Position numbers and translations under genes: made by a program. Below, piece after piece: positions 1 through 64,000 of a stretch of 64,000 nucleotides of DNA; the first letter of the stretch is position 1; each line of letters begins with the position of its first letter. The DNA lies in contig NZ_CP060724.1 of the NCBI RefSeq assembly GCF_014397255.1, positions 806,001 through 870,000 on the forward strand, read 5' to 3'. This DNA comes from Weissella diestrammenae (GTDB lineage: Bacteria > Bacillota > Bacilli > Lactobacillales > Lactobacillaceae). Under the pieces are notes generated by a model that saw only the letters and a program-made list of their open reading frames with translations, was not told where the DNA came from and made no database searches.

Positions 1-665
1 AAGATTTAAACAAGCAAAAAGCTGCCGCATTTGCGACACGTTATATTGAAGATGGCATGGTAGTTGGACTGGGAACAGGATCGACAGTTGCCTTTTTCTT
101 GGACGCATTAGCCGAAAAAAACTTAAACATTACAGGGGTGACAACTTCTAATCGAACAGCAGCGCGAAGTGCTGAGCTTGGGATTAAGATTGTTGATATT
201 GATGAAGTCGATCATATTGATGTGACAGTCGATGGTGCTGATGAAGTTGATGCTTACCTTAATGGCATTAAGGGTGGCGGAGCTGCGCTGTTGATGGAAA
301 AAATCGTGGCTAAAAATTCGACTAAGAATATTTGGATTGTTGACGAGAGTAAAGTTAAGCCGGTTTTGGGAAGCTTTCCTTTACCAGTTGAGGTGGTACC
401 TTATGGTAGTGGCCAATTGGCAAAGAAATTGGCTAGTTTTGGGTTGAACCCTAAGCTACGGGTTAATGCTGCTGGTGAAACGGTCGTAACTGATGGTGGA
501 CACTTTATTTTAGATTTGAATTTATCAGCAATCGATAATCCATTTGGTCTTTCAGAAATGTTGAATCAAGAAATCGGGGTAGTTGAACATGGCCTATTCC
601 TTGGTATTGCGAACACTGTGATTATTGGTGGCGATGAAATTCAAGTTAAGGAACGACGTCATTAA
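1..665 (+). CDS. rpiA: Ribose-5-phosphate isomerase A, 5' end outside window
   Basis: RpiA interconverts ribose 5-phosphate and ribulose 5-phosphate in the cytoplasmic pentose phosphate pathway. The reading frame is already open at base 3, upstream of the first ATG at 57 (residues DLNKQKAAAFATRYIEDG), so the true start lies before the window. The family hallmarks are present in order: the phosphate-binding GLGTGSTV near the N-terminus, the DGADEVD motif, the KGGGAALLMEK loop, and EVVPYG. The C-terminus looks complete. An intrinsic terminator follows directly, so this ends its transcript. It matches the heterofermentative lifestyle suggested by gnd at 22919. Identification is secure; only the N-terminus is unseen. 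Confidence 0.95.
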   Translation, partial: DLNKQKAAAFATRYIEDGMVVGLGTGSTVAFFLDALAEKNLNITGVTTSNRTAARSAELGIKIVDIDEVDHIDVTVDGADEVDAYLNGIKGGGAALLMEKIVAKNSTKNIWIVDESKVKPVLGSFPLPVEVVPYGSGQLAKKLASFGLNPKLRVNAAGETVVTDGGHFILDLNLSAIDNPFGLSEMLNQEIGVVEHGLFLGIANTVIIGGDEIQVKERRH

Positions 666-693
666 GCGTTTAGCTAATCGATAAGAATCCAAC

Positions 694-727
694 AAAGATT
701 GAGCATTTTAAATGTTCAATCTTTTTT
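694..727 (+). terminator. Intrinsic terminator after rpiA
   Basis: An inverted repeat (AAGATTGAGCATTT, then AAATGTTCAATCTT) is followed directly by a run of T. It sits 28 bases after the rpiA stop and ends that transcript before hslO. Confidence 0.85.
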
Positions 728-834
728 CATGGTTAAGGGCCATGCTTAAGCTCATGATTTTCAAAACGTGTGAAATGAAGACCGGTAGCGTGGTAAAATG
801 AGAGAAGAAATATTGAAAAAATGAGGGATAATGG

Positions 835-1713
835 ATGGTTGATTCAATTGTACGTGCAGTGACTAATGATAATAATTTTCGGGCTATTGCACTTGATGCG
901 ACAGAAATGATGCAAACGGCGGCGAAATTTCATGCAGCATCACCATTAGGTGTTGAAATTCTTGGACGAACATTGATGAGTGCGTTATTAGTTTCGAATG
1001 CGGTACTTAAAGGTGAAGAACATCTGGCGGTTGTCATTGATGGAGATGGACCTGCTGGTAAAATCGTCGCTGAGGCTAGCGCAAATGGTTTGGTTCGGGG
1101 GTATGTCACAAACGCACAGGTGAACGCTGAAGATGTTGCAACTGCTGTTGGCAATCAAGGCTTTTTGCGTGTGACGAAAGAAATGGATGAAAATACTGAA
1201 CCCTTCACTGGCTCTGTTGCCTTAACCAATGGCAACATTGATGATGATTTCACATTTTATATGTTGACGTCTGAACAAATTCCGTCTGTTGTGATGGTTG
1301 ATATTGCTGTGGATACAAAGGGCCAAGTTCAAGTCGCAGGGGGGTTCATTGTTTCTGCTTTGCCTGATGCAAAAGAGTCGGCATTGGATCAATTCTATGC
1401 GGCAGTTGAAAATATGCCAAAAATTAGAACGACTTTGTTAAATCATCAAGGCCCACTTGGTCTATTGACTAAAATTTTTGGGAAAGATCAAGTTAAGGCA
1501 TTGAGTGATGAAAAGCCTGCGCTATTTCCTGCAATTACCAAGCATGAATATGCACAGCTATTGGGTACGATTGCCATGGACCAATTGTTAGACATGTACA
1601 CGCAAGATCACGGTGCAGAAATTGTTGACCGGTTTACAGGGGAAAAAATCGCGTTTACTGCTGAAGAGTTGCAGTCGATTATGACCCAAAAGAAACAACG
1701 TGAGCAAGCATAA
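835..1713 (+). CDS. hslO: Hsp33 family chaperone lacking all zinc-binding cysteines
   Basis: This is a homologue of Hsp33, a cytoplasmic holdase normally activated when oxidation releases zinc from four C-terminal cysteines. Length (292 aa) and the N-terminal core (ATEMMQTAAKFHAASPLGVEILGRTL; LAVVIDGDGPAGKI) match the family. At the places where CxC and CxxC are expected, the protein reads FPAITK (A233, T235) and VDRFTGEK (D265, T268), and there is no cysteine anywhere in the protein. The rest of the C-terminal domain (IAFTAEELQSIM) still aligns. The start at 835 has GAGGGA 7 bases upstream; an ATG at 831 hits a stop at once. It either acts as a redox-independent chaperone or responds to another stress. 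lysS follows 69 bases later and dusB, often between them in lactobacilli, is absent. Confidence 0.9.
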   Translation: MVDSIVRAVTNDNNFRAIALDATEMMQTAAKFHAASPLGVEILGRTLMSALLVSNAVLKGEEHLAVVIDGDGPAGKIVAEASANGLVRGYVTNAQVNAEDVATAVGNQGFLRVTKEMDENTEPFTGSVALTNGNIDDDFTFYMLTSEQIPSVVMVDIAVDTKGQVQVAGGFIVSALPDAKESALDQFYAAVENMPKIRTTLLNHQGPLGLLTKIFGKDQVKALSDEKPALFPAITKHEYAQLLGTIAMDQLLDMYTQDHGAEIVDRFTGEKIAFTAEELQSIMTQKKQREQA

Positions 1714-1764
1714 CTTGCTTAAATAAAGGAATCATTTGTATACTAGTTTTAAAATAAAAATTAA

Positions 1765-3267
<1,503 letters not shown>

Positions 3268-3312
3268 TCATTGGTAAGCACGTATTTATATTAATCATGT
3301 AAATTATAATAG

Positions 3313-3362
3313 AAAAATAGGTAACTGATGCGTGTTGGACCTGTATCGATTGCCTATTTTTA
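3313..3362 (+). terminator. Intrinsic terminator after lysS
   Basis: Stem AAAAATAGG / CCTATTTTT encloses a 31-base loop and ends in T. The loop is long, so strength is uncertain, but the position 46 bases after the lysS stop fits. An extended -10 (TGGTATAAT, 3391-3399) for the next gene follows. Confidence 0.6.
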
Positions 3363-3449
3363 ATTTAATTCAATATTGATAATAAGCAAATGGTATAATT
3401 AAAACCATAGCTAACGACATATCTAACAACGAAAGGCTGGAGAAAAGCG

Positions 3450-3773
3450 ATGGCAGATACACTATTGGTAGTTACAACAGAGCATATACCTGGACACGAA
3501 TATGAAGTGATTGGTGAAGTTTTCGGGTTAACCACCCGTTCGAAGAACATTGTGTCAAATGTTGGGGCAGCTTTTAAAAATCTTGTTGGTGGTGAAATTA
3601 AGGCATATACGGATATGTTAGAAGAATCAAGACAGCAGTCAGTTGAACGGTTACGTGATAATGCACGTCAAATGGGTGCAGATGCAGTCGTTATGATGCG
3701 GTTTGATTCGGGATCGATTGGCACTGACATGACAACCGTTGCCGCATATGGAACGGCTGTTAAATTTAAGTAA
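3450..3773 (+). CDS. YbjQ/UPF0145 family protein
   Basis: A 107-residue cytoplasmic protein of the YbjQ (UPF0145, putative heavy-metal-binding) family. The family pattern is visible: [18 protein letters not shown] at the N-terminus, [18 protein letters not shown] in the middle, and the C-terminal [19 protein letters not shown] segment. Members form pentamers, but no biochemical role is established and metal binding has not been shown for most. It is monocistronic: an extended -10 (TGGTATAAT at 3391-3399) lies upstream and a strong terminator follows 18 bases after the stop. The start at 3450 has AGGCTGGAGAAA upstream. Confidence 0.85.
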
Positions 3774-3790
3774 ATACGTCAAAAGAAGTG

Positions 3791-3822
3791 AGAGCACTAT
3801 CTCAAAAAGTGCTCTTTTTTTT
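3791..3822 (+). terminator. Intrinsic terminator
   Basis: Stem AGAGCAC / GTGCTCT followed by eight T. It ends the ybjQ-family transcript and insulates it from the rRNA promoter downstream. Confidence 0.85.
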
Positions 3823-3982
3823 AATGGATTAGTGGTATTTAGTAATTAAAATAATGTTCGTGTTTATTTAATGAAATTAGTTGTTGACGAACAATCGATT
3901 TCGCGGTATATTAATTAAGCGTTATTTTTGCCACATCAACTGATGTCAACGGAATGGCGTAAGAAATAAATCATCAAAGTTG

Positions 3983-4011
3983 TTGACATTGTCATCACGC
4001 TTTGGTAAGAT
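3983..4011 (+). promoter_or_regulatory. rRNA operon promoter
   Basis: TTGACA (3983-3988), 17 bases, then TAAGAT (4006-4011), followed by ATAAAAGTTGT. The same -35, spacing, -10 and downstream bases recur at 40262-40290 before the tRNA Leu-Thr-Arg cluster, which supports a common stable-RNA promoter type. A boxA-like stretch (GAACATTGAAAACT) follows near 4045. Confidence 0.85.
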
Positions 4012-4198
4012 ATAAAAGTTGTCTGATTGAGACAACAACGTAGAACATTGAAAACTAAATAACGTTTCGATGAAACAAATGTGCAAGTGTATCACGTAAA
4101 AATGATACAAACATTTGCGAAGTCAATTTCGCTAGTAAATTCGTTTAACATCTGTTAAACAACAAAAAAGATTGAGTTATACTCAAGCTGATCAATTT

Positions 4199-5782
<1,584 letters not shown>

Positions 5783-5857
5783 AAATCGGAAACTTGCACA
5801 TCGTTGAAACGTTATTTAGTTTTGAGTGTTTTACACTCAATAGCATCATATTTATAT

Positions 5858-5931
5858 GGGCCTGTAGCTCAGTTGGTTAGAGCACTGTGTTGATAACGCA
5901 GGGGTCACAGGTTCGAGTCCCGTCAGGCCCA
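5858..5931 (+). tRNA. tRNA-Ile (GAT)
   Basis: Cloverleaf with acceptor GGGCCTG / CAGGCCC, anticodon stem CTGTG / CGCAG, loop TTGATAA (anticodon GAT), and TTCGAGT in the T arm. The CCA end is not encoded. It lies in the 16S-23S spacer; no tRNA-Ala accompanies it in this copy. Confidence 0.96.
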
Positions 5932-6193
5932 TTGGTAATTTTAATAATTACCGTAGTAATATTAGTTCTTTGAAAACTGAATCATATTAGTAAATTTAAA
6001 ATTTCAAATTATTGAAAATCAATAAATTGAACCGAGTAATCAAGAGTTGATTGTCGCAAGACAATTGACAGTGTATTACACCGCGTTATTTTGAGTTTTT
6101 ATACAAGTTCATCACGATAGCAATATCGTGATAATCGCAAGTGACTGAAAGATGTCACATACTCAAAACTTAAATCATCAACGTCAGTTGATA

Positions 6194-9109
<2,916 letters not shown>

Positions 9110-9201
9110 GTTGAATAAAACGTGGTGGTTCAATTTATTTCACAAATTTACAAACAATATGATTCAGTTTTGAGAGGATTAAACTTCTCAATTTAATAAA
9201 C

Positions 9202-9319
9202 GTGTCGTGACGATGGCACTGAGGTCACACCTGTTCCCATACCGAACACAGAAGTTAAGCTCAGTAACGCCGAAAGTAGTTGGAGGATCGCTTCCTGCGA
9301 GGATAGGAAGTCGCGATGC
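9202..9319 (+). rRNA. rrf: 5S ribosomal RNA
   Basis: About 118 bases with the typical CCCATACCGAACACAGAAGT segment. The terminal helix GTGTCGTGAC / GTCGCGATGC closes the molecule and sets the ends. It follows 23S by about 90 bases and precedes tRNA-Asn by 5. Confidence 0.94.
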
Positions 9320-9324
9320 ATTAT

Positions 9325-9397
9325 TCCGAATTAGCTCAGTTGGTAGAGCACACGACTGTTAATCGTGCTGTCGTCGGTTCGAGCCCGACATTCGGAG
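9325..9397 (+). tRNA. tRNA-Asn (GTT)
   Basis: Acceptor TCCGAAT / ATTCGGA, anticodon loop CTGTTAA (GTT). The 73-base gene is identical to the one at 38280-38352. CCA is not encoded. Confidence 0.96.
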
Positions 9398-9426
9398 TTT
9401 TTTTATAAGTCAGCACTTGCTGATAT

Positions 9427-9499
9427 GCCGACTTAGCTCAGTTGGTAGAGCAACGGTATCGTAAACCGTAGGTCGAGGGTTCGAATCCCCCAGTCGGCA
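9427..9499 (+). tRNA. tRNA-Thr (CGT)
   Basis: Acceptor GCCGACT / AGTCGGC, anticodon stem ACGGT / ACCGT with loop ATCGTAA, giving anticodon CGT. It reads ACG codons. CCA is not encoded. It is the last gene of the rRNA operon. Confidence 0.95.
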
Positions 9500-9512
9500 T
9501 AAAACTTTTTTG

Positions 9513-9557
9513 AAATCCCGCTATATCAGCAACGATGTTGATATAGCGGGATTTCTT
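9513..9557 (+). terminator. Terminator of the rRNA operon
   Basis: A 16-bp perfect stem (AAATCCCGCTATATCA / TGATATAGCGGGATTT) followed by a short T-rich tail (CTTT). It closes the rrn-tRNA transcript. Confidence 0.9.
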
Positions 9558-10084
9558 TGTATCTACCAATGGTATACAATCACACTGAATAGTATGGAAT
9601 GAAATTTAGATGTGTATTTACATGTATATTTGAGAACGTCCTTTTTAGAAGTTCACCAAACTTGTAAATATATCTGCCGCCGAATCCTTCATCTCTTGTG
9701 TGACAGCCGTATAAATTGATAGGGTGGTTTGTACAGAGCATCATGACCAAGTTGAGATTGTAGTTGTTCAACGCTCATCCGGCATAGGTGATTGACACTA
9801 GTCTGCGTAGACTAGCGTTTTTTGTAATTGAAAATGATGTTGTTCTCATTAGCAATCATGGAAATGGGGAAATTTAAATGAATTAGTAAAGCTTGATCTT
9901 TAATAGGGCTAGAGAGACAACTATTGAATTTATCAAAGGTACAATGTGGATAGGAACTAAAGAAAATAGTGATGTTTGAACTCATGCGAGACTAGTAGAA
10001 TAAACGCACGGTCACTAAAGTGATTTTAGAACCTCTGGGTATTGCAATTTAAATTTTATCAAAGGTAGGGGTATCTAAAGTATC
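9558..10084 (+). other. Gene-free stretch with an orphan terminator
   Basis: No convincing gene was found in any frame of these 527 bases. Short open runs on either strand lack ribosome sites and any recognisable family. A clear intrinsic terminator (stem CTAGTCT / AGACTAG, 9798-9815, then CG and six T) sits in the middle, which suggests a gene once ended just before it. I read it as decayed sequence. Confidence 0.5.
9798..9823 (+). terminator. Orphan intrinsic terminator
   Basis: Perfect 7-bp stem CTAGTCT / AGACTAG with a GCGT tetraloop, then CG and TTTTTT. No intact gene reads into it from the left. Confidence 0.75.
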
Positions 10085-11068
10085 ATGAAAGCATATATCA
10101 TTCCAACAAAAGGTGAAACGCTCACATTATCTGAACAACCAGTACCCACACCAAGTGTTGATTTAATCTTAGTAAAAGTAAAGGCGATTGGATTGAATCC
10201 CTTAGATTACAAATTGAGTGAATATGGTAATGATTAGTGGCAATATCCGCACATTCTTGGGGTTGATATGGCCGGTGAAGTTGTAGCTCTTGGTCCTGAT
10301 GTTGGCGATGACTTTCAAATTGGGAATCGGGTTTGCGGTCACGCAAATTTGGTTGAAAATGGTACCTTTGCTGAGTATGTTGTGATGCATGCTTATTCAC
10401 TGGTAAAAGTGCCAGCGAATGTGAGCAATGAGCAAGCGGCAGCTATTTTGTGTGCTGGTATGTCAGCCTATCAGGCAATCAATCGGAAGGCTAATCTGGT
10501 TGGAAAATTAACAGTTCTGATTCATGGTGGTGCAGGTGGCGTTGGTTTAATTGCGATTCAACTTGCAAAGCAATTAGGCTTGTACGTCATTACTACTGTC
10601 TCTAGTCAAAAAATTGAATTTGTTAAAAGCCTAGGTGCTGATGACATCATTGACTACCGGCATGATAATGTCACTGAGCGTGTATTAGACATTACAAATG
10701 ATGTTGGTGTTGATTTGAGTATTAACCCCGTTTCAAGTGCCGAAGTGCAAGAGGATATTAATGAACGGCTAGCATATAATGGTCAAGTAATTGGTTTAGT
10801 TGATCTACCTAGAAATATTGACGTTGATTTATTGGCATCAAGGGGGATTACGGTCTCTGCGTTGAACTTGGGTGGGGCTCATCAGTCAAAAAGCGACAGT
10901 CAAAATCAAGACTTAGCACTGATGGCACAATCATTGCTGACAATCTTGGCAACACATGAAATTGACTCCAAAATTGAAGCCACCTTGCCATTTGATCAAT
11001 TAATGGATGGCTTGGAAATGATAAAATCACATCGTAATACGGGTAAAATTATTGTGACGCTTAAATAA
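10085..11068 (+). pseudogene. Zinc-free medium-chain dehydrogenase, interrupted by a nonsense codon
   Basis: The frame starting at ATG 10085 encodes the N-terminus of an NADP-dependent quinone oxidoreductase/alcohol dehydrogenase of the MDR family (ends of strands LTLSEQPVPTPSVDLI; IGLNPLDYKLSEYGND). It is stopped by TAG at 10235-10237, and the same frame continues with WQYPHILGVDMAGEVVALGPDVG, the nucleotide-binding HGGAGGVGLIAIQLAKQLG, and a normal C-terminus. A single base change explains the stop. Reinitiation at ATG 10268 would give 266 residues without the first catalytic-domain strands and without a good ribosome site, so function is doubtful. No zinc-ligand pattern is seen. Its surroundings (9558-11400) also look decayed. 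Confidence 0.8.
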
Positions 11069-11125
11069 AGTTGAGAGTTAAACAATCAGATAACAACAAA
11101 TAATGGAAAAAACATTTGATATTTT

Positions 11126-11389
11126 GTGCCATGTTTCACAAAAAATCGAAAAAGAGAGATCCCTAATATATCAACAGTTATTAAAAATGTAGAAATCAAA
11201 GAATGGGTGAAAAATCCCTCACTTACTGGAAGTAAGTGGCATGAACTTAACATTGCTTTTTTTTCGTGGAATTTTGCATGTGAAATAATTTCAAAAACAA
11301 CTGAAAAACACCGAGAAATACGCTTGCGTTTTGTGAAAGATAGCGGTATAACAATAAGTGTAAGAGATGTAAGCGATTACATTGATTAG
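11126..11389 (+). CDS. Hypothetical small protein, possibly a remnant
   Basis: An open frame of 87 codons with a GTG start and no Shine-Dalgarno. I do not recognise it. The product is mixed, with WHELNIAFFSWNFACEII in the middle and a charged C-terminal half. A different frame from ATG 11104 is open for 29 codons over the same start region, which is what a gene with an old frameshift would look like. It ends 28 bases before the pyruvate oxidase start, and that gene's ribosome site (GGGAGG at 11404-11409) lies in between. It may be a real small gene or a remnant. Confidence 0.3.
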   Translation: MPCFTKNRKREIPNISTVIKNVEIKEWVKNPSLTGSKWHELNIAFFSWNFACEIISKTTEKHREIRLRFVKDSGITISVRDVSDYID

Positions 11390-11417
11390 ATTTAATTGCT
11401 ATCGGGAGGCAAGAAAC

Positions 11418-13211
11418 ATGTCAGTCACAAATGTAAAGTATGATGAAACAAAAAAGATTCCAGCTGCAATCGCAATGATGAAGGTTATCGAGGCATGGGG
11501 GGTTAATAATATTTATGGTTACCCTGGTGGATCGTTTAGCTCAACGATGCATGCTCTGGATGTTGAAAAAGATAATATCAATTTTGTTCACATCCGGCAT
11601 GAACAAGTTGGTGCGCTAGCCGCTTCTGCTGAGGCAAAGTTAACCGGTAAGTTAGGGGTTGCGTTCGGGTCAGCTGGGCCAGGTGCAGTTAACTTACTTG
11701 ATGGTCTTTATGATGCACGTGAGGACCACGCACCAGTACTTGCCTTAGTTGGTCAAGTGCCAACGTCGAAGATGAATTATGACTTCTTCCAAGAGTTTAA
11801 CGAAGGTCCTATCTTTGATGATGTGTCTGTTTACAATCGGACAGTTATGAACGCTGAAAGCTTGCCATACGTGGTTGATAAGGCCATTCGAATGGCATAT
11901 AAGCATCAAGGTGTTGCAGTGGTTGTTATTCCAGTTGATCTTGGCTGGGAAGAGATTACAGATAAGCCTTACGAGTCTGCATCGTCATACCATCCAGCTG
12001 ATCAAAGCAAAATTTTGCCAATGCCAACGACTGATGAGATTGCTGAAGCTTTGAAGATGATTAAGGCTGCTAAGGCACCGGTCTTCCACGTTGGGCGGGG
12101 GGCTTTCGGTGCTTCAGAGGAATTGATGGCTGTTTCAGAAAAGTTGCAAATTCCGATTATTACAACTGCTCTTGGTAAAGGTATTGTGCCAGACAGCTAT
12201 GCTGGTAATTTGGGATTGGTTAACCGCGCTGGTTCAATTTCGGCCAATGAGGCAATGAATTATTCAGACTTGGTTATCGCAATTGGTAATGACTTCCCAT
12301 TTGCTGAAAATGTTTATACGAGTCACCCATTTAAATTTATTCAAGTTGACATTGATAGTTCTGTCTTTGGGGCACACCATCATGTTGATTTGGGGATTGA
12401 GTCAGATGGGCCAGCCTTCATTAAGGCATTATTGGCTCAAAGTGAAGCCGCACCAAAGTCAAAGGTTTATGATGCTGAACTAGCTCAAAATAAAGACTGG
12501 CGGGCATATTTGAAGAAGTTGATGGATAAGGAAACGAATCCGATTGAGTACGAGCAAATTTACAAGCAAATTAATCGGATTGCAGAGGATGACGCAGTCT
12601 TTGGTATTGATGTTGGTGATAACGTGGTCAATACGGTGCGTTTCTTGGACCTTAAGCCACAACAAAAGTGGACGACATCAGCTTTGTTCGCTACTATGGG
12701 CTATGGTGTACCCGCTGCAATCGCGGCTAAGTTGAGTTTCCCAGATCGTCAAGTGTTCAATATTGCCGGTGATGGTGCCTTCTCAATGGTTATGCAAGAC
12801 TTATTGACCGAGACATTGCACAAGTTGCCAATTATCAATATTGTGACTGCTAACTCAACCTTGAGTTTCATAAAGAATTCGCAAGCTGATTTGCCAATGA
12901 ATCCATCAGGGGTTGATATTTTGGATGCCGATTATGCAAAGATTGCTGAAGGTATGGGCGTTGTTGGTATTAGTGTTCATGAGTCAGCTGAGTTAGCGCC
13001 AGCTTTTGATAAAGCGGTTGAAGTGACCCGTACCGGACGGCCAGTATTACTTGATATTAAGATTAAGGACAAGCGTGGTTTCCCAGTAGAAGCGATGGAT
13101 ATGGATCCCGAGAAGACGTCACAAGCTTCAGTTGATGCATTCAAGACAAAGTATGATGCAATGGCGTTAAAGCCATTAAAGGATTATTTAGCTGAATACG
13201 GCGTTAAATAG
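11418..13211 (+). CDS. pox: Pyruvate oxidase
   Basis: This thiamine-diphosphate and FAD enzyme converts pyruvate, phosphate and oxygen to acetyl phosphate, CO2 and hydrogen peroxide in the cytoplasm. The 597 residues follow the Lactobacillus plantarum Pox pattern: N-terminal IYGYPGGSFSSTMHAL, HIRHEQVGALAASAEAKLTGK with the ThDP glutamate, SAGPGAVNLLDGLYDAREDH, and the C-terminal ThDP motif GDGAFSMVMQDLL (G451-D452-G453) followed by SFIKNSQ. The start at 11418 is chosen over an upstream in-frame ATG at 11382 because GGGAGG lies 8 bases before it. The gene stands alone and has its own terminator. Acetolactate synthase is the nearest alternative, but the SFIK segment after the GDG motif favours pyruvate oxidase. 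Confidence 0.9.
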   Translation: MSVTNVKYDETKKIPAAIAMMKVIEAWGVNNIYGYPGGSFSSTMHALDVEKDNINFVHIRHEQVGALAASAEAKLTGKLGVAFGSAGPGAVNLLDGLYDAREDHAPVLALVGQVPTSKMNYDFFQEFNEGPIFDDVSVYNRTVMNAESLPYVVDKAIRMAYKHQGVAVVVIPVDLGWEEITDKPYESASSYHPADQSKILPMPTTDEIAEALKMIKAAKAPVFHVGRGAFGASEELMAVSEKLQIPIITTALGKGIVPDSYAGNLGLVNRAGSISANEAMNYSDLVIAIGNDFPFAENVYTSHPFKFIQVDIDSSVFGAHHHVDLGIESDGPAFIKALLAQSEAAPKSKVYDAELAQNKDWRAYLKKLMDKETNPIEYEQIYKQINRIAEDDAVFGIDVGDNVVNTVRFLDLKPQQKWTTSALFATMGYGVPAAIAAKLSFPDRQVFNIAGDGAFSMVMQDLLTETLHKLPIINIVTANSTLSFIKNSQADLPMNPSGVDILDADYAKIAEGMGVVGISVHESAELAPAFDKAVEVTRTGRPVLLDIKIKDKRGFPVEAMDMDPEKTSQASVDAFKTKYDAMALKPLKDYLAEYGVK

Positions 13212-13245
13212 CGACGTGTTAAAATTAGCTACTGTTGAATAGATT

Positions 13246-13282
13246 AAAACGGTACAAGGACAAAGTCCTTGTATCGTTTTTT
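13246..13282 (+). terminator. Intrinsic terminator after pyruvate oxidase
   Basis: Stem AAAACGGTACAAGGAC / GTCCTTGTATCGTTTT with a three-base loop and a T run. Confidence 0.9.
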
Positions 13283-13380
13283 AATTTTTGAAGAGGTTAG
13301 AGAACACGTTGAGTATTCACAAAAATATTTAACACCGATACTGATTTGGTTGATCACCAGTAAATGACGGCAAGCCTTTT

Positions 13381-13433
13381 TATATGAAATGTTTTTCATA
13401 TGTGTTATAGTATATATGAAAAACATTTCATAT
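13381..13433 (+). promoter_or_regulatory. Double ArsR-type operator over the cadD promoter
   Basis: Two 21-base arms, TATATGAAATGTTTTTCATAT (13381-13401) and its near-exact reverse complement (13413-13433), flank TATAGT, a probable -10. Each arm is itself an imperfect dyad of the TGAA-N6-TTCA type bound by ArsR/SmtB repressors. The transporter start is 15 bases downstream and the ArsR gene follows it, so autoregulation is likely. Confidence 0.8.
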
Positions 13434-13448
13434 AAAAGGGGGCTGCTT

Positions 13449-14060
13449 ATGGTAACAGCATTAATCACGGCAATTTTGTCATACTTAGGGACAACATCGG
13501 ATTATTTAATGATCCTATTATTGGTTTTCACGCGTTATCAGCAAACAAAACAACGTCAGAATGTGGTAATAGGCGCATATTTGGGTAATTTGGTTTTGGT
13601 TATCCTCTCATTACTTGTTGCGATGCTCTTGAAACAGGTACCTGATGAATGGCTATTAGGTTTATTAGGCTTAATCCCAATCTATCTGGGGATTAAAGGG
13701 TACTTTTGGCCTAAAGATGAAAGTAACGAAGTGGCAGAACGTTTGTCTGGTATGTCAGCTGGACGTATCATATTGAATGTAATTGTTTTGACGGTTGCAA
13801 CTTGTGGGGCAGACAATCTAGCCTTGTATATTCCGTATTTTGCGAATTTAAACATGTTATATTTACCGCTAATTTTAGGGGCGTTTATTGTGATATTAAC
13901 TTTGATTATCGGTTTAGCCTGGTGGGGGTCTAGGCTAAATTTTATCGGTCAGTTGTTTAAACGCTATGGCGAGAAAATTCAATTGGTGATTTATGTTGGT
14001 TTAGGCGTTTATGTGATGTTTGAAGCTGGTACGATTCAGTCCTTGCTACATTTGTTATAA
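13449..14060 (+). CDS. cadD: CadD-family metal efflux transporter
   Basis: A polytopic membrane protein of 203 residues of the CadD (cadmium resistance transporter) family, with five or six predicted transmembrane segments: residues about 1-25, 38-60, 65-82, 105-125, 133-155 and 175-198. The family pattern NxTxxSDYL-like segment appears as LGTTSDYLMILLLVF, and VATCGADNLALYIPYFA in the middle is typical. It should export divalent soft metals such as cadmium or zinc. ATG 13449 is preferred over 13389 because GGGGG lies 7 bases before it and 13389 lies inside the operator. The ArsR gene begins 7 bases after the stop. Confidence 0.85.
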   Translation: MVTALITAILSYLGTTSDYLMILLLVFTRYQQTKQRQNVVIGAYLGNLVLVILSLLVAMLLKQVPDEWLLGLLGLIPIYLGIKGYFWPKDESNEVAERLSGMSAGRIILNVIVLTVATCGADNLALYIPYFANLNMLYLPLILGAFIVILTLIIGLAWWGSRLNFIGQLFKRYGEKIQLVIYVGLGVYVMFEAGTIQSLLHLL

Positions 14061-14067
14061 TAAGGAC

Positions 14068-14412
14068 ATGAAAAAAGAAGCAATTAATGAATTAGAGCAA
14101 ATTTTTAAATTATTAGGCAATAAGCAGCGGTTAACCATTTTAGAGTTGTTGCGCGTTCGGGCGTATCGTGTTTCAGAAATTGTAGACGTCATGCAGATGG
14201 AACAATCGGCAATCTCACACCAGTTAAAATTGCTGCGTGAAGCACAACTTGTGCAAACAAAAAAGCAAGGCCGTGAAGTATTATATTGTTTAACGGACTC
14301 TCATATCCTAAAACTACTTGATAATGCGATGCAGCACGTCAATCATGTGCTACTACATGAGTCACATGAAGTTTATGAGCTGTCACAACAAAGCCATGAT
14401 AGTAATGAGTAA
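14068..14412 (+). CDS. ArsR/SmtB repressor with an alpha-5 metal site
   Basis: A 114-residue winged-helix dimeric repressor (LLGNKQRLTILELL; recognition helix MEQSAISHQLKLLREA; wing KKQGREVLYCL). It lacks the ELCVCDL cysteine box of CadC. Instead the C-terminal helix has D77-x-H79-x10-H90-x2-H93, the exact DxHx10HxxH pattern of the alpha-5 zinc/cobalt site in CzrA and SmtB. That points to zinc or cobalt as the inducer even though the partner is CadD-like. The start at 14068 has TAAGGA upstream. It shares a transcript with the transporter and should bind the double operator at 13381-13433. Confidence 0.9.
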   Translation: MKKEAINELEQIFKLLGNKQRLTILELLRVRAYRVSEIVDVMQMEQSAISHQLKLLREAQLVQTKKQGREVLYCLTDSHILKLLDNAMQHVNHVLLHESHEVYELSQQSHDSNE

Positions 14413-14590
14413 GTCGGTAGCGGGAAAATCGTGATAAAGCACAATTCCATCAATCATTTTTGTGGGACGAGGCGCTGGGACGACTTAAGTCAAAGCATCA
14501 AACTTATTTTTTTTGGATTACCAATTTGTTTGATAAATGCCGGAAATCTGCTTTGTTACAAAGAATGATGCGCGTCATTGATGCATTTTC

Positions 14591-14619
14591 TTGCTGACAT
14601 TAAAAAAAGGTGGTAAAAT
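14591..14619 (+). promoter_or_regulatory. Promoter of the permease leader
   Basis: TTGCTG (14591-14596), 17 bases, TAAAAT (14614-14619). It places the transcript start near 14626, just ahead of the leader peptide ribosome site at 14633-14641. Confidence 0.6.
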
Positions 14620-14650
14620 TTGGATTATTCCAAGAAAGGTGGCAACTTAC

Positions 14651-14722
14651 ATGCAGAATAATCAGCAAAACAAGTCAATGACCACCACCTCAACCACATT
14701 AATAATTGGTTGGGGTATTTGA
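14651..14722 (+). CDS. Threonine-rich leader peptide
   Basis: A 23-codon open frame with ribosome site AAAGGTGG (14635-14642) 8 bases before ATG 14651. Its second half reads MTTTSTTLIIGWGI and stops with TGA at 14720-14722. Five of six codons 11-16 are Thr (ACC ACC ACC TCA ACC ACA), followed by Leu-Ile-Ile. This is the composition of a regulatory leader peptide such as ThrL of enterobacteria. It sits between a promoter and a terminator that precede an amino-acid permease, and its codons overlap the RNA segments that would form the attenuator stems. The product itself probably has no function beyond being translated. Confidence 0.8.
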   Translation: MQNNQQNKSMTTTSTTLIIGWGI

Positions 14723-14786
14723 GGAACTTGTCGATTGAAAACAGGCACCCAACCGTTTCGCGCTGATGCGACGGCTGGGTGTTTTT
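14688..14786 (+). promoter_or_regulatory. Candidate transcription attenuator (alternative stems 1:2, 2:3, 3:4)
   Basis: Four segments can pair in competing ways. Segment 1 CCTCAACC (14688-14695) lies within the Thr codons. Segment 2 is GGTTGGGG (14708-14715), segment 3 CACCCAACCGT (14746-14756) and segment 4 ACGGCTGGGTG (14771-14781). Segments 1:2 pair over 8 bp, 2:3 over 7 bp (GGTTGGG with CCCAACC), and 3:4 form the terminator ending in TTTTT. A ribosome stalled at the Thr codons would cover segment 1, free segment 2 to pair with 3, and prevent termination. A ribosome reaching the stop codon would cover segment 2 and allow 3:4. The pairing is read directly; the mechanism is inferred. Confidence 0.75.
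14746..14786 (+). terminator. Attenuator terminator before the permease
   Basis: Stem CACCCA-A-CCGT / ACGG-C-TGGGTG with one internal mismatch, loop with an inner CGC/GCG pairing, and five T. It lies 74 bases before the permease start. Confidence 0.85.
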
Positions 14787-14859
14787 ATGAGAAATGGACC
14801 AAGCGTCGTGACTAAGTCTAACCGTGTGGGATTACTAACACTAGAGGAGTGGAGTAAAG

Positions 14860-16236
14860 ATGGAAAAAGAAGATAAAAATCAGTTACGAGGCGGCCTATC
14901 ATCTGGGCAAATGCAGATGATTGCTTTAGGGGGCACAATTGGGGTCGGATTGTTTTTGGGATCCGCAACAACGATCGCATGGACTGGGCCTTCAGTCATT
15001 TTAGCCTATGGGTTTATGGGCATTATCCTATATTTGGTGATGCGTGCGCTGGGTGAAATCTTATACATTAATCCAAGTACGGGATCGTTTGCTGATTATG
15101 CAACGAATTATATTCATCCGGTAGTTGGGTGGCTGACATCATGGAGCAATATTTTTCAGTATATTGTTGTTGGCATTTCAGAGGTGATAGCGGTTGGAAC
15201 TTATATTGATTACTGGTTTCCAGGGGTTCCAGGTTGGGTTTCTGGTTTAGTTGTGATTATTACTTTAACTTTGGCTAATCTGGTTTCTGTTAAAACTTAT
15301 GGACGGTTAGAATACTACTTTGCGATGGTCAAAGTTTTGACGATTATTTTGTTAATCATCATGGGCTTACTAATGATTATTTTTGGCCTTGGTAACCATT
15401 GGCAGCCGATTGGGTTTAGTAATTTGTGGGCCCATGGTGGCTTTTTCACAGGTGGCATTACTGGGTTTATGTTCTCATTGTCCATCATTGCAGGATCATA
15501 TCAGGGAATTGAAGTGCTTGGTATTACGGCTGGTGAGGCAGAACAGCCTCGTGAGGCGATTGTGAAGTCGATTCATTCAGTCATCTATCGGATTTTAATT
15601 TTCTATATTGGGGCTATTTTTGTGATTGTCACACTTTTTCCATGGAATGAATTGGGAAATATTGGTTCACCATTCGTTGAAACATTTGCCAAAGTTGGTA
15701 TCGCAGGTGCCGCTTCGATTATTAATTTTGTGGTCTTGACAGCAGCTATGTCTGGTTCGAATTCAGGGATTTATTCATCAAGCAGAATGCTATACAAATT
15801 GGGCCAAGACGGCTATGTTTCAAAGAAATTTGCCAAGTTATCTAGTCATCATGTGCCATACGTTGCGATCTTAGCGATCTCATTTGGTATCCTATTAGGG
15901 ATCTTAATGAATGCAGGGTTAGAATCATTTAGTAAAATTGGGGTGAAGTTGTTTGTTGTGGTTTATAGTTCGTCTGTACTACCAGGTATGGTGCCATGGT
16001 TTGTGATTATTTTGAGTGAATTGCGTTTTCGTCGTTCGAACCAACACTTGTTAACTAATCACCCATTAAAAATGCCATTGTATCCATTCTCAAACTATTT
16101 TGCATTAATCGCATTGTCAGTGATTTTAGTCTTTATGTTCCTTAACCCAGATACGCGGGTTTCGGTATCAATTGGCGTTGGTTTCTTATTGTTGATGACA
16201 ATAATTTATTTTATTCAGCGACCAAAACAAAAATAA
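14860..16236 (+). CDS. APC-family amino-acid permease, probably threonine-regulated
   Basis: A 458-residue membrane transporter of the amino acid-polyamine-organocation superfamily, AAT-like branch, expected to have 12 transmembrane segments. The first helix carries the signature QMIALGGTIGVGLFLGSA; MRALGEILYINPSTGSFADYA follows, and the sixth helix region reads FSLSIIAGSYQGIEVLGITAGEAEQP. Sequence alone does not set the substrate. The leader peptide rich in Thr codons 140 bases upstream suggests that threonine, perhaps with isoleucine, is imported. GAGGAGTGGAG precedes the start. The gene is alone between the attenuator and its own terminator. Confidence 0.88.
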   Translation: MEKEDKNQLRGGLSSGQMQMIALGGTIGVGLFLGSATTIAWTGPSVILAYGFMGIILYLVMRALGEILYINPSTGSFADYATNYIHPVVGWLTSWSNIFQYIVVGISEVIAVGTYIDYWFPGVPGWVSGLVVIITLTLANLVSVKTYGRLEYYFAMVKVLTIILLIIMGLLMIIFGLGNHWQPIGFSNLWAHGGFFTGGITGFMFSLSIIAGSYQGIEVLGITAGEAEQPREAIVKSIHSVIYRILIFYIGAIFVIVTLFPWNELGNIGSPFVETFAKVGIAGAASIINFVVLTAAMSGSNSGIYSSSRMLYKLGQDGYVSKKFAKLSSHHVPYVAILAISFGILLGILMNAGLESFSKIGVKLFVVVYSSSVLPGMVPWFVIILSELRFRRSNQHLLTNHPLKMPLYPFSNYFALIALSVILVFMFLNPDTRVSVSIGVGFLLLMTIIYFIQRPKQK

Positions 16237-16248
16237 AATGCTGATTTT

Positions 16249-16276
16249 GCCTCTACGGTAACGTGGAGGCTTTTTT
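16249..16276 (+). terminator. Intrinsic terminator after the permease
   Basis: Nine-bp stem GCCTCTACG / CGTGGAGGC with GTAA loop and six T. Confidence 0.9.
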
Positions 16277-16366
16277 AAACTCAAAAAACGAAATTCACAT
16301 AATATTCTCATCTAATCCTCATAATATAAAATATTAAAATTTTTAAGGAAAGAAAAGGGTGGTTAT

Positions 16367-19300
16367 ATGAAAAATTATCGTGGTCCGATTGTTGCAGCGT
16401 GTCTGATTGTGAGTGGATTGATGATTGTGCCAGTAGGCATGAAGTATCATCAACAACATAGTATTGCTGGTGACAAAAGTGCCCAAGAGAAGGTTAAAAA
16501 GTGTGCAGCACAAGCATATCCAGTTAGTATTGTAAAAACTAAAGCGGATAAATCATCCGACACCCAGACAAAAGGCGAAATCACCCCTTATGATGATCAG
16601 TTGAAATTCTTGGGTAAACAGCCGGGTAGCATGACGTTAGCTGAAAAATCGGCAACCCCAATTCGGATGACCATTAATTTAGCAGCGCCATCAGCCGTGG
16701 AAAGCCATTTCACCCCTGTACCAGATGGGAGTTTGAAAACAGCAGGTGCGATTGATCAGGCTGAAAAAAATGTTGTTGCAGCGCAAGCGCCAATTGTCAA
16801 ACGAGTTGAAGAAATAACCGGGCAACGGGTGACAAATCAAAAAGGGTATTTGGTCAACGCCTTTTCAATTATGGCTAAGCCGAATATGATTAATGATTTA
16901 CAGGGTATTTCAGGAGTCAAAGAGGTGACCATTCAAAATGTCTACCAAGCAGCCAATACCAATGATAATGAATTGGCGCAAGTGACTGATGACTGGCGCG
17001 CGCAACATGCTGGTGATGGGCGCGGCATGGTTATTGCAGACATTGATTCAGGAATTGACGCTACCCACCCAGATTTGAAATTAACGGCATCAGGTCGGCA
17101 GACTGCCAAACTAAGTCCGGCCGCTACTAACTACTTTCACGCCACATTGAAATATGGGCGTTATGAATCAGAAAAAGTGCCTTTTGCCCATAATTATGCC
17201 GATAATATTGATGCACAAAGTGAGCTCAAAGATAATGGGCAAACTGGTGAGCACGGACAACATGTGGCAGGTATTTTAGCTGCGAATGGTCAAGTAACCG
17301 GAGTAGCACCAGAAGCGCAATTGTTAGATATGAAAGTGTTTAGTAATCATCATGCCGGCGCCACGACGGACGCCATTGTTGATGCTATGGAAGACTCAGT
17401 CAAAATGGGCGCGGATGTGTTGAATTTGTCACTAGGCGCACCCTTAACTAATTACTCAGCATTGATGCCGGAAAATGTGGCAGTGAGTCGGGCCGCCAAA
17501 CTAGGGGTTGTCACGGTGGTGGCAGCATCTAATTCTGGTCGCGCATCAGGCAATTTGAATGATTTACATACGAATGCGCACAATCCAGAAGAAGATATTT
17601 CAATCAGTGGGATGGCGGCCTCAAAAGATGCCATTGCAGTAGGCGCTATGGAAGGTACACAGAAGCATGTCATTTCAACGACCATTACAACGGACTTACA
17701 TAAAAATTTAGGGGGTGATACAATCGCTGTTACAGTGTCACCAGATATTCCAGAGCAGTTTTGGCAAGTCGACCATAAATTAATTGATAACGGTCGATGT
17801 GTGTCTTATACCCATGATCATGGATTAGATATTCCAACTGAAGCAGCTGAGGGGACCAAGCAAGCTGAAAGTGGAGACTCTGGAATTGATTCTGGCACAG
17901 ATGTGGGGAAAATTAAGATTGTTGGTTATAATTCAGCCATCCCATTTGAACAATATCAACTAGTCGGTGCAGGTAAAAAAGCTGAAGCGGTTATTTTGAT
18001 TGACGATCAAGATCGAGCCTTACCGGCTAGTAAAAAAATTTCGCATGTTGATAGTCAACACTGTCCATTAATATTTATGACGAAACAAGCAGGGAATCAA
18101 TTGTTAAAAGATTTACGTACTAACACGCCTCATTATGAAGAAAAAGCAAAATCAGATAATGGGTTACACGATAAAGCAGAATTGGGGCATGTCATGCTGA
18201 GCAAACCAATAACGACGGTTGTCAGTAATGAATCTAAAGGCAAGATGAGCACTTTTACATCATGGGGATCGACACCGGATTTGACCTTGAAGCCTGATAT
18301 TACAGGAATCGGTGGTAATATTTGGTCCTTGTCAAATCAAGGTTATGCTCAAAAAAGCGGGACCAGTATGGCCAGTCCGTTTGTTGCTGGAACGGTAGCA
18401 CTAATTAAGCAACAAGCTAATCAAAATCATGTTAATTTAGGTCAGGGTAGCGCTAAATTTGTGCAAAATATCAAAGGCGTATTACAAAATACAGCTGCGC
18501 CAGTAAAAGACACAACTAATGGGACTTACTTCTCGCCCCGGCAACAAGGTGGCGGTCTCGTGCAAGTCGATCGAGCCACGCAAGCAAATGCGGTGATTAC
18601 TAATGCCAATGATGGTCATACAACAATTGATCTTAAAGCCTTTAGAACCAAGGAAAAAACATTTAAGATTAAAATTCAAAATGTGACCCAGGTGAAGCAA
18701 AACTATCATGTGGCAGCACTTGGGAATGTACAAACAGAAGTCCGAACCACCGACTGTTCAAAGGTGAATACGACGGGACTCAGAACATTGCTAGATAAAG
18801 GTGGCAATTCTACCGGTGAGACTGTTAATTTGAATGACGCTGACATATATTATTATCGCGATGAGAAACCTTTTTTGGATCTTGTGAGTGAATCTACGGT
18901 TAATGGGGCCCAGGTTAATCTGCAAGGGAATAACATCACACTGGCCCCGGGACAGGAGAAAATTATTGACGTGACATTGACGATTCCGAATACGTTTACT
19001 GAGAATAATTGGATTGAAGGGTATCTTCAAGTTACAGCGACTCAAAAACCTGGTGTAATAGAAAGTATTCCCTATTTTGGATATTACGGTGATTGGGATG
19101 CAGGTAAACCGATTGATAAGCCGGCATCAGAAAAAGGGTCAATCAAAGGGTATGGTTATCTGGCTGATGAAATGAATGGTCACCCATTGGCAACTTTGAA
19201 TACAAAAGTGGTATCCCGTTCAGGTGATGTCAATTATACTTGTGACAATGAGCATGCTGCGGTTACTTTTAATCATAGTGGTGTGAACAGGGCATTGGAT

Positions 19301-21004
19301 ATGGAATATATGTTACGTTGGATGCGTTCAATTGATGTGGATGTGATGAGTGCGGATAAGCAACAGGTGTTGAGACATTTAGCAACATATCAGCAAACAC
19401 AACCCGGTCGAATCGATACTGAATGGAATGGCATGTTGCCAGACGCACTAACAGGACAAAGTAAATATGCGCCAGATGGTGTGTACTACATTCGAACTGT
19501 TGCGGTAACCCTTGATGGGGCAAAAACACAAACTGTCTATCGCAAGTTGACAATTGATAATTGTTGTCCGAAAGCAAAAAATGTGCATTTAAAGTGGCAA
19601 AAAGATGGTGTTCACCTGAGCGGAGAAATTGATGAAAAAGGGTCCGGGATGAATAACTTGACCAATGTACAAAGCGGTGGGTCACTTAGCTATCGAATTA
19701 ATACTATCGTGGGAGCACATTATTTTAATTCACCCTTTGATGAACAGCAATCAGGATGGTTGAATGGGCATTTCGATACCCTGATAAATACATCAGCCGT
19801 TAAAAATTTGAAAGCCAAAGATAATGTTGTTGAAATTTCCCTTCGTGATCGGGCCGGTAATGGTTCTTGGTTTGAAAATAAGTTGACCTTGCCAGTTGAA
19901 GGTACAACAGCAACACAAGAAAAGATTACAGCGCTGAATCACCACTTAGATGTGACTTATCATGGCGAGTCTTTTTATGAAGAAGAAACAAAGCGTGTTT
20001 ATACACCAGTGGGTCACATGTTGGAGCAATTTGCTAATCCTATTGAACCAAAGAAAATCAACGCTTATCAGCTCAAAACGCTTGATGTAAATTATTGGTC
20101 AATGACATTAGATGGGACGTGGCAAGGTAAACAGCCATTTACTATTACCGCATATAATAGTGATAATCAACCAATTGATCAGGTTAAAGTAACAGCAACT
20201 AATACGCATTGGCAAACACCGATTAAAATTGGGCGTTTTGGCTATATCACATTTAAAGACACCCAACAGCATGAAATTCATCAACCAATTGTACCTGAAA
20301 TTCAGAAGGAGGATATTTTAGAGAGCCGACTGGATGCTGATAAAATGGCGCAAGACACCGGTGGTAAGTGGGTGAAACGTGGTGATGAGCAGGTACTGGT
20401 TGTGCCAAATGAAACTGATAAATTAAAAGTGACAGGGAATTTTACCGGCCACTTACCAGGTCAACAGTTAATTTATAATAGTCAAGTACTCGATGCAGAT
20501 ACCCATACGATTCGGGTAACAAAACCCGAGTGGACTAATAACGCCCAGGGCATTAAGCAATTACAATGTTATTGCGGGGCACAGGGTGTTGAAAAATACA
20601 TCACCCCTTCGCCTGTTAATCACGCCGGGGAGATTAATGCCCAAGTTAATCTTTGGGATGCTCAGCAGCTGACCAATTTGCGAGAATTTAATCGGCTATT
20701 TAACGATCCGTTAGCTAAGGTACAAAACTATGAGGGTGCTGGTAATCAAGGTGATAACCAAAATGGTTGGCAAACCATTACTGTGATAGGTTATGAACCA
20801 GAATTTAAAACAATCACGGATCGATATGGTGATGTCCCTAATTACAAACAGATTTCCAATCCGTTTGAACCATTAGCAAAATATCTCTGGGAGCTTGAAG
20901 ACTTACAACAAACCTTTACTTTTAACGTCTATCGTTTACCAAAGGGTGAAAAGTTGACCCACGTTAAAGACTCGGGGCAGCAGGTGAGGAAATTCTACCA
21001 TTGA
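16367..21004 (+). CDS. Giant extracellular subtilase (S8, lactocepin/C5a-peptidase-like), frameshifted at its 3' end
   Basis: A secreted serine protease of 1545 residues in this frame. It has a basic-hydrophobic N-terminal signal (KNYRGPIVAACLIVSGLMIVPVG), an inhibitor-like propeptide to about residue 190, and a catalytic domain with D227 (ADIDSGID), H296 (GEHGQHVAGI) and S667 (SGTSMASPF). A PA-type insert lies between His and Ser, and an Fn3-like segment and long beta-rich C-terminal region follow. It probably degrades host or milk proteins at the cell surface. The frame ends early at TGA 21002-21004, and the missing C-terminus continues in another frame from about 20974 to 21744. A G run (20974-20977) shortened by one base would explain this. 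About ten cysteines outside the signal are unusual for such proteins. No LPXTG anchor is seen. Confidence 0.85.
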   Translation: MKNYRGPIVAACLIVSGLMIVPVGMKYHQQHSIAGDKSAQEKVKKCAAQAYPVSIVKTKADKSSDTQTKGEITPYDDQLKFLGKQPGSMTLAEKSATPIRMTINLAAPSAVESHFTPVPDGSLKTAGAIDQAEKNVVAAQAPIVKRVEEITGQRVTNQKGYLVNAFSIMAKPNMINDLQGISGVKEVTIQNVYQAANTNDNELAQVTDDWRAQHAGDGRGMVIADIDSGIDATHPDLKLTASGRQTAKLSPAATNYFHATLKYGRYESEKVPFAHNYADNIDAQSELKDNGQTGEHGQHVAGILAANGQVTGVAPEAQLLDMKVFSNHHAGATTDAIVDAMEDSVKMGADVLNLSLGAPLTNYSALMPENVAVSRAAKLGVVTVVAASNSGRASGNLNDLHTNAHNPEEDISISGMAASKDAIAVGAMEGTQKHVISTTITTDLHKNLGGDTIAVTVSPDIPEQFWQVDHKLIDNGRCVSYTHDHGLDIPTEAAEGTKQAESGDSGIDSGTDVGKIKIVGYNSAIPFEQYQLVGAGKKAEAVILIDDQDRALPASKKISHVDSQHCPLIFMTKQAGNQLLKDLRTNTPHYEEKAKSDNGLHDKAELGHVMLSKPITTVVSNESKGKMSTFTSWGSTPDLTLKPDITGIGGNIWSLSNQGYAQKSGTSMASPFVAGTVALIKQQANQNHVNLGQGSAKFVQNIKGVLQNTAAPVKDTTNGTYFSPRQQGGGLVQVDRATQANAVITNANDGHTTIDLKAFRTKEKTFKIKIQNVTQVKQNYHVAALGNVQTEVRTTDCSKVNTTGLRTLLDKGGNSTGETVNLNDADIYYYRDEKPFLDLVSESTVNGAQVNLQGNNITLAPGQEKIIDVTLTIPNTFTENNWIEGYLQVTATQKPGVIESIPYFGYYGDWDAGKPIDKPASEKGSIKGYGYLADEMNGHPLATLNTKVVSRSGDVNYTCDNEHAAVTFNHSGVNRALDMEYMLRWMRSIDVDVMSADKQQVLRHLATYQQTQPGRIDTEWNGMLPDALTGQSKYAPDGVYYIRTVAVTLDGAKTQTVYRKLTIDNCCPKAKNVHLKWQKDGVHLSGEIDEKGSGMNNLTNVQSGGSLSYRINTIVGAHYFNSPFDEQQSGWLNGHFDTLINTSAVKNLKAKDNVVEISLRDRAGNGSWFENKLTLPVEGTTATQEKITALNHHLDVTYHGESFYEEETKRVYTPVGHMLEQFANPIEPKKINAYQLKTLDVNYWSMTLDGTWQGKQPFTITAYNSDNQPIDQVKVTATNTHWQTPIKIGRFGYITFKDTQQHEIHQPIVPEIQKEDILESRLDADKMAQDTGGKWVKRGDEQVLVVPNETDKLKVTGNFTGHLPGQQLIYNSQVLDADTHTIRVTKPEWTNNAQGIKQLQCYCGAQGVEKYITPSPVNHAGEINAQVNLWDAQQLTNLREFNRLFNDPLAKVQNYEGAGNQGDNQNGWQTITVIGYEPEFKTITDRYGDVPNYKQISNPFEPLAKYLWELEDLQQTFTFNVYRLPKGEKLTHVKDSGQQVRKFYH

Positions 21005-21744
21005 AACCAGAACACACCGCCGATGCCCTGGGATTGACTGAGGACAATCCAGTCCTTGTTTCTGGTGTCAATCAGGTGATAACACCAGATAATGTATTGA
21101 ATCGTCAGGGTGAAATGACTGTGTATAATCCATTTACCCAGGATTTGACGTTGACAGGGATTGCAAGACCATCAATCAAGCATTTGCAAATTGTGCTAAA
21201 TGATGCGGATCCTAAAGCAGCAGCTAACGCAGTAACCATTAATCAAGATGGTAGTTTTAAGTTTGTTGCTCACCACATACCCCCAATTTGTGAACGGTAC
21301 TTTGTCATGACCTATGATCAAACGATTTTGGGTGTGACGCAGTCTAAAACCGAAGAAAAGGTCGTTAAAATTAATCTTGGCATGCCAGTTTTACAATTTG
21401 ATACAAGTGGGCCACATCAGAAATGGATTCAAAAAACAGGCTCGCATCATTTTGATGTTTATACAACGGATTTGAAATTTACAGTCAGTGGAAAAATTTC
21501 GGCCTATAATACGGGGGTCGCAATTAATGTGAATGGCGAAAATATCTTTGTTGGTCAGACAAATTGGAATGAAGCCAGTCGTTATGGGACGTCATATCTA
21601 GATTTTGCACCAGAACATTTCAGTAAGGAATATGCGTTACAGAAGAACAGTTGCACGCATTATTCGGTTGACCCATATCAACTCAGCGATACCCAAAATC
21701 ATGGTCAAAGTTATGACATTACCGTTCATCAAATTGGGCAGTAA
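21001..21744 (+). pseudogene. C-terminal part of the frameshifted subtilase
   Basis: This open frame (from TTG 21001; the homologous reading really begins near 20974 as AAGEEILPLKPEHTADALG) continues the beta-rich C-terminal region of the preceding protease. It has no ribosome site and no signal of its own, and it overlaps the upstream stop. With one G added to the run at 20974-20977 the two frames join into a product of about 1,790 residues. The joined protein ends SYDITVHQIGQ without sorting signal or membrane anchor. It is a fragment unless ribosomes shift frame or the G tract varies in the population. A terminator follows. Confidence 0.75.
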
Positions 21745-21795
21745 CTGATTTAAGTGCTTTGCTATATGCGTAATGTGCGGAGTGATAAAGAAAAA

Positions 21796-21831
21796 CGCTT
21801 GACGTCTATGAGATACGTCAAGCGCTTTTTT
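21796..21831 (+). terminator. Bidirectional terminator
   Basis: Stem CGCTTGACGT / ACGTCAAGCG flanked by A run on the left and T run on the right, so it can serve both the subtilase (+) and the RpiR-type gene (-). Confidence 0.85.
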
Positions 21832-21900
21832 AATGAAGTTTGATTAACAACAGCGTTCGATGGCAGCGTATATCGATGACGTGATGCTGTTTAATAGAAA

Positions 21901-22743
21901 TTAACGCCTAGTTTGTTCAATTGCCTGTCGAATTTCATCCACCACGGCTGCCGTTTGATCACCCATTTGGACGCCAACAAGGGTAAATAAGGTATCGACA
22001 ATCGTGAGTTGGGCAATGAGGGATGACATCGATTCACTACGGATATTAACCTCTTCGGCGGCACTGGCGAGCACTAAGTCGGAATTTTTTGCGAGTTCTG
22101 AATTAGGGAAGGCCGTGATAGCAATGATTTTAACGCCATGCGCCTGAAGATGTTGCATCACAGCAAGCGTATCGTGATTGCGACCTGAATGTGAGATAAC
22201 GACAGCTACGTCGTCGGCATTCATTCGAACCGCCTGCATGACTTGAATGTCATAATCAGGATGTTGAAAGCTATCGATCGGGGTGCGCAAGAATTTGTGG
22301 TAAGCATTGAAGGCAACGATTGATGACCCACCAATTCCAAAGAAACCAACTTTACGTGCGGCAACAATCCAAGCAGCGGCTGTCGCAAAATTTTCTTTAT
22401 CTGAAATATCAAGGGTTGACGCAAGTGCATTCTCAGCGCCTGAGAAGACCTTTTGTACGATAGCTTTGCGGTCGTCCCCCTCGCTGATTTCGCCAAAAAA
22501 GGTATTGTTATTGGGCACAATAATTGCCAAACTTAATGAAAATTCACGGAATGAATTATAGCCCACGCGCTTAACAAATCGTGAAATCGTGGCGGTTGAA
22601 AGACCAGTAGCATCAGCCATCTCTTGAATTGTCATGGTTTTAGTTGCTGCCTCATGTGTTAAAATATAATCCGCTATTTTGGCATCAGATCCGTTGAGCT
22701 GACTACGAAATGAACGAATGCGAGAAAAACCACTTTGTGCCAT
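21901..22743 (-). CDS. RpiR/MurR-family transcriptional regulator
   Basis: A 280-residue cytoplasmic regulator. The N-terminal RpiR helix-turn-helix (about residues 1-77) contains MTIQEMADATGLSTATISRFVKRVG. A C-terminal SIS sugar-phosphate-binding domain (about residues 120-250) contains VGFFGIGGSSIVAFNAYHKF and VISHSGRNHDT. It is transcribed away from gnd, 175 bases apart, so it probably controls gnd and itself in response to a pentose-phosphate-pathway sugar phosphate. The intergenic palindrome TGTAAAAAATTTACA at 22832-22846 is a likely target. The ATG at 22743 is the only good start. Confidence 0.92.
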   Translation of the reverse strand: MAQSGFSRIRSFRSQLNGSDAKIADYILTHEAATKTMTIQEMADATGLSTATISRFVKRVGYNSFREFSLSLAIIVPNNNTFFGEISEGDDRKAIVQKVFSGAENALASTLDISDKENFATAAAWIVAARKVGFFGIGGSSIVAFNAYHKFLRTPIDSFQHPDYDIQVMQAVRMNADDVAVVISHSGRNHDTLAVMQHLQAHGVKIIAITAFPNSELAKNSDLVLASAAEEVNIRSESMSSLIAQLTIVDTLFTLVGVQMGDQTAAVVDEIRQAIEQTRR

Positions 22744-22831
22744 TACTAAATCTCCGTTTCCAAATTATCTGTAATTTATTGTACACTATATAGGAAAGAA
22801 ACATTAGCATAGTAAGTGAAAATTTAAACAA

Positions 22832-22846
22832 TGTAAAAAATTTACA
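22832..22846. promoter_or_regulatory. Palindrome between the RpiR-type gene and gnd
   Basis: TGTAAAAAATTTACA is a perfect dyad around a central A, 11 bases upstream of the gnd -35. It is the best candidate operator for the divergent regulator; binding is inferred. Confidence 0.55.
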
Positions 22847-22856
22847 CTATTACTAC

Positions 22857-22885
22857 TTGAAAAAAGTAAAGATGTTTCATATAAT
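22857..22885 (+). promoter_or_regulatory. gnd promoter
   Basis: TTGAAA (22857-22862), 17 bases, TATAAT (22880-22885). Confidence 0.8.
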
Positions 22886-22918
22886 AAAAGCATACTTAAA
22901 AGGAAAAGGTAATTAAGC

Positions 22919-23827
22919 ATGAAGTTAGCATTGATTGGTCTTGGTAAAATGGGACTTGGTTTGGCTGAAAACGCAGTAGATAATGGGCACGAAATTGTTG
23001 CCTATGATTTGAACACTGATTTCGTTAAGGCAGCGACTGATTATTCAGATAAGATTTCAGGGGCAACTGACCTTGATGATATGTTGGCTCAATTGCCATC
23101 ACCAAAGGTTGTTTGGGTTATGGTACCAGCTGGTGTCCCAACGAACTCAACAATTGATACATTGATTGAGAAGATGGACGCTGGAGATATCATTATCGAT
23201 GGTGGAAACTCAAACTATAAGGATAACTTGGAGCAAAACAAGCGGACAACTGCTGCTGGTATCAAGTTGTTTGATGCTGGTACTTCAGGTGGTATGGAAG
23301 GTGCCCGTAATGGTGGTAACTTCATGATTGGTGGCGATGATGCACAAGCATGGCTAACAATCGAACCATTGTTCAAGTCAATTGCCCAAGAAAATGGTTA
23401 CCTTTACACTGGTCGCTTGGGATCAGGTCACTACTTGAAGATGGTTCACAACGGAATCGAATACGGTATGATGCAAGCCATCGCCGAAGGTTTCGAAATT
23501 TTGGAAGCCTCACAATTTGATTATGACTATGAAGCAGTTTCAAAGCTATGGAATAACGGTTCAGTTATTCGTTCATGGTTGATGGAATTGGCAGAAGAAG
23601 CCTTTGCAAAGGATCCAAAGTTGTCAGCCATTGCTGGTCGGATGCATTCATCTGGTGAAGGAAAGTGGACAATTGAAGAATCATTGGACTTGCAAGTGCC
23701 AGCACCAGTAATCGCCTTGTCATTGATGATGCGTTACCGTTCAATGCAAGACGATACCTTTACAGGCAAGGTTGTATCAGCATTGCGTAATGGCTTTGGT
23801 GGTCACGCAATGGATTCAGCTAAGTAA
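22919..23827 (+). CDS. gnd: 6-phosphogluconate dehydrogenase, short form
   Basis: It oxidatively decarboxylates 6-phosphogluconate to ribulose 5-phosphate, the central step of heterofermentation. At 302 residues it is the short GntZ/YqeC-type enzyme rather than the usual 470-residue form. An N-terminal Rossmann motif GLGKMGLGLAENAVDNGH is followed by the substrate-binding FDAGTSGGMEGARNGGNFMIGG segment, the catalytic HYLKMVHNGIEYGMMQA helix, and an all-alpha C-terminal domain. AAAAGGAAAAGG precedes the start. It has a consensus promoter and is divergent from the RpiR-type regulator. Codon use is strongly biased, as expected for a highly expressed enzyme. Confidence 0.95.
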   Translation: MKLALIGLGKMGLGLAENAVDNGHEIVAYDLNTDFVKAATDYSDKISGATDLDDMLAQLPSPKVVWVMVPAGVPTNSTIDTLIEKMDAGDIIIDGGNSNYKDNLEQNKRTTAAGIKLFDAGTSGGMEGARNGGNFMIGGDDAQAWLTIEPLFKSIAQENGYLYTGRLGSGHYLKMVHNGIEYGMMQAIAEGFEILEASQFDYDYEAVSKLWNNGSVIRSWLMELAEEAFAKDPKLSAIAGRMHSSGEGKWTIEESLDLQVPAPVIALSLMMRYRSMQDDTFTGKVVSALRNGFGGHAMDSAK

Positions 23828-23951
23828 TTAATAAATACAAAATGCGTTAACCGATTAAATTTTTTTTACGAACGTAGTAGTAAAAAGAGTGATAAGTGCA
23901 ATTGATGTGCATATTGAATCGGCAAAGCAACGTGAATGATGAGTGGGGAGC

Positions 23952-23994
23952 AAAAAGAGTACATCGTATCAACGATGTACTCTTTTTCTTTTTA
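23952..23994 (+). terminator. Intrinsic terminator after gnd
   Basis: Perfect 16-bp stem AAAAAGAGTACATCGT / ACGATGTACTCTTTTT with ATCA loop and more T. Confidence 0.9.
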
Positions 23995-24022
23995 GTCAGT
24001 GATAAAGTTGTGATGTGACGTT

Positions 24023-24040
24023 TGTCCGGAAAAATGGACA
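24023..24040. promoter_or_regulatory. Pilus-region palindrome A
   Basis: TGTCCGGAAAAATGGACA, dyad TGTCC-N8-GGACA. It is one of four related sites with identical spacing, two before each pilus transcription unit. Confidence 0.5.
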
Positions 24041-24127
24041 GAATTAATTCATAGTTTCACCATACTAGGCGACTTCTTTTTGGTTAGCGCACAAAATGAA
24101 CATATTTTTCATAAAGCCACAGTAAAA

Positions 24128-24145
24128 TGTCCTATAAATCGGAAT
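24128..24145. promoter_or_regulatory. Pilus-region palindrome B
   Basis: TGTCCTATAAATCGGAAT, 105 bases (about ten helical turns) after site A. The left arm is perfect and the right arm GGA is kept. Confidence 0.45.
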
Positions 24146-24262
24146 AAACAAAAAATAAGTAAGATACATTTGTTCGGCATAATTAAGACCGTAAACAAAA
24201 CACAGTCGATATTCGCCGAATTAATGAGGGGAGCGACGAATTAATTAAGGAGATTTGATTAC

Positions 24263-26980
24263 ATGGCTAAATGGAAAAATGCGTTATTATTAGGAACATT
24301 GGTAATTCCAATGGCGGCGGGATCAATTGAAGGGGTTGCTGATGCTGCGTTGAAGGGTAGTCGACCAAATGCAACTGATGTGGTTGTCCACAAGTATGTT
24401 ACGGAGACACTAAGTAATACGACCAAGGCGAGTTATTACTTTGGAGACGGAAATACAAATACAACTGGTGCCTTTGGTAACAGCGACTTTCAAAAAGCGG
24501 GTACTGGTTATGGCTTTACAGCTTTCCAAATTCCGGATTCAGCAATTAAGGGTTATGAGACAGCGAGTGATAAGCCAAAGATTAGTACCGAAGACGCTTT
24601 TACAGTTGGTGGTACGACATATAAGTGGTCAGATGTATTAGAAGCTAAAAAAGTAACGCCTAGTGATGCAACCTATCAACAAGGAAATACCTCAACAAAG
24701 AAGAGCCAATACACAATCGCGGTGAAATCATCAGTGATTGATACATTGACCTATGCAGGACTGATTGCAGCGATCGATAGCATTGATGTAAACGCAACGA
24801 AGCAGGTGCAAACGACAGATGGTACAGGTGATGCATCATTTAATGATTTAGTGAACGGTAACTGGATTGTGATGGAAACAACGTCACCAGCAGACGTTGC
24901 CCAAGATGGGCGTGCAGTGCCAATGGTCTTGCACTTACCAATGGTTAACCCTGCCGGGGCTGAAGCTGGCACTGATTATTGGTTCGATGGTAGTGGTGTG
25001 GCCTTACAATTGTACGCTAAGAATTACAAGACTAAGGGTGATTTGACCGTTGTTAAGTACGATTCGGATGATTACGCAAGCAAGACCAATGCTAAGCGAA
25101 TGGCTGGTGCTGGTATTCAGTTGTTCCAAGGCGATGCGGCTGCGGTGCAAGCTGCATTGCAAACAGGTGCTGGAAAGGCATTATTGAAAGCAGCCAATAC
25201 GACTAAAAGTTCGACCGACCTCCAAGCTTTGCAAAATTTCATTATTGAGAATGGTGGCACTTTGGTGGACTATAAAGTGACTACAGGTTCAGGTAACGCC
25301 AAGGCCCACTTTACTAATTTAACACCTGGTCAAACGTATCACTTTGTCGAGTTGATTGCGCCTGATAATGGCGTAACACCTGGAGATAAAGAGCATACAC
25401 AATTTATTCTTGATGGGACAGTTAAAAGTGTTACATTGAGCAATGCTGATGCTGCTGAGGCAAATACTGATGGTGGCCTTGTTGGTGGGGCATTGAAGTA
25501 TGTTGGCTCACACGTTGATCTTGTCAACGATGATTTCTCAGTTGAAAAGAAAGTTAACGTAAAGGGAAATGCTGCGGCAGATTCGACAGGTTCACCGTTT
25601 GATAACGGTAAGTTTGAAGCGATTGATGATAACTTAGGGGTAGCCCGTGGACAAGTGTTCCAATGGGCAATTCGTTCAGAAATCAATAATGCAAGTAAGT
25701 TAAAGCAATATGATATTGTCGATGACATGCCGTATCAAGTCAACGTGAATGATATGGTCATCGGGTTGACTATCAATGGGACTTACACGTCATTGATTAA
25801 AGCCACAAATGAGACTACCGATAATTCATATAATAACGGTGGTGATTCTGGTCATGGACTTGGCTATGATTCTGATTTAGCTTCAGATGGAAAAGTTTCA
25901 TTTGCATTGACTGAGGCAGGTAAAGCATACTTTGAGGCGAAAGGTGTTTGGGCAGAAGGAAACGACGAAAATACTTTTGTCAAAACGATGATTCGCGTCC
26001 ATGGTACGACATCTACTTACGCCTTTGATGCTGAAAATCGTGCTGTTGAGTCACACACAAATGGGCAATTAACAATTGAAACTAAGGAGGCCTTCCGAAA
26101 TATTATTGGTGATCAATTGAGCTATCTTGATGTGACACTGAATGTACAAACAAATTCAGCAGCTCAAGTTGGCGCAATTGATAACAAGGTAGGCTTGAAT
26201 GTTGAAAACGATTACGATCGTGTGCAAGCAGAGGATACATCTAAAACCTTTGAGGCTGGTTGGGAATTCAAAAAGACTGATTCAGATGGTGCTGCCTTAG
26301 CTGGCGCTGGATTTGACTTAGCATATGAAGTGACAGCTGATAATATTAACCAGATCAGACAACAATTATTAGGCACAACTAATCTAGGGACTGCAGTTTC
26401 TAATGCGACGCTTGATAAGATGGCTGAAGCTAAGGGTGTTTCCAGAGAAGAAGTTGTTACTTATCTACAAGGACAAGCGGCTAACTTAGCAATTGGACAA
26501 AAGGTTTACTTTACGCATCTATCAATGGATGGTAATAATCAGCCAGTGATTGAGATGGCTGGCATGACATCAATTGCACCAATGGGTGATGTTTTCTGGA
26601 CAACTGAGCCAACATGGGCAACAACGCATAAGACAGGCAGTGACGGTTACTTCCAATACTGTGGGTTACCAGCTGGACAATATACGTTGATTGAATCAAT
26701 TGTACCGTCAGGGTACACAAAGATGGCTGATAAACAATTTTCACTCGGTGGCGAGACGGCAGCGCCTGGGTTCCCATTCTTGACATCTTCAATAGGCAAT
26801 ATGCTCAATTCTGATGATAAAATCACAGGGGATTTCACCGGCAACCATGTTGAAATTAAAAACTATGAGAAGTCAATTTTCCCAGTAACTGGGGCGATTG
26901 GATTAGTAATGATGATTTTGACTGGTGCCTTAGCCATGGCGTATGCGTTAGTTAAGCGTAATAAGCAGGCTAAAATGTAA
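24263..26980 (+). CDS. Sortase-anchored backbone pilin (SpaA-type)
   Basis: A secreted cell-wall protein of 905 residues with a signal peptide (to about residue 28, VADA), an N-terminal pilin-type strand TDVVVHKY with lysine K44, repeated beta domains, a CnaB domain from about residue 670 (GWEFKKTDSDGAALAGAGFDL), E-box-like YTLIESIVPSGY, and a C-terminal sorting signal FPVTG (873-877), hydrophobic span and basic tail. Isopeptide-stabilised CnaB folds and a lysine-containing N-terminal strand suit a polymerising pilin. No YPK-type pilin motif was recognised. It has its own terminator, and the paralogue at 30270 aligns in order along most of its length. No sortase is adjacent; the class C sortase at 58062 is the likely partner. 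Confidence 0.88.
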   Translation: MAKWKNALLLGTLVIPMAAGSIEGVADAALKGSRPNATDVVVHKYVTETLSNTTKASYYFGDGNTNTTGAFGNSDFQKAGTGYGFTAFQIPDSAIKGYETASDKPKISTEDAFTVGGTTYKWSDVLEAKKVTPSDATYQQGNTSTKKSQYTIAVKSSVIDTLTYAGLIAAIDSIDVNATKQVQTTDGTGDASFNDLVNGNWIVMETTSPADVAQDGRAVPMVLHLPMVNPAGAEAGTDYWFDGSGVALQLYAKNYKTKGDLTVVKYDSDDYASKTNAKRMAGAGIQLFQGDAAAVQAALQTGAGKALLKAANTTKSSTDLQALQNFIIENGGTLVDYKVTTGSGNAKAHFTNLTPGQTYHFVELIAPDNGVTPGDKEHTQFILDGTVKSVTLSNADAAEANTDGGLVGGALKYVGSHVDLVNDDFSVEKKVNVKGNAAADSTGSPFDNGKFEAIDDNLGVARGQVFQWAIRSEINNASKLKQYDIVDDMPYQVNVNDMVIGLTINGTYTSLIKATNETTDNSYNNGGDSGHGLGYDSDLASDGKVSFALTEAGKAYFEAKGVWAEGNDENTFVKTMIRVHGTTSTYAFDAENRAVESHTNGQLTIETKEAFRNIIGDQLSYLDVTLNVQTNSAAQVGAIDNKVGLNVENDYDRVQAEDTSKTFEAGWEFKKTDSDGAALAGAGFDLAYEVTADNINQIRQQLLGTTNLGTAVSNATLDKMAEAKGVSREEVVTYLQGQAANLAIGQKVYFTHLSMDGNNQPVIEMAGMTSIAPMGDVFWTTEPTWATTHKTGSDGYFQYCGLPAGQYTLIESIVPSGYTKMADKQFSLGGETAAPGFPFLTSSIGNMLNSDDKITGDFTGNHVEIKNYEKSIFPVTGAIGLVMMILTGALAMAYALVKRNKQAKM

Positions 26981-27043
26981 TCAACAATAAGAAACAATGT
27001 CACTTAAATTCTCTATTTAATTAGGATTGTAATCGCAATCTGC

Positions 27044-27077
27044 AAAAAGCACAAAGGTTCAACCTTTGTGCTTTTTT
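27044..27077 (+). terminator. Intrinsic terminator after the first pilin
   Basis: Stem AAAAAGCACAAAGG / CCTTTGTGCTTTTT with TTCAA loop. It separates the pilin from the two-gene unit downstream. Confidence 0.92.
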
Positions 27078-27131
27078 GTGTTCTTAAGGCGACAAATGAC
27101 GATAGATATGAAATTCACACTTTGCACATAA

Positions 27132-27149
27132 TATCCGAAAAGTCAGACT
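27132..27149. promoter_or_regulatory. Pilus-region palindrome C
   Basis: TATCCGAAAAGTCAGACT, the most degenerate of the four 18-bp sites, with the same TCC-N8-(G/A)GA spacing. Confidence 0.4.
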
Positions 27150-27264
27150 TTATCCTTAAAAAAGACACATTTTTCAAAATTCGAGCGTATTTTATCAGCA
27201 ATCTCTTTACAGAAAGTTAGTGGGATACCCTAGTTGCGTTTGCGATACTTATTGACGTAGGAAA

Positions 27265-27282
27265 AGTACGGAAAATCGGACA
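27265..27282. promoter_or_regulatory. Pilus-region palindrome D
   Basis: AGTACGGAAAATCGGACA. It shares the core GGAAAA and the right arm GGACA with site A and lies only 24 bases before the adhesin start, about where transcription would begin. Confidence 0.45.
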
Positions 27283-27305
27283 CTTCAATAATAGGGAGTA
27301 TGAAT

Positions 27306-30260
27306 ATGCAAAAGATAAAACGGAAAAGAATGATTAAACGGGGGCGTGTCTTAACAGGACTATTTACAATGTTAGCCCCGTTAGCGATAAATCTTGGTTT
27401 AATCGGACAAACTGTGATTGCACAGTCAACTGAATTGGTCCAAGATCAACGGTTAGTTGTGACATCTCAGGCAAAACAGAAAAAACAAGAGACAACGTGG
27501 ACTTTTGATTTTAAACGCACTGATGCGACAGCCCAATGGATTAGTGCCGACTTTGATTTTGTCGCAGCTGGATTAACTGATGTACAAGTCACGCTAGATC
27601 AAGAAAAGCTAGCGTTAAATGATAATCAGGTTGACTTTGAGGCTAATCAAGAGAAGCATACGTTGATTGTCACGGCAAAATCAACAACGAATGAGACACG
27701 CAAAATTGAATTACCGATTACATTTGGTTTGTATGCTGATCAAATGAAGACCACTAACTTGTTGGCTGAAAACAACCAATCAGTGATCGCAAGTTTGGAA
27801 TTCAAAACAGTGCAAAGTACTACTCAAACTCAAATGACTCAGAGTGACTCAGCTGTACCATTAGTGGGACCGGCCCCAGAAGAAGCTGGTACTGGCTATC
27901 TGACAAGTGATCCACGCACGGCATTTGCGAGTCTACCAACGGTTGATTCAAACAAAATTGAGGCCGTATTGATTGATAAGAAAACTTCAACCACACCAAA
28001 TGCTGCCAATGGGAAAACAAATCCGAATAATTTCCAAGCATGGGCGAAGAAAACAAATAATAGTCTTAAATTGACTAATTCACCTGACGGTATCGGTGGT
28101 GGTGATGCACCGTATGGTTATTCTGGCTCATCAGAAGAGATTGTGGTGGCACAAAAATTTGATGCCACAATTGGAAAGATTGATGGTGGAACAGCTGGAA
28201 TTGTCCCTGGACAAGCTACATCTGGTGGATCGGTTACATTTAGTGAAGTAAAGCGTAAATATCACAATCAATACGAAAATAATGAAACAGCCCAAAAAGG
28301 AAATAAGTCATCATACTTTGTGAGCTTTAAAAATACTACTGCGATGTCAGGCTTTGAAATGAGTGTCGTTTATGACAAAGTTGGAAACTATGTAGATTCG
28401 ACTGGTCAAGCACATGCAATTGGTGCAGTGATGCATATTTCAAATGTTAAGCCGGCGGCCGGTGACACACTTGTTTCGGGCGTGTCACAATTCCGATTTA
28501 TTGATATTCCAAATAACCTGTATTCAGGGTTGGTTTATCAAGGGATTGCATCATTAGATATTGAAATTAGTTTCTATACGATGGCCGTTAAGGAAGGAAA
28601 AAGTACCTTCGAAAAGCGCATTGACGTTAATAAAAAGACTGTGACTGAGAATGGGGCAACCAAGCAAGTGTCTAAAGCACAACTTACTTTCTCATCATTA
28701 AATAATTTTGGTAGTCAAAGTGGGACATTCTCATGGAATGAGACCGATTTTGGGATTGATAAAGCGTCATGGAATAAGTCAAAGTGGGCCGAATCGGTTA
28801 GCAAGCTAAACGGTGACGCTACTGATAAAACACCAAATTTGAGTGAGAAATCAGCGATGCATAATGACGGTGGTAAATGGTATTCGTCAACACACGGTTA
28901 TTATTTTCCTAAATATCCGATTACAGGTTCGACTGATAACTGGGTGTCTGATGCAAATAACCGCTGGGTCGACGAACTTGGTTCATTAACTTTTGAACGT
29001 GGTTCATTATCATATCCGATTACAGGTACAAATTATCAATTTACATTATCATCGGGAACTGGAAATACTTGGCAATCAATAACAAGTGCCGCCAACGTTG
29101 TTTTGGACTTACCTAGTCCGAAGAAAACAGTGACCCGCTCTGATTTAACTTATGTACAAGCAACAGCAGGTAAGCGCCAATCAGATGCGACAGCTGCGGC
29201 AAATAATGACACGTCACAAGAAAAATCAACACCATATACACCATTAAATGATGGGAATGGGCTAGATGCTGGAAATGATGCTTCAACGTTGGACTTAAAC
29301 GATGATGCCCATTTAACAGCTGATGCAGATTCTAAATTGAACTTTGATTACTGGATTTTCCAACCCACTTATGTGATTGGCGTTGATTCGGTGGCAAAAC
29401 CAAAGATGTTGAAAGTGACTGATGTATTACCAGCAGGGATTGAATATGTTGACGTTGAAGTATTTAATACTGATGGCACAAAATTGGTTGATTACGCGAA
29501 TGCGGCAAATAAAGGTTATACAGTGACAACGAGTACGGTTAGTGGCACTGGTCAAACGAAAGTTACGATTAATTTGACGACTGGTGGCTTACGCAAGGCT
29601 GAATTCAATGGTGGTGATTTGGCCTTTAAGATTAAGGTTAAAACACCGGCAGCTCCAGAAAAGTATCTGGAATTTGTAAATACCGCTGATGTCTGGACTT
29701 CAGAATCAGCAAGTAAGACTACAAATGACGTTAAGAACAGTATTCGACCATCAGCCGGTTTGACAATTAAAAAGACGGATGTAACGAATACAGTAATTAC
29801 AAATCCAAAGGGGCTTGAATTCACGCTGATACAAGTTAAAGCTTGGAATTACAAGAAAAATGAACCGTCTGCAGAAGCATTTACACCAGTTGTAAAAACC
29901 ACTTCAACGACGATTGGCAGTTCAACTTGGGAATGGCGTGATTTAAAGCCAGGTCAGTATGAATTGTTTGAAAAGACAGCGCCAGAAGGTTATCAGATTG
30001 AGGGGGATGGGAAATACCTAATTAATATTGATAAAGATAAGAAAATAACATCAGTCGATGGTAAGTTAACATTCACTACGATGCCAACGACAAAATGTTG
30101 GCCACCAGTATCAACTGAAACGATGTACCTCAGCTCAGTGAAAAATGAATCAATTGAAGAATCATATTTCCCTAAAACTGGGTCAATTGGTTTAGTGGCC
30201 TTTCTGTTAATTGGTACGGGAATAATTGCGTTTGCTCTTGTTAAGCGCGTGCGACGTTAG
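27306..30260 (+). CDS. Sortase-anchored adhesin / pilus tip candidate
   Basis: A large secreted wall protein of 984 residues. A basic N-terminus followed by a hydrophobic stretch (GLFTMLAPLAINLGLIGQTVIA) is the signal peptide. A long unassigned adhesive region follows, then a fimbrial-isopeptide D2-like domain (VLPAGIEYVDVEVF), a CnaB domain (LTIKKTDVTNTVITNPKGLEF) with E-box YELFEKTAPEGY, and the sorting signal FPKTG (955-959). The start at 27306 is chosen over 27300 because GGGAG (27294-27298) leaves 7 bases rather than 1. Its stop codon overlaps the ribosome site of the next pilin, so the two are translationally coupled. Large size, absence of the lysine strand and a proximal position suggest a tip adhesin. 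Confidence 0.85.
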   Translation: MQKIKRKRMIKRGRVLTGLFTMLAPLAINLGLIGQTVIAQSTELVQDQRLVVTSQAKQKKQETTWTFDFKRTDATAQWISADFDFVAAGLTDVQVTLDQEKLALNDNQVDFEANQEKHTLIVTAKSTTNETRKIELPITFGLYADQMKTTNLLAENNQSVIASLEFKTVQSTTQTQMTQSDSAVPLVGPAPEEAGTGYLTSDPRTAFASLPTVDSNKIEAVLIDKKTSTTPNAANGKTNPNNFQAWAKKTNNSLKLTNSPDGIGGGDAPYGYSGSSEEIVVAQKFDATIGKIDGGTAGIVPGQATSGGSVTFSEVKRKYHNQYENNETAQKGNKSSYFVSFKNTTAMSGFEMSVVYDKVGNYVDSTGQAHAIGAVMHISNVKPAAGDTLVSGVSQFRFIDIPNNLYSGLVYQGIASLDIEISFYTMAVKEGKSTFEKRIDVNKKTVTENGATKQVSKAQLTFSSLNNFGSQSGTFSWNETDFGIDKASWNKSKWAESVSKLNGDATDKTPNLSEKSAMHNDGGKWYSSTHGYYFPKYPITGSTDNWVSDANNRWVDELGSLTFERGSLSYPITGTNYQFTLSSGTGNTWQSITSAANVVLDLPSPKKTVTRSDLTYVQATAGKRQSDATAAANNDTSQEKSTPYTPLNDGNGLDAGNDASTLDLNDDAHLTADADSKLNFDYWIFQPTYVIGVDSVAKPKMLKVTDVLPAGIEYVDVEVFNTDGTKLVDYANAANKGYTVTTSTVSGTGQTKVTINLTTGGLRKAEFNGGDLAFKIKVKTPAAPEKYLEFVNTADVWTSESASKTTNDVKNSIRPSAGLTIKKTDVTNTVITNPKGLEFTLIQVKAWNYKKNEPSAEAFTPVVKTTSTTIGSSTWEWRDLKPGQYELFEKTAPEGYQIEGDGKYLINIDKDKKITSVDGKLTFTTMPTTKCWPPVSTETMYLSSVKNESIEESYFPKTGSIGLVAFLLIGTGIIAFALVKRVRR

Positions 30261-30269
30261 GAGATTAAA

Positions 30270-33086
30270 ATGAAAAATTTAAAAAACCTGGCAATGATTG
30301 TCACACTCGTCATACCATTTTTGGTAGCAACGGTACAACCAATCTTTGCCACAACAAAAACAGATCGACCGACTCAAACAGAAGTCGTTGTACATTCGAT
30401 TGCCGACTTTTCTGAACGGGAAAAGTTAAATAAAGCGATGTACTGGGGAAATGGAACGGAACAAGGTTTCACGGATGCAGTCAAAGAATATGAAAAAAAT
30501 ACAGGCTTAAAGACCGATTGGCGACCGCAAACGAATAATTTCTTCCGTGCGTTACGTCTGCCAGATAATGCAGTTGTGACAAAAACTGATAAAGACGATA
30601 AAGACTTAAAGCCAAAAATTTCGGATGCTTATATCGGATGGCTTGAGGTTAATGAATCAGAATCTGGGGAACGTGAGCACGTTAAGTGGTCTGATGTCCT
30701 AAAACCAGTGAAGGTTGAACGTAATTATGGTGGTACGCCAACAGTTGGAAGCAATTTTGACGACAAATCAAATAAGATTAATCAATGGACAATTGGTTAT
30801 GTACATGACAATGGTGATACCGAACTTAAATTATTGATTGGTTTGAATCGCATTATTCGTGAAGCAACCGTTGATTATTGGGAAAATAAAGGCTTAACAC
30901 AAGCTGAAGTGATTAAAATTTCTGATCCGACTGACGCTGAAGGAAATACAAAGTTCAAGTTAGCAAATGGGCAATGGATTATTGAACAAGCGTTAACTGA
31001 GAACATGGACAAGTCATTGATTTCAACGTTCTCAGTGCCAATGTTCATTAGTTTGCCAATGATGAATCCGACAGCGAAAAACAATGCTGATTCAAATTAT
31101 TGGTATGATGCAACGGGGAACAATTCCTTGCATCTTTATGCCAAACAGTATGACCCAACAACCATCAAAGTTGCAAAGACAAATGCTGAAGATGGTAAGC
31201 CGATCAAAGACGTTCGGTTTTTGATGATGCGAAAAGATTTGTTTGTCAATTATTTTAAGGGGGACGTCAATGCAGCTTTAGAAGCCTTAGATAGTGCTAT
31301 TAAAAAAATCATTGCTGACTTAAAGGACCATCCAGATCAAACGGATCAAATTCTTGACCGCTATTTGAAGCAATACGTTGGGGCAGCGGGCAACCCATTA
31401 TATGCCGCACGTAAGACGGATAAGAATGGCATTGCAACCTTTAGTTCAAGTGGTGATGAAGCCATTTACAACTTGGATACTTGTTCAAACTATTATATTG
31501 CTGAAATCTATGCCCCTGAACCATACTTGATTGATTCAGCGGCAACTGGTGACTCAGTCGCCAATTATCCTAATATTCATGAAATCGAAATTGAAAAATA
31601 TTATGAATCAGATGGAAATACAATTCTGGTCGGAGAAGGAACAACTGATTTCGGTGATTACGATCGACCAACGGTTGATAAGGCCGTTAAAGTCAATGGA
31701 AAAACTTTTGGCTTGAATGAAAAAAATACTGGTGACCAAAGTGAAGGCGTTGCTCGTGGGCAAATCTTCCAATGGATTATTAACGCAAGCATTAATCAAA
31801 ATATTGGTTCATATACGAAATATGAATTGTTAGACACGATTCCTTATAATTCAAATTGGACTGATGCGACTTTGTCGTTGACGTATACGGACAAAAACGG
31901 CAAGCAACAATCAATCTCATTGTTTGAAATGATGCAAAACCTTTATCCGCGAAATGCAGAAGGTGTGGCAGCTATCGAACATGCTTCGGGTGAGGGAATT
32001 GCTTATACCAACAATCAAGCTGGTTCAACGGTCAATAATTTACAAATTGGTTATAATCAACAGACTGCACCAACGGTGAAGGCTGTGAATGCTGAATTGA
32101 GTGGTGCTGAAGGCATTGAATTAGCTGGGCGGACATCAATCTACACATTCGATAGTAATAATCGAACAGTTGATAAAAAGCAACCAGTTGAGGACGGTTA
32201 CGCACAATTAACGTTAAATGCTGAGCTTCGGACATGGTTATCAAATAAGATGACTGCTTTGCTCGAAGAAGGCGCCAAAAACGGTTCTTGGCACTTAAAT
32301 TGGACACTTGATGCATTTGCCAATACAGCCGCACAATCAAGTGATTTAGTGAATACGATTGATTTAAGTTATCAAACAACTTTTGATAGCGGAAGTGACC
32401 GTGATAAGACGCATACTTTCACTGCTGGTTGGGAAATTGTTAAAACTGATGGTAATCCTGTATTGAAGCAAGATGTCATTACTAATGGTTTGGCCGGTGC
32501 TGGGTTCAATCTTGGTTATCAAGTAACAAAGGATAATTTGTCAACAATCGTTAAGGCGTTATATTCTGCGGCGGCTTATCCAACTTATAGTCATACCGCT
32601 TCAGACAACGATATTGCGCAACTAAAAGTCGATGTTCAAGCTGGTAAAGTACGCTGGGTTTACTTCATGCATTTGGATGTTGAAACGCAAATGCCAATGA
32701 ATATGATGCATTCGGGCTCACATTCGGTCATGGGTGACGTTATTTGGACTTTGGATGAAAAGAATGCGACAACGCATACATCAGGTACTGATGGCTATCT
32801 TCAATACTGTGGTTTGGCTAGTGGTGAATATCAGTTGAAGGAGGTTATTACACCAGAAGGCTATCAAACATTGAAAGCACCATATAATTTCACTTTGACG
32901 CGTCAAGAAAAGGGAATTATCAATGGTCAGGCTGGTGATGGTGATATCTTCGTCGCCAATTATAAAGAAGGGGCGCAGGCACTTTTGCCAAAGACAGCCG
33001 GCGTTTGGATGTTAGGTATCATCTTAGTTGCAATTGTTGCCTTCTTACTTGCTAATGCAGCAAAGTTAAAAGAAAAAATGCAATGA
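30270..33086 (+). CDS. Sortase-anchored pilin paralogue without the N-terminal lysine
   Basis: A 938-residue secreted wall protein homologous to the pilin at 24263. Shared landmarks in order are the N-terminal strand TEVVVHSIAD, LPMMNPTAKNNADSNYW, GVARGQIFQWIINASIN, FTAGWEIVKTDG and GTDGYLQYCGL with E-box YQLKEVITPEGY. The lysine of VVVHK is serine here (S43). The sorting signal is LPKTA (906-910) rather than LPXTG, followed by a hydrophobic span and basic tail. The signal peptide ends near residue 27 (PIFAT). TAGGAG before the start overlaps the upstream stop. Loss of the lysine and the different sorting signal suggest an ancillary or basal subunit rather than a second backbone. This is inference. 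Confidence 0.85.
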   Translation: MKNLKNLAMIVTLVIPFLVATVQPIFATTKTDRPTQTEVVVHSIADFSEREKLNKAMYWGNGTEQGFTDAVKEYEKNTGLKTDWRPQTNNFFRALRLPDNAVVTKTDKDDKDLKPKISDAYIGWLEVNESESGEREHVKWSDVLKPVKVERNYGGTPTVGSNFDDKSNKINQWTIGYVHDNGDTELKLLIGLNRIIREATVDYWENKGLTQAEVIKISDPTDAEGNTKFKLANGQWIIEQALTENMDKSLISTFSVPMFISLPMMNPTAKNNADSNYWYDATGNNSLHLYAKQYDPTTIKVAKTNAEDGKPIKDVRFLMMRKDLFVNYFKGDVNAALEALDSAIKKIIADLKDHPDQTDQILDRYLKQYVGAAGNPLYAARKTDKNGIATFSSSGDEAIYNLDTCSNYYIAEIYAPEPYLIDSAATGDSVANYPNIHEIEIEKYYESDGNTILVGEGTTDFGDYDRPTVDKAVKVNGKTFGLNEKNTGDQSEGVARGQIFQWIINASINQNIGSYTKYELLDTIPYNSNWTDATLSLTYTDKNGKQQSISLFEMMQNLYPRNAEGVAAIEHASGEGIAYTNNQAGSTVNNLQIGYNQQTAPTVKAVNAELSGAEGIELAGRTSIYTFDSNNRTVDKKQPVEDGYAQLTLNAELRTWLSNKMTALLEEGAKNGSWHLNWTLDAFANTAAQSSDLVNTIDLSYQTTFDSGSDRDKTHTFTAGWEIVKTDGNPVLKQDVITNGLAGAGFNLGYQVTKDNLSTIVKALYSAAAYPTYSHTASDNDIAQLKVDVQAGKVRWVYFMHLDVETQMPMNMMHSGSHSVMGDVIWTLDEKNATTHTSGTDGYLQYCGLASGEYQLKEVITPEGYQTLKAPYNFTLTRQEKGIINGQAGDGDIFVANYKEGAQALLPKTAGVWMLGIILVAIVAFLLANAAKLKEKMQ

Positions 33087-33129
33087 TAAATCGGCTAGTA
33101 GTAGCGATATGTGATTAATTGAATGCTCG

Positions 33130-33161
33130 AAATGGTGTGCATATTTTGCACACCATTTTTT
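33130..33161 (+). terminator. Intrinsic terminator after the second pilin
   Basis: Stem AAATGGTGTGCA / TGCACACCATTT followed by T. Confidence 0.92.
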
Positions 33162-33328
33162 ATGTTCTATCACTCAGTTTGAGCTTTCTTTTTAAGTGGT
33201 ATAAGGTGAATTGATATTGAATATCAGGGTGAGGTTAAGCCATTCGATCTTGTTCGACAATCGTTACGAGGCGCATTGTTTGGTGAGGATTTCAGTACGT
33301 GGTATATTCAAAATAGGAGGGCGTAATC

Positions 33329-34672
33329 ATGGAAAAATATGATGTTTTGTTTATTGGTGCTGGTCAGGCTGCATGGAATGGTGCCATTCCAATGGCTCAA
33401 AAGGGATTGCGGGTGCTAGTGATTGAAAAAGATAAGTTTGGTGGCGTTTGCTCAAATCGGGGGTGCAATGCCAAAATTCTTTTAGATCGCCCATTTTTAT
33501 TGAAGCATATTACAGACCAGATGCAGGGACGAGTTTTTGAAAATCAGTTAACGGTTAACTGGGCTGATTTAATGGCTGTGAAGCAGCAGGTAATTGGCGC
33601 TCAAGACGCCAATAATCGGAATAAATTGATTCGAAATGGGGTCACGGTTATTCGTGGTGAGGCTAAATTCATTGATAATCAGACGGTTCAGGTGCATGAT
33701 ACCGACTATACGGCCGACAAGATTGTCATTGCTGCTGGTACGCGCCCGCATCAATTGACGATTGTTGGCAACGAGTACTTACATTTTAGTGATGATTTCT
33801 TGGATTTACCAGAAATGCCAACCCGATTGACATTGATTGGTGGTGGCTTAGTCGCGACTGAATTGGCATCAATTAGTGCCGAAGCTGGTGCGAAGGTAAC
33901 GATGATTGTTCGCGATGCCCAGCTACTGAAAGGTTTCTATGAAAAGTATGTCACCACTGTGACCGCTGCACTTCAAGCATTAGGGGTTGAAATTTTGTAC
34001 CAAACAACGCCTTCAAAGATTGACCAGACCGACGATGGCTTGGTCATTACGACAAATAATCAACAATTGTCGCCAGTCGATTACATCGTTGATGCAACGG
34101 GGCGCACATCAAATGCGGATCAACTTGGGTTAGAAAATACAGATGTCATTTGCGATGAAAATGGTTGGGTAAAGGTGAATGCGTACTTGCAAACGAATGT
34201 ACCTCAGATTTATGCAACTGGTGATGTCACGAATCATCAACAGCCAGACATCACACCGGTGGCAGCTTTTGAGTCTAAGTATTTAGGGCATGTCTTTACC
34301 CATGAAATTGATACACCGATTGTCTATCCAATCGTGCCACGTGTGGTGTTCACAATTCCTCGATTAGCTCAGTTTGGTGTCATGCCAGTTGGTACGATTA
34401 GTGATGGTGTCGATGAAAATGGTCATACAATCAAACAATTACCAAGTCAAAATGATTGGTTTAAATTGATTCAAAATGAAACAGCGAGTGAAATCACGTT
34501 AGTTTATGATCAAGCGGGATATTTAATTGGTGCGGCAGCAGTTGGTTATGCTGCTGAAGATGAAATTAATGGGTTGTTACCTTATGCCCAATTAAAAATG
34601 GATCGTCAAGCGATGGACCAATTTGTATGGCTGTTCCCAACGTTACAATACATGACCTCTCGTAACGTTTAA
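33329..34672 (+). CDS. FAD/NAD(P)-dependent disulfide-type oxidoreductase without C-terminal His
   Basis: A 447-residue cytoplasmic flavoprotein of the class I pyridine nucleotide-disulfide family: FAD motif GAGQAAWNGAIPMA, redox-active C41-SNRG-C46 in GGVCSNRGCNAK, NAD(P) motif LIGGGLVATELA, second FAD motif IYATGDV. The substrate is unknown. Glutathione and lipoamide reductases end in an interface motif HPTxxE that provides the catalytic base. Here the region reads LFPTLQYMTSRN, so His and Glu are missing. Its paralogue at 35503 shares both features. AGGAGGG precedes the start. The gene is followed by a terminator and then by an OhrR-type regulator, which suggests an oxidative or electrophile stress role. 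Confidence 0.85.
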   Translation: MEKYDVLFIGAGQAAWNGAIPMAQKGLRVLVIEKDKFGGVCSNRGCNAKILLDRPFLLKHITDQMQGRVFENQLTVNWADLMAVKQQVIGAQDANNRNKLIRNGVTVIRGEAKFIDNQTVQVHDTDYTADKIVIAAGTRPHQLTIVGNEYLHFSDDFLDLPEMPTRLTLIGGGLVATELASISAEAGAKVTMIVRDAQLLKGFYEKYVTTVTAALQALGVEILYQTTPSKIDQTDDGLVITTNNQQLSPVDYIVDATGRTSNADQLGLENTDVICDENGWVKVNAYLQTNVPQIYATGDVTNHQQPDITPVAAFESKYLGHVFTHEIDTPIVYPIVPRVVFTIPRLAQFGVMPVGTISDGVDENGHTIKQLPSQNDWFKLIQNETASEITLVYDQAGYLIGAAAVGYAAEDEINGLLPYAQLKMDRQAMDQFVWLFPTLQYMTSRNV

Positions 34673-34734
34673 AGAGTACTATCCATACATGACTGATAAT
34701 TTCAGAGTATATTTTTAGTTATAAAGCATATCGG

Positions 34735-34758
34735 GCAGTCTCTTGAGGCTGCTTTTTT
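34735..34758 (+). terminator. Intrinsic terminator
   Basis: Eight-bp stem GCAGTCTC / GAGGCTGC, TT loop, six T. Confidence 0.85.
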
Positions 34759-34955
34759 ATTATGGGTAAATATGGCGCATATGCGTTCAGGCGACCATTC
34801 CTACCGCTACAAACTTAAAGACAAAGAAGCGGGTTGGTGGTCAATTGAAGCAAAATGACAGCTGGACAAAACGCAATAAATGGTGCACAATTTAATTGTG
34901 TTAATTAATGAGCGATAGTCAATCAAAGGGTTGCTTTTAATAGTTTTAGTACGTA

Positions 34956-34969
34956 GTTAATTAATTAAC
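34956..34969. promoter_or_regulatory. Candidate OhrR operator
   Basis: GTTAATTAATTAAC is a perfect 14-bp palindrome 40 bases before the MarR/OhrR-type gene. AT-rich dyads of this kind are usual MarR-family targets; autoregulation is inferred. Confidence 0.5.
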
Positions 34970-35009
34970 CAGTGCAGAAAATGAAATTGATTGGAATGGA
35001 AGCAATTAT

Positions 35010-35450
35010 ATGCAATTTGATTTAGAAAATCTCTCTTTAGACAGTCACTTATGCTTTAATCTTTATGTCACATCACGGGCAGTTCAACGGCTCTATAATC
35101 CACAGCTTAAGGCTTTGGGATTAACGTATCCTCAATATCTTGTTTTAGTGAGTTTATCGGAGCAACCAGTAATGACGGTGAATGAGATTGGTCACTTGCT
35201 TGACCTTGAATCAGGAACGTTGACACCTTTGTTGAAACGGATGGAAAGCATCGGCTTTATTTCGCGGTCGCGTCGTCATGATGACGAGCGGGTGGTACAA
35301 ATTGAACTTTTGCCAGCCGGTCGAGCTAAACGTCAAGAAGCATTGATGTTGCCAAAGATGTTAGTCGAAAAAAGTGGCTTAAACGAAGAAGAGTGGCATG
35401 ATTTATTTAACTTGACCGCTAAGTTGTTTCATAATTTGTCACAAGAATAA
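35010..35450 (+). CDS. OhrR-type MarR regulator (organic peroxide sensor)
   Basis: A 146-residue winged-helix dimer of the MarR family, OhrR/MgrA branch. The N-terminal segment DSHLCFNLYVTSRAVQRLY places a cysteine at residue 15, the position of the peroxide-reactive Cys15 in Bacillus subtilis OhrR. The following YPQYLVLVSLSEQ, the DNA-binding helix (LESGTLTPLLKRMESIGFI) and the wing RSRRHDDERVVQIEL are typical. It is likely a repressor released by organic hydroperoxides. It lies between two related flavoproteins and 52 bases before the second, which it probably controls together with hemH. No ohr peroxidase gene is present nearby. Confidence 0.88.
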   Translation: MQFDLENLSLDSHLCFNLYVTSRAVQRLYNPQLKALGLTYPQYLVLVSLSEQPVMTVNEIGHLLDLESGTLTPLLKRMESIGFISRSRRHDDERVVQIELLPAGRAKRQEALMLPKMLVEKSGLNEEEWHDLFNLTAKLFHNLSQE

Positions 35451-35502
35451 GCACTAACGTTGATGATGTATTGCATTAGAATCAAATTATTGGAGGAGAA
35501 TC

Positions 35503-36840
35503 ATGATGACATATCAATTTGATGTTTTATATTTGGGTAGTGGGCATGGCACATTTGATGGTGCTATCCCGTTAGCAGCTAAAGGTTTGCGTGTGGGTGT
35601 GATTGAAGCAAATAAAATTGGTGGTACCTGTCCAAATTATGGCTGCAACGCAAAAATTCTATTAGATGCCCCTGTGCAATTGCAACGCGAATTTGAGCGA
35701 TTAAATGGCCATGGGATTTCAGGACAAGTACAAATCGACTGGGCAGCTGATGTTAAACATAAGGATATGGTTATTCAAGATTTGCCAGCGATGATTGCAG
35801 GCGGATTGCGCGAGCAGGGGGTTGAAATCATCCATGGTCATGGTCGGTTTGTCGATGCCCATACAGTTACAGTTGATGGGAAAGAATACACAGCTGAAAA
35901 AATTGTGATTGCAACCGGATTACGGCCAAAGCCATTGACGATTGAGGGACAAGCGTATGTTCATGATTCAACCGATTTTATGGCGCTCGATCATATGCCT
36001 GATAAGTTGGTTATTATTGGTTCAGGCTATATTGCGTTAGAATTTGCGACAATTGCAAATGCAGCTGGGGCACAAGTCACCGTCTTATTCAATCATGAAG
36101 CAGGATTAAAACAATTTCACCAACCATATGTTGAACTGGTTTTGTCAGACTTAATTCAACGTGGTGTGACAATTGTTCGTGATGTTAAAACACAAGCGAT
36201 TCAATCCCAAGCAGATCATTTAATTGTGGTGACTAATCAATCGACTTATGCAGCTGATTGGATTTTAAACGCAACCGGTCGGATACCAAATACTGATGAA
36301 TTAGGATTAGCAGCGATTGGCGTTCAAACGACTGAGCAAGGGATTGTCGTCAATGATCATCTGCAAACGACCGTGGCAAATATTTATGCATCTGGGGATG
36401 TGTTGGACAAAAAGCAACCAAAGTTAACGCCAACGGCTATTTTTGAATCACTATATTTGATGCGTCAATTTGCAGGAATGACCGATCAAGCGATTGATTA
36501 TCCAGTGATTCCAACGGTTGTCTTTACGTCACCACGAATTGCGCAAGCAGGTATTTCGGTCTCTGAAGCACAAGCAATGCCTACCAAATATGAGATTAAA
36601 CGAAATAAAATCAGTGATAGTTGGTATCGACAGGTCACACAAGAAACGGTGGGTGAAAGTACGCTCATCTTTGACCGTGAAAGTGGTCATTTGGTTGGGG
36701 CGATTGAAGTTTCTGCTCAAGCAGACGATGTCATCAATACGCTCTTGCCAGCAATCGAATTTGACTATACCGCTGAGCAATTGAACCGTTTGGTACCTTT
36801 GTTCCCATCAATTACAAGTGATGCTTTAGGCATGCTCTAA
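35503..36840 (+). CDS. FAD/NAD(P)-dependent oxidoreductase, paralogue of the 33329 gene
   Basis: A 445-residue flavoprotein with the same plan as the protein at 33329: GSGHGTFDGAIPLAAKGLRV, redox cysteines C43 and C48 in GGTCPNYGCNAK, NAD(P) motif IIGSGYIALEFATIANAAGA, and IYASGDV. The C-terminal base motif HPTxxE is replaced by LFPSITSDALGML. GGAGGAG lies before two tandem ATG codons (35503 and 35506); either may be used. It follows the OhrR-type gene and is 11 bases before hemH, so the three form an operon. The substrate could be a low-molecular-weight disulfide, a quinone or a metal ion; sequence does not decide. Confidence 0.85.
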   Translation: MMTYQFDVLYLGSGHGTFDGAIPLAAKGLRVGVIEANKIGGTCPNYGCNAKILLDAPVQLQREFERLNGHGISGQVQIDWAADVKHKDMVIQDLPAMIAGGLREQGVEIIHGHGRFVDAHTVTVDGKEYTAEKIVIATGLRPKPLTIEGQAYVHDSTDFMALDHMPDKLVIIGSGYIALEFATIANAAGAQVTVLFNHEAGLKQFHQPYVELVLSDLIQRGVTIVRDVKTQAIQSQADHLIVVTNQSTYAADWILNATGRIPNTDELGLAAIGVQTTEQGIVVNDHLQTTVANIYASGDVLDKKQPKLTPTAIFESLYLMRQFAGMTDQAIDYPVIPTVVFTSPRIAQAGISVSEAQAMPTKYEIKRNKISDSWYRQVTQETVGESTLIFDRESGHLVGAIEVSAQADDVINTLLPAIEFDYTAEQLNRLVPLFPSITSDALGML

Positions 36841-36851
36841 AGGGGTAGAAA

Positions 36852-37790
36852 ATGGTTAAAGGATTATTACTGGTAAATTTGGGCACACCTGATACATTTG
36901 CTACGTCAGACGTTCGTGCTTATTTAAATGAGTTTTTGTCAGATCCTAACGTTATCAAAATGCCGAAGTGGCTGTGGCAACCGATTTTACATCGGTTTAT
37001 ATTGCCGACACGCTCATGGCATTCAGCAGCATTATATGAACGGATTTGGGACCGAGGCGAATCGCCCTTGAGAAAGTATACACGTTTGCAGGCTGAGCAA
37101 GTACAAGCACAATTACCTGATTGGATTGTGAAGTATGCCATGACATATCGTATGCCACGTGTGATTGATGAATTACATGCTTTAAAAGCAGCTGGGGCTG
37201 ATAAAATTGTTGTTTTACCATTGTTTCCGCAATATAGTGCAACGACAACTAAAACGATTGAAGAACAAGTTGCTGCCAGTGGTGTCGAGGCACAAGTGAT
37301 TAAAAATTTCTATGCGCACCCCAAATATCTTGACTTACTGGCGAAAAACATTGCAGCGCGTTGGCAAACGAAACAATATGATAAATTATTATTGAGTTAT
37401 CATGGTTTACCTACGTCATATATTCGCCAAGGTGATCCATATTTAGAACAAGTCAATGCAACGACGACTGGAATTATGTCCCGCATGCCTGATTTAAATG
37501 CTGATAATACAATGCAAGTCTTTCAGTCTAAATTTGGACCAATGCCCTGGTTAAAACCATATTTAAAAGCGACACTGGCACAATTACCGATGCATAATGA
37601 ACGACGTGTATTAGTTGCTTTACCAGCCTTTGTTGCTGACTGTATTGAAACGCTAGAAGAGATTCAAGTTGAAAATCATGATGAGTTTCTGGCGATGGGC
37701 GGCGAACTGTTCGATGTTGTTCAACCATTTAATGATAGTTTGGCTTTTACTGATTTATTAGTAACTTTGGCCAGGGATACTTTGAATTAA
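36852..37790 (+). CDS. hemH: Ferrochelatase (HemH/CpfC family)
   Basis: It inserts iron into a porphyrin; in Gram-positive bacteria the substrate is usually coproporphyrin III. The 312 residues show the family start GLLLVNLGTPD, YRMPRVIDELHALKAAG, the FPQYSATTTKTIEE segment, the metal-site histidine H184 in LLSYHGLPTSYI, QSKFGPMPWLKP, and ADCIETLEEI with the conserved glutamates. Most lactic acid bacteria cannot make heme and this window has no other heme gene, so the enzyme may act on imported porphyrin or remove it. It is the last gene of the OhrR operon. AAAGGGG precedes the start. Confidence 0.93.
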   Translation: MVKGLLLVNLGTPDTFATSDVRAYLNEFLSDPNVIKMPKWLWQPILHRFILPTRSWHSAALYERIWDRGESPLRKYTRLQAEQVQAQLPDWIVKYAMTYRMPRVIDELHALKAAGADKIVVLPLFPQYSATTTKTIEEQVAASGVEAQVIKNFYAHPKYLDLLAKNIAARWQTKQYDKLLLSYHGLPTSYIRQGDPYLEQVNATTTGIMSRMPDLNADNTMQVFQSKFGPMPWLKPYLKATLAQLPMHNERRVLVALPAFVADCIETLEEIQVENHDEFLAMGGELFDVVQPFNDSLAFTDLLVTLARDTLN

Positions 37791-37798
37791 AACCAACG

Positions 37799-37874
37799 GC
37801 CTGTAAGATGCAACATATTGTTAATGTGAGTGATTAATCACTTAGTAATGTAACAATTGCATGCAGGCTTTTTT
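37799..37874 (+). terminator. Long hairpin terminator after hemH
   Basis: Outer arms GCCTG..TGCAA and TTGCA..CAGGC with an inner dyad AGTGATTAATCACT, followed by six T. Confidence 0.7.
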
Positions 37875-38006
37875 GGATATTAATTTAAATTGTTTGAAAT
37901 AGACGAGTTAGGGCGTTGTGATAAAATTATTTCCATGGAAAGCTTACGTAAATATGGAATAGTGGTGTATGCCGAAAGTCTGAGCATCAAAATTTGAAGG
38001 GAACCA

Positions 38007-38015
38007 TGCTATACT
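38007..38015 (+). promoter_or_regulatory. Extended -10 promoter of the small gene
   Basis: TGCTATACT (TGnTATACT) lies 28 bases before the start of the 44-codon gene. No good -35 is seen. Confidence 0.5.
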
Positions 38016-38042
38016 CTACTCATGGAAAGGAGGTAAATAATT

Positions 38043-38177
38043 ATGGCAGAAGGGAATTTAAATGCAATTCGCACGTATATTGAAGAAATTAACGATTTGA
38101 GTTTGTTGGATCAACTAGATGCGCTAATTATCGAGCGTCGCAAAGTATTGGTGGATGGTCAGAAGAATACAGATTAA
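38043..38177 (+). CDS. Small protein of unknown function (44 aa)
   Basis: A 44-codon frame with a near-perfect ribosome site AAAGGAGG (38026-38033) 9 bases before ATG and an extended -10 promoter just upstream, which is why I call it despite its size. The product (MAEGNLNAIRTYIEEINDLS...) is acidic and looks like two short amphipathic helices (LNAIRTYIEEI; LLDQLDALIIERRKVLV), so a small soluble helical hairpin or a partner-binding protein is plausible. I do not recognise a family. It lies between hemH and a tRNA-Asn gene. Confidence 0.65.
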   Translation: MAEGNLNAIRTYIEEINDLSLLDQLDALIIERRKVLVDGQKNTD

Positions 38178-38217
38178 ATCTTTCGGTCAATTGAGAGCAG
38201 ATGATAATTACTAGTGG

Positions 38218-38246
38218 TTGACAAATGCATACAAAATTTCTAAAAT
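38218..38246 (+). promoter_or_regulatory. tRNA-Asn promoter
   Basis: TTGACA (38218-38223), 17 bases, TAAAAT (38241-38246), 34 bases before the tRNA. Confidence 0.8.
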
Positions 38247-38279
38247 TATATCTTGTGGTAGATAAACTACCAAAGTGAT

Positions 38280-38352
38280 TCCGAATTAGCTCAGTTGGTA
38301 GAGCACACGACTGTTAATCGTGCTGTCGTCGGTTCGAGCCCGACATTCGGAG
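38280..38352 (+). tRNA. tRNA-Asn (GTT), second copy
   Basis: The 73 bases are identical to the gene at 9325-9397: acceptor TCCGAAT / ATTCGGA, anticodon loop CTGTTAA. It has its own promoter and terminator. Confidence 0.96.
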
Positions 38353-38364
38353 TGAATTAGAATT

Positions 38365-38391
38365 AAACTCACAGAAATGTGAGTTTTTTTG
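38365..38391 (+). terminator. Intrinsic terminator after tRNA-Asn
   Basis: Stem AAACTCACA / TGTGAGTTT with GAAA loop and T run. Confidence 0.9.
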
Positions 38392-38573
38392 TATATGAAA
38401 AAACATTTAAACTGTTTAAGGATGTCAACATGTGACCCAGAATGATTTTTTAAAATGGTATCTCGGAGATTAGGTGAACAAACAAGCACGTATGTCGTTG
38501 AATGTCTTTTAAATAAGGTATAATAACAGTATATTTTTAGCATGGCATGACTGGTCAAAAAGGTGGTGGCGAG

Positions 38574-39398
38574 ATGCGGACAATAACATTGAATAACGGC
38601 GTTGAAATGCCGATGATTGGATTTGGTACTGACATTAGTGGTGATTTGACAGCACTTGAACCGACGTTAACGTTAACTATTCAGGCAGGGTATCGATTAT
38701 TTGACACTGCAGCAAGTTACGGGAATCAAAGACAATTAGGACAATTTTTTTCAACCGCTGGGATTCCACGTGACGAGTTGTTTATCACATCGAAGGTGGC
38801 ACAAACGGAGCAGGGCTATCAACAGACGTTGGCTGCATTTGAGGCAACGACGCAGGCTTTGCAGACCGATTATTTAGATTTATATCTCGTGCATTGGCCA
38901 AAATATGGCCCATTTTTTGAGACCTGGCGCGCACTAGAAACGTTATACCGAGCAGGTAAAGTACAGGCAATTGGTGTTTCAAACTTTGAAAGTCATCATC
39001 TGGATCGGTTGTTAACGCAGGCGACGATTATGCCGGCTATCGATCAAGTTGAAACGCATCCATATTTTAATCAACACGTTTTACATGAATATTTAACAAC
39101 CTTGGGGATTTATCATCAAGCATGGTCACCTTTAGGTCGTGGTCAAGTACTGCATGATCCAGTTATTGCAAAAATCGCGGAACGTTATCAGGTATCAGTG
39201 GCACAAATTATTTTGGCATGGCATTTACAAAAAAATGTGGCGATTATTCCAAGCACAACGCATGCAGAGCGCATACAAGAGAATTTAAACCTTGACTTTC
39301 AATTGACAGTCAAAGATATGGCAAAGATTGATGCTTTGCAGCGTGGCGAACGAATTATGGGTGCCCCAGACGAAAATTATATGGAAGATAAGTGGTAA
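38574..39398 (+). CDS. Aldo/keto reductase
   Basis: A cytoplasmic NADPH-dependent reductase of aldehydes or ketones, 274 residues, TIM barrel. The catalytic tetrad is visible: Asp and Tyr in FDTAASYGN, Lys in FITSKV, His in LVHWPKYGP. The cofactor-side motifs IGVSNFESHHLDRLL, PAIDQVETHPYFNQ and IIPSTTHAERIQENL are typical of the 2,5-diketogluconate reductase-like branch. ATG 38574 is chosen because AGGTGG lies 7 bases upstream; an in-frame ATG at 38547 has no such site. The gene for the unknown protein at 39403 begins 4 bases after its stop, so the two share a transcript. The substrate cannot be named. Confidence 0.9.
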   Translation: MRTITLNNGVEMPMIGFGTDISGDLTALEPTLTLTIQAGYRLFDTAASYGNQRQLGQFFSTAGIPRDELFITSKVAQTEQGYQQTLAAFEATTQALQTDYLDLYLVHWPKYGPFFETWRALETLYRAGKVQAIGVSNFESHHLDRLLTQATIMPAIDQVETHPYFNQHVLHEYLTTLGIYHQAWSPLGRGQVLHDPVIAKIAERYQVSVAQIILAWHLQKNVAIIPSTTHAERIQENLNLDFQLTVKDMAKIDALQRGERIMGAPDENYMEDKW

Positions 39399-39402
39399 CA
39401 TC

Positions 39403-40062
39403 ATGGTCAAACAAGGCAGTTTTGCACAATCATCAAGCATTAAACAGCAGAAAAACTTCAGACGCCGACAGCCAGCAAAACAAATGAATCAAATTGATGA
39501 CCAACAATTACATGATTTTTTACTCGTCCGTTATCATTTAACACAAAAGCATCAGCAAGCACCAATTGTACAAGAAACCATGAGCCGTTTTTTAGAAATG
39601 CTAATTAATGAAGGTGATAATGAGAATCATTGGCAATTGCAATCGTTAGTGACGTCATTGTTACAACGGATTGGCAACCAAGTGCCATGGCAATTCTATT
39701 ATATTTTAGCGAGTGAATGGACAAAGTTTACCCACTTCTTAGTCAAAGAATTGCCAAGTGTGCCACTTGCACGGCGGAAAACCATTGATACACTGTCCAC
39801 AGATCAGTTTCAAATGATATTGAAGCAACATTTAGCTATTAATTGGTTTATGGGTCAATATGCACAACAACCAGAACGGCTAGGTCAAGTGACAAGGGCT
39901 CAGATTGATGCGTTAGAACAAGGCATGAGTACGCCGGTTAATCAAATTGATTGGCAACGGGTGCAGAGTTTGTATAGCACTGTGCCATTGATAGAACCAC
40001 AAAACGGAGAAGATGTGGCAGGATTGAAATGGTGGCAAACCTTACGGCAAATTAAAGTGTGA
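39403..40062 (+). CDS. Hypothetical protein, 219 aa
   Basis: I do not recognise a family. The first 30 residues are basic and glutamine-rich (KQGSFAQSSSIKQQKNFRRR), and the rest looks all-helical with many aromatic residues (WQFYYILASEWTKFTHFLVKE; LAINWFMGQYAQQPERLGQ). No signal peptide or membrane segment is seen, so it is probably cytoplasmic. It starts 4 bases after the aldo/keto reductase stop, with TAAGTGG as a weak ribosome site, and is probably translated by coupling. No terminator was recognised in the 265 bases that follow. Confidence 0.75.
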   Translation: MVKQGSFAQSSSIKQQKNFRRRQPAKQMNQIDDQQLHDFLLVRYHLTQKHQQAPIVQETMSRFLEMLINEGDNENHWQLQSLVTSLLQRIGNQVPWQFYYILASEWTKFTHFLVKELPSVPLARRKTIDTLSTDQFQMILKQHLAINWFMGQYAQQPERLGQVTRAQIDALEQGMSTPVNQIDWQRVQSLYSTVPLIEPQNGEDVAGLKWWQTLRQIKV

Positions 40063-40261
40063 GTTTGATTGAGATGTCCGTTGATTTTTAATTGAGAGGA
40101 TTAAAAACATTTTGTTTATCAGGCGGTCAGTGACCTTGATAGCGAGTTAATAATTTGTGATTTCAATAAAAATCAAAAAAATTAAATAGCTAAAAACGCT
40201 AATTAAAAGGGCTAAAATAGGTGGTTAATGAATTGTTCAAAAATTTAATTAGTAAAATAGA

Positions 40262-40290
40262 TTGACATTTATTGTGGTACTTGGTAAGAT
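40262..40290 (+). promoter_or_regulatory. Promoter of the tRNA Leu-Thr-Arg cluster
   Basis: TTGACA (40262-40267), 17 bases, TAAGAT (40285-40290), followed by ATAAAAGTTGT. The -10 and flanks (TTGGTAAGATATAAAAGTTG) match the rRNA promoter at 3983-4020. Confidence 0.88.
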
Positions 40291-40327
40291 ATAAAAGTTG
40301 TTTAAGCCAAACGGGCGAAACATCTAT

Positions 40328-40410
40328 GCGGATGTGGCGGAACTGGCAGACGCGCAGGATTTAGGTTCCTGTGTCCTTGTGACGTGCAGGTTCGATTCCT
40401 GTCATCCGCA
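40328..40410 (+). tRNA. tRNA-Leu (TAG)
   Basis: An 83-base class II tRNA: acceptor GCGGATG / CATCCGC, anticodon stem CAGGA / TCCTG with loop TTTAGGT (TAG), long variable arm. Confidence 0.95.
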
Positions 40411-40424
40411 TTTATATCTATCAA

Positions 40425-40497
40425 GCCGACTTAGCTCAGTTGGCAGAGCACTTCACTAGTAATGAAGGGGTCGCTGGTTCGAATCCAGTAGTCGGCA
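40425..40497 (+). tRNA. tRNA-Thr (AGT)
   Basis: Acceptor GCCGACT / AGTCGGC, D arm GCTC / GAGC, anticodon stem CTTCA / TGAAG with loop CTAGTAA, so the anticodon is AGT. Position 34 is A, normally deaminated to inosine. In most bacteria only tRNA-Arg (ACG) has A34; a threonine tRNA with A34 is uncommon. Confidence 0.93.
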
Positions 40498-40536
40498 TTG
40501 GCTTGATAAATATGAACAGCCATATCAATATATTAT

Positions 40537-40610
40537 GCACCTGTAGCGCAACTGGATAGAGTGTCTGACTACGAATCAGAAGGTTGCAGGTTCGAGTCCT
40601 GCCAGGTGCA
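40537..40610 (+). tRNA. tRNA-Arg (ACG)
   Basis: Acceptor GCACCTG / CAGGTGC, anticodon stem CTGA(C) region with loop CTACGAA (ACG). A34 is converted to inosine by TadA in bacteria. Confidence 0.95.
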
Positions 40611-40624
40611 TCAATTAAACAAGA

Positions 40625-40655
40625 AAAAAGAGATCGGCATAGCTGGTCTCTTTTC
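40625..40655 (+). terminator. Terminator of the tRNA cluster
   Basis: AAAAGAGATC / GGTCTCTTTT stem with an A run before and T after it. Confidence 0.8.
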
Positions 40656-40710
40656 TTATCGTAAAAATGATTAAATCATTAGGTATTCTGTTGGTTTTCA
40701 ATTATAATTA

Positions 40711-40727
40711 AGTCAAGATTGGTCAAA
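40711..40727 (+). promoter_or_regulatory. CtsR operator
   Basis: AGTCAAGATTGGTCAAA resembles the CtsR direct heptad repeat GGTCAAA-N3-GGTCAAA, with the first heptad imperfect. It lies just after a TATAAT (40703-40708) and 31 bases before ctsR, so ctsR-clpC is probably autoregulated by heat-labile CtsR. Confidence 0.7.
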
Positions 40728-40758
40728 GGTTGACCAGAAAGGTGACGAGGTGGGGTAA

Positions 40759-41238
40759 ATGGCGGATAAAAACATGTCAGATATCATCGAAGCTTATCTT
40801 TTGCAATTGATGGCTGAGGAAAAGTATGCTGAAATTCAACGTTCTGAACTTGCCCGCCGCTTTGCTGTTGTACCGTCGCAAATTAATTATGTTATTAATA
40901 GTCGTTTTTCGACGAAACGCGGATACATTGTTCAATCGAAACGTGGCGGTGGTGGTTACATTCGGATTGAGAAAGTTGCGATTCGACAAGAGCACGGGTG
41001 GTTAGATCAATTAATTGCTGAGGTAGGTCAACGGATTACACCGAGTGGCGCAAATGAAGTTGTTCATCTTTTATGTGCCGAACATCTCGTGACAGCGCAT
41101 GAAGTCGAGTTAATTATGGCGATGCTCAATCGGGAAGCGCTAGATGTTGGAAATGTCGAGACTTCAGATGTGTTACGAGCACAGTTGCTCAAAAATTTAT
41201 TGAATCGGTTGCGTTTTGATATTGCAAAGGAGTTTTAA
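40759..41238 (+). CDS. ctsR: Class III stress gene repressor CtsR
   Basis: A 159-residue dimeric repressor of clp genes. The N-terminal helix-turn-helix (SELARRFAVVPSQINYVINSRFS) is followed by the glycine-rich wing tip SKRGGGGYIRIEKV, which in CtsR senses heat. The C-terminal half carries the dimer/McsB-contact region. It precedes clpC by 2 bases, whose ribosome site (AAAGGAG) lies inside the ctsR end. mcsA and mcsB, which sit between these genes in Bacillus, are absent, as in other lactic acid bacteria. AGGTGACGAGGTGGGG precedes the start. Confidence 0.95.
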   Translation: MADKNMSDIIEAYLLQLMAEEKYAEIQRSELARRFAVVPSQINYVINSRFSTKRGYIVQSKRGGGGYIRIEKVAIRQEHGWLDQLIAEVGQRITPSGANEVVHLLCAEHLVTAHEVELIMAMLNREALDVGNVETSDVLRAQLLKNLLNRLRFDIAKEF

Positions 41239-41240
41239 TT

Positions 41241-43718
41241 ATGGCAAATGAATATACGGAGAGTGCCCAAAATGTCCTCGTTTTAGCTCAAGAACAGGCA
41301 CGGTATTTTAAACACCAAGCGGTTGGAACGGAACATCTGTTATTAGCATTATTGATTGAACAAGATGGGATTGCAGGTAAGGTGCTTGGACAGTTTGGCG
41401 TTGAAACCGATGCTGTCCGTGAAGAGATTGAAGGATTTATCGGCTATGGCACTGTTTCAAGAGCTGAACATGGTTATCGGCCATATTCGCCCAAAGCAGC
41501 TGAAATCTTGGCCTTAGCAACAGCTGAAGCGAAACGTTTAAATGCAGGAAAAATTGGGACGGAGCATCTATTGCTAGCGTTAGTTTCTGACGAAGCGATT
41601 CTATCGTCTCGCATTTTAATGACATTGAATGTGAGTCCTTCAGAAGTACGACGGGCCATTTTGAAAAAGTTAGGGGTAGAGGAGCGTTCGCAATCGAAAG
41701 GACGTGGGCGTCAAAGAACGACACAAAAAGAAGTTGAAGGGACACCGACGTTAGATTCACTTGCACGCGACCTAACCGAACAAGCACGTGAAAATAAAAT
41801 GGATCCGGTGATTGGTCGTTCCGCTGAAGTGAAACGCGTCATTCAAATCTTGTCACGTCGAACGAAAAATAATCCAGTTTTAATTGGTGAACCTGGTGTT
41901 GGGAAGACGGCGATTGCTGAAGGCTTGGCACAAAAAATCATTGCGGGGGATGTGCCAAATGATTTGGCTAATAAACGTTTGATGATGTTAGACATGGGTG
42001 CATTGGTTGCTGGTACGAAATATCGTGGTGAATTTGAAGATCGATTAAAAAAGATTATCGAAGAAATATACGTTGACGGGCAAGTCGTTCTATTCATTGA
42101 TGAATTACACACGTTAATCGGAGCTGGTGGCGCTGAAGGTGCGATTGATGCATCAAACATTTTGAAACCGGCATTAGCACGAGGTGAATTGCAAACAATT
42201 GGTGCAACCACGTTAGATGAGTATCAAAAATATATTGAAACTGATTCAGCGCTCGAACGCCGGTTTGCACAAGTTCAGGTGAACGAGCCAAATGAAGCCG
42301 ACGCGATTGAAATCCTAAAAGGATTGAAACCACGATATGAGCAACATCATCAGGTATCTATTTCAGATGATGCAATTATCGAGGCAGTTAAGTTATCGGT
42401 ACGTTATATCTCTGACCGATTCTTACCTGATAAAGCAATTGATATTATGGATGAGACGGCGGCTAAGGTTCGAATTGATCGGACTGGTCATCAGACACCA
42501 ATTGCCAAAATTGAACAAAAGCTCAATGCCTTGCGGGATGAAAAAGACCAGGCAATCGAAAAACTGGATTTTGAATTAGCTGCACAGCTAAGAAAAAAGG
42601 AAATGGCACAAAAGAAACGCTTGGATAAGTTTCAAACGCAACAAGCAATGGATGCTAAATATGAACTTGAGGTAACCGCTGAGGATATTGCTGAAGTCGT
42701 TTCGGAACAAACGGGTATTCCATTGACGCAAATGGAAAAAAGCGAACAAGCCCGTTTATTGAATTTGGAACATGTCTTACATGAACGAGTTGTTGGACAA
42801 GATGAAGCAATATCGGCGATTGCACGTTCTATTCGTCGTGCCCGTTCAGGACTCAAGGATCCCAACCGACCAATTGGTACATTTATGTTCTTAGGGCCAA
42901 CTGGAGTTGGTAAAACTGAGTTGGCAAAGGCGTTGGCGGCAGCGATGTTTGGCTCAGAAGATAATATGATTCGGGTTGATATGTCAGAGTATATGGAAGC
43001 CTATTCAACAAGTCGCTTAATTGGGTCGGCACCAGGTTACGTTGGCTATGATGAAGGCGGTCAATTGACGGAAAAGGTGCGTCGTAATCCATATTCAGTT
43101 TTGCTACTTGATGAAGCTGAAAAAGCCCATCCTGATGTTTATAATTTGATGTTGCAGGTCTTTGATGATGGCTATTTGACGGATTCTAAGGGACGTAAAG
43201 TTGATTTTAGAAATACGATTATTATTATGACATCTAATTTGGGTGCGACACGTTTACGTGATGAAAAATCAGTTGGATTTGGCGCAAATAATAATGTTGA
43301 TGATTATGACAAAATGAATGCTGTCGTTCGTAAGACGCTTAAGGAAGCATTCCGACCAGAGTTTATTAATCGAATTGATGAGGTCGTTGTTTTCCGAGCC
43401 TTAAACAAGCAAGAGTTACATCAAATTGTTAAGATTATGGCGACGGCCATGTTGAAACGTGTGGCAGAACAAGGCTTTACAGTTAAGATTACTGCAGCAG
43501 CAATTGATTTGGTAGCTGAAGCTGGCTTTGATCCGGAATATGGGGCACGCCCAATTCGCCGAGCTTTGCAGCAGAAGGTGGAAGATCGGTTAAGTGAAGA
43601 GTTGTTGGCGGGCAAAATCACAATGAATGATATCGTCACGATTGGGGCGAAAAAGGGTGAAATTACCGTCAATGTAAAACCAAAAGTGGTGCAAAATGCG
43701 TCACTTCCACAAGCATAA
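41241..43718 (+). CDS. clpC: ATP-dependent Clp protease ATP-binding subunit ClpC
   Basis: An 825-residue AAA+ unfoldase that feeds ClpP and acts as a chaperone. The order is: two N-domain repeats (residues about 3-145), first AAA+ module with Walker A GEPGVGKT (from 216) and Walker [17 protein letters not shown], a UVR-type coiled segment ([20 protein letters not shown]), second AAA+ module with Walker A GPTGVGKT (from 552) and [16 protein letters not shown]. The middle-domain UVR pattern separates ClpC from ClpE and ClpB. It is cotranscribed with ctsR under the CtsR box and ends at a hairpin terminator. Confidence 0.96.
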
Positions 43719-43727
43719 TGCATGATG

Positions 43728-43764
43728 AACAAAACGATTAGTAAAAACTAGTTGTTTTGTTTTT
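43728..43764 (+). terminator. Intrinsic terminator after clpC
   Basis: AACAAAAC and GTTTTGTT arms with an inner TTAGT / ACTAG pairing, then five T. Confidence 0.8.
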
Positions 43765-43814
43765 AAGATGAGTGGTAAATGGCATTTGAATCCCGAGCAA
43801 TCGGGTGTTGACAC

Positions 43815-43843
43815 TTGAAAAAACACGCAAAATCTGATATATT
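43815..43843 (+). promoter_or_regulatory. rpoBC promoter
   Basis: TTGAAA (43815-43820), 17 bases, TATATT (43838-43843). A TTGACA at 43808 is 24 bases from this -10 and is not used with it. Confidence 0.7.
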
Positions 43844-43858
43844 ATTATTAGTTTAACT

Positions 43859-43980
43859 GTGTATTTTAAAAGGGTGTTTAGGAAATATTGTCCCTAAATG
43901 CCCATATAGCAAGGATAATAGCGATTCGAAATAAAAGAGCGCTATTATCTTTTTTGCGCTTAAAAACAGGTAAAATACAC
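43859..43980 (+). ncRNA. Structured rpoB leader RNA (Lacto-rpoB-like)
   Basis: A three-stem leader lies between the promoter and rpoB. A closing helix GTGTATTTTA (43859-43868) pairs exactly with TAAAATACAC (43971-43980). Inside are a hairpin GGGTGTTTAGG / CCTAAATGCCC (43872-43903) and a terminator-like hairpin (43914-43955). The Lacto-rpoB motif is a known conserved RNA upstream of rpoB in lactic acid bacteria; position and size fit. A covariance-model search would settle the identity. It probably regulates RNA polymerase subunit synthesis. Confidence 0.7.
43914..43955 (+). terminator. Terminator-like hairpin inside the rpoB leader
   Basis: GATAATAGCG / CGCTATTATC, 10 bp, followed by six T. 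It lies about 90 bases before the rpoB start, so it must be read through or controlled, which suggests attenuation. Confidence 0.8.
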
Positions 43981-44047
43981 ACTTTGTAACTAAATTGTAA
44001 TATTTTACTTGGTACGCAGTGACCAAAATTTAAGTGAGGTGGAAAAC

Positions 44048-47000
44048 TTGGCAGAACATCATTTAGTTAAATATGGTAAGCACCGAGTTCGTCGTTCATA
44101 TGCGCGAATTAAGGAAGTGTTAGATTTACCAAATTTGATTGCAATTCAAAAAGATTCATATGATTGGTTTATGGACGAGGGATTGAGTGAAATGTTTAAC
44201 GACATTTTGCCAATCGAAGACTACCAAGGTAAGCTCACCCTGGAATTCGTTGATTACAAGTTAAAAGATGAGAAATACTCTGTTGAAGAAGCACGTATGC
44301 ACGATGCAAATTATTCAGCACCGTTGGAAGTCACACTACGTTTAACGAATCATGAAACGGGTGAAATCCAAGAAGATGCCATCTTCTTTGGTGATTTTCC
44401 AAAGATGACACCAAGTGGTACGTTTATCATTAATGGTGCCGAACGTGTCATTGTTTCGCAATTAGTACGTTCGCCAGGTGTCTACTATAATGTCGAAAAT
44501 GATAAAAATGGTCGCCCACATTATGGGACAACATTTATTCCATCTCGTGGTGCATGGCTTGAATATGAGACAGATGCTAAGGGCTTGAGTTATGTTCGTA
44601 TTGATCGGACTCGTAAGTTGCCAGTGACTGAGTTAGTACGTGCTTTGGGATATGGCTCAGACCATGAAATTTTGCAAATTTTGGGTAATCAATACGATTC
44701 AATTAACCTAACTTTGGAAAAAGACGTTCATAAAGATATGAATGATTCTCGTGTTGAAGAAGCTTTGAAGGACATCTTTGAAAAGCTTCGTCCAGGAGAG
44801 CCTAAGACGGTTGATGCGTCACGTAACTTGTTGGACGCACGTTTCTTTGACCCTAAGCGTTATGATCTCGCGCCTGTTGGTCGTTACAAGATTAATAAGA
44901 AATTGGCGCTAGAGAATCGTTTGCTTGGTTTGACTTTGGGTGAGACTTTGGCTGATCCAGAAACTGGTGAAGTTCTAGCCGCCAAGGGAACAGTAATTGA
45001 TAAGAAGGTTTTGGGAACACTAAAGCCATTCCTACAAAATAATGCGTTTAAGACGGTGACTTACACACCATCTGATGACGCAGTTGTGACAACACCAATG
45101 GTTTTGCAAACGATTCTTGTTGAAGATCCTTCTGATCCAGAAAACGTTTTGCCAATTATTGGTAATGGTCAAATTGATGCTGGTGTTCGGACGGTACAAC
45201 CAGCTGACATTATTGCTGGTATGAATTATTTCCTTAACTTGCCATATGGTATTGGAAATGTTGATGACATTGATCACTTGGGTAACCGTCGTATTCGACG
45301 CGTTGGGGAATTGCTCCAAAACACTTTCCGCATTGGACTTACACGAATGGAACGTGTTGTTCGTGAACGAATGACAACACTTGACCCTGAAACTGTTAAG
45401 CCACAACAACTGATTAATATTCGACCTGTTGTTGCTGCTGTGAAAGAATTCTTTGGTTCATCACAATTGTCACAATTCATGGATCAAACTAATCCTTTGG
45501 GTGAATTGACTAACAAGCGCCGTTTGTCGGCCTTGGGACCTGGTGGATTGACACGTGACCGTGCGGGATATGAAGTGCGAGACGTGCACTATACGCACTA
45601 TGGACGTATGGACCCAATTGAAACGCCTGAAGGACCAAACATTGGATTGATTAATTCATTGGCCACTTATGGAAAAGTTAACAAGTATGGCTTCATAGAA
45701 ACACCATATCGTCGTGTGTCATGGAAAGATCACAAAGTGACTGACCGGATTGATTTCTTAACTGCCGATGAAGAAGATAATTTCACGGTTGCGCAAGGAA
45801 ATTCGGTCTTGAATGAAGATGGTTCATTTGCAACGGAAACAGTTTTGGCTCGTCGTGGTGATGATAATATTGAAGTTTCAATTGACCAAGTCGACTACAT
45901 GGACGTTTCACCAAAGCAAATTGTTGCGGTTGCCACAGCGGCTATTCCATTTTTGGAAAACGATGACTCAAATCGTGCCTTGATGGGTGCCAACATGCAA
46001 CGTCAAGCTGTGCCATTGATCAATCCACATGCCCCACTTGTTGGAACTGGAATTGAATATAAAGCAGCGCATGATGCCGGCGTGGCAATCATTGCCGCAC
46101 ACGCTGGAACTGTTGAATATGTTGATGGACGTGAAATTCGTATTCGTCGTGAAGATGGTGCACTAGACACGTACAAGTTAATGAAGTTCCGTCGTTCAAA
46201 TGCAGGAAAGAATTACAACCAACGACCAATCGTGCAAGTCGGCGATGCTGTTGATGTTGATGAAGTTTTGGCTGATGGACCATCAATGGAACAAGGTGAA
46301 TTGGCTTTGGGACAAAACCCATTGATTGCCTTTATGACTTGGCAAGGATATAACTTCGAAGATGCGATCATTATTAATGAACGTTTGATTCGCGATGACG
46401 TGTATACGTCAATTCACATTGAAGAATATGAATCAGAGGCGCGTGATACAAAGCTTGGCCCTGAAGAATTTACACGTGAAATTCCAAATACGGGTGAAGA
46501 ACAACTTCGTAATCTTGACGAAGATGGGACAATCCGGATTGGAGCTGAAGTTGAAGATGGCGACATCCTAGTTGGTAAAGTTACGCCAAAGGGTGTCACT
46601 GAATTATCAGCTGAAGAACGTCTGCTACATGCTATCTTTGGTGAAAAAGCACGCGAAGTACGTGATACGTCATTGCGTGTCCCTCACGGTGGTGGCGGTG
46701 TCGTACAAGATGTCCGTATTTTCACGCGTGAAAATGGTGACGAATTAGCACCAGGTGTTAACCGAATGGTTCGTGTTTATATCGCCCAACGTCGTAAGAT
46801 TCAAGTGGGTGACAAGATGGCCGGACGTCATGGAAACAAGGGTACTGTTTCAGTCATTGTGCCATCTGAAGATATGCCATTTATGCCAGATGGAACGCCA
46901 ATCGACATTATGTTGTCACCAATGGGTGTGCCTTCACGTATGAACATTGGACAAGTGCTTGAATTGCATTTGGGAATGGCTGCACGTGAGCTTGGTATTC

Positions 47001-47626
47001 ACATTGCTTCGCCTGTCTTTGACGGGGCGCGTGATTCTGATATTTGGGAAGCTGTTAAGGAAGCTGGATTACCCTCTGATGGTAAGACAATCTTGTACGA
47101 TGGTCGTACAGGAGAAGCCTTCGACAAGCGTGTTTCAGTTGGAATTATGCACTATATGAAGTTGGCCCACATGGTTGACGACAAGATCCACGCACGTTCA
47201 ATTGGCCCTTACTCATTGGTTACACAACAACCTTTGGGTGGTAAGGCACAATTCGGTGGACAGCGTTTCGGAGAAATGGAAGTTTGGGCCTTGGAAGCAT
47301 ATGGGGCTGCACATACCTTGCAAGAAATTTTGACTTACAAGTCTGATGATGTCATCGGCCGTGTTAAGACATATGAAGCGATTGTTAAGGGTGAACAAAT
47401 TCCAAAGCCTGGTGTGCCAGAGTCATTCCGCGTGCTTGTTAAAGAATTGCAAGCTTTGAGTTTGGATATGAAGGTGCTTGATGGTAATGATCGTGAAATT
47501 GAGCTACGTGAAATGGATGATGATGACTCAGTTGTCAATATCGAGGTTGCCACAGCTCAAGCACAACGGTTAGCGCAAGAATTTGCAGCTGAAGGTGAAA
47601 CAGCCAAAGCTAGCGACGCTGAGTAA
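44048..47626 (+). CDS. rpoB: RNA polymerase subunit beta
   Basis: The beta subunit of the core RNA polymerase, about 1192 residues. Recognised by the N-terminal [23 protein letters not shown], the rifampicin-pocket region ([30 protein letters not shown]), and the C-terminal [24 protein letters not shown]. The start is TTG 44048, with AGTGAGGTGG 6 bases before it, matching lactobacillar RpoB proteins that begin [10 protein letters not shown]. An in-frame TTG at 44009 lies upstream of that ribosome site. rpoC follows 56 bases later with no terminator. The gene is preceded by the structured leader. Confidence 0.97.
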
Positions 47627-47682
47627 TGTTTGAGAATTAAACTTACATTGTATATAGGATCTAACTGAAAGGGGTCATAACA

Positions 47683-50600
47683 TTGATTGATGTCAATAAG
47701 TTTGAAAGCATGCAAATTGGTTTGGCTAGCCCAGACAAAATTCGTAGCTGGTCTTATGGTGAAGTAAAAAAGCCTGAGACAATCAATTACCGGACACTTA
47801 AGCCGGAAAAAGATGGTTTGTTTGACGAACGTATCTTTGGGCCAACTAAAGATTATGAATGTGCCTGTGGTAAGTACAAGCGAATCCGTTATAAGGGAAT
47901 CGTTTGTGATCGCTGTGGAGTTGAGGTGACTTCTGCCAAGGTACGTCGTGAACGTATGGGGCATATCGAATTAGCTGCACCAGTTTCACACATCTGGTAC
48001 TTTAAGGGAATTCCTTCACGTATGGGACTTGTCTTGGACATGTCACCTCGTCAATTAGAAGAAGTGATTTACTTCGCGTCTTACGTTGTAACTGATGGTG
48101 GGGATACACCGCTTGTTGCTAAGCAACTATTGTCAGAACGTGAATATCGTGAAAATAAAGCGCAATATGGTAACCAATTTGAAGCTAAAATGGGTGCTGA
48201 AGCAGTTAAAACTTTGCTAGCAAACGCTGATTTAGAAGGCGAAGTTGAGCAATTAAAAGCTGACTTGCGTGAAGCTACTGGTCAAAAACGTATTCGTGCG
48301 GTTCGCCGTTTGGATATTATTGAGGCCTTTGTTAAATCTGGTAATAAGCCAGAGTGGATGGTGATGGATGTCATTCCTGTCATTCCACCTGATTTGCGAC
48401 CAATGGTTCAATTGGAAGGTGGTCGTTTTGCCACATCTGATTTGAATGATTTGTACCGTCGTGTCATCAACCGTAACAATCGTTTGAAGCGTTTGCTTGA
48501 ATTAAATGCACCTGGTATTATCGTGCAAAATGAAAAGCGTATGTTGCAAGAAGCGGTTGACGCGTTGATTGATAATGGTCGTCGTGGTCGACCAGTGACT
48601 GGGCCAGGAAATCGGCCATTAAAGTCATTGTCACATATGCTAAAGGGTAAGCAAGGACGTTTCCGTCAGAACCTACTTGGAAAGCGTGTTGATTACTCTG
48701 GTCGATCAGTTATTGACGTTGGTCCTTTCTTGAAGATGAATCAAATGGGGTTGCCACGTCAAATGGCAATGGAATTGTTCCGACCATTCATCATGAAAGA
48801 ATTAGTTGCGCGTGACCTTGCGGGCAATATTCGTGCCGCAAAACGTAAAATTGATCGTAAAGATGATGATGTAATGGACGTTTTGGAAGACGTGATCAAA
48901 GAGCACCCAGTGCTTTTGAACCGCGCACCAACGTTGCACCGTCTTGGAATTCAAGCATTTGAACCAGTTCTTGTTTCGGGTAAAGCCATGCGTTTGCACC
49001 CACTTGTAACTGAAGCTTATAACGCCGACTTTGACGGTGATCAAATGGCCATTCACTTGCCTTTGTCTGATGAAGCGCAAGCTGAAGCGCGTCTTTTGAT
49101 GTTAGCTGCTGGGCACATTTTGGCACCTAAGGATGGAAAGCCAATCGTTGCGCCATCACAAGACATGGTTATTGGAAACTACTACCTAACGACAGAAGAA
49201 GCTGGTCGTGAAGGTGAAGGTATGATTTTCAAGGACATCAATGAAGCGCGTACCGCCTTCCAAAACAAGTATGTGCATTTGCACACACGTGTTGGGGTGC
49301 AAACGTCATCATTTGATGAGCGTAAGCCATTCACGCCTGAACAACGTAACCGGATTATGGTGACAACTGTTGGAAAATTGATTTTCAATGACATTTTGCC
49401 AGTTGACTTCCCTTATCTAAATGAACCAACTGATGCTAATTTGCATGCGATTGATGACAAGTTCTTCTTAGAACCAGGTCAAGATATTCATGAATACATG
49501 GCAAATACAACCATTGTTGGTGCCTTTAAAAAGGGTTACTTGTCAGATATTATCGCCGAAGTCTACAAGATTTATAAAGTAACAGAAACATCATTGCTTT
49601 TGGATCGAATGAAAGATTTGGGATATGATGAATCGACTAAGTCAGGATTGACTGTTGGTGTTGCCGACGTGACTGACCTGAAAGAAAAGCCTGAAATTAT
49701 TGCGGCTGCTCACGAGCAGGTTGCAACTGTTTCAAAGCAATTCCGTCGTGGCTTGATTACAGATGATGAGCGTTATAACCGTGTCATTGATATTTGGAAT
49801 AAAGCAAAAGATGATATTACAACGAAGTTGATTGAACACTTTGAGCCAGACAACAACATCTTTATGATGTCGGATTCTGGTGCACGTGGAAACATTTCTA
49901 ACTTCACCCAACTTGCTGGTATGCGTGGCTTGATGGCCGCACCTAACGGCAAAATCATGGAATTGCCAATTATTGCCAACTTCCGTGAAGGGCTATCTGT
50001 TTTGGAAATGTTCTTCTCAACTCACGGTGCTCGTAAAGGAATGACTGACACGGCCTTGAAGACGGCCGATTCAGGTTATCTAACACGTCGATTGGTTGAC
50101 GTTGCACAAGACGTTATTATTCGTGAACTTGATTGTTTCACTGATCGTGGGCTAGATGTTTCAGCGATTATGAATGGTAACGAAGTTATCGAACCATTGT
50201 ATGATCGTGTCTTGGGCCGTTATGCCCAAAAGACAGTTAAGAATCCTGAAACTGGCGAAGTCATCGTTAAGCATAACCAAATGATTGATGAAGATTTGGC
50301 TAAGGCCATTGATGCTGCTGGTGTTAAGACAGTTAATATTCGTTCAGCCTTTACTTGTAACAGTGAACACGGTGTTTGTGTTCACTGTTATGGTCGTAAC
50401 ATGGCAACTGGTGATGTGGTTGAAATCGGTGAAGCTGTTGGAACTGTTGCCGCACAATCAATCGGAGAACCTGGTACACAATTGACAATGCGTACTTTCC
50501 ACACTGGTGGTGTTGCCGGAGACGATATCACACAAGGTTTGCCTCGTGTGCAGGAAATCTTTGAAGCACGTAACCCTAAGGGACAAGCTCAGATTTCTGA

Positions 50601-51330
50601 GGTTTCTGGAACAATCGAAAGCATTGAAGAAAATCCAGCTGATCACACAAAGGAAGTCACTATTAAGGGTGAAACTGACACCCGGACGTACACATTGCCA
50701 ATGTCAGCACGTATGCGTTTTGCCGAAGGTGATCGTATTCACCGTGGTAATACCATTAACGAAGGATCAGCTGATCCTAAGGAAATGATTAAGGTGCGTG
50801 ATACGCTTGCAACTGAAAACTATATTGTGGAACAAGTGCAACAAGTTTATCGGATGCAAGGTGTTGAAATTTCCGACAAGCATATTGAAGTTATGGCTCG
50901 CCAGATGTTGCGTAAGGTACGTGTCATGGATCCAGGTTCAACGGATCTTTTGCCTGGTACTTTATTGGATATTGCACAATTCCGTGATGCCAACGTGGAT
51001 GCATTGAAGAACGGTGGATTGCCAGCAACGGCGCGTCCGGTTCTACTTGGTATCACTAAAGCATCATTGGAGACAAACTCATTCTTGTCAGCTGCATCAT
51101 TCCAAGAAACAACACGTGTCTTGACTGATGCTGCTATCCGTGGAAAGAATGATCCATTGGTTGGTTTGAAGGAAAATGTTATCATTGGTAAACTTATTCC
51201 TGCCGGAACTGGTATGCCAGAATATCGTTCAGTTAAACCAAAGTTGGATGCAGATCCTATTGTGGTCGCAACTGAAGAGGGATCAAAGATTCCTTCAATT
51301 GCAGACATTGAAAACTCAATGAATCTATAA
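47683..51330 (+). CDS. rpoC: RNA polymerase subunit beta prime
   Basis: The beta-prime subunit, 1215 residues. It starts at TTG 47683 ([20 protein letters not shown] follows), with AAAGGGG upstream. The first zinc site is seen in [25 protein letters not shown]. The magnesium-chelating catalytic loop [12 protein letters not shown] begins at residue 447. The second zinc-ribbon cysteines are in [17 protein letters not shown], and the trigger-loop region [16 protein letters not shown] follows. It is cotranscribed with rpoB and ends at a very strong hairpin. Long antisense frames across it are composition artefacts. Confidence 0.97.
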
Positions 51331-51369
51331 TGGTTGGGGGTCGCCCCATTCTATTAATTGAATTCTAAA

Positions 51370-51417
51370 AAATAACCCCCATGAACTGACGTTAAGTCGA
51401 GTTCGTGGGGGTTATTT
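51370..51417 (+). terminator. Terminator of the rpoBC operon
   Basis: An 18-bp stem AAATAACCCCCATGAACT / AGTTCGTGGGGGTTATTT around a 12-base loop, ending in T. Confidence 0.93.
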
Positions 51418-51505
51418 GTCTAAATTTTAAAACGTGAGTGATGGATCAAAGCCGTATTCGCTGGTAAGTCGATTAAATTGGACGCATTTGATTGAATGTG
51501 ATGTT

Positions 51506-51565
51506 TGTACGAAAACTGTATTTCAAGCGTAAATGTACGACAAATGATATCATATGTGCTACAAT
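51506..51565 (+). promoter_or_regulatory. Promoter with TGTACGA repeats, leaderless start
   Basis: Two direct repeats, TGTACGAAAA (51506-51515) and TGTACGACAA (51534-51543), 28 bases apart. The second overlaps the -35 position (ACGACA). The -10 is an extended TGCTACAAT (TACAAT 51560-51565). The ATG at 51572 falls at the predicted transcript start, and no ribosome site precedes it, so the mRNA is probably leaderless. The repeats are likely targets of the ribbon-helix-helix protein encoded first in the operon. Confidence 0.6.
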
Positions 51566-51571
51566 CAAATC

Positions 51572-51919
51572 ATGGTAGATAAAAAATATAATGGTTTAAT
51601 TTCCCTAAGATTGAATGCAAATTTACATGCAGCGATCGTTCAAGCAGCAGAGAAGGAGGGACGAAGTGTTAATAACTATATCGCAACGATATTGACCCGC
51701 CATCTCGAGTCGGTCCAACCATCAAAATCGTCGTTTGAGCAACGACAGTTCGTTGGACGGACCGTTTCTGGTTCATTAATGACACCAGAAAATGGACTAA
51801 TTCTAGTTGATGGTATTTATTATCGTTATCTGATTGAAGGAAATCAGGCGGTTGAACCGAAACGACAGTACGTTATTATTGAAGCAAATGGTAATGTATT
51901 GGTATTACGGCCATTTTAA
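51572..51919 (+). CDS. Ribbon-helix-helix / NfeD-like OB-fold fusion protein
   Basis: A 115-residue soluble protein in two parts. Residues about 8-45 (GLISLRLNANLHAAIVQAAE, then NNYIATILTRHL) look like an Arc/HicB-type ribbon-helix-helix DNA-binding domain. Residues about 62-115 (FVGRTVSGSLMTPENGLILV, then NGNVLVLRPF) follow the beta pattern of the C-terminal OB fold of NfeD, the usual partner of SPFH proteins. An SPFH gene lies two genes downstream, which supports the second assignment. I know of no described protein with this architecture. ATG 51572 lies at the predicted transcript start; an ATG at 51554 would be upstream of the -10. It could be a regulator that senses the SPFH partner. A plain HicB-like antitoxin is the main alternative. 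Confidence 0.7.
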   Translation: MVDKKYNGLISLRLNANLHAAIVQAAEKEGRSVNNYIATILTRHLESVQPSKSSFEQRQFVGRTVSGSLMTPENGLILVDGIYYRYLIEGNQAVEPKRQYVIIEANGNVLVLRPF

Positions 51920-51955
51920 TCCGCAAAGGTAAGATTAAATAGGAGGTATTTTATC

Positions 51956-52294
51956 GTGGGGATGTTATGGGACTTTTTTGGGATAATCATGGCTGATTCG
52001 GACGTACCAACACAATTGTCTGTCAATCGACAGCGAAGTAATCAGAAAAATGAGCCCCAGCTAGAACAAAAGAAAATGATCCAAAAAGTACAGGCGCTAC
52101 AACGAACGTCGCCAAATCAAAAGAGTCAGCAGCGTCGTCGTCAAAGTATGATGCGACCCAAAAGTAATACGTTATCTCAGATACGTCGGTTGCGTCGAGA
52201 TGTGACGCTTGGCCCTTCATATCAAAAAAATGAGGCGACCAAAATTACGCATCAGTTAAAAGGTTGGTTAACTGAGGGTGTGCATAAACCTTGA
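51956..52294 (+). CDS. Basic protein of unknown function in the SPFH operon
   Basis: A 112-residue protein of unrecognised family. After a short hydrophobic start (GMLWDFFGIIMADSDVP) it is rich in Gln, Arg, Lys and Ser (KSQQRRRQSMMRPKSNTLSQ), with strong positive charge and low complexity, then a helical end (KITHQLKGWLTEG). It probably binds nucleic acid or an acidic partner or membrane face. GTG 51956 is chosen because AGGAGG lies 9 bases upstream; ATG 51962 is an alternative. It is 36 bases after the RHH-NfeD gene and 35 before the SPFH gene. Confidence 0.65.
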   Translation: MGMLWDFFGIIMADSDVPTQLSVNRQRSNQKNEPQLEQKKMIQKVQALQRTSPNQKSQQRRRQSMMRPKSNTLSQIRRLRRDVTLGPSYQKNEATKITHQLKGWLTEGVHKP

Positions 52295-52329
52295 TTAACT
52301 ATTAAATACAGAAAATAGAGGAAAAAATA

Positions 52330-53157
52330 ATGCCGTTTGGAATCAAAATTGTTCCCCAAAATAATGTTGGGCTGCGTGAAACGTTAGGTAAATATACTGC
52401 AACTGTGGATTCGGGTCTGAAGTTTTATATCCCGTTAGTCCAAAAAATTCGGAATGTTAGTTTGGCTATGGAACCACTTCGGTTGCCGAATTATTCGGTG
52501 ATTACAAAAGACAACGCGGATGTATCAGCTAGTGTAACTTTGAATTATCATGTGACCGATGCTGTGAAGTATATGTATGAAAATACGGATTCCGTTGAAT
52601 CGATGGCGCAATTAGTGCGGGGGCATTTACGTGACATTATTGGTCGTATGGAATTGAATGAATCTTTGGGTTCAACTGCTAAAATTAATCAGGAATTGAG
52701 TATCGCAATTGGCGATTTGACGAATACCTATGGTATTAACGTAGATCGAATTAATATTGATGAATTAACACCATCACGTGCCATTCAAGAAGCGATGGAT
52801 AAGCAATTGACGGCGGATCGTGAGCGGGTTGCAGCAATTGCCGCGGCTGAAGGACAAGCACGGTCAATTGACTTGACGACTAAAGCAAAAAATGACGCAT
52901 TGATGTCGACTGCTAAGGCTGAAGCGGACGCAACTAAGACACGAGCTGATGCGGAAAAATATCGGATTGATAAAGTACAAGAAGCCTTACAATCAGCGAA
53001 TGATAAGTATTTCCAAAATCAATCGATTAACGCGTTTGCTGAGTTAGGTAAGAATCCTGCGAATACGATTGTTGTACCGAGTGATAAAGCCGCTGAATTT
53101 GGTCAATTACCAGTAGTGGGTCAATTATTAGGCCAAGGTTTAAAAGATAATCAATAA
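52330..53157 (+). CDS. SPFH-domain protein (slipin/prohibitin-like) without membrane anchor
   Basis: A 275-residue protein whose SPFH domain starts almost at the N-terminus (FGIKIVPQNNVGLRETLGKYTATVDSGLKFYIPLVQKIRNVSL; VITKDNADVSASVTLNYHV), followed by a long Ala/Glu/Lys-rich coiled coil (about residues 160-235, AEGQARSIDLTTKAKNDALM and following repeats). SPFH proteins build oligomeric membrane-associated scaffolds. The usual N-terminal membrane segment is missing here, so it may be peripheral or cytoplasmic. Its two operon partners include an NfeD-like domain, the classical SPFH partner. GAGGAA precedes the start and a bidirectional terminator follows. Confidence 0.88.
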   Translation: MPFGIKIVPQNNVGLRETLGKYTATVDSGLKFYIPLVQKIRNVSLAMEPLRLPNYSVITKDNADVSASVTLNYHVTDAVKYMYENTDSVESMAQLVRGHLRDIIGRMELNESLGSTAKINQELSIAIGDLTNTYGINVDRINIDELTPSRAIQEAMDKQLTADRERVAAIAAAEGQARSIDLTTKAKNDALMSTAKAEADATKTRADAEKYRIDKVQEALQSANDKYFQNQSINAFAELGKNPANTIVVPSDKAAEFGQLPVVGQLLGQGLKDNQ

Positions 53158-53166
53158 AAAAATAAA

Positions 53167-53196
53167 TGGTTGAACTGATTGTGTTCGGCCATTTTT
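53167..53196 (+). terminator. Terminator after the SPFH gene (bidirectional)
   Basis: Nine-bp stem TGGTTGAAC / GTTCGGCCA with T run; the opposite strand also has T after the stem and can serve the minus-strand gene. Confidence 0.8.
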
Positions 53197-53206
53197 CTTT
53201 GTTTGA

Positions 53207-53383
53207 TTAGCGATGATGGGTTAAATTAACTACAAAAATTAAGAGGCACATTGCTAGCAATGGCAAAAAATCCCAGACATTGAGATGAAATGAATGGGGA
53301 TATAAAATAAGTAAGAGTGATAGACCGAAGACCCAAAAGACAGCCAATAAGACCATTGGGAAAATTATTTGGAGATATTTCAT
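53207..53383 (-). CDS. Small two-helix membrane protein (58 aa)
   Basis: A minus-strand frame of 58 codons with ribosome site GTGAGGA 7 bases before ATG (53383). The product begins MKYLQIIFPMVLLAVFWVFG, continues with a second hydrophobic span (LLAMCLLIFVV) and ends NLTHHR, so two transmembrane helices joined by a short polar loop (YPHSFHLNVWD) are expected. No family is recognised. It lies convergent to the SPFH gene and shares its terminator. The hydrophobic pattern and good ribosome site support a real gene; function is unknown. Confidence 0.65.
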   Translation of the reverse strand: MKYLQIIFPMVLLAVFWVFGLSLLLILYPHSFHLNVWDFLPLLAMCLLIFVVNLTHHR

Positions 53384-53564
53384 ATATTTTTCCTCACTGG
53401 CGTTAAAAGTGAATGAAATGCGAATGTTTCATTGTGTGATTGTGTTTTCTGTATGATAACATGGCGAAGTTTGAATGTTAAGATGGCAAAAAGTAAGTTA
53501 GACATTGACTATCTGGCGGTTTGGCGCAATAATGTTAAAAACAAATGAAAATAAGGTGATTAAT

Positions 53565-54047
53565 ATGACAGAAACGATTTTAGCATCGGAAGCGCCATTA
53601 CTCAGTCAGTTGTTGGATACTTGGGTTGAAGTAAAAGACTCTAGTGATTTTTCAATTGCTACGTATGCCAATGCCGCTGCAGTTTTATTTGAGAATTTAA
53701 CCCAGGTTAATTGGGCAGGCTTTTATCTTTATCATAAAGATATTGACGAACTTATCTTAGGCCCATTCGTCGGGAAAGCAGCTACGGTTCGGATTAAAGC
53801 GAACGAAGGTGTAGTTGGCCACGCTTTCTCAAATCAAACAACGGTGGTTGTTGACGATGTACATGCTTTTGACGGGCACATTGCATGTGACTTGGACTCG
53901 AACGCTGAGATTGTTATTCCCATTACCCGTAAAAATGGCGAACGGGTCGGTGTTTTAGATATTGATTCGGTGGCACTAAATCGTTTTTCAGCTGAAGACC
54001 AAGTTGATTTAGAGCATTTTGTACAAACACTATTAAAATATGTTTAA
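53565..54047 (+). CDS. GAF-domain free methionine-R-sulfoxide reductase homologue with a single cysteine
   Basis: A 160-residue GAF-domain protein of the fRMsr family, which reduces free methionine-(R)-sulfoxide. The family signature VDDVHAFDGHIACDLDSNAEIVIPI is present, with the catalytic cysteine kept in HIACD. The two other cysteines of the Escherichia coli enzyme (positions 84 and 94, which form disulfides in the cycle) are replaced: GKAATVRI has Thr and EGVVGHA has Val. The protein therefore has only one cysteine and needs an external resolving thiol, or it has another role. ATG 53565 is chosen because AAGGTGA lies just upstream; an in-frame ATG at 53505 has no such site. Confidence 0.85.
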   Translation: MTETILASEAPLLSQLLDTWVEVKDSSDFSIATYANAAAVLFENLTQVNWAGFYLYHKDIDELILGPFVGKAATVRIKANEGVVGHAFSNQTTVVVDDVHAFDGHIACDLDSNAEIVIPITRKNGERVGVLDIDSVALNRFSAEDQVDLEHFVQTLLKYV

Positions 54048-54147
54048 TCTGACTTAAGCAACTTAAGGCAATCAATGATAATTTTCATTTTTTGACTTGA
54101 CTTGCTTTTTTTGTGTTGTTTCCGTCAAATGCGCGTTAAAATTAATC

Positions 54148-54569
54148 TAGAAGCCTAGAAGCCTAGAAGCCTAGAAGCCTAGAAGCCTAGAAGCCTAGAA
54201 GCCTAGAAGCCTAGAAGCCTAGAAGCCTAGAAGCCTAGAAGCCTAGAAGCCTAGAAGCCTAGAAGCCTAGAAGCCTAGAAGCCTAGAAGCCTAGAAGCCT
54301 AGAAGCCTAGAAGCCTAGAAGCCTAGAAGCCTAGAAGCCTAGAAGCCTAGAAGCCTAGAAGCCTAGAAGCCTAGAAGCCTAGAAGCCTAGAAGCCTAGAA
54401 GCCTAGAAGCCTAGAAGCCTAGAAGCCTAGAAGCCTAGAAGCCTAGAAGCTTAGAAGCCTAGAAGCCTAGAAGCCTAGAAGCCTAGAAGCCTAGAAGCCT
54501 AGAAGCCTAGAAGCCTAGAAGCCTAGAAGCCTAGAAGCCTAGAAGCTTAGAAGCCTAGAAGCCTAGAAG
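54148..54569. repeat. Tandem array of about 52 copies of an 8-bp unit
   Basis: The unit TAGAAGCC is repeated without interruption from 54148 to 54569 (422 bases, 52.75 units). Two units carry a C-to-T change (TAGAAGCT, at 54444 and 54540, 12 units apart), which creates AAGCTT. Since 8 is not a multiple of 3, TAG occurs in all three frames of the plus strand and also on the minus strand, so the array cannot be translated. It lies between the fRMsr homologue and a dehydrogenase whose ribosome site begins 12 bases after the array, so it is upstream regulatory or untranslated sequence. Slippage should make the copy number variable. Confidence 0.97.
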
Positions 54570-54594
54570 TTGTAGCCACAGGGAGGTACAAGAG

Positions 54595-55506
54595 ATGCAA
54601 GCGATTCAAATTAAAGCATTTGGCGGAGTTGATACGTTTGAAATGGTTGAGCAAAATAAACCAACTTTAAAACCAAAACAAGTATTGATTAAAAATGTCG
54701 CCGTAGCAATTGATCCTTATGATGTGAAGTTTGTGATGGGGTTAATGGGTGAGGCCGATAAATTACCGTTGATTCCTGGTTCGAGTGTAGTTGGAGAGAT
54801 TGTAGCCGTTGGTGATGCTGTGACTGATTTTCAGATTGGGGATCGGGTAGCAGCAACACGACATTTACAAACGTATGCTGAGTATGTGCCTGTTGGTCAA
54901 TCAGCTTTGGCTAAGGTACCAGACGGATTAGATAATGTGATAGCTGTGGCAGCAGTGTTGGGAGCTGCCACTGGCTATCAGATGATTGTCCGCGATTTAG
55001 CCGTTGAAGCTGGGCAGAAGATACTGATTCAAGGTGGTGCGGGACAAGTTGGCGCGATGGCAGTTCAAGTGGCACTTAATCGTGGGGCAGAAGTGTATGC
55101 CACAGCTAGCCCAGTTGATTTTGATTATTTGAAGTCGCTAGGCTCAGTCGTGCCAGTTGACTATCATACTGCGTACGAAAAAGAATTACATGATTTCGAT
55201 GGCGTCTTAGATACTATTGGTGGCGATGTGGCACGTCAATCAGCTGAAATTTTAAAACCCGGGGGTAAGTTGCGAAATTTAACGACGATACCAGCAAACA
55301 TTCAGCAATACGATATTGATGTTCAACACACTTATTTAGAAGGGCGTGGAGAGCTATTACAATCCTTATTAAACGATTTGGCTGCGCAACGGGTGACAAT
55401 TCGTATCGGTGAAATTTTACCCTTTAATCGGGAAAATATGATGGCTGTGCATGCAAGAGCACGCCAAAAATCATTGGTTGGGAAAACAATTTTAACTTGG
55501 TTTTAA
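54595..55506 (+). CDS. Zinc-free MDR-family oxidoreductase (quinone oxidoreductase-like)
   Basis: A 303-residue cytoplasmic NADP(H)-dependent reductase of the medium-chain dehydrogenase superfamily. The N-terminal GroES-like fold contains AIDPYDVKFVMG and PLIPGSSVVGEIVAVGDAV; the Rossmann domain contains LIQGGAGQVGAMAVQVALNRGA. Zinc-ligand cysteines are absent (no cysteine at all), as in quinone oxidoreductases. GGGAGG lies 10 bases before the start. The only sequence between its ribosome site and the gene upstream is the 8-bp tandem array with about 100 bases before it, so array length may affect its expression. It is related to the broken gene at 10085. The substrate is unknown. Confidence 0.9.
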   Translation: MQAIQIKAFGGVDTFEMVEQNKPTLKPKQVLIKNVAVAIDPYDVKFVMGLMGEADKLPLIPGSSVVGEIVAVGDAVTDFQIGDRVAATRHLQTYAEYVPVGQSALAKVPDGLDNVIAVAAVLGAATGYQMIVRDLAVEAGQKILIQGGAGQVGAMAVQVALNRGAEVYATASPVDFDYLKSLGSVVPVDYHTAYEKELHDFDGVLDTIGGDVARQSAEILKPGGKLRNLTTIPANIQQYDIDVQHTYLEGRGELLQSLLNDLAAQRVTIRIGEILPFNRENMMAVHARARQKSLVGKTILTWF

Positions 55507-55643
55507 ATCTAGTGTAATAGGGTCTTGCCAAGAGAAATATATTCCTATATATTAGTAAACAATACAATTTTAATTCAGATAGGCGTGACTTTAATTTTGT
55601 TTAGCGCTATCTGAAATAAATTGATTAAATATAAATATGAATG

Positions 55644-55707
55644 TTTAGTATAATCGTCGGGGAATGGTCGACGAGTTCCTACCTGCACCGAAACGCAGAC
55701 TACTAAA
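55644..55707 (+). ncRNA. Purine (guanine-type) riboswitch with shortened P2 and P3
   Basis: P1 TTTAGTA / TACTAAA encloses the conserved TATAATC, J2/3 GTTCCTACC and GACTAC of the purine class. The specificity base is C (55700), so guanine is the expected ligand. P2 is CGTCG / CGACG (5 bp) and P3 CTGC / GCAG (4 bp), against 7 bp each in the well-studied xpt aptamer. The loop-loop GG (55666-55667) and CC (55688-55689) are kept. It precedes a terminator and the xanthine permease gene. Confidence 0.85.
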
Positions 55708-55716
55708 TGACTTTTG

Positions 55717-55750
55717 ACACACCCATTCTTTTTGGTTGGGTGTGTTTTAT
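55717..55750 (+). terminator. Riboswitch expression-platform terminator
   Basis: ACACACCCA / TGGGTGTGT followed by T-rich sequence, 9 bases after the aptamer. Ligand binding would stabilise it and stop transcription of pbuX-xpt. Confidence 0.85.
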
Positions 55751-55806
55751 TTTCTCCTCGGTAACGATTAGACCAAGCATTCATTCAAATTGAGGAGTCA
55801 AAAATT

Positions 55807-57108
55807 ATGGATCAGGTCACAACCAAGCCAAGTGCGTTTCAATCAATGATTTTAGGATTACAGCACGTTCTTGCTATGTATTCGGGTGGTATATTAGTTC
55901 CCTTGTTGATTGGCGCAGCATTGCAATTTACCCCACAACAAATGACATATCTTATTTCAGCAGACATATTTATGACTGGAATTGGGACGTTGTTACAGTT
56001 AAAGACGACGCGATTGACAGGAATTGCGATGCCAGTGGTTTTGGGGTCGGCGATTCAGTCGGTTTCGCCATTGATAAATATTGGTGGGACCCTAGGCATT
56101 GGGGCGATGTATGGTGCAACGATTGCAGCTGGTATCTTTGTATTCATAATCGCGGGGCTGTTTTCAAAATTGCGCCACTATTTTCCACCGGTTGTAACGG
56201 GTTCATTGATTACAGTGATTGGTTTATCGTTGATTCCGGTTGCGGTAACTAAAATTGGTGGCGGTGATGTGACAGCTAAGAGCTTTGGTAATGGGACTGC
56301 GTTATCAATTGCCTTGGTCACAATTGTAGTGACAATTTTAATGACAATTTTAGCAAAAGGCTTTTGGAAATCAATTGCGATTCTAATCGGAATTGCCATT
56401 GGCACTTTGTATGCCGGAATGATTGGACAAGTGTCATTGGCATCAGTTGCCGAAGCATCATGGTTTCATTTGCCGTTACCATTTTTCATGGGTGCACCGA
56501 CGTTCCATCTTTCAGCTATGGTGACGATGATGATTATTGCGTTAACGTCAATGATTGAATCAACAGGTGTCTATTTCGCCCTTGCTGATTTAACTGGTAC
56601 GAAGTTGACCGAAAAAAGCATTGCTAAAGGTTATCGAGCTGAAGGTTTAGCTGTCATTTTGTCAGGCGTTTTCAATACCTTCCCATATTCGACCTTTTCA
56701 CAGAATGTCGGGGTTGTTCGGCTTTCGGGTGTTCGTTCAAAACAGCCAATTTACTATGCGGCATTGATTTTGTTGTTGATTGGCCTTTTACCAAAGTTTG
56801 GTGCACTCGCAACGATTATTCCTGACCCGGTACTTGGTGGGGCAATGTTGATTTTATTTGGTACGATTGGTGTTCAGGGTACGACAATTATGCGTCAAGT
56901 TGATTTTGGTGCTGAACGTAATCTGATGATTGCAGCGCTTTCAATCGGAGCTGGAATCGGCATTACGGTCTATCCACAACTCTTCCAACATATGCCAACA
57001 ATGTTAAAGATTGTGATTCAAAATGCGGTGGTTGTCACTGCTGTGCTTGCAGTTATATTAAATATTGTGTTACCAGGTAGAGATAAAATGTTGGAGAATA
57101 TCGCTTAA
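55807..57108 (+). CDS. pbuX: Xanthine permease (NCS2 family)
   Basis: A 433-residue membrane transporter of the nucleobase:cation symporter-2 family, about 14 helices. Signature segments are GLQHVLAMYSGGILVPLLIGAAL at the N-terminus, PVVLGSAIQSVSPLI, the substrate-site SMIESTGVYFALADLTG and FNTFPYSTFSQNVGVVRLSGV (NCS2 motif). The xpt gene follows 80 bases later and a guanine-type riboswitch precedes it, which favours xanthine over uracil or uric acid as substrate. TTGAGGAG lies before the start. The order permease-xpt is the reverse of that in Bacillus. Confidence 0.93.
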   Translation: MDQVTTKPSAFQSMILGLQHVLAMYSGGILVPLLIGAALQFTPQQMTYLISADIFMTGIGTLLQLKTTRLTGIAMPVVLGSAIQSVSPLINIGGTLGIGAMYGATIAAGIFVFIIAGLFSKLRHYFPPVVTGSLITVIGLSLIPVAVTKIGGGDVTAKSFGNGTALSIALVTIVVTILMTILAKGFWKSIAILIGIAIGTLYAGMIGQVSLASVAEASWFHLPLPFFMGAPTFHLSAMVTMMIIALTSMIESTGVYFALADLTGTKLTEKSIAKGYRAEGLAVILSGVFNTFPYSTFSQNVGVVRLSGVRSKQPIYYAALILLLIGLLPKFGALATIIPDPVLGGAMLILFGTIGVQGTTIMRQVDFGAERNLMIAALSIGAGIGITVYPQLFQHMPTMLKIVIQNAVVVTAVLAVILNIVLPGRDKMLENIA

Positions 57109-57188
57109 TTAGGCTATGAAATAGTATATAATATACTAATTAAAATATTTATTTTGTTAAAGAATTGAAAGTTAAGAGGGAGAAACGC

Positions 57189-57761
57189 ATGAAGTTGCTT
57201 GAAGAAAAAATCAGACAAGATGGGCGTGTCATTGGCACAGAAGTCCTAAAAGTTGATAATTTCTTGAATCACCAAATTGATCCTAAGTTAATGCAAGCAA
57301 TGGGAAATGAATTTGCACAACTATTCAAGGGTCAACAAATTGATAAGGTATTAACAGTTGAATCATCTGGAATTGCACCAGCGGTGTTTACTGCCCTTGC
57401 ATTGGACGTACCAATGGTCTTCGCACGTAAAAAAAAGTCATTGACGCTATCAGATGAAAATTATACTGCTGATGTCTTTTCATTTACTAAGCAAGAGACA
57501 AATCATATTATTGTTGATAAACGTTTTTTAACAGCTGGAGAACGCATTTTATTAATTGATGATTTTTTGGCTAATGGTCAAGCAGTCGAAGGCATGCTTG
57601 AAATTGCGCGTGCAGCATCAGTTGATGTGGTTGGTGTTGGTATTGTGATTGAAAAGACTTTCCAAAAAGGTCGGGCTATTTTGGATGAAAAGGGCATTCA
57701 TGTTGAATCATTGGCACGCATCGCAGCTTTTGAAGATGGACAAGTTATTTTTGCTGATTAA
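57189..57761 (+). CDS. xpt: Xanthine phosphoribosyltransferase
   Basis: It converts xanthine and PRPP to XMP in purine salvage. The 190 residues contain the N-terminal [26 protein letters not shown], the [20 protein letters not shown] segment and the PRPP-binding [12 protein letters not shown] (about residues 120-131), all typical of Xpt. GAGGGAG lies 7 bases before ATG 57189, preferred over an in-frame ATG at 57165 without a site. It is the second gene of the riboswitch-controlled unit and ends at a terminator. Confidence 0.95.
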
Positions 57762-57798
57762 TTAAATTATCTAACAAAATGATGCAATTAAATGAATA

Positions 57799-57852
57799 AC
57801 GTAAGTATCGAGAACGTGGTAGACACGTCGTTCACGATGCTTACGTTTTTTT
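57799..57852 (+). terminator. Terminator after xpt
   Basis: Long hairpin with outer stem ACGTAAG..ATCG / CGAT..CTTACGT and inner GAACG / CGTTC, ending in seven T. Confidence 0.88.
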
Positions 57853-58061
57853 GTAGTGGTTTTTTGGCGGTTGATTGCGTCGTTTTGGTAATTAACGGTT
57901 AAGTGAGTTTAAATTGTAGCTTACGCAGGCTAATATCGATTAAAAAGGGTGAGAAAGGTCAATGGCTTGAGTTTATCGAGATTTGGGCATTATTTCTTCA
58001 AAAATACATAGGATACTTTAAGTAAGTAAAAATGAATACTAAAACGACTAATGGGGGAATT

Positions 58062-58943
58062 ATGGCAAATAAAAAGAATCAGAAAAAGTCAAATGTATCG
58101 ACTTGGATTATTTTCGGAATTGGATTGCTCATTTTTAGTTATCCGATTTTTGCTCAGGCTTACCAAGCGATGCATCAAACTGGCGTGGTTGAAAATATTA
58201 ATTATGATTATACACAAAATCGTCAAGCAACATTGGATGCGATGCAAGAAAAAGTAACTAAGCGCAATGATGAGATTAAGGCCCGTGCCGAAAAGAAGGA
58301 AGATGAAAAAGTTACCCAGGCGATGCAGGCACTGGGTAGCAAAAAGGCTTTTGAAAGTGGTAAAACGATTACTAATCTTGAAGGGCAAAAGGGTAAGGGA
58401 ATTGGTGTATTGTCGATACCTGAGATTGGCGGCTTACGACTCCCAATTTTTGATGGTGTGAGTGAGAATGTTTTGCGAAATGGTGTGGGACTATTAGAGG
58501 GCACGTCAATCCCAGCTAAGAATCAAAAAGGCTTACATGCTGTTTTGACTTCCCATGCGGGCTTGCCAGAGTCACGGTTATTTACAAACTTAGGTAGTCT
58601 GAGTAAAGGTGATAAATTCTATATTGAAATTATGGGTAAAATAATTACGTATCAAGTGGATCGAATTACAGTGGTTAAACCTGAAAAGCTAGAAGGTTAT
58701 TTTAAAATTGATCCCGAAAAAAACTATGCAACCTTGGTGACTTGTACACCATTGGGTATTAATTCACATCGGTTATTAGTCCGTGGGCATGAAATACCCG
58801 GTGAAACAGTGCCGAAAAATGGTGTGAAATCAGAATTTGTAATTGCGGTTGGATTTGTAATCGTGGCTGGTGGGCTCATCACATTCTTAATTAAGCGGCA
58901 ACAAAAACGGCGAGCAGTTGAAAAGTTGAAAACAATCATTTAG
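58062..58943 (+). CDS. srtC: Class C (pilus) sortase
   Basis: A membrane-anchored transpeptidase of 293 residues that joins pilin subunits. It has an N-terminal membrane span (WIIFGIGLLIFSYPIFAQAY), a charged coiled segment, the sortase barrel and a C-terminal second span (FVIAVGFVIVAGGLITFLI), which is typical of class C. Catalytic residues are H165 (LTSHAGL), C228 (TLVTCTPLGINSHR) and R237. The DPF/DPW lid motif of class C enzymes is not seen. ATG 58062 is preferred because GGGGG lies just before it, over ATG 58032. It is monocistronic and about 25 kb from the pilin genes. No other sortase is in this window, so it probably serves them. Confidence 0.9.
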   Translation: MANKKNQKKSNVSTWIIFGIGLLIFSYPIFAQAYQAMHQTGVVENINYDYTQNRQATLDAMQEKVTKRNDEIKARAEKKEDEKVTQAMQALGSKKAFESGKTITNLEGQKGKGIGVLSIPEIGGLRLPIFDGVSENVLRNGVGLLEGTSIPAKNQKGLHAVLTSHAGLPESRLFTNLGSLSKGDKFYIEIMGKIITYQVDRITVVKPEKLEGYFKIDPEKNYATLVTCTPLGINSHRLLVRGHEIPGETVPKNGVKSEFVIAVGFVIVAGGLITFLIKRQQKRRAVEKLKTII

Positions 58944-59020
58944 AAGTAGCCATCATGTTGCAAAGAATGATTGATTGAAAAAGCGTATAATGTAAAGAAA
59001 AATCAACTGCGGGGTATGAT

Positions 59021-60916
59021 ATGGAAACGACAGTACAAGACGATTTCTTTGAGGCGGTTAATGGTGAGTGGGAGGCTCAGGCGGTTATTCCTGATGATAA
59101 ACCACGTACAGGTGGCTTTACAGATTTGAGTGATGAGATTGAGAAATTGATGCTAGCCACGACAGATCAATGGTTAGAGGGAACTGATGTACCAAACGAC
59201 TCAGTTTTGCAAAATTTTGTTAAATTACACCGCTTGGCTGCTGATCAAATTGCGCGTGAAAAAGTTGGCCTAACACCAGTGAAGGCAATATTGGCTGAAT
59301 ATGAAGCACTTGATTCATTTCAAGCGTTTACTAAAAAGTTGGTGACCTTTGAACGTCAGGGTAAAACAAATGCAATGCCTTTTGGTGTGGCACCGGATTT
59401 TAAAAATGCACAAATGAATGTCTTATGGGCAGATGCTTTAAGTACGATTTTGCCAGATACAACGTATTATGCAGCGGATAACGAGAAAGGTCAGGAACTG
59501 TTATTAGCCTTTCGTGAAACAACGTTGCCTATTCTGAAGCGTTTTGGGTATTCTGAACAAGACAGTCAAAAGTTGTTGGATGATACGATTGCATATGACG
59601 CGAAAATTGCAAAATATGTGCTATCTAATGAAGAAGGATCTGAATACGCAAAATTGTATCATCCGTATGAATGGGCTGAATTTGTTAAATTCGCACCAGA
59701 ATTACCACTAACTGATTTCATGACGGCGATGCTTGGCAAGATACCGGATCAAATCATTGTCCCAGAGGAACGTTTTTGGCAACATGCGACCGAATTTTAT
59801 TCAGCAACTGTATGGCCACAGCTTAAAGCGTATTTGTTAGTCTCAATTGCATTAGATTACACAGGCCTTTTAACTGAGGACATGCGTGTCTTGGGCGGTG
59901 CTTATCATCGTATTGTTAGTGGAACACCCGAACCGGTATCGCGCAAAAAAGCGGCCTTCTATCTTGCAGCTGGCCCCTATAATCAGGCACTGGGTCTTTG
60001 GTATGCAGGTGAAAAATTTTCCGCTGCAGCCAAAGCTGACGTTGAGCAAAAAGTGGCAACCATGATTGATGTTTATAAGGATCGTCTTGGGACAGCAGAC
60101 TGGTTAGCACCGGAAACGCGACAACAGGCAATTGTGAAACTGGATGCCATCGTACCGCATATCGGTTATCCTGATCGATTGCCAGCGCGTTTCTATGATA
60201 AGGTTATCGATTCGGATTTGACTTTATTTGATAATTTTCAAAAACTTAGTCAGCTGGGCATTGCTTATGCCTGGTCGAAATGGCATCAACCAGTAGATAA
60301 AACTGAATGGCACATGCCAGCCCATATGGTTAATGCGTACTATGATCCACAACAAAACCAAATTGTTTTCCCAGCTGCCATTTTACAAGCGCCTTTTTAT
60401 GATCTTAATCAGTCGTCATCGGCTAATTATGGTGGCATTGGTGCCGTCATCGCGCATGAAATATCACATGCATTTGATACTAATGGTGCGGCTTTTGATG
60501 AACATGGTAGCCTCAATAATTGGTGGACCGATGCTGATTACCAAGCTTTTGAGGCACGGACAAAAGCGGTGGTTGAACAATTTGATGGGCAATTATCGTA
60601 TGGTGCAAAGGTAAATGGAAAATTAACAGTGTCAGAAAATGTTGCTGATTTAGGGGGGCTTGCAGCTGCATTAACGGCCGCAAAGCGTGAGCCTGATTTT
60701 TCAGCTGAACAATTCTTTATCAATTGGGCTACAATCTGGCGGTTAAAGGCACGGCCTGAGTTTATGCAAATGATGGCCAGTGTTGATGTACATGCTCCAG
60801 CCAAACTCCGAGTTAATATTCAAGTTGCCAATTTTGATGACTTCTTTACAACTTTTAATATTCAATCTGGTGATCAAATGTGGCGTGACCCCAAACAACG
60901 CTTGATGATTTGGTAG
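59021..60916 (+). CDS. pepO: M13-family endopeptidase PepO
   Basis: A cytoplasmic zinc oligoendopeptidase of 631 residues (neprilysin family). The zinc motif HEISH begins at H479 in GAVIAHEISHAFDTNGAAFD, and the third ligand is E539 in SENVADLGG. The N-terminal DDFFEAVNGEWEAQAVIPDDKP and C-terminal VNIQVANFDDFF and LMIW are typical. There is no signal peptide. The start at 59021 has GGGG 6 bases upstream. It contributes peptides from imported oligopeptides to the amino-acid supply. It is monocistronic with a strong terminator. Confidence 0.94.
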   Translation: METTVQDDFFEAVNGEWEAQAVIPDDKPRTGGFTDLSDEIEKLMLATTDQWLEGTDVPNDSVLQNFVKLHRLAADQIAREKVGLTPVKAILAEYEALDSFQAFTKKLVTFERQGKTNAMPFGVAPDFKNAQMNVLWADALSTILPDTTYYAADNEKGQELLLAFRETTLPILKRFGYSEQDSQKLLDDTIAYDAKIAKYVLSNEEGSEYAKLYHPYEWAEFVKFAPELPLTDFMTAMLGKIPDQIIVPEERFWQHATEFYSATVWPQLKAYLLVSIALDYTGLLTEDMRVLGGAYHRIVSGTPEPVSRKKAAFYLAAGPYNQALGLWYAGEKFSAAAKADVEQKVATMIDVYKDRLGTADWLAPETRQQAIVKLDAIVPHIGYPDRLPARFYDKVIDSDLTLFDNFQKLSQLGIAYAWSKWHQPVDKTEWHMPAHMVNAYYDPQQNQIVFPAAILQAPFYDLNQSSSANYGGIGAVIAHEISHAFDTNGAAFDEHGSLNNWWTDADYQAFEARTKAVVEQFDGQLSYGAKVNGKLTVSENVADLGGLAAALTAAKREPDFSAEQFFINWATIWRLKARPEFMQMMASVDVHAPAKLRVNIQVANFDDFFTTFNIQSGDQMWRDPKQRLMIW

Positions 60917-60977
60917 ATGACAAAGTAAGTTGTGTTAAATGATTAGGAGTGATTGCCTTAAAATTTAAAGTTTAACT

Positions 60978-61008
60978 AAAACCGTTTGCGACTTGCAAAC
61001 GGTTTTTT
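60978..61008 (+). terminator. Terminator after pepO
   Basis: Perfect 12-bp stem AAAACCGTTTGC / GCAAACGGTTTT, five-base loop, T run. Confidence 0.93.
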
Positions 61009-61057
61009 GTAAGTGACTATATGATTTTTTGAGTTATCTGGGGTGGGAATGGTGTAA

Positions 61058-61075
61058 TTGTTTTATATTTCACAA
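61058..61075. promoter_or_regulatory. Candidate Rex operator
   Basis: TTGTTTTATATTTCACAA resembles the Rex consensus TTGTGAAN4TTCACAA, with a full right arm and partial left arm. Rex senses NADH/NAD and commonly controls adhE. Confidence 0.55.
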
Positions 61076-61110
61076 AGTAGGCATAATAACGAGAGTTGTT
61101 TAGCCGTGTA

Positions 61111-61124
61111 TGTAACCGCTTACA
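61111..61124. promoter_or_regulatory. Candidate cre site (CcpA)
   Basis: TGTAACCGCTTACA matches the cre consensus TGnAAnCGnTnnCA and is nearly palindromic. It lies about 100 bases before the adhE -35. Confidence 0.65.
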
Positions 61125-61224
61125 CTAAAAATCGATTCACAATGTAGAATTGGAATTGAGATATAATCGCTAAGAATGTTACCATTCAGGGAAAAAGTAA
61201 GCATGTAAAAATGATCATAAATTG

Positions 61225-61252
61225 TTGACAATTAGTTGTGAGGTGCTATACT
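61225..61252 (+). promoter_or_regulatory. adhE promoter
   Basis: TTGACA (61225-61230), 16 bases, TATACT (61247-61252) with an extended TG (TGCTATACT). Confidence 0.85.
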
Positions 61253-61306
61253 TATCTTTGTTAATAAATGCACAAACTTAAATGACATCTTGAAGGAGAA
61301 GTTAAC

Positions 61307-64000
61307 ATGGTTGATACAATTGCACCTAAGAAAGTCAAAAAGGTTTTGACACCTGAAGAAAAAGCAGCGCGCGTTGCAGCTGCTGAGAAGATGACTGGTG
61401 ATTTAGTTGAAAAGGCGCAAAAAGCGCTAGTTGAGTTTGCTACGTATTCACAAGAACAAGTTGATAAAATTGTTGCTGCGATGGCGCTTGCAGGTTCAGA
61501 AAACTCATTGTTATTAGCCCATGAGGCAGTTGAAGAAACTGGTCGTGGTGTTGTTGAAGACAAAGACACGAAGAACCGTTTTGCATCTGAATCAGTTTAT
61601 AATGCCATTAAAAATGATAAAACAGTTGGGGTTATTAATGAAGATCGTGTCACAGGTAAAGTTGAATTGGCCGCACCGCTTGGTGTCTTGGCAGGAATTG
61701 TACCTACGACAAATCCAACATCAACAACGATTTTTAAATCAATGTTGACGGCTAAAACACGTAATGCGATTGTGTTCGCCTTCCATCCACAAGCACAAAA
61801 ATCATCAGCACATGCGGCACAAATTGTTTATGATGCTGCGGTAGCTGCTGGTGCACCAAAGAATTTCATTCAATGGGTTGAAAAGCCTTCATTGGAAGGC
61901 ACAACAGCTTTGATTCAAAATCGGGGGATTGCTTCAATCTTAGCAACTGGTGGGCCATCAATGGTTAATGCAGCGTTGAAGTCGGGTAACCCATCAATGG
62001 GTGTTGGTGCTGGAAACGGAGCCGTTTACGTTGATGCAACTGCTGATGTAAAGCGCGCGGTTGAAGATTTGTTGCTTTCAAAGCGTTTTGACAATGGTAT
62101 GATTTGTGCGACTGAAAATTCAGTTGTCATTGCCGCTGAAGTTTACGATGAATTTATGAAACAGTTACAAGAACAAGGCGCATATTTGGTGCCAAAGAAA
62201 GATTATAAGAAGGTTGCTGATGCAGTCTTCGTACCAAATGCTGAAGGCTTTGGTGTACAAGGCCCTGTGGCTGGTATGTCAGGGCAATGGATTGCTGCAA
62301 AGGCTGATATTAAGATGCCAGCAGATAAAGATGTTTTACTTTTCGAATTAGATAAGAAAAACATTGGTGAAGCTTTGTCATCAGAAAAGTTGAGCCCATT
62401 GTTGTCAATTTATAAGGCCGCTTCACGTGAAGAAGGAATCGAGATTGTTCGCGCATTATTGAACTATCAAGGGGCTGGACACAATGCTGCTATTCAAATT
62501 GGTGCACAAGATGATCCATTTGTTAAAGAATATGCTGACGCCGTTGAAGCTTCACGTATTTTGGTAAATCAACCTGATTCAATCGGTGGGGTTGGTGATA
62601 TCTATACAGACGCATTACGTCCATCATTAACACTTGGAACAGGATCATGGGGGAAGAATTCATTGTCACACAATCTTTCAACTTACGACTTATTGAACAT
62701 CAAGACTGTTGCGCGCCGTCGCAATCGACCACAATGGGTTCGCTTGCCTAAGGACATTTACTATGAGGCAAATTCAATTACTTACTTGCAAGATTTGCCA
62801 GGTGTGAGCCGTGCATTTATCGTGGCTGACCCAGGTATGGTGCAATTTGGCTTTGTTGATAAGGTCCTTGACCAATTTAACTTGAGCGTAACACCAGTTA
62901 AAACGTCATTGTATGGTACAGTTCGACCTGACCCAACAATGGGGCAAGCAGTTGAAATTGCGCGCCAAATGGCTGATTTTAAGCCAGATACAGTTGTTTT
63001 GCTTGGTGGCGGTTCAGCTCTTGATGCTGGAAAGATTGCTCGTTTCTTGTACGAGTATTCAGCATCACATGAGGGTATCTTAAATGACGATGACGCATTG
63101 AAGAGCTTATTTGAAGAGTTACAACAGAAGTTTATGGATATCCGTAAGCGAATTGTGAAGTTTGAACACCAAAGTTTGACTCAAATGGTTGCCATTCCAA
63201 CAACATCAGGAACTGGATCTGAAGTGACACCATTTGCGGTCATTACTGATGACGAAACACATGTTAAATATCCATTGGCAGATTACGAATTGACACCACA
63301 AGTTGCTATTGTGGATCCTGAGTTCGTTATGACTGTGCCAAAGCGGACAGTCGCCTTCTCTGGAATGGACGCTTTGTCACATGCCTTGGAGTCATATGTT
63401 TCAGTCATGTCATCTGAATTTACACGGCCATGGGCACTGCAAGCTATCCGTTTGATTTTTGAAAATCTTGAAAATTCATATAAATATGATCCTAAGCACC
63501 CAACTAAGGAAGGGCATGATGCACGGACAAAGATGCACTATGCATCAACTTTGGCTGGACAATCATTTGCGAATGCCTTCTTAGGAATTAATCACTCATT
63601 AGCCCACAAGACAGGTGGTGAATTTGGTTTGCCACACGGTTTGGCAATTTCAATTGCGATGCCACATGTCATCCGGTTTAATGCTGTGACAGGAAATGTT
63701 AAGCGGACACCATTCCCACGTTATGAGACCTACACAGCTCAAAAAGACTATGCAGACATTGCTCGTTTCTTGGGCTTGACTGGTAAAGATGACGCAGCAT
63801 TGGTTGATGCTTTGATTAAGAAGATTGAAAACCTTGCTGCTGCATTGGAAATCGATTTGACTTTGTCAGGTAATGGGGTTGCGAAGAAGGATTTGGACAG
63901 TTCAATTGATAAGTTGATGGACTTGGTTTACAACGATCAATGTACACCAGGAAATCCCCGTCAACCAAAGCTAGAAGAGATTCGTGAATTGTTGTTAGCA
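61307..64000 (+). CDS. adhE: Bifunctional acetaldehyde/alcohol dehydrogenase AdhE, 3' end outside window
   Basis: AdhE reduces acetyl-CoA to acetaldehyde and then to ethanol, recycling NADH in heterofermentation. The 898 visible codons run in one frame to the window edge. The N-terminal aldehyde dehydrogenase half has the catalytic C267 in NGMICATENSV and the ATGGPSMVNAALKSG cofactor loop. A linker (LGTGSWGKNSLSHNLSTYDL) leads to the iron-dependent alcohol dehydrogenase half, with LLGGGSALDAGK, TTSGTGSEVTPFAV and the metal-site histidines in GINHSLAHKTGGEFGLPHG. Codon use is strongly biased, as for a highly expressed gene. Only the last few residues should be missing. TGAAGGAG precedes the start. 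Confidence 0.97.
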   Translation, partial: MVDTIAPKKVKKVLTPEEKAARVAAAEKMTGDLVEKAQKALVEFATYSQEQVDKIVAAMALAGSENSLLLAHEAVEETGRGVVEDKDTKNRFASESVYNAIKNDKTVGVINEDRVTGKVELAAPLGVLAGIVPTTNPTSTTIFKSMLTAKTRNAIVFAFHPQAQKSSAHAAQIVYDAAVAAGAPKNFIQWVEKPSLEGTTALIQNRGIASILATGGPSMVNAALKSGNPSMGVGAGNGAVYVDATADVKRAVEDLLLSKRFDNGMICATENSVVIAAEVYDEFMKQLQEQGAYLVPKKDYKKVADAVFVPNAEGFGVQGPVAGMSGQWIAAKADIKMPADKDVLLFELDKKNIGEALSSEKLSPLLSIYKAASREEGIEIVRALLNYQGAGHNAAIQIGAQDDPFVKEYADAVEASRILVNQPDSIGGVGDIYTDALRPSLTLGTGSWGKNSLSHNLSTYDLLNIKTVARRRNRPQWVRLPKDIYYEANSITYLQDLPGVSRAFIVADPGMVQFGFVDKVLDQFNLSVTPVKTSLYGTVRPDPTMGQAVEIARQMADFKPDTVVLLGGGSALDAGKIARFLYEYSASHEGILNDDDALKSLFEELQQKFMDIRKRIVKFEHQSLTQMVAIPTTSGTGSEVTPFAVITDDETHVKYPLADYELTPQVAIVDPEFVMTVPKRTVAFSGMDALSHALESYVSVMSSEFTRPWALQAIRLIFENLENSYKYDPKHPTKEGHDARTKMHYASTLAGQSFANAFLGINHSLAHKTGGEFGLPHGLAISIAMPHVIRFNAVTGNVKRTPFPRYETYTAQKDYADIARFLGLTGKDDAALVDALIKKIENLAAALEIDLTLSGNGVAKKDLDSSIDKLMDLVYNDQCTPGNPRQPKLEEIRELLLA

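Follow-up and report, generated by a model that had tools for sequence, protein, structure and literature searches.

The window analysed here is a 64,000-nucleotide stretch of the Weissella diestrammenae genome, which is represented by a single contig of 1.66 Mb (99.96% complete). It encodes an AAT-family amino-acid permease of 458 amino acids on the forward strand (14860 to 16236; Pfam PF00324, E 1.9e-103), and the region directly upstream contains a short leader rich in Thr codons that accompanies this permease in related genomes as well. The best of 19 NCBIfam models for the permease is ThrP (NF047867), a threonine/serine APC transporter, with 548 bits. As this lies below the curated cut-off of 850 bits, the protein is referred to as ThrP-like and not filed as ThrP. 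Positions 13389 to 14412, just 5' of the leader, encode a CadD-type cadmium transporter and then an ArsR/SmtB regulator (start at 14068). On the other side, the permease is adjoined by a 1545-residue subtilase with an Fn3-like domain (16367 to 21004), which resembles cell-envelope proteinases and may complement amino-acid uptake by supplying peptides. A purine riboswitch aptamer (RF00167, 53 bits) is found further downstream at 55626 to 55722.

All leader features lie on the forward strand. The leader begins with a sigma-A-type promoter (14591 to 14619) consisting of a -35-like TTGCTG (14591 to 14596), a 17-bp spacer and a -10 box TAAAAT (14614 to 14619) with an extended -10 TG. The -35 box is weak, and this promoter was absent from the list returned by a generic consensus promoter scan. 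A TTG followed by a 16- or 17-bp spacer and a -10 box is nevertheless found 59 to 77 nt 5' of the leader ATG in all 49 distinct leaders compared, 35 of them with an extended -10, and the combination of 17-bp spacing and extended -10 recurs in most relatives. A Shine-Dalgarno-like sequence, AAGAAAGGTGG (14632 to 14642), precedes an ORF of 23 codons plus TGA encoding the putative leader peptide MQNNQQNKSMTTTSTTLIIGWGI (14651 to 14722). Relatives carry GGAGG-like sites at the same place and retain the short ORF with its Thr run, so that both ribosome site and reading frame are kept and translation is predicted. The putative regulatory codons are ACC ACC ACC TCA ACC ACA (14681 to 14698). A previous reading of the sequence alone (sequence-only reading) had described this promoter, the 23-codon peptide with its ribosome site and the five Thr codons in six, all of which are present. 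With ACC used at 13 per 1000 codons in the host (six window genes), the Thr codons of the leader are not unusually rare.

Four RNA segments can form three mutually exclusive stems. Segment 1 (14687 to 14696), which underlies the Thr run, pairs with segment 2 (14707 to 14716) over 10 bp (ACCUCAACCA/UGGUUGGGGU), two more than initially claimed. Segment 2, coding in frame for the GWG of the peptide, can instead pair with the core of segment 3 (CCCAACC, 14748 to 14754) to give the predicted antiterminator GGUUGGG/CCCAACC, which has the 7 bp first assigned to it and can be extended. Segment 3 also contributes to the 5' arm of stem 3:4, the intrinsic terminator hairpin with U tail (14743 to 14786; arms 14743-14760 and 14767-14784), likewise confirmed by folding. 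Folding energies are -13.7, -13.6 and -22.2 kcal/mol for 1:2, 2:3 and 3:4, respectively, with a stability z of -3.6 for the terminator. When folding starts just past the Thr codons and stops short of segment 4, the RNA adopts 2:3; when it starts beyond the stretch that a ribosome at the stop would cover, the RNA adopts 3:4.

The 64-kb window contains a single short ORF with at least five Thr in six codons. The same criterion applied to 40 dinucleotide shuffles of the window returned three ORFs in total, meaning that such an ORF by itself is roughly a 1-in-13 event. The case therefore rests on comparison with relatives.

Comparison of leaders

Upstream DNA of related permeases was collected from other Lactobacillaceae, and about 34 of these loci showed a clear Thr-run leader with all three stems. 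When leaders are aligned on the Ser codon of the run, the following codon (+1) is Thr in 49 of 49 distinct leaders and the next (+2) in 48 of 49, which bears out the expectation of the sequence-only reading that Thr codons would be kept in relatives. The codon preceding the Ser anchor (-1) is Thr in 47/49. Thr codons exchange synonymously between ACC, ACA and ACT, codons flanking the conserved positions are a mixture of T, S, I, L and others, and the peptide downstream of the run is unconserved. Thus, a run of Thr codons placed over segment 1 is conserved as codons. The leader might alternatively act as a general sensor of ribosome slowdown, as in antibiotic-resistance leaders, and be Thr-rich by accident, given that 2:3 would be favoured by a ribosome halted for whatever reason over segment 1, and that antibiotic-sensing leaders are named in PMC8632094 and PMC2965389. 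We consider this very unlikely because the codons change synonymously without losing Thr identity, and because the gene under control is in every case a permease of the threonine type and never a resistance gene.

A Ser codon is found within the Thr run of 47 of the 49 leaders, and many Limosilactobacillus-type leaders contain two. As the best NCBIfam model of the permease is a Thr/Ser transporter, the TCA/TCC codons could be regulatory too, with the leader sensing serine besides threonine and the permease importing both, as ThrP's name implies. However, this Ser codon is part of segment 1 and its letters are needed there for pairing; in two leaders its place is taken by ACA (Thr, L083) or CAA (Gln, L021) with pairing largely kept. 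Further, T-boxes of orthologous permeases specify only Thr and not Ser, making joint sensing of serine an unlikely, though not negligible, alternative to a leader responding to threonine.

Measured from the GG core of segment 2, the stop codon falls between -8 and +17 nt in 48/49 leaders and at +28 nt in the remaining one. As the stop lies near segment 2, a ribosome located there would mask this segment. The conserved GWG C-terminus was also considered as an arrest peptide and rejected; these residues are what segment 2 encodes in its reading frame, and 17 leaders end before reaching them.

For analysis of stem 2:3, the core served to align segments 2 and 3, and 13 pairs were counted. Core anchoring favours the central pairs, while outer flanking pairs were unused for anchoring, and the count omits about a dozen leaders in which the script missed segment 2, the segment 3 core or the terminator. 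The alignment is 80% paired, compared with at most 50% for slid registers. Changes on both sides are observed at 8 of the 13 pairs, for example at column pair 4-33 (C-G in 11, G-C in 8) and column pair 11-26 (G-C in 14, A-U in 11). Double-change cells number 41 versus 24 in shuffles, a count inflated by the kinship of the leaders, and the covariation score was reached by 0 of 500 shuffles. Cognate segments also pair better than swapped ones (p 4e-6, kinship included) and better than shuffled ones. Stem 1:2 is nearly invariant and gives no covariation signal, a constancy to be expected because codons fix one of its arms; a swap test of its segments was equally uninformative (p 0.95). The covariation that the sequence-only reading had proposed to look for is thus found in stem 2:3 and not in stem 1:2.

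As judged from these alignments, the element is far beyond chance given its conservation. That it is an unregulated element, made up of a constitutive terminator and a short ORF arisen by chance, is exceedingly improbable: although a Thr-rich short ORF by itself turns up in about 1 of 13 shuffled windows, the same anatomy, frame and covariation recur across 49 distinct leaders, which come from seven sampled genera.

Distribution of the leader element

A covariance model built on the Thr run and stem 1:2 matched 51 of 401 Lactobacillaceae genomes, distributed over 7 of 40 genera with one place per genome; 16 of these genomes were new to the comparison. Every match whose neighbourhood was examined is located directly 5' of the same permease. 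Two wider samples, 398 genomes from the order and 400 from the class, both of which include some Lactobacillaceae, gave no match beyond the family. It should be noted that large searches apply stricter filters, so weak relatives of the element may escape. No Rfam family matches the leader at gathering or relaxed thresholds, including Thr_leader (gathering threshold or E up to 5), which places it in none of the known leader families that the sequence-only reading had suggested searching. The sole Rfam match nearby is an sRNA upstream on the opposite strand (E 1.4).

Several related permeases lack the element or carry something different. Locus L014 (genome G055), with a 77% identical permease, has a leader-like ORF, MNNLQQKFELTATPIRL, followed by a hairpin and a terminator, containing only two Thr codons (TATP); we offer decay or change of the signal as a reading. 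The element is absent upstream of the permease of a close relative (L026, G220). A permease with 58% identity (L190, G294) is preceded, at roughly -231 to -165, by a different Thr-rich leader, MHNSYQNVVLTTTSFVTTTKV, and the RNA beyond it folds into a series of hairpins of very high stability (z -7.2) that ends in a terminator. The covariance model does not match this leader, which may be an independent Thr attenuator. Limosilactobacillus-type genomes contain second, more distant copies of the permease, which on inspection proved to have no Thr leader.

Thr T-boxes and permease phylogeny

No match to thrC was found in the window's genome, while all 14 control genomes gave one. As this genome is nearly complete, the host is probably a threonine auxotroph. 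T-boxes are in wide use in this genome, with 15 scoring places for RF00230, 5 of them above the cut-off. One T-box, with specifier ACU, precedes thrS, so that, with the permease leader, one cell would have two ways of sensing how far tRNA-Thr is charged. Another T-box (L132, G000:C1:722219-722412) is located directly 5' of a paralogous permease with 39% identity. Since T-boxes hold the equivalent place at sister orthologs, the leader itself might be a degenerate or unusual T-box binding tRNA-Thr directly. This is also exceedingly improbable, as RF00230 gives no match at the leader even at relaxed E-value although the genome's other T-boxes are found, and the leader has an ORF, predicted to be translated, with a conserved stop position.

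In a protein tree of 82 sequences, all 39 leader-controlled permeases fall into one clade with support 100/100. The clade also holds 7 permeases without a leader, two of which are plasmid-borne beside insertion sequences. Group permeases on Lactococcus and Lactiplantibacillus plasmids (L192, L194, L195) are found without leader next to IS6/IS30 transposases, as if mobilised without their control. Leader and permease occur together on a Limosilactobacillus fermentum plasmid, where the peptide is identical to that of chromosome G154 (L075). Sister orthologs controlled by T-boxes are found in neighbouring tree groups and include Leuconostoc, Liquorilactobacillus, Periweissella and further genera; their specifier, read at the Rfam consensus position, is ACU (Thr). 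The sequence-only reading had taken the leader as a hint to the permease substrate, and both these Thr specifiers and ThrP as best-scoring model, below its cut-off, agree that the permease would import threonine.

It seems fairly likely that, within one family, a T-box RNA and a translated leader peptide, which sense tRNA-Thr charging but are molecularly unrelated, replaced one another at an orthologous threonine permease, and that the leader-permease unit was then passed on as a self-contained cassette, both vertically and by transfer, with thrS of the same genome staying under T-box control.

Proposed model of attenuation

We propose, with a probability of about 0.93 based on sequence comparison, that the leader is a ribosome-mediated transcription attenuator sensing threonyl-tRNA and controlling a threonine permease. 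The geometry recognized in the sequence-only reading, with a Thr run over segment 1 and three competing stems, is consistent with this and extends to a conserved stop placement. From the anatomy, its conservation, the 2:3 covariation, the linkage to the permease and the position of the stop, we infer the following course of stalling, termination and readthrough. With ample charged tRNA-Thr, translation would proceed to the stop at segment 2, where the ribosome masks this segment, allowing the 3:4 terminator to form and transcription to end short of the permease. If tRNA-Thr is uncharged, stalling on the Thr run would leave the ribosome covering segment 1, so that 2:3 pairs, the terminator is blocked and the permease is transcribed. 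If the leader is untranslated, 1:2 and 3:4 would form, resulting in termination.

Relation to known systems

The enterobacterial thr operon is controlled through a Thr-rich leader peptide and terminator/antiterminator switching. The window leader shares both features with this attenuator (Rfam Thr_leader). However, its sequence is unrelated and without Rfam match, and it controls a permease instead of biosynthesis in a Gram-positive host without detectable thrC. Within Firmicutes, ribosome-mediated attenuation has been shown experimentally for Rli60, the ilv-leu attenuator of Listeria monocytogenes (PMC5864092), and is supported for the ilv leader of Staphylococcus aureus (PMC5794164); the latter paper also cites a prediction for L. 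lactis. These ilv systems resemble the window leader in mechanism but differ in responding to branched-chain amino acids and controlling a biosynthesis operon, with neither a Thr run nor a transporter target. His leader attenuators have been predicted in several Firmicutes, upstream of hisS*/hisZ (PMC2965389) and his operons (PMC9413887), and leader peptides replacing T-boxes were already noted in PMC2965389. These represent codon-run attenuators in a lineage that otherwise relies on T-boxes, and a precedent for a change of sensor type; they differ in that they respond to His and target biosynthesis or synthetase paralogs, and a Lactobacillus Thr permease leader is not mentioned in the passages searched. 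A T-box survey (PMC2494555) reports a Thr T-box before an APC transporter (ykbA/steT orthologs) only in the Bacillus cereus group and mentions no leader peptide. Those systems likewise place a Thr transporter under control of tRNA-Thr charging, but the RNA reads the tRNA directly, without leader-peptide translation.

Ribosome-mediated attenuation itself is therefore a known mechanism with Firmicutes precedents. The Thr attenuator seen in the sequence-only reading is supported; within Firmicutes, however, the mechanism has precedents in Listeria Rli60, S. aureus ilv and Bacillus his. Searches of the open-access literature turned up no earlier description of a Thr leader from lactic acid bacteria, and the Thr/transporter/Lactobacillaceae leader family and its interchange with T-boxes appear to be unreported in the literature searched.

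The leader adds a defined, family-wide attenuator to Gram-positives, where leader-peptide attenuation is thinly documented and T-boxes are dominant, and supplies a Thr leader family that Rfam does not contain. It also gives a prediction of what the permease transports in bacteria like the host of the window, which is apparently unable to make threonine. As sister species run the same gene by T-box, the two arrangements represent a natural matched pair for comparing sensors, which could address how they differ in speed, range and cost, and how one replaces the other.
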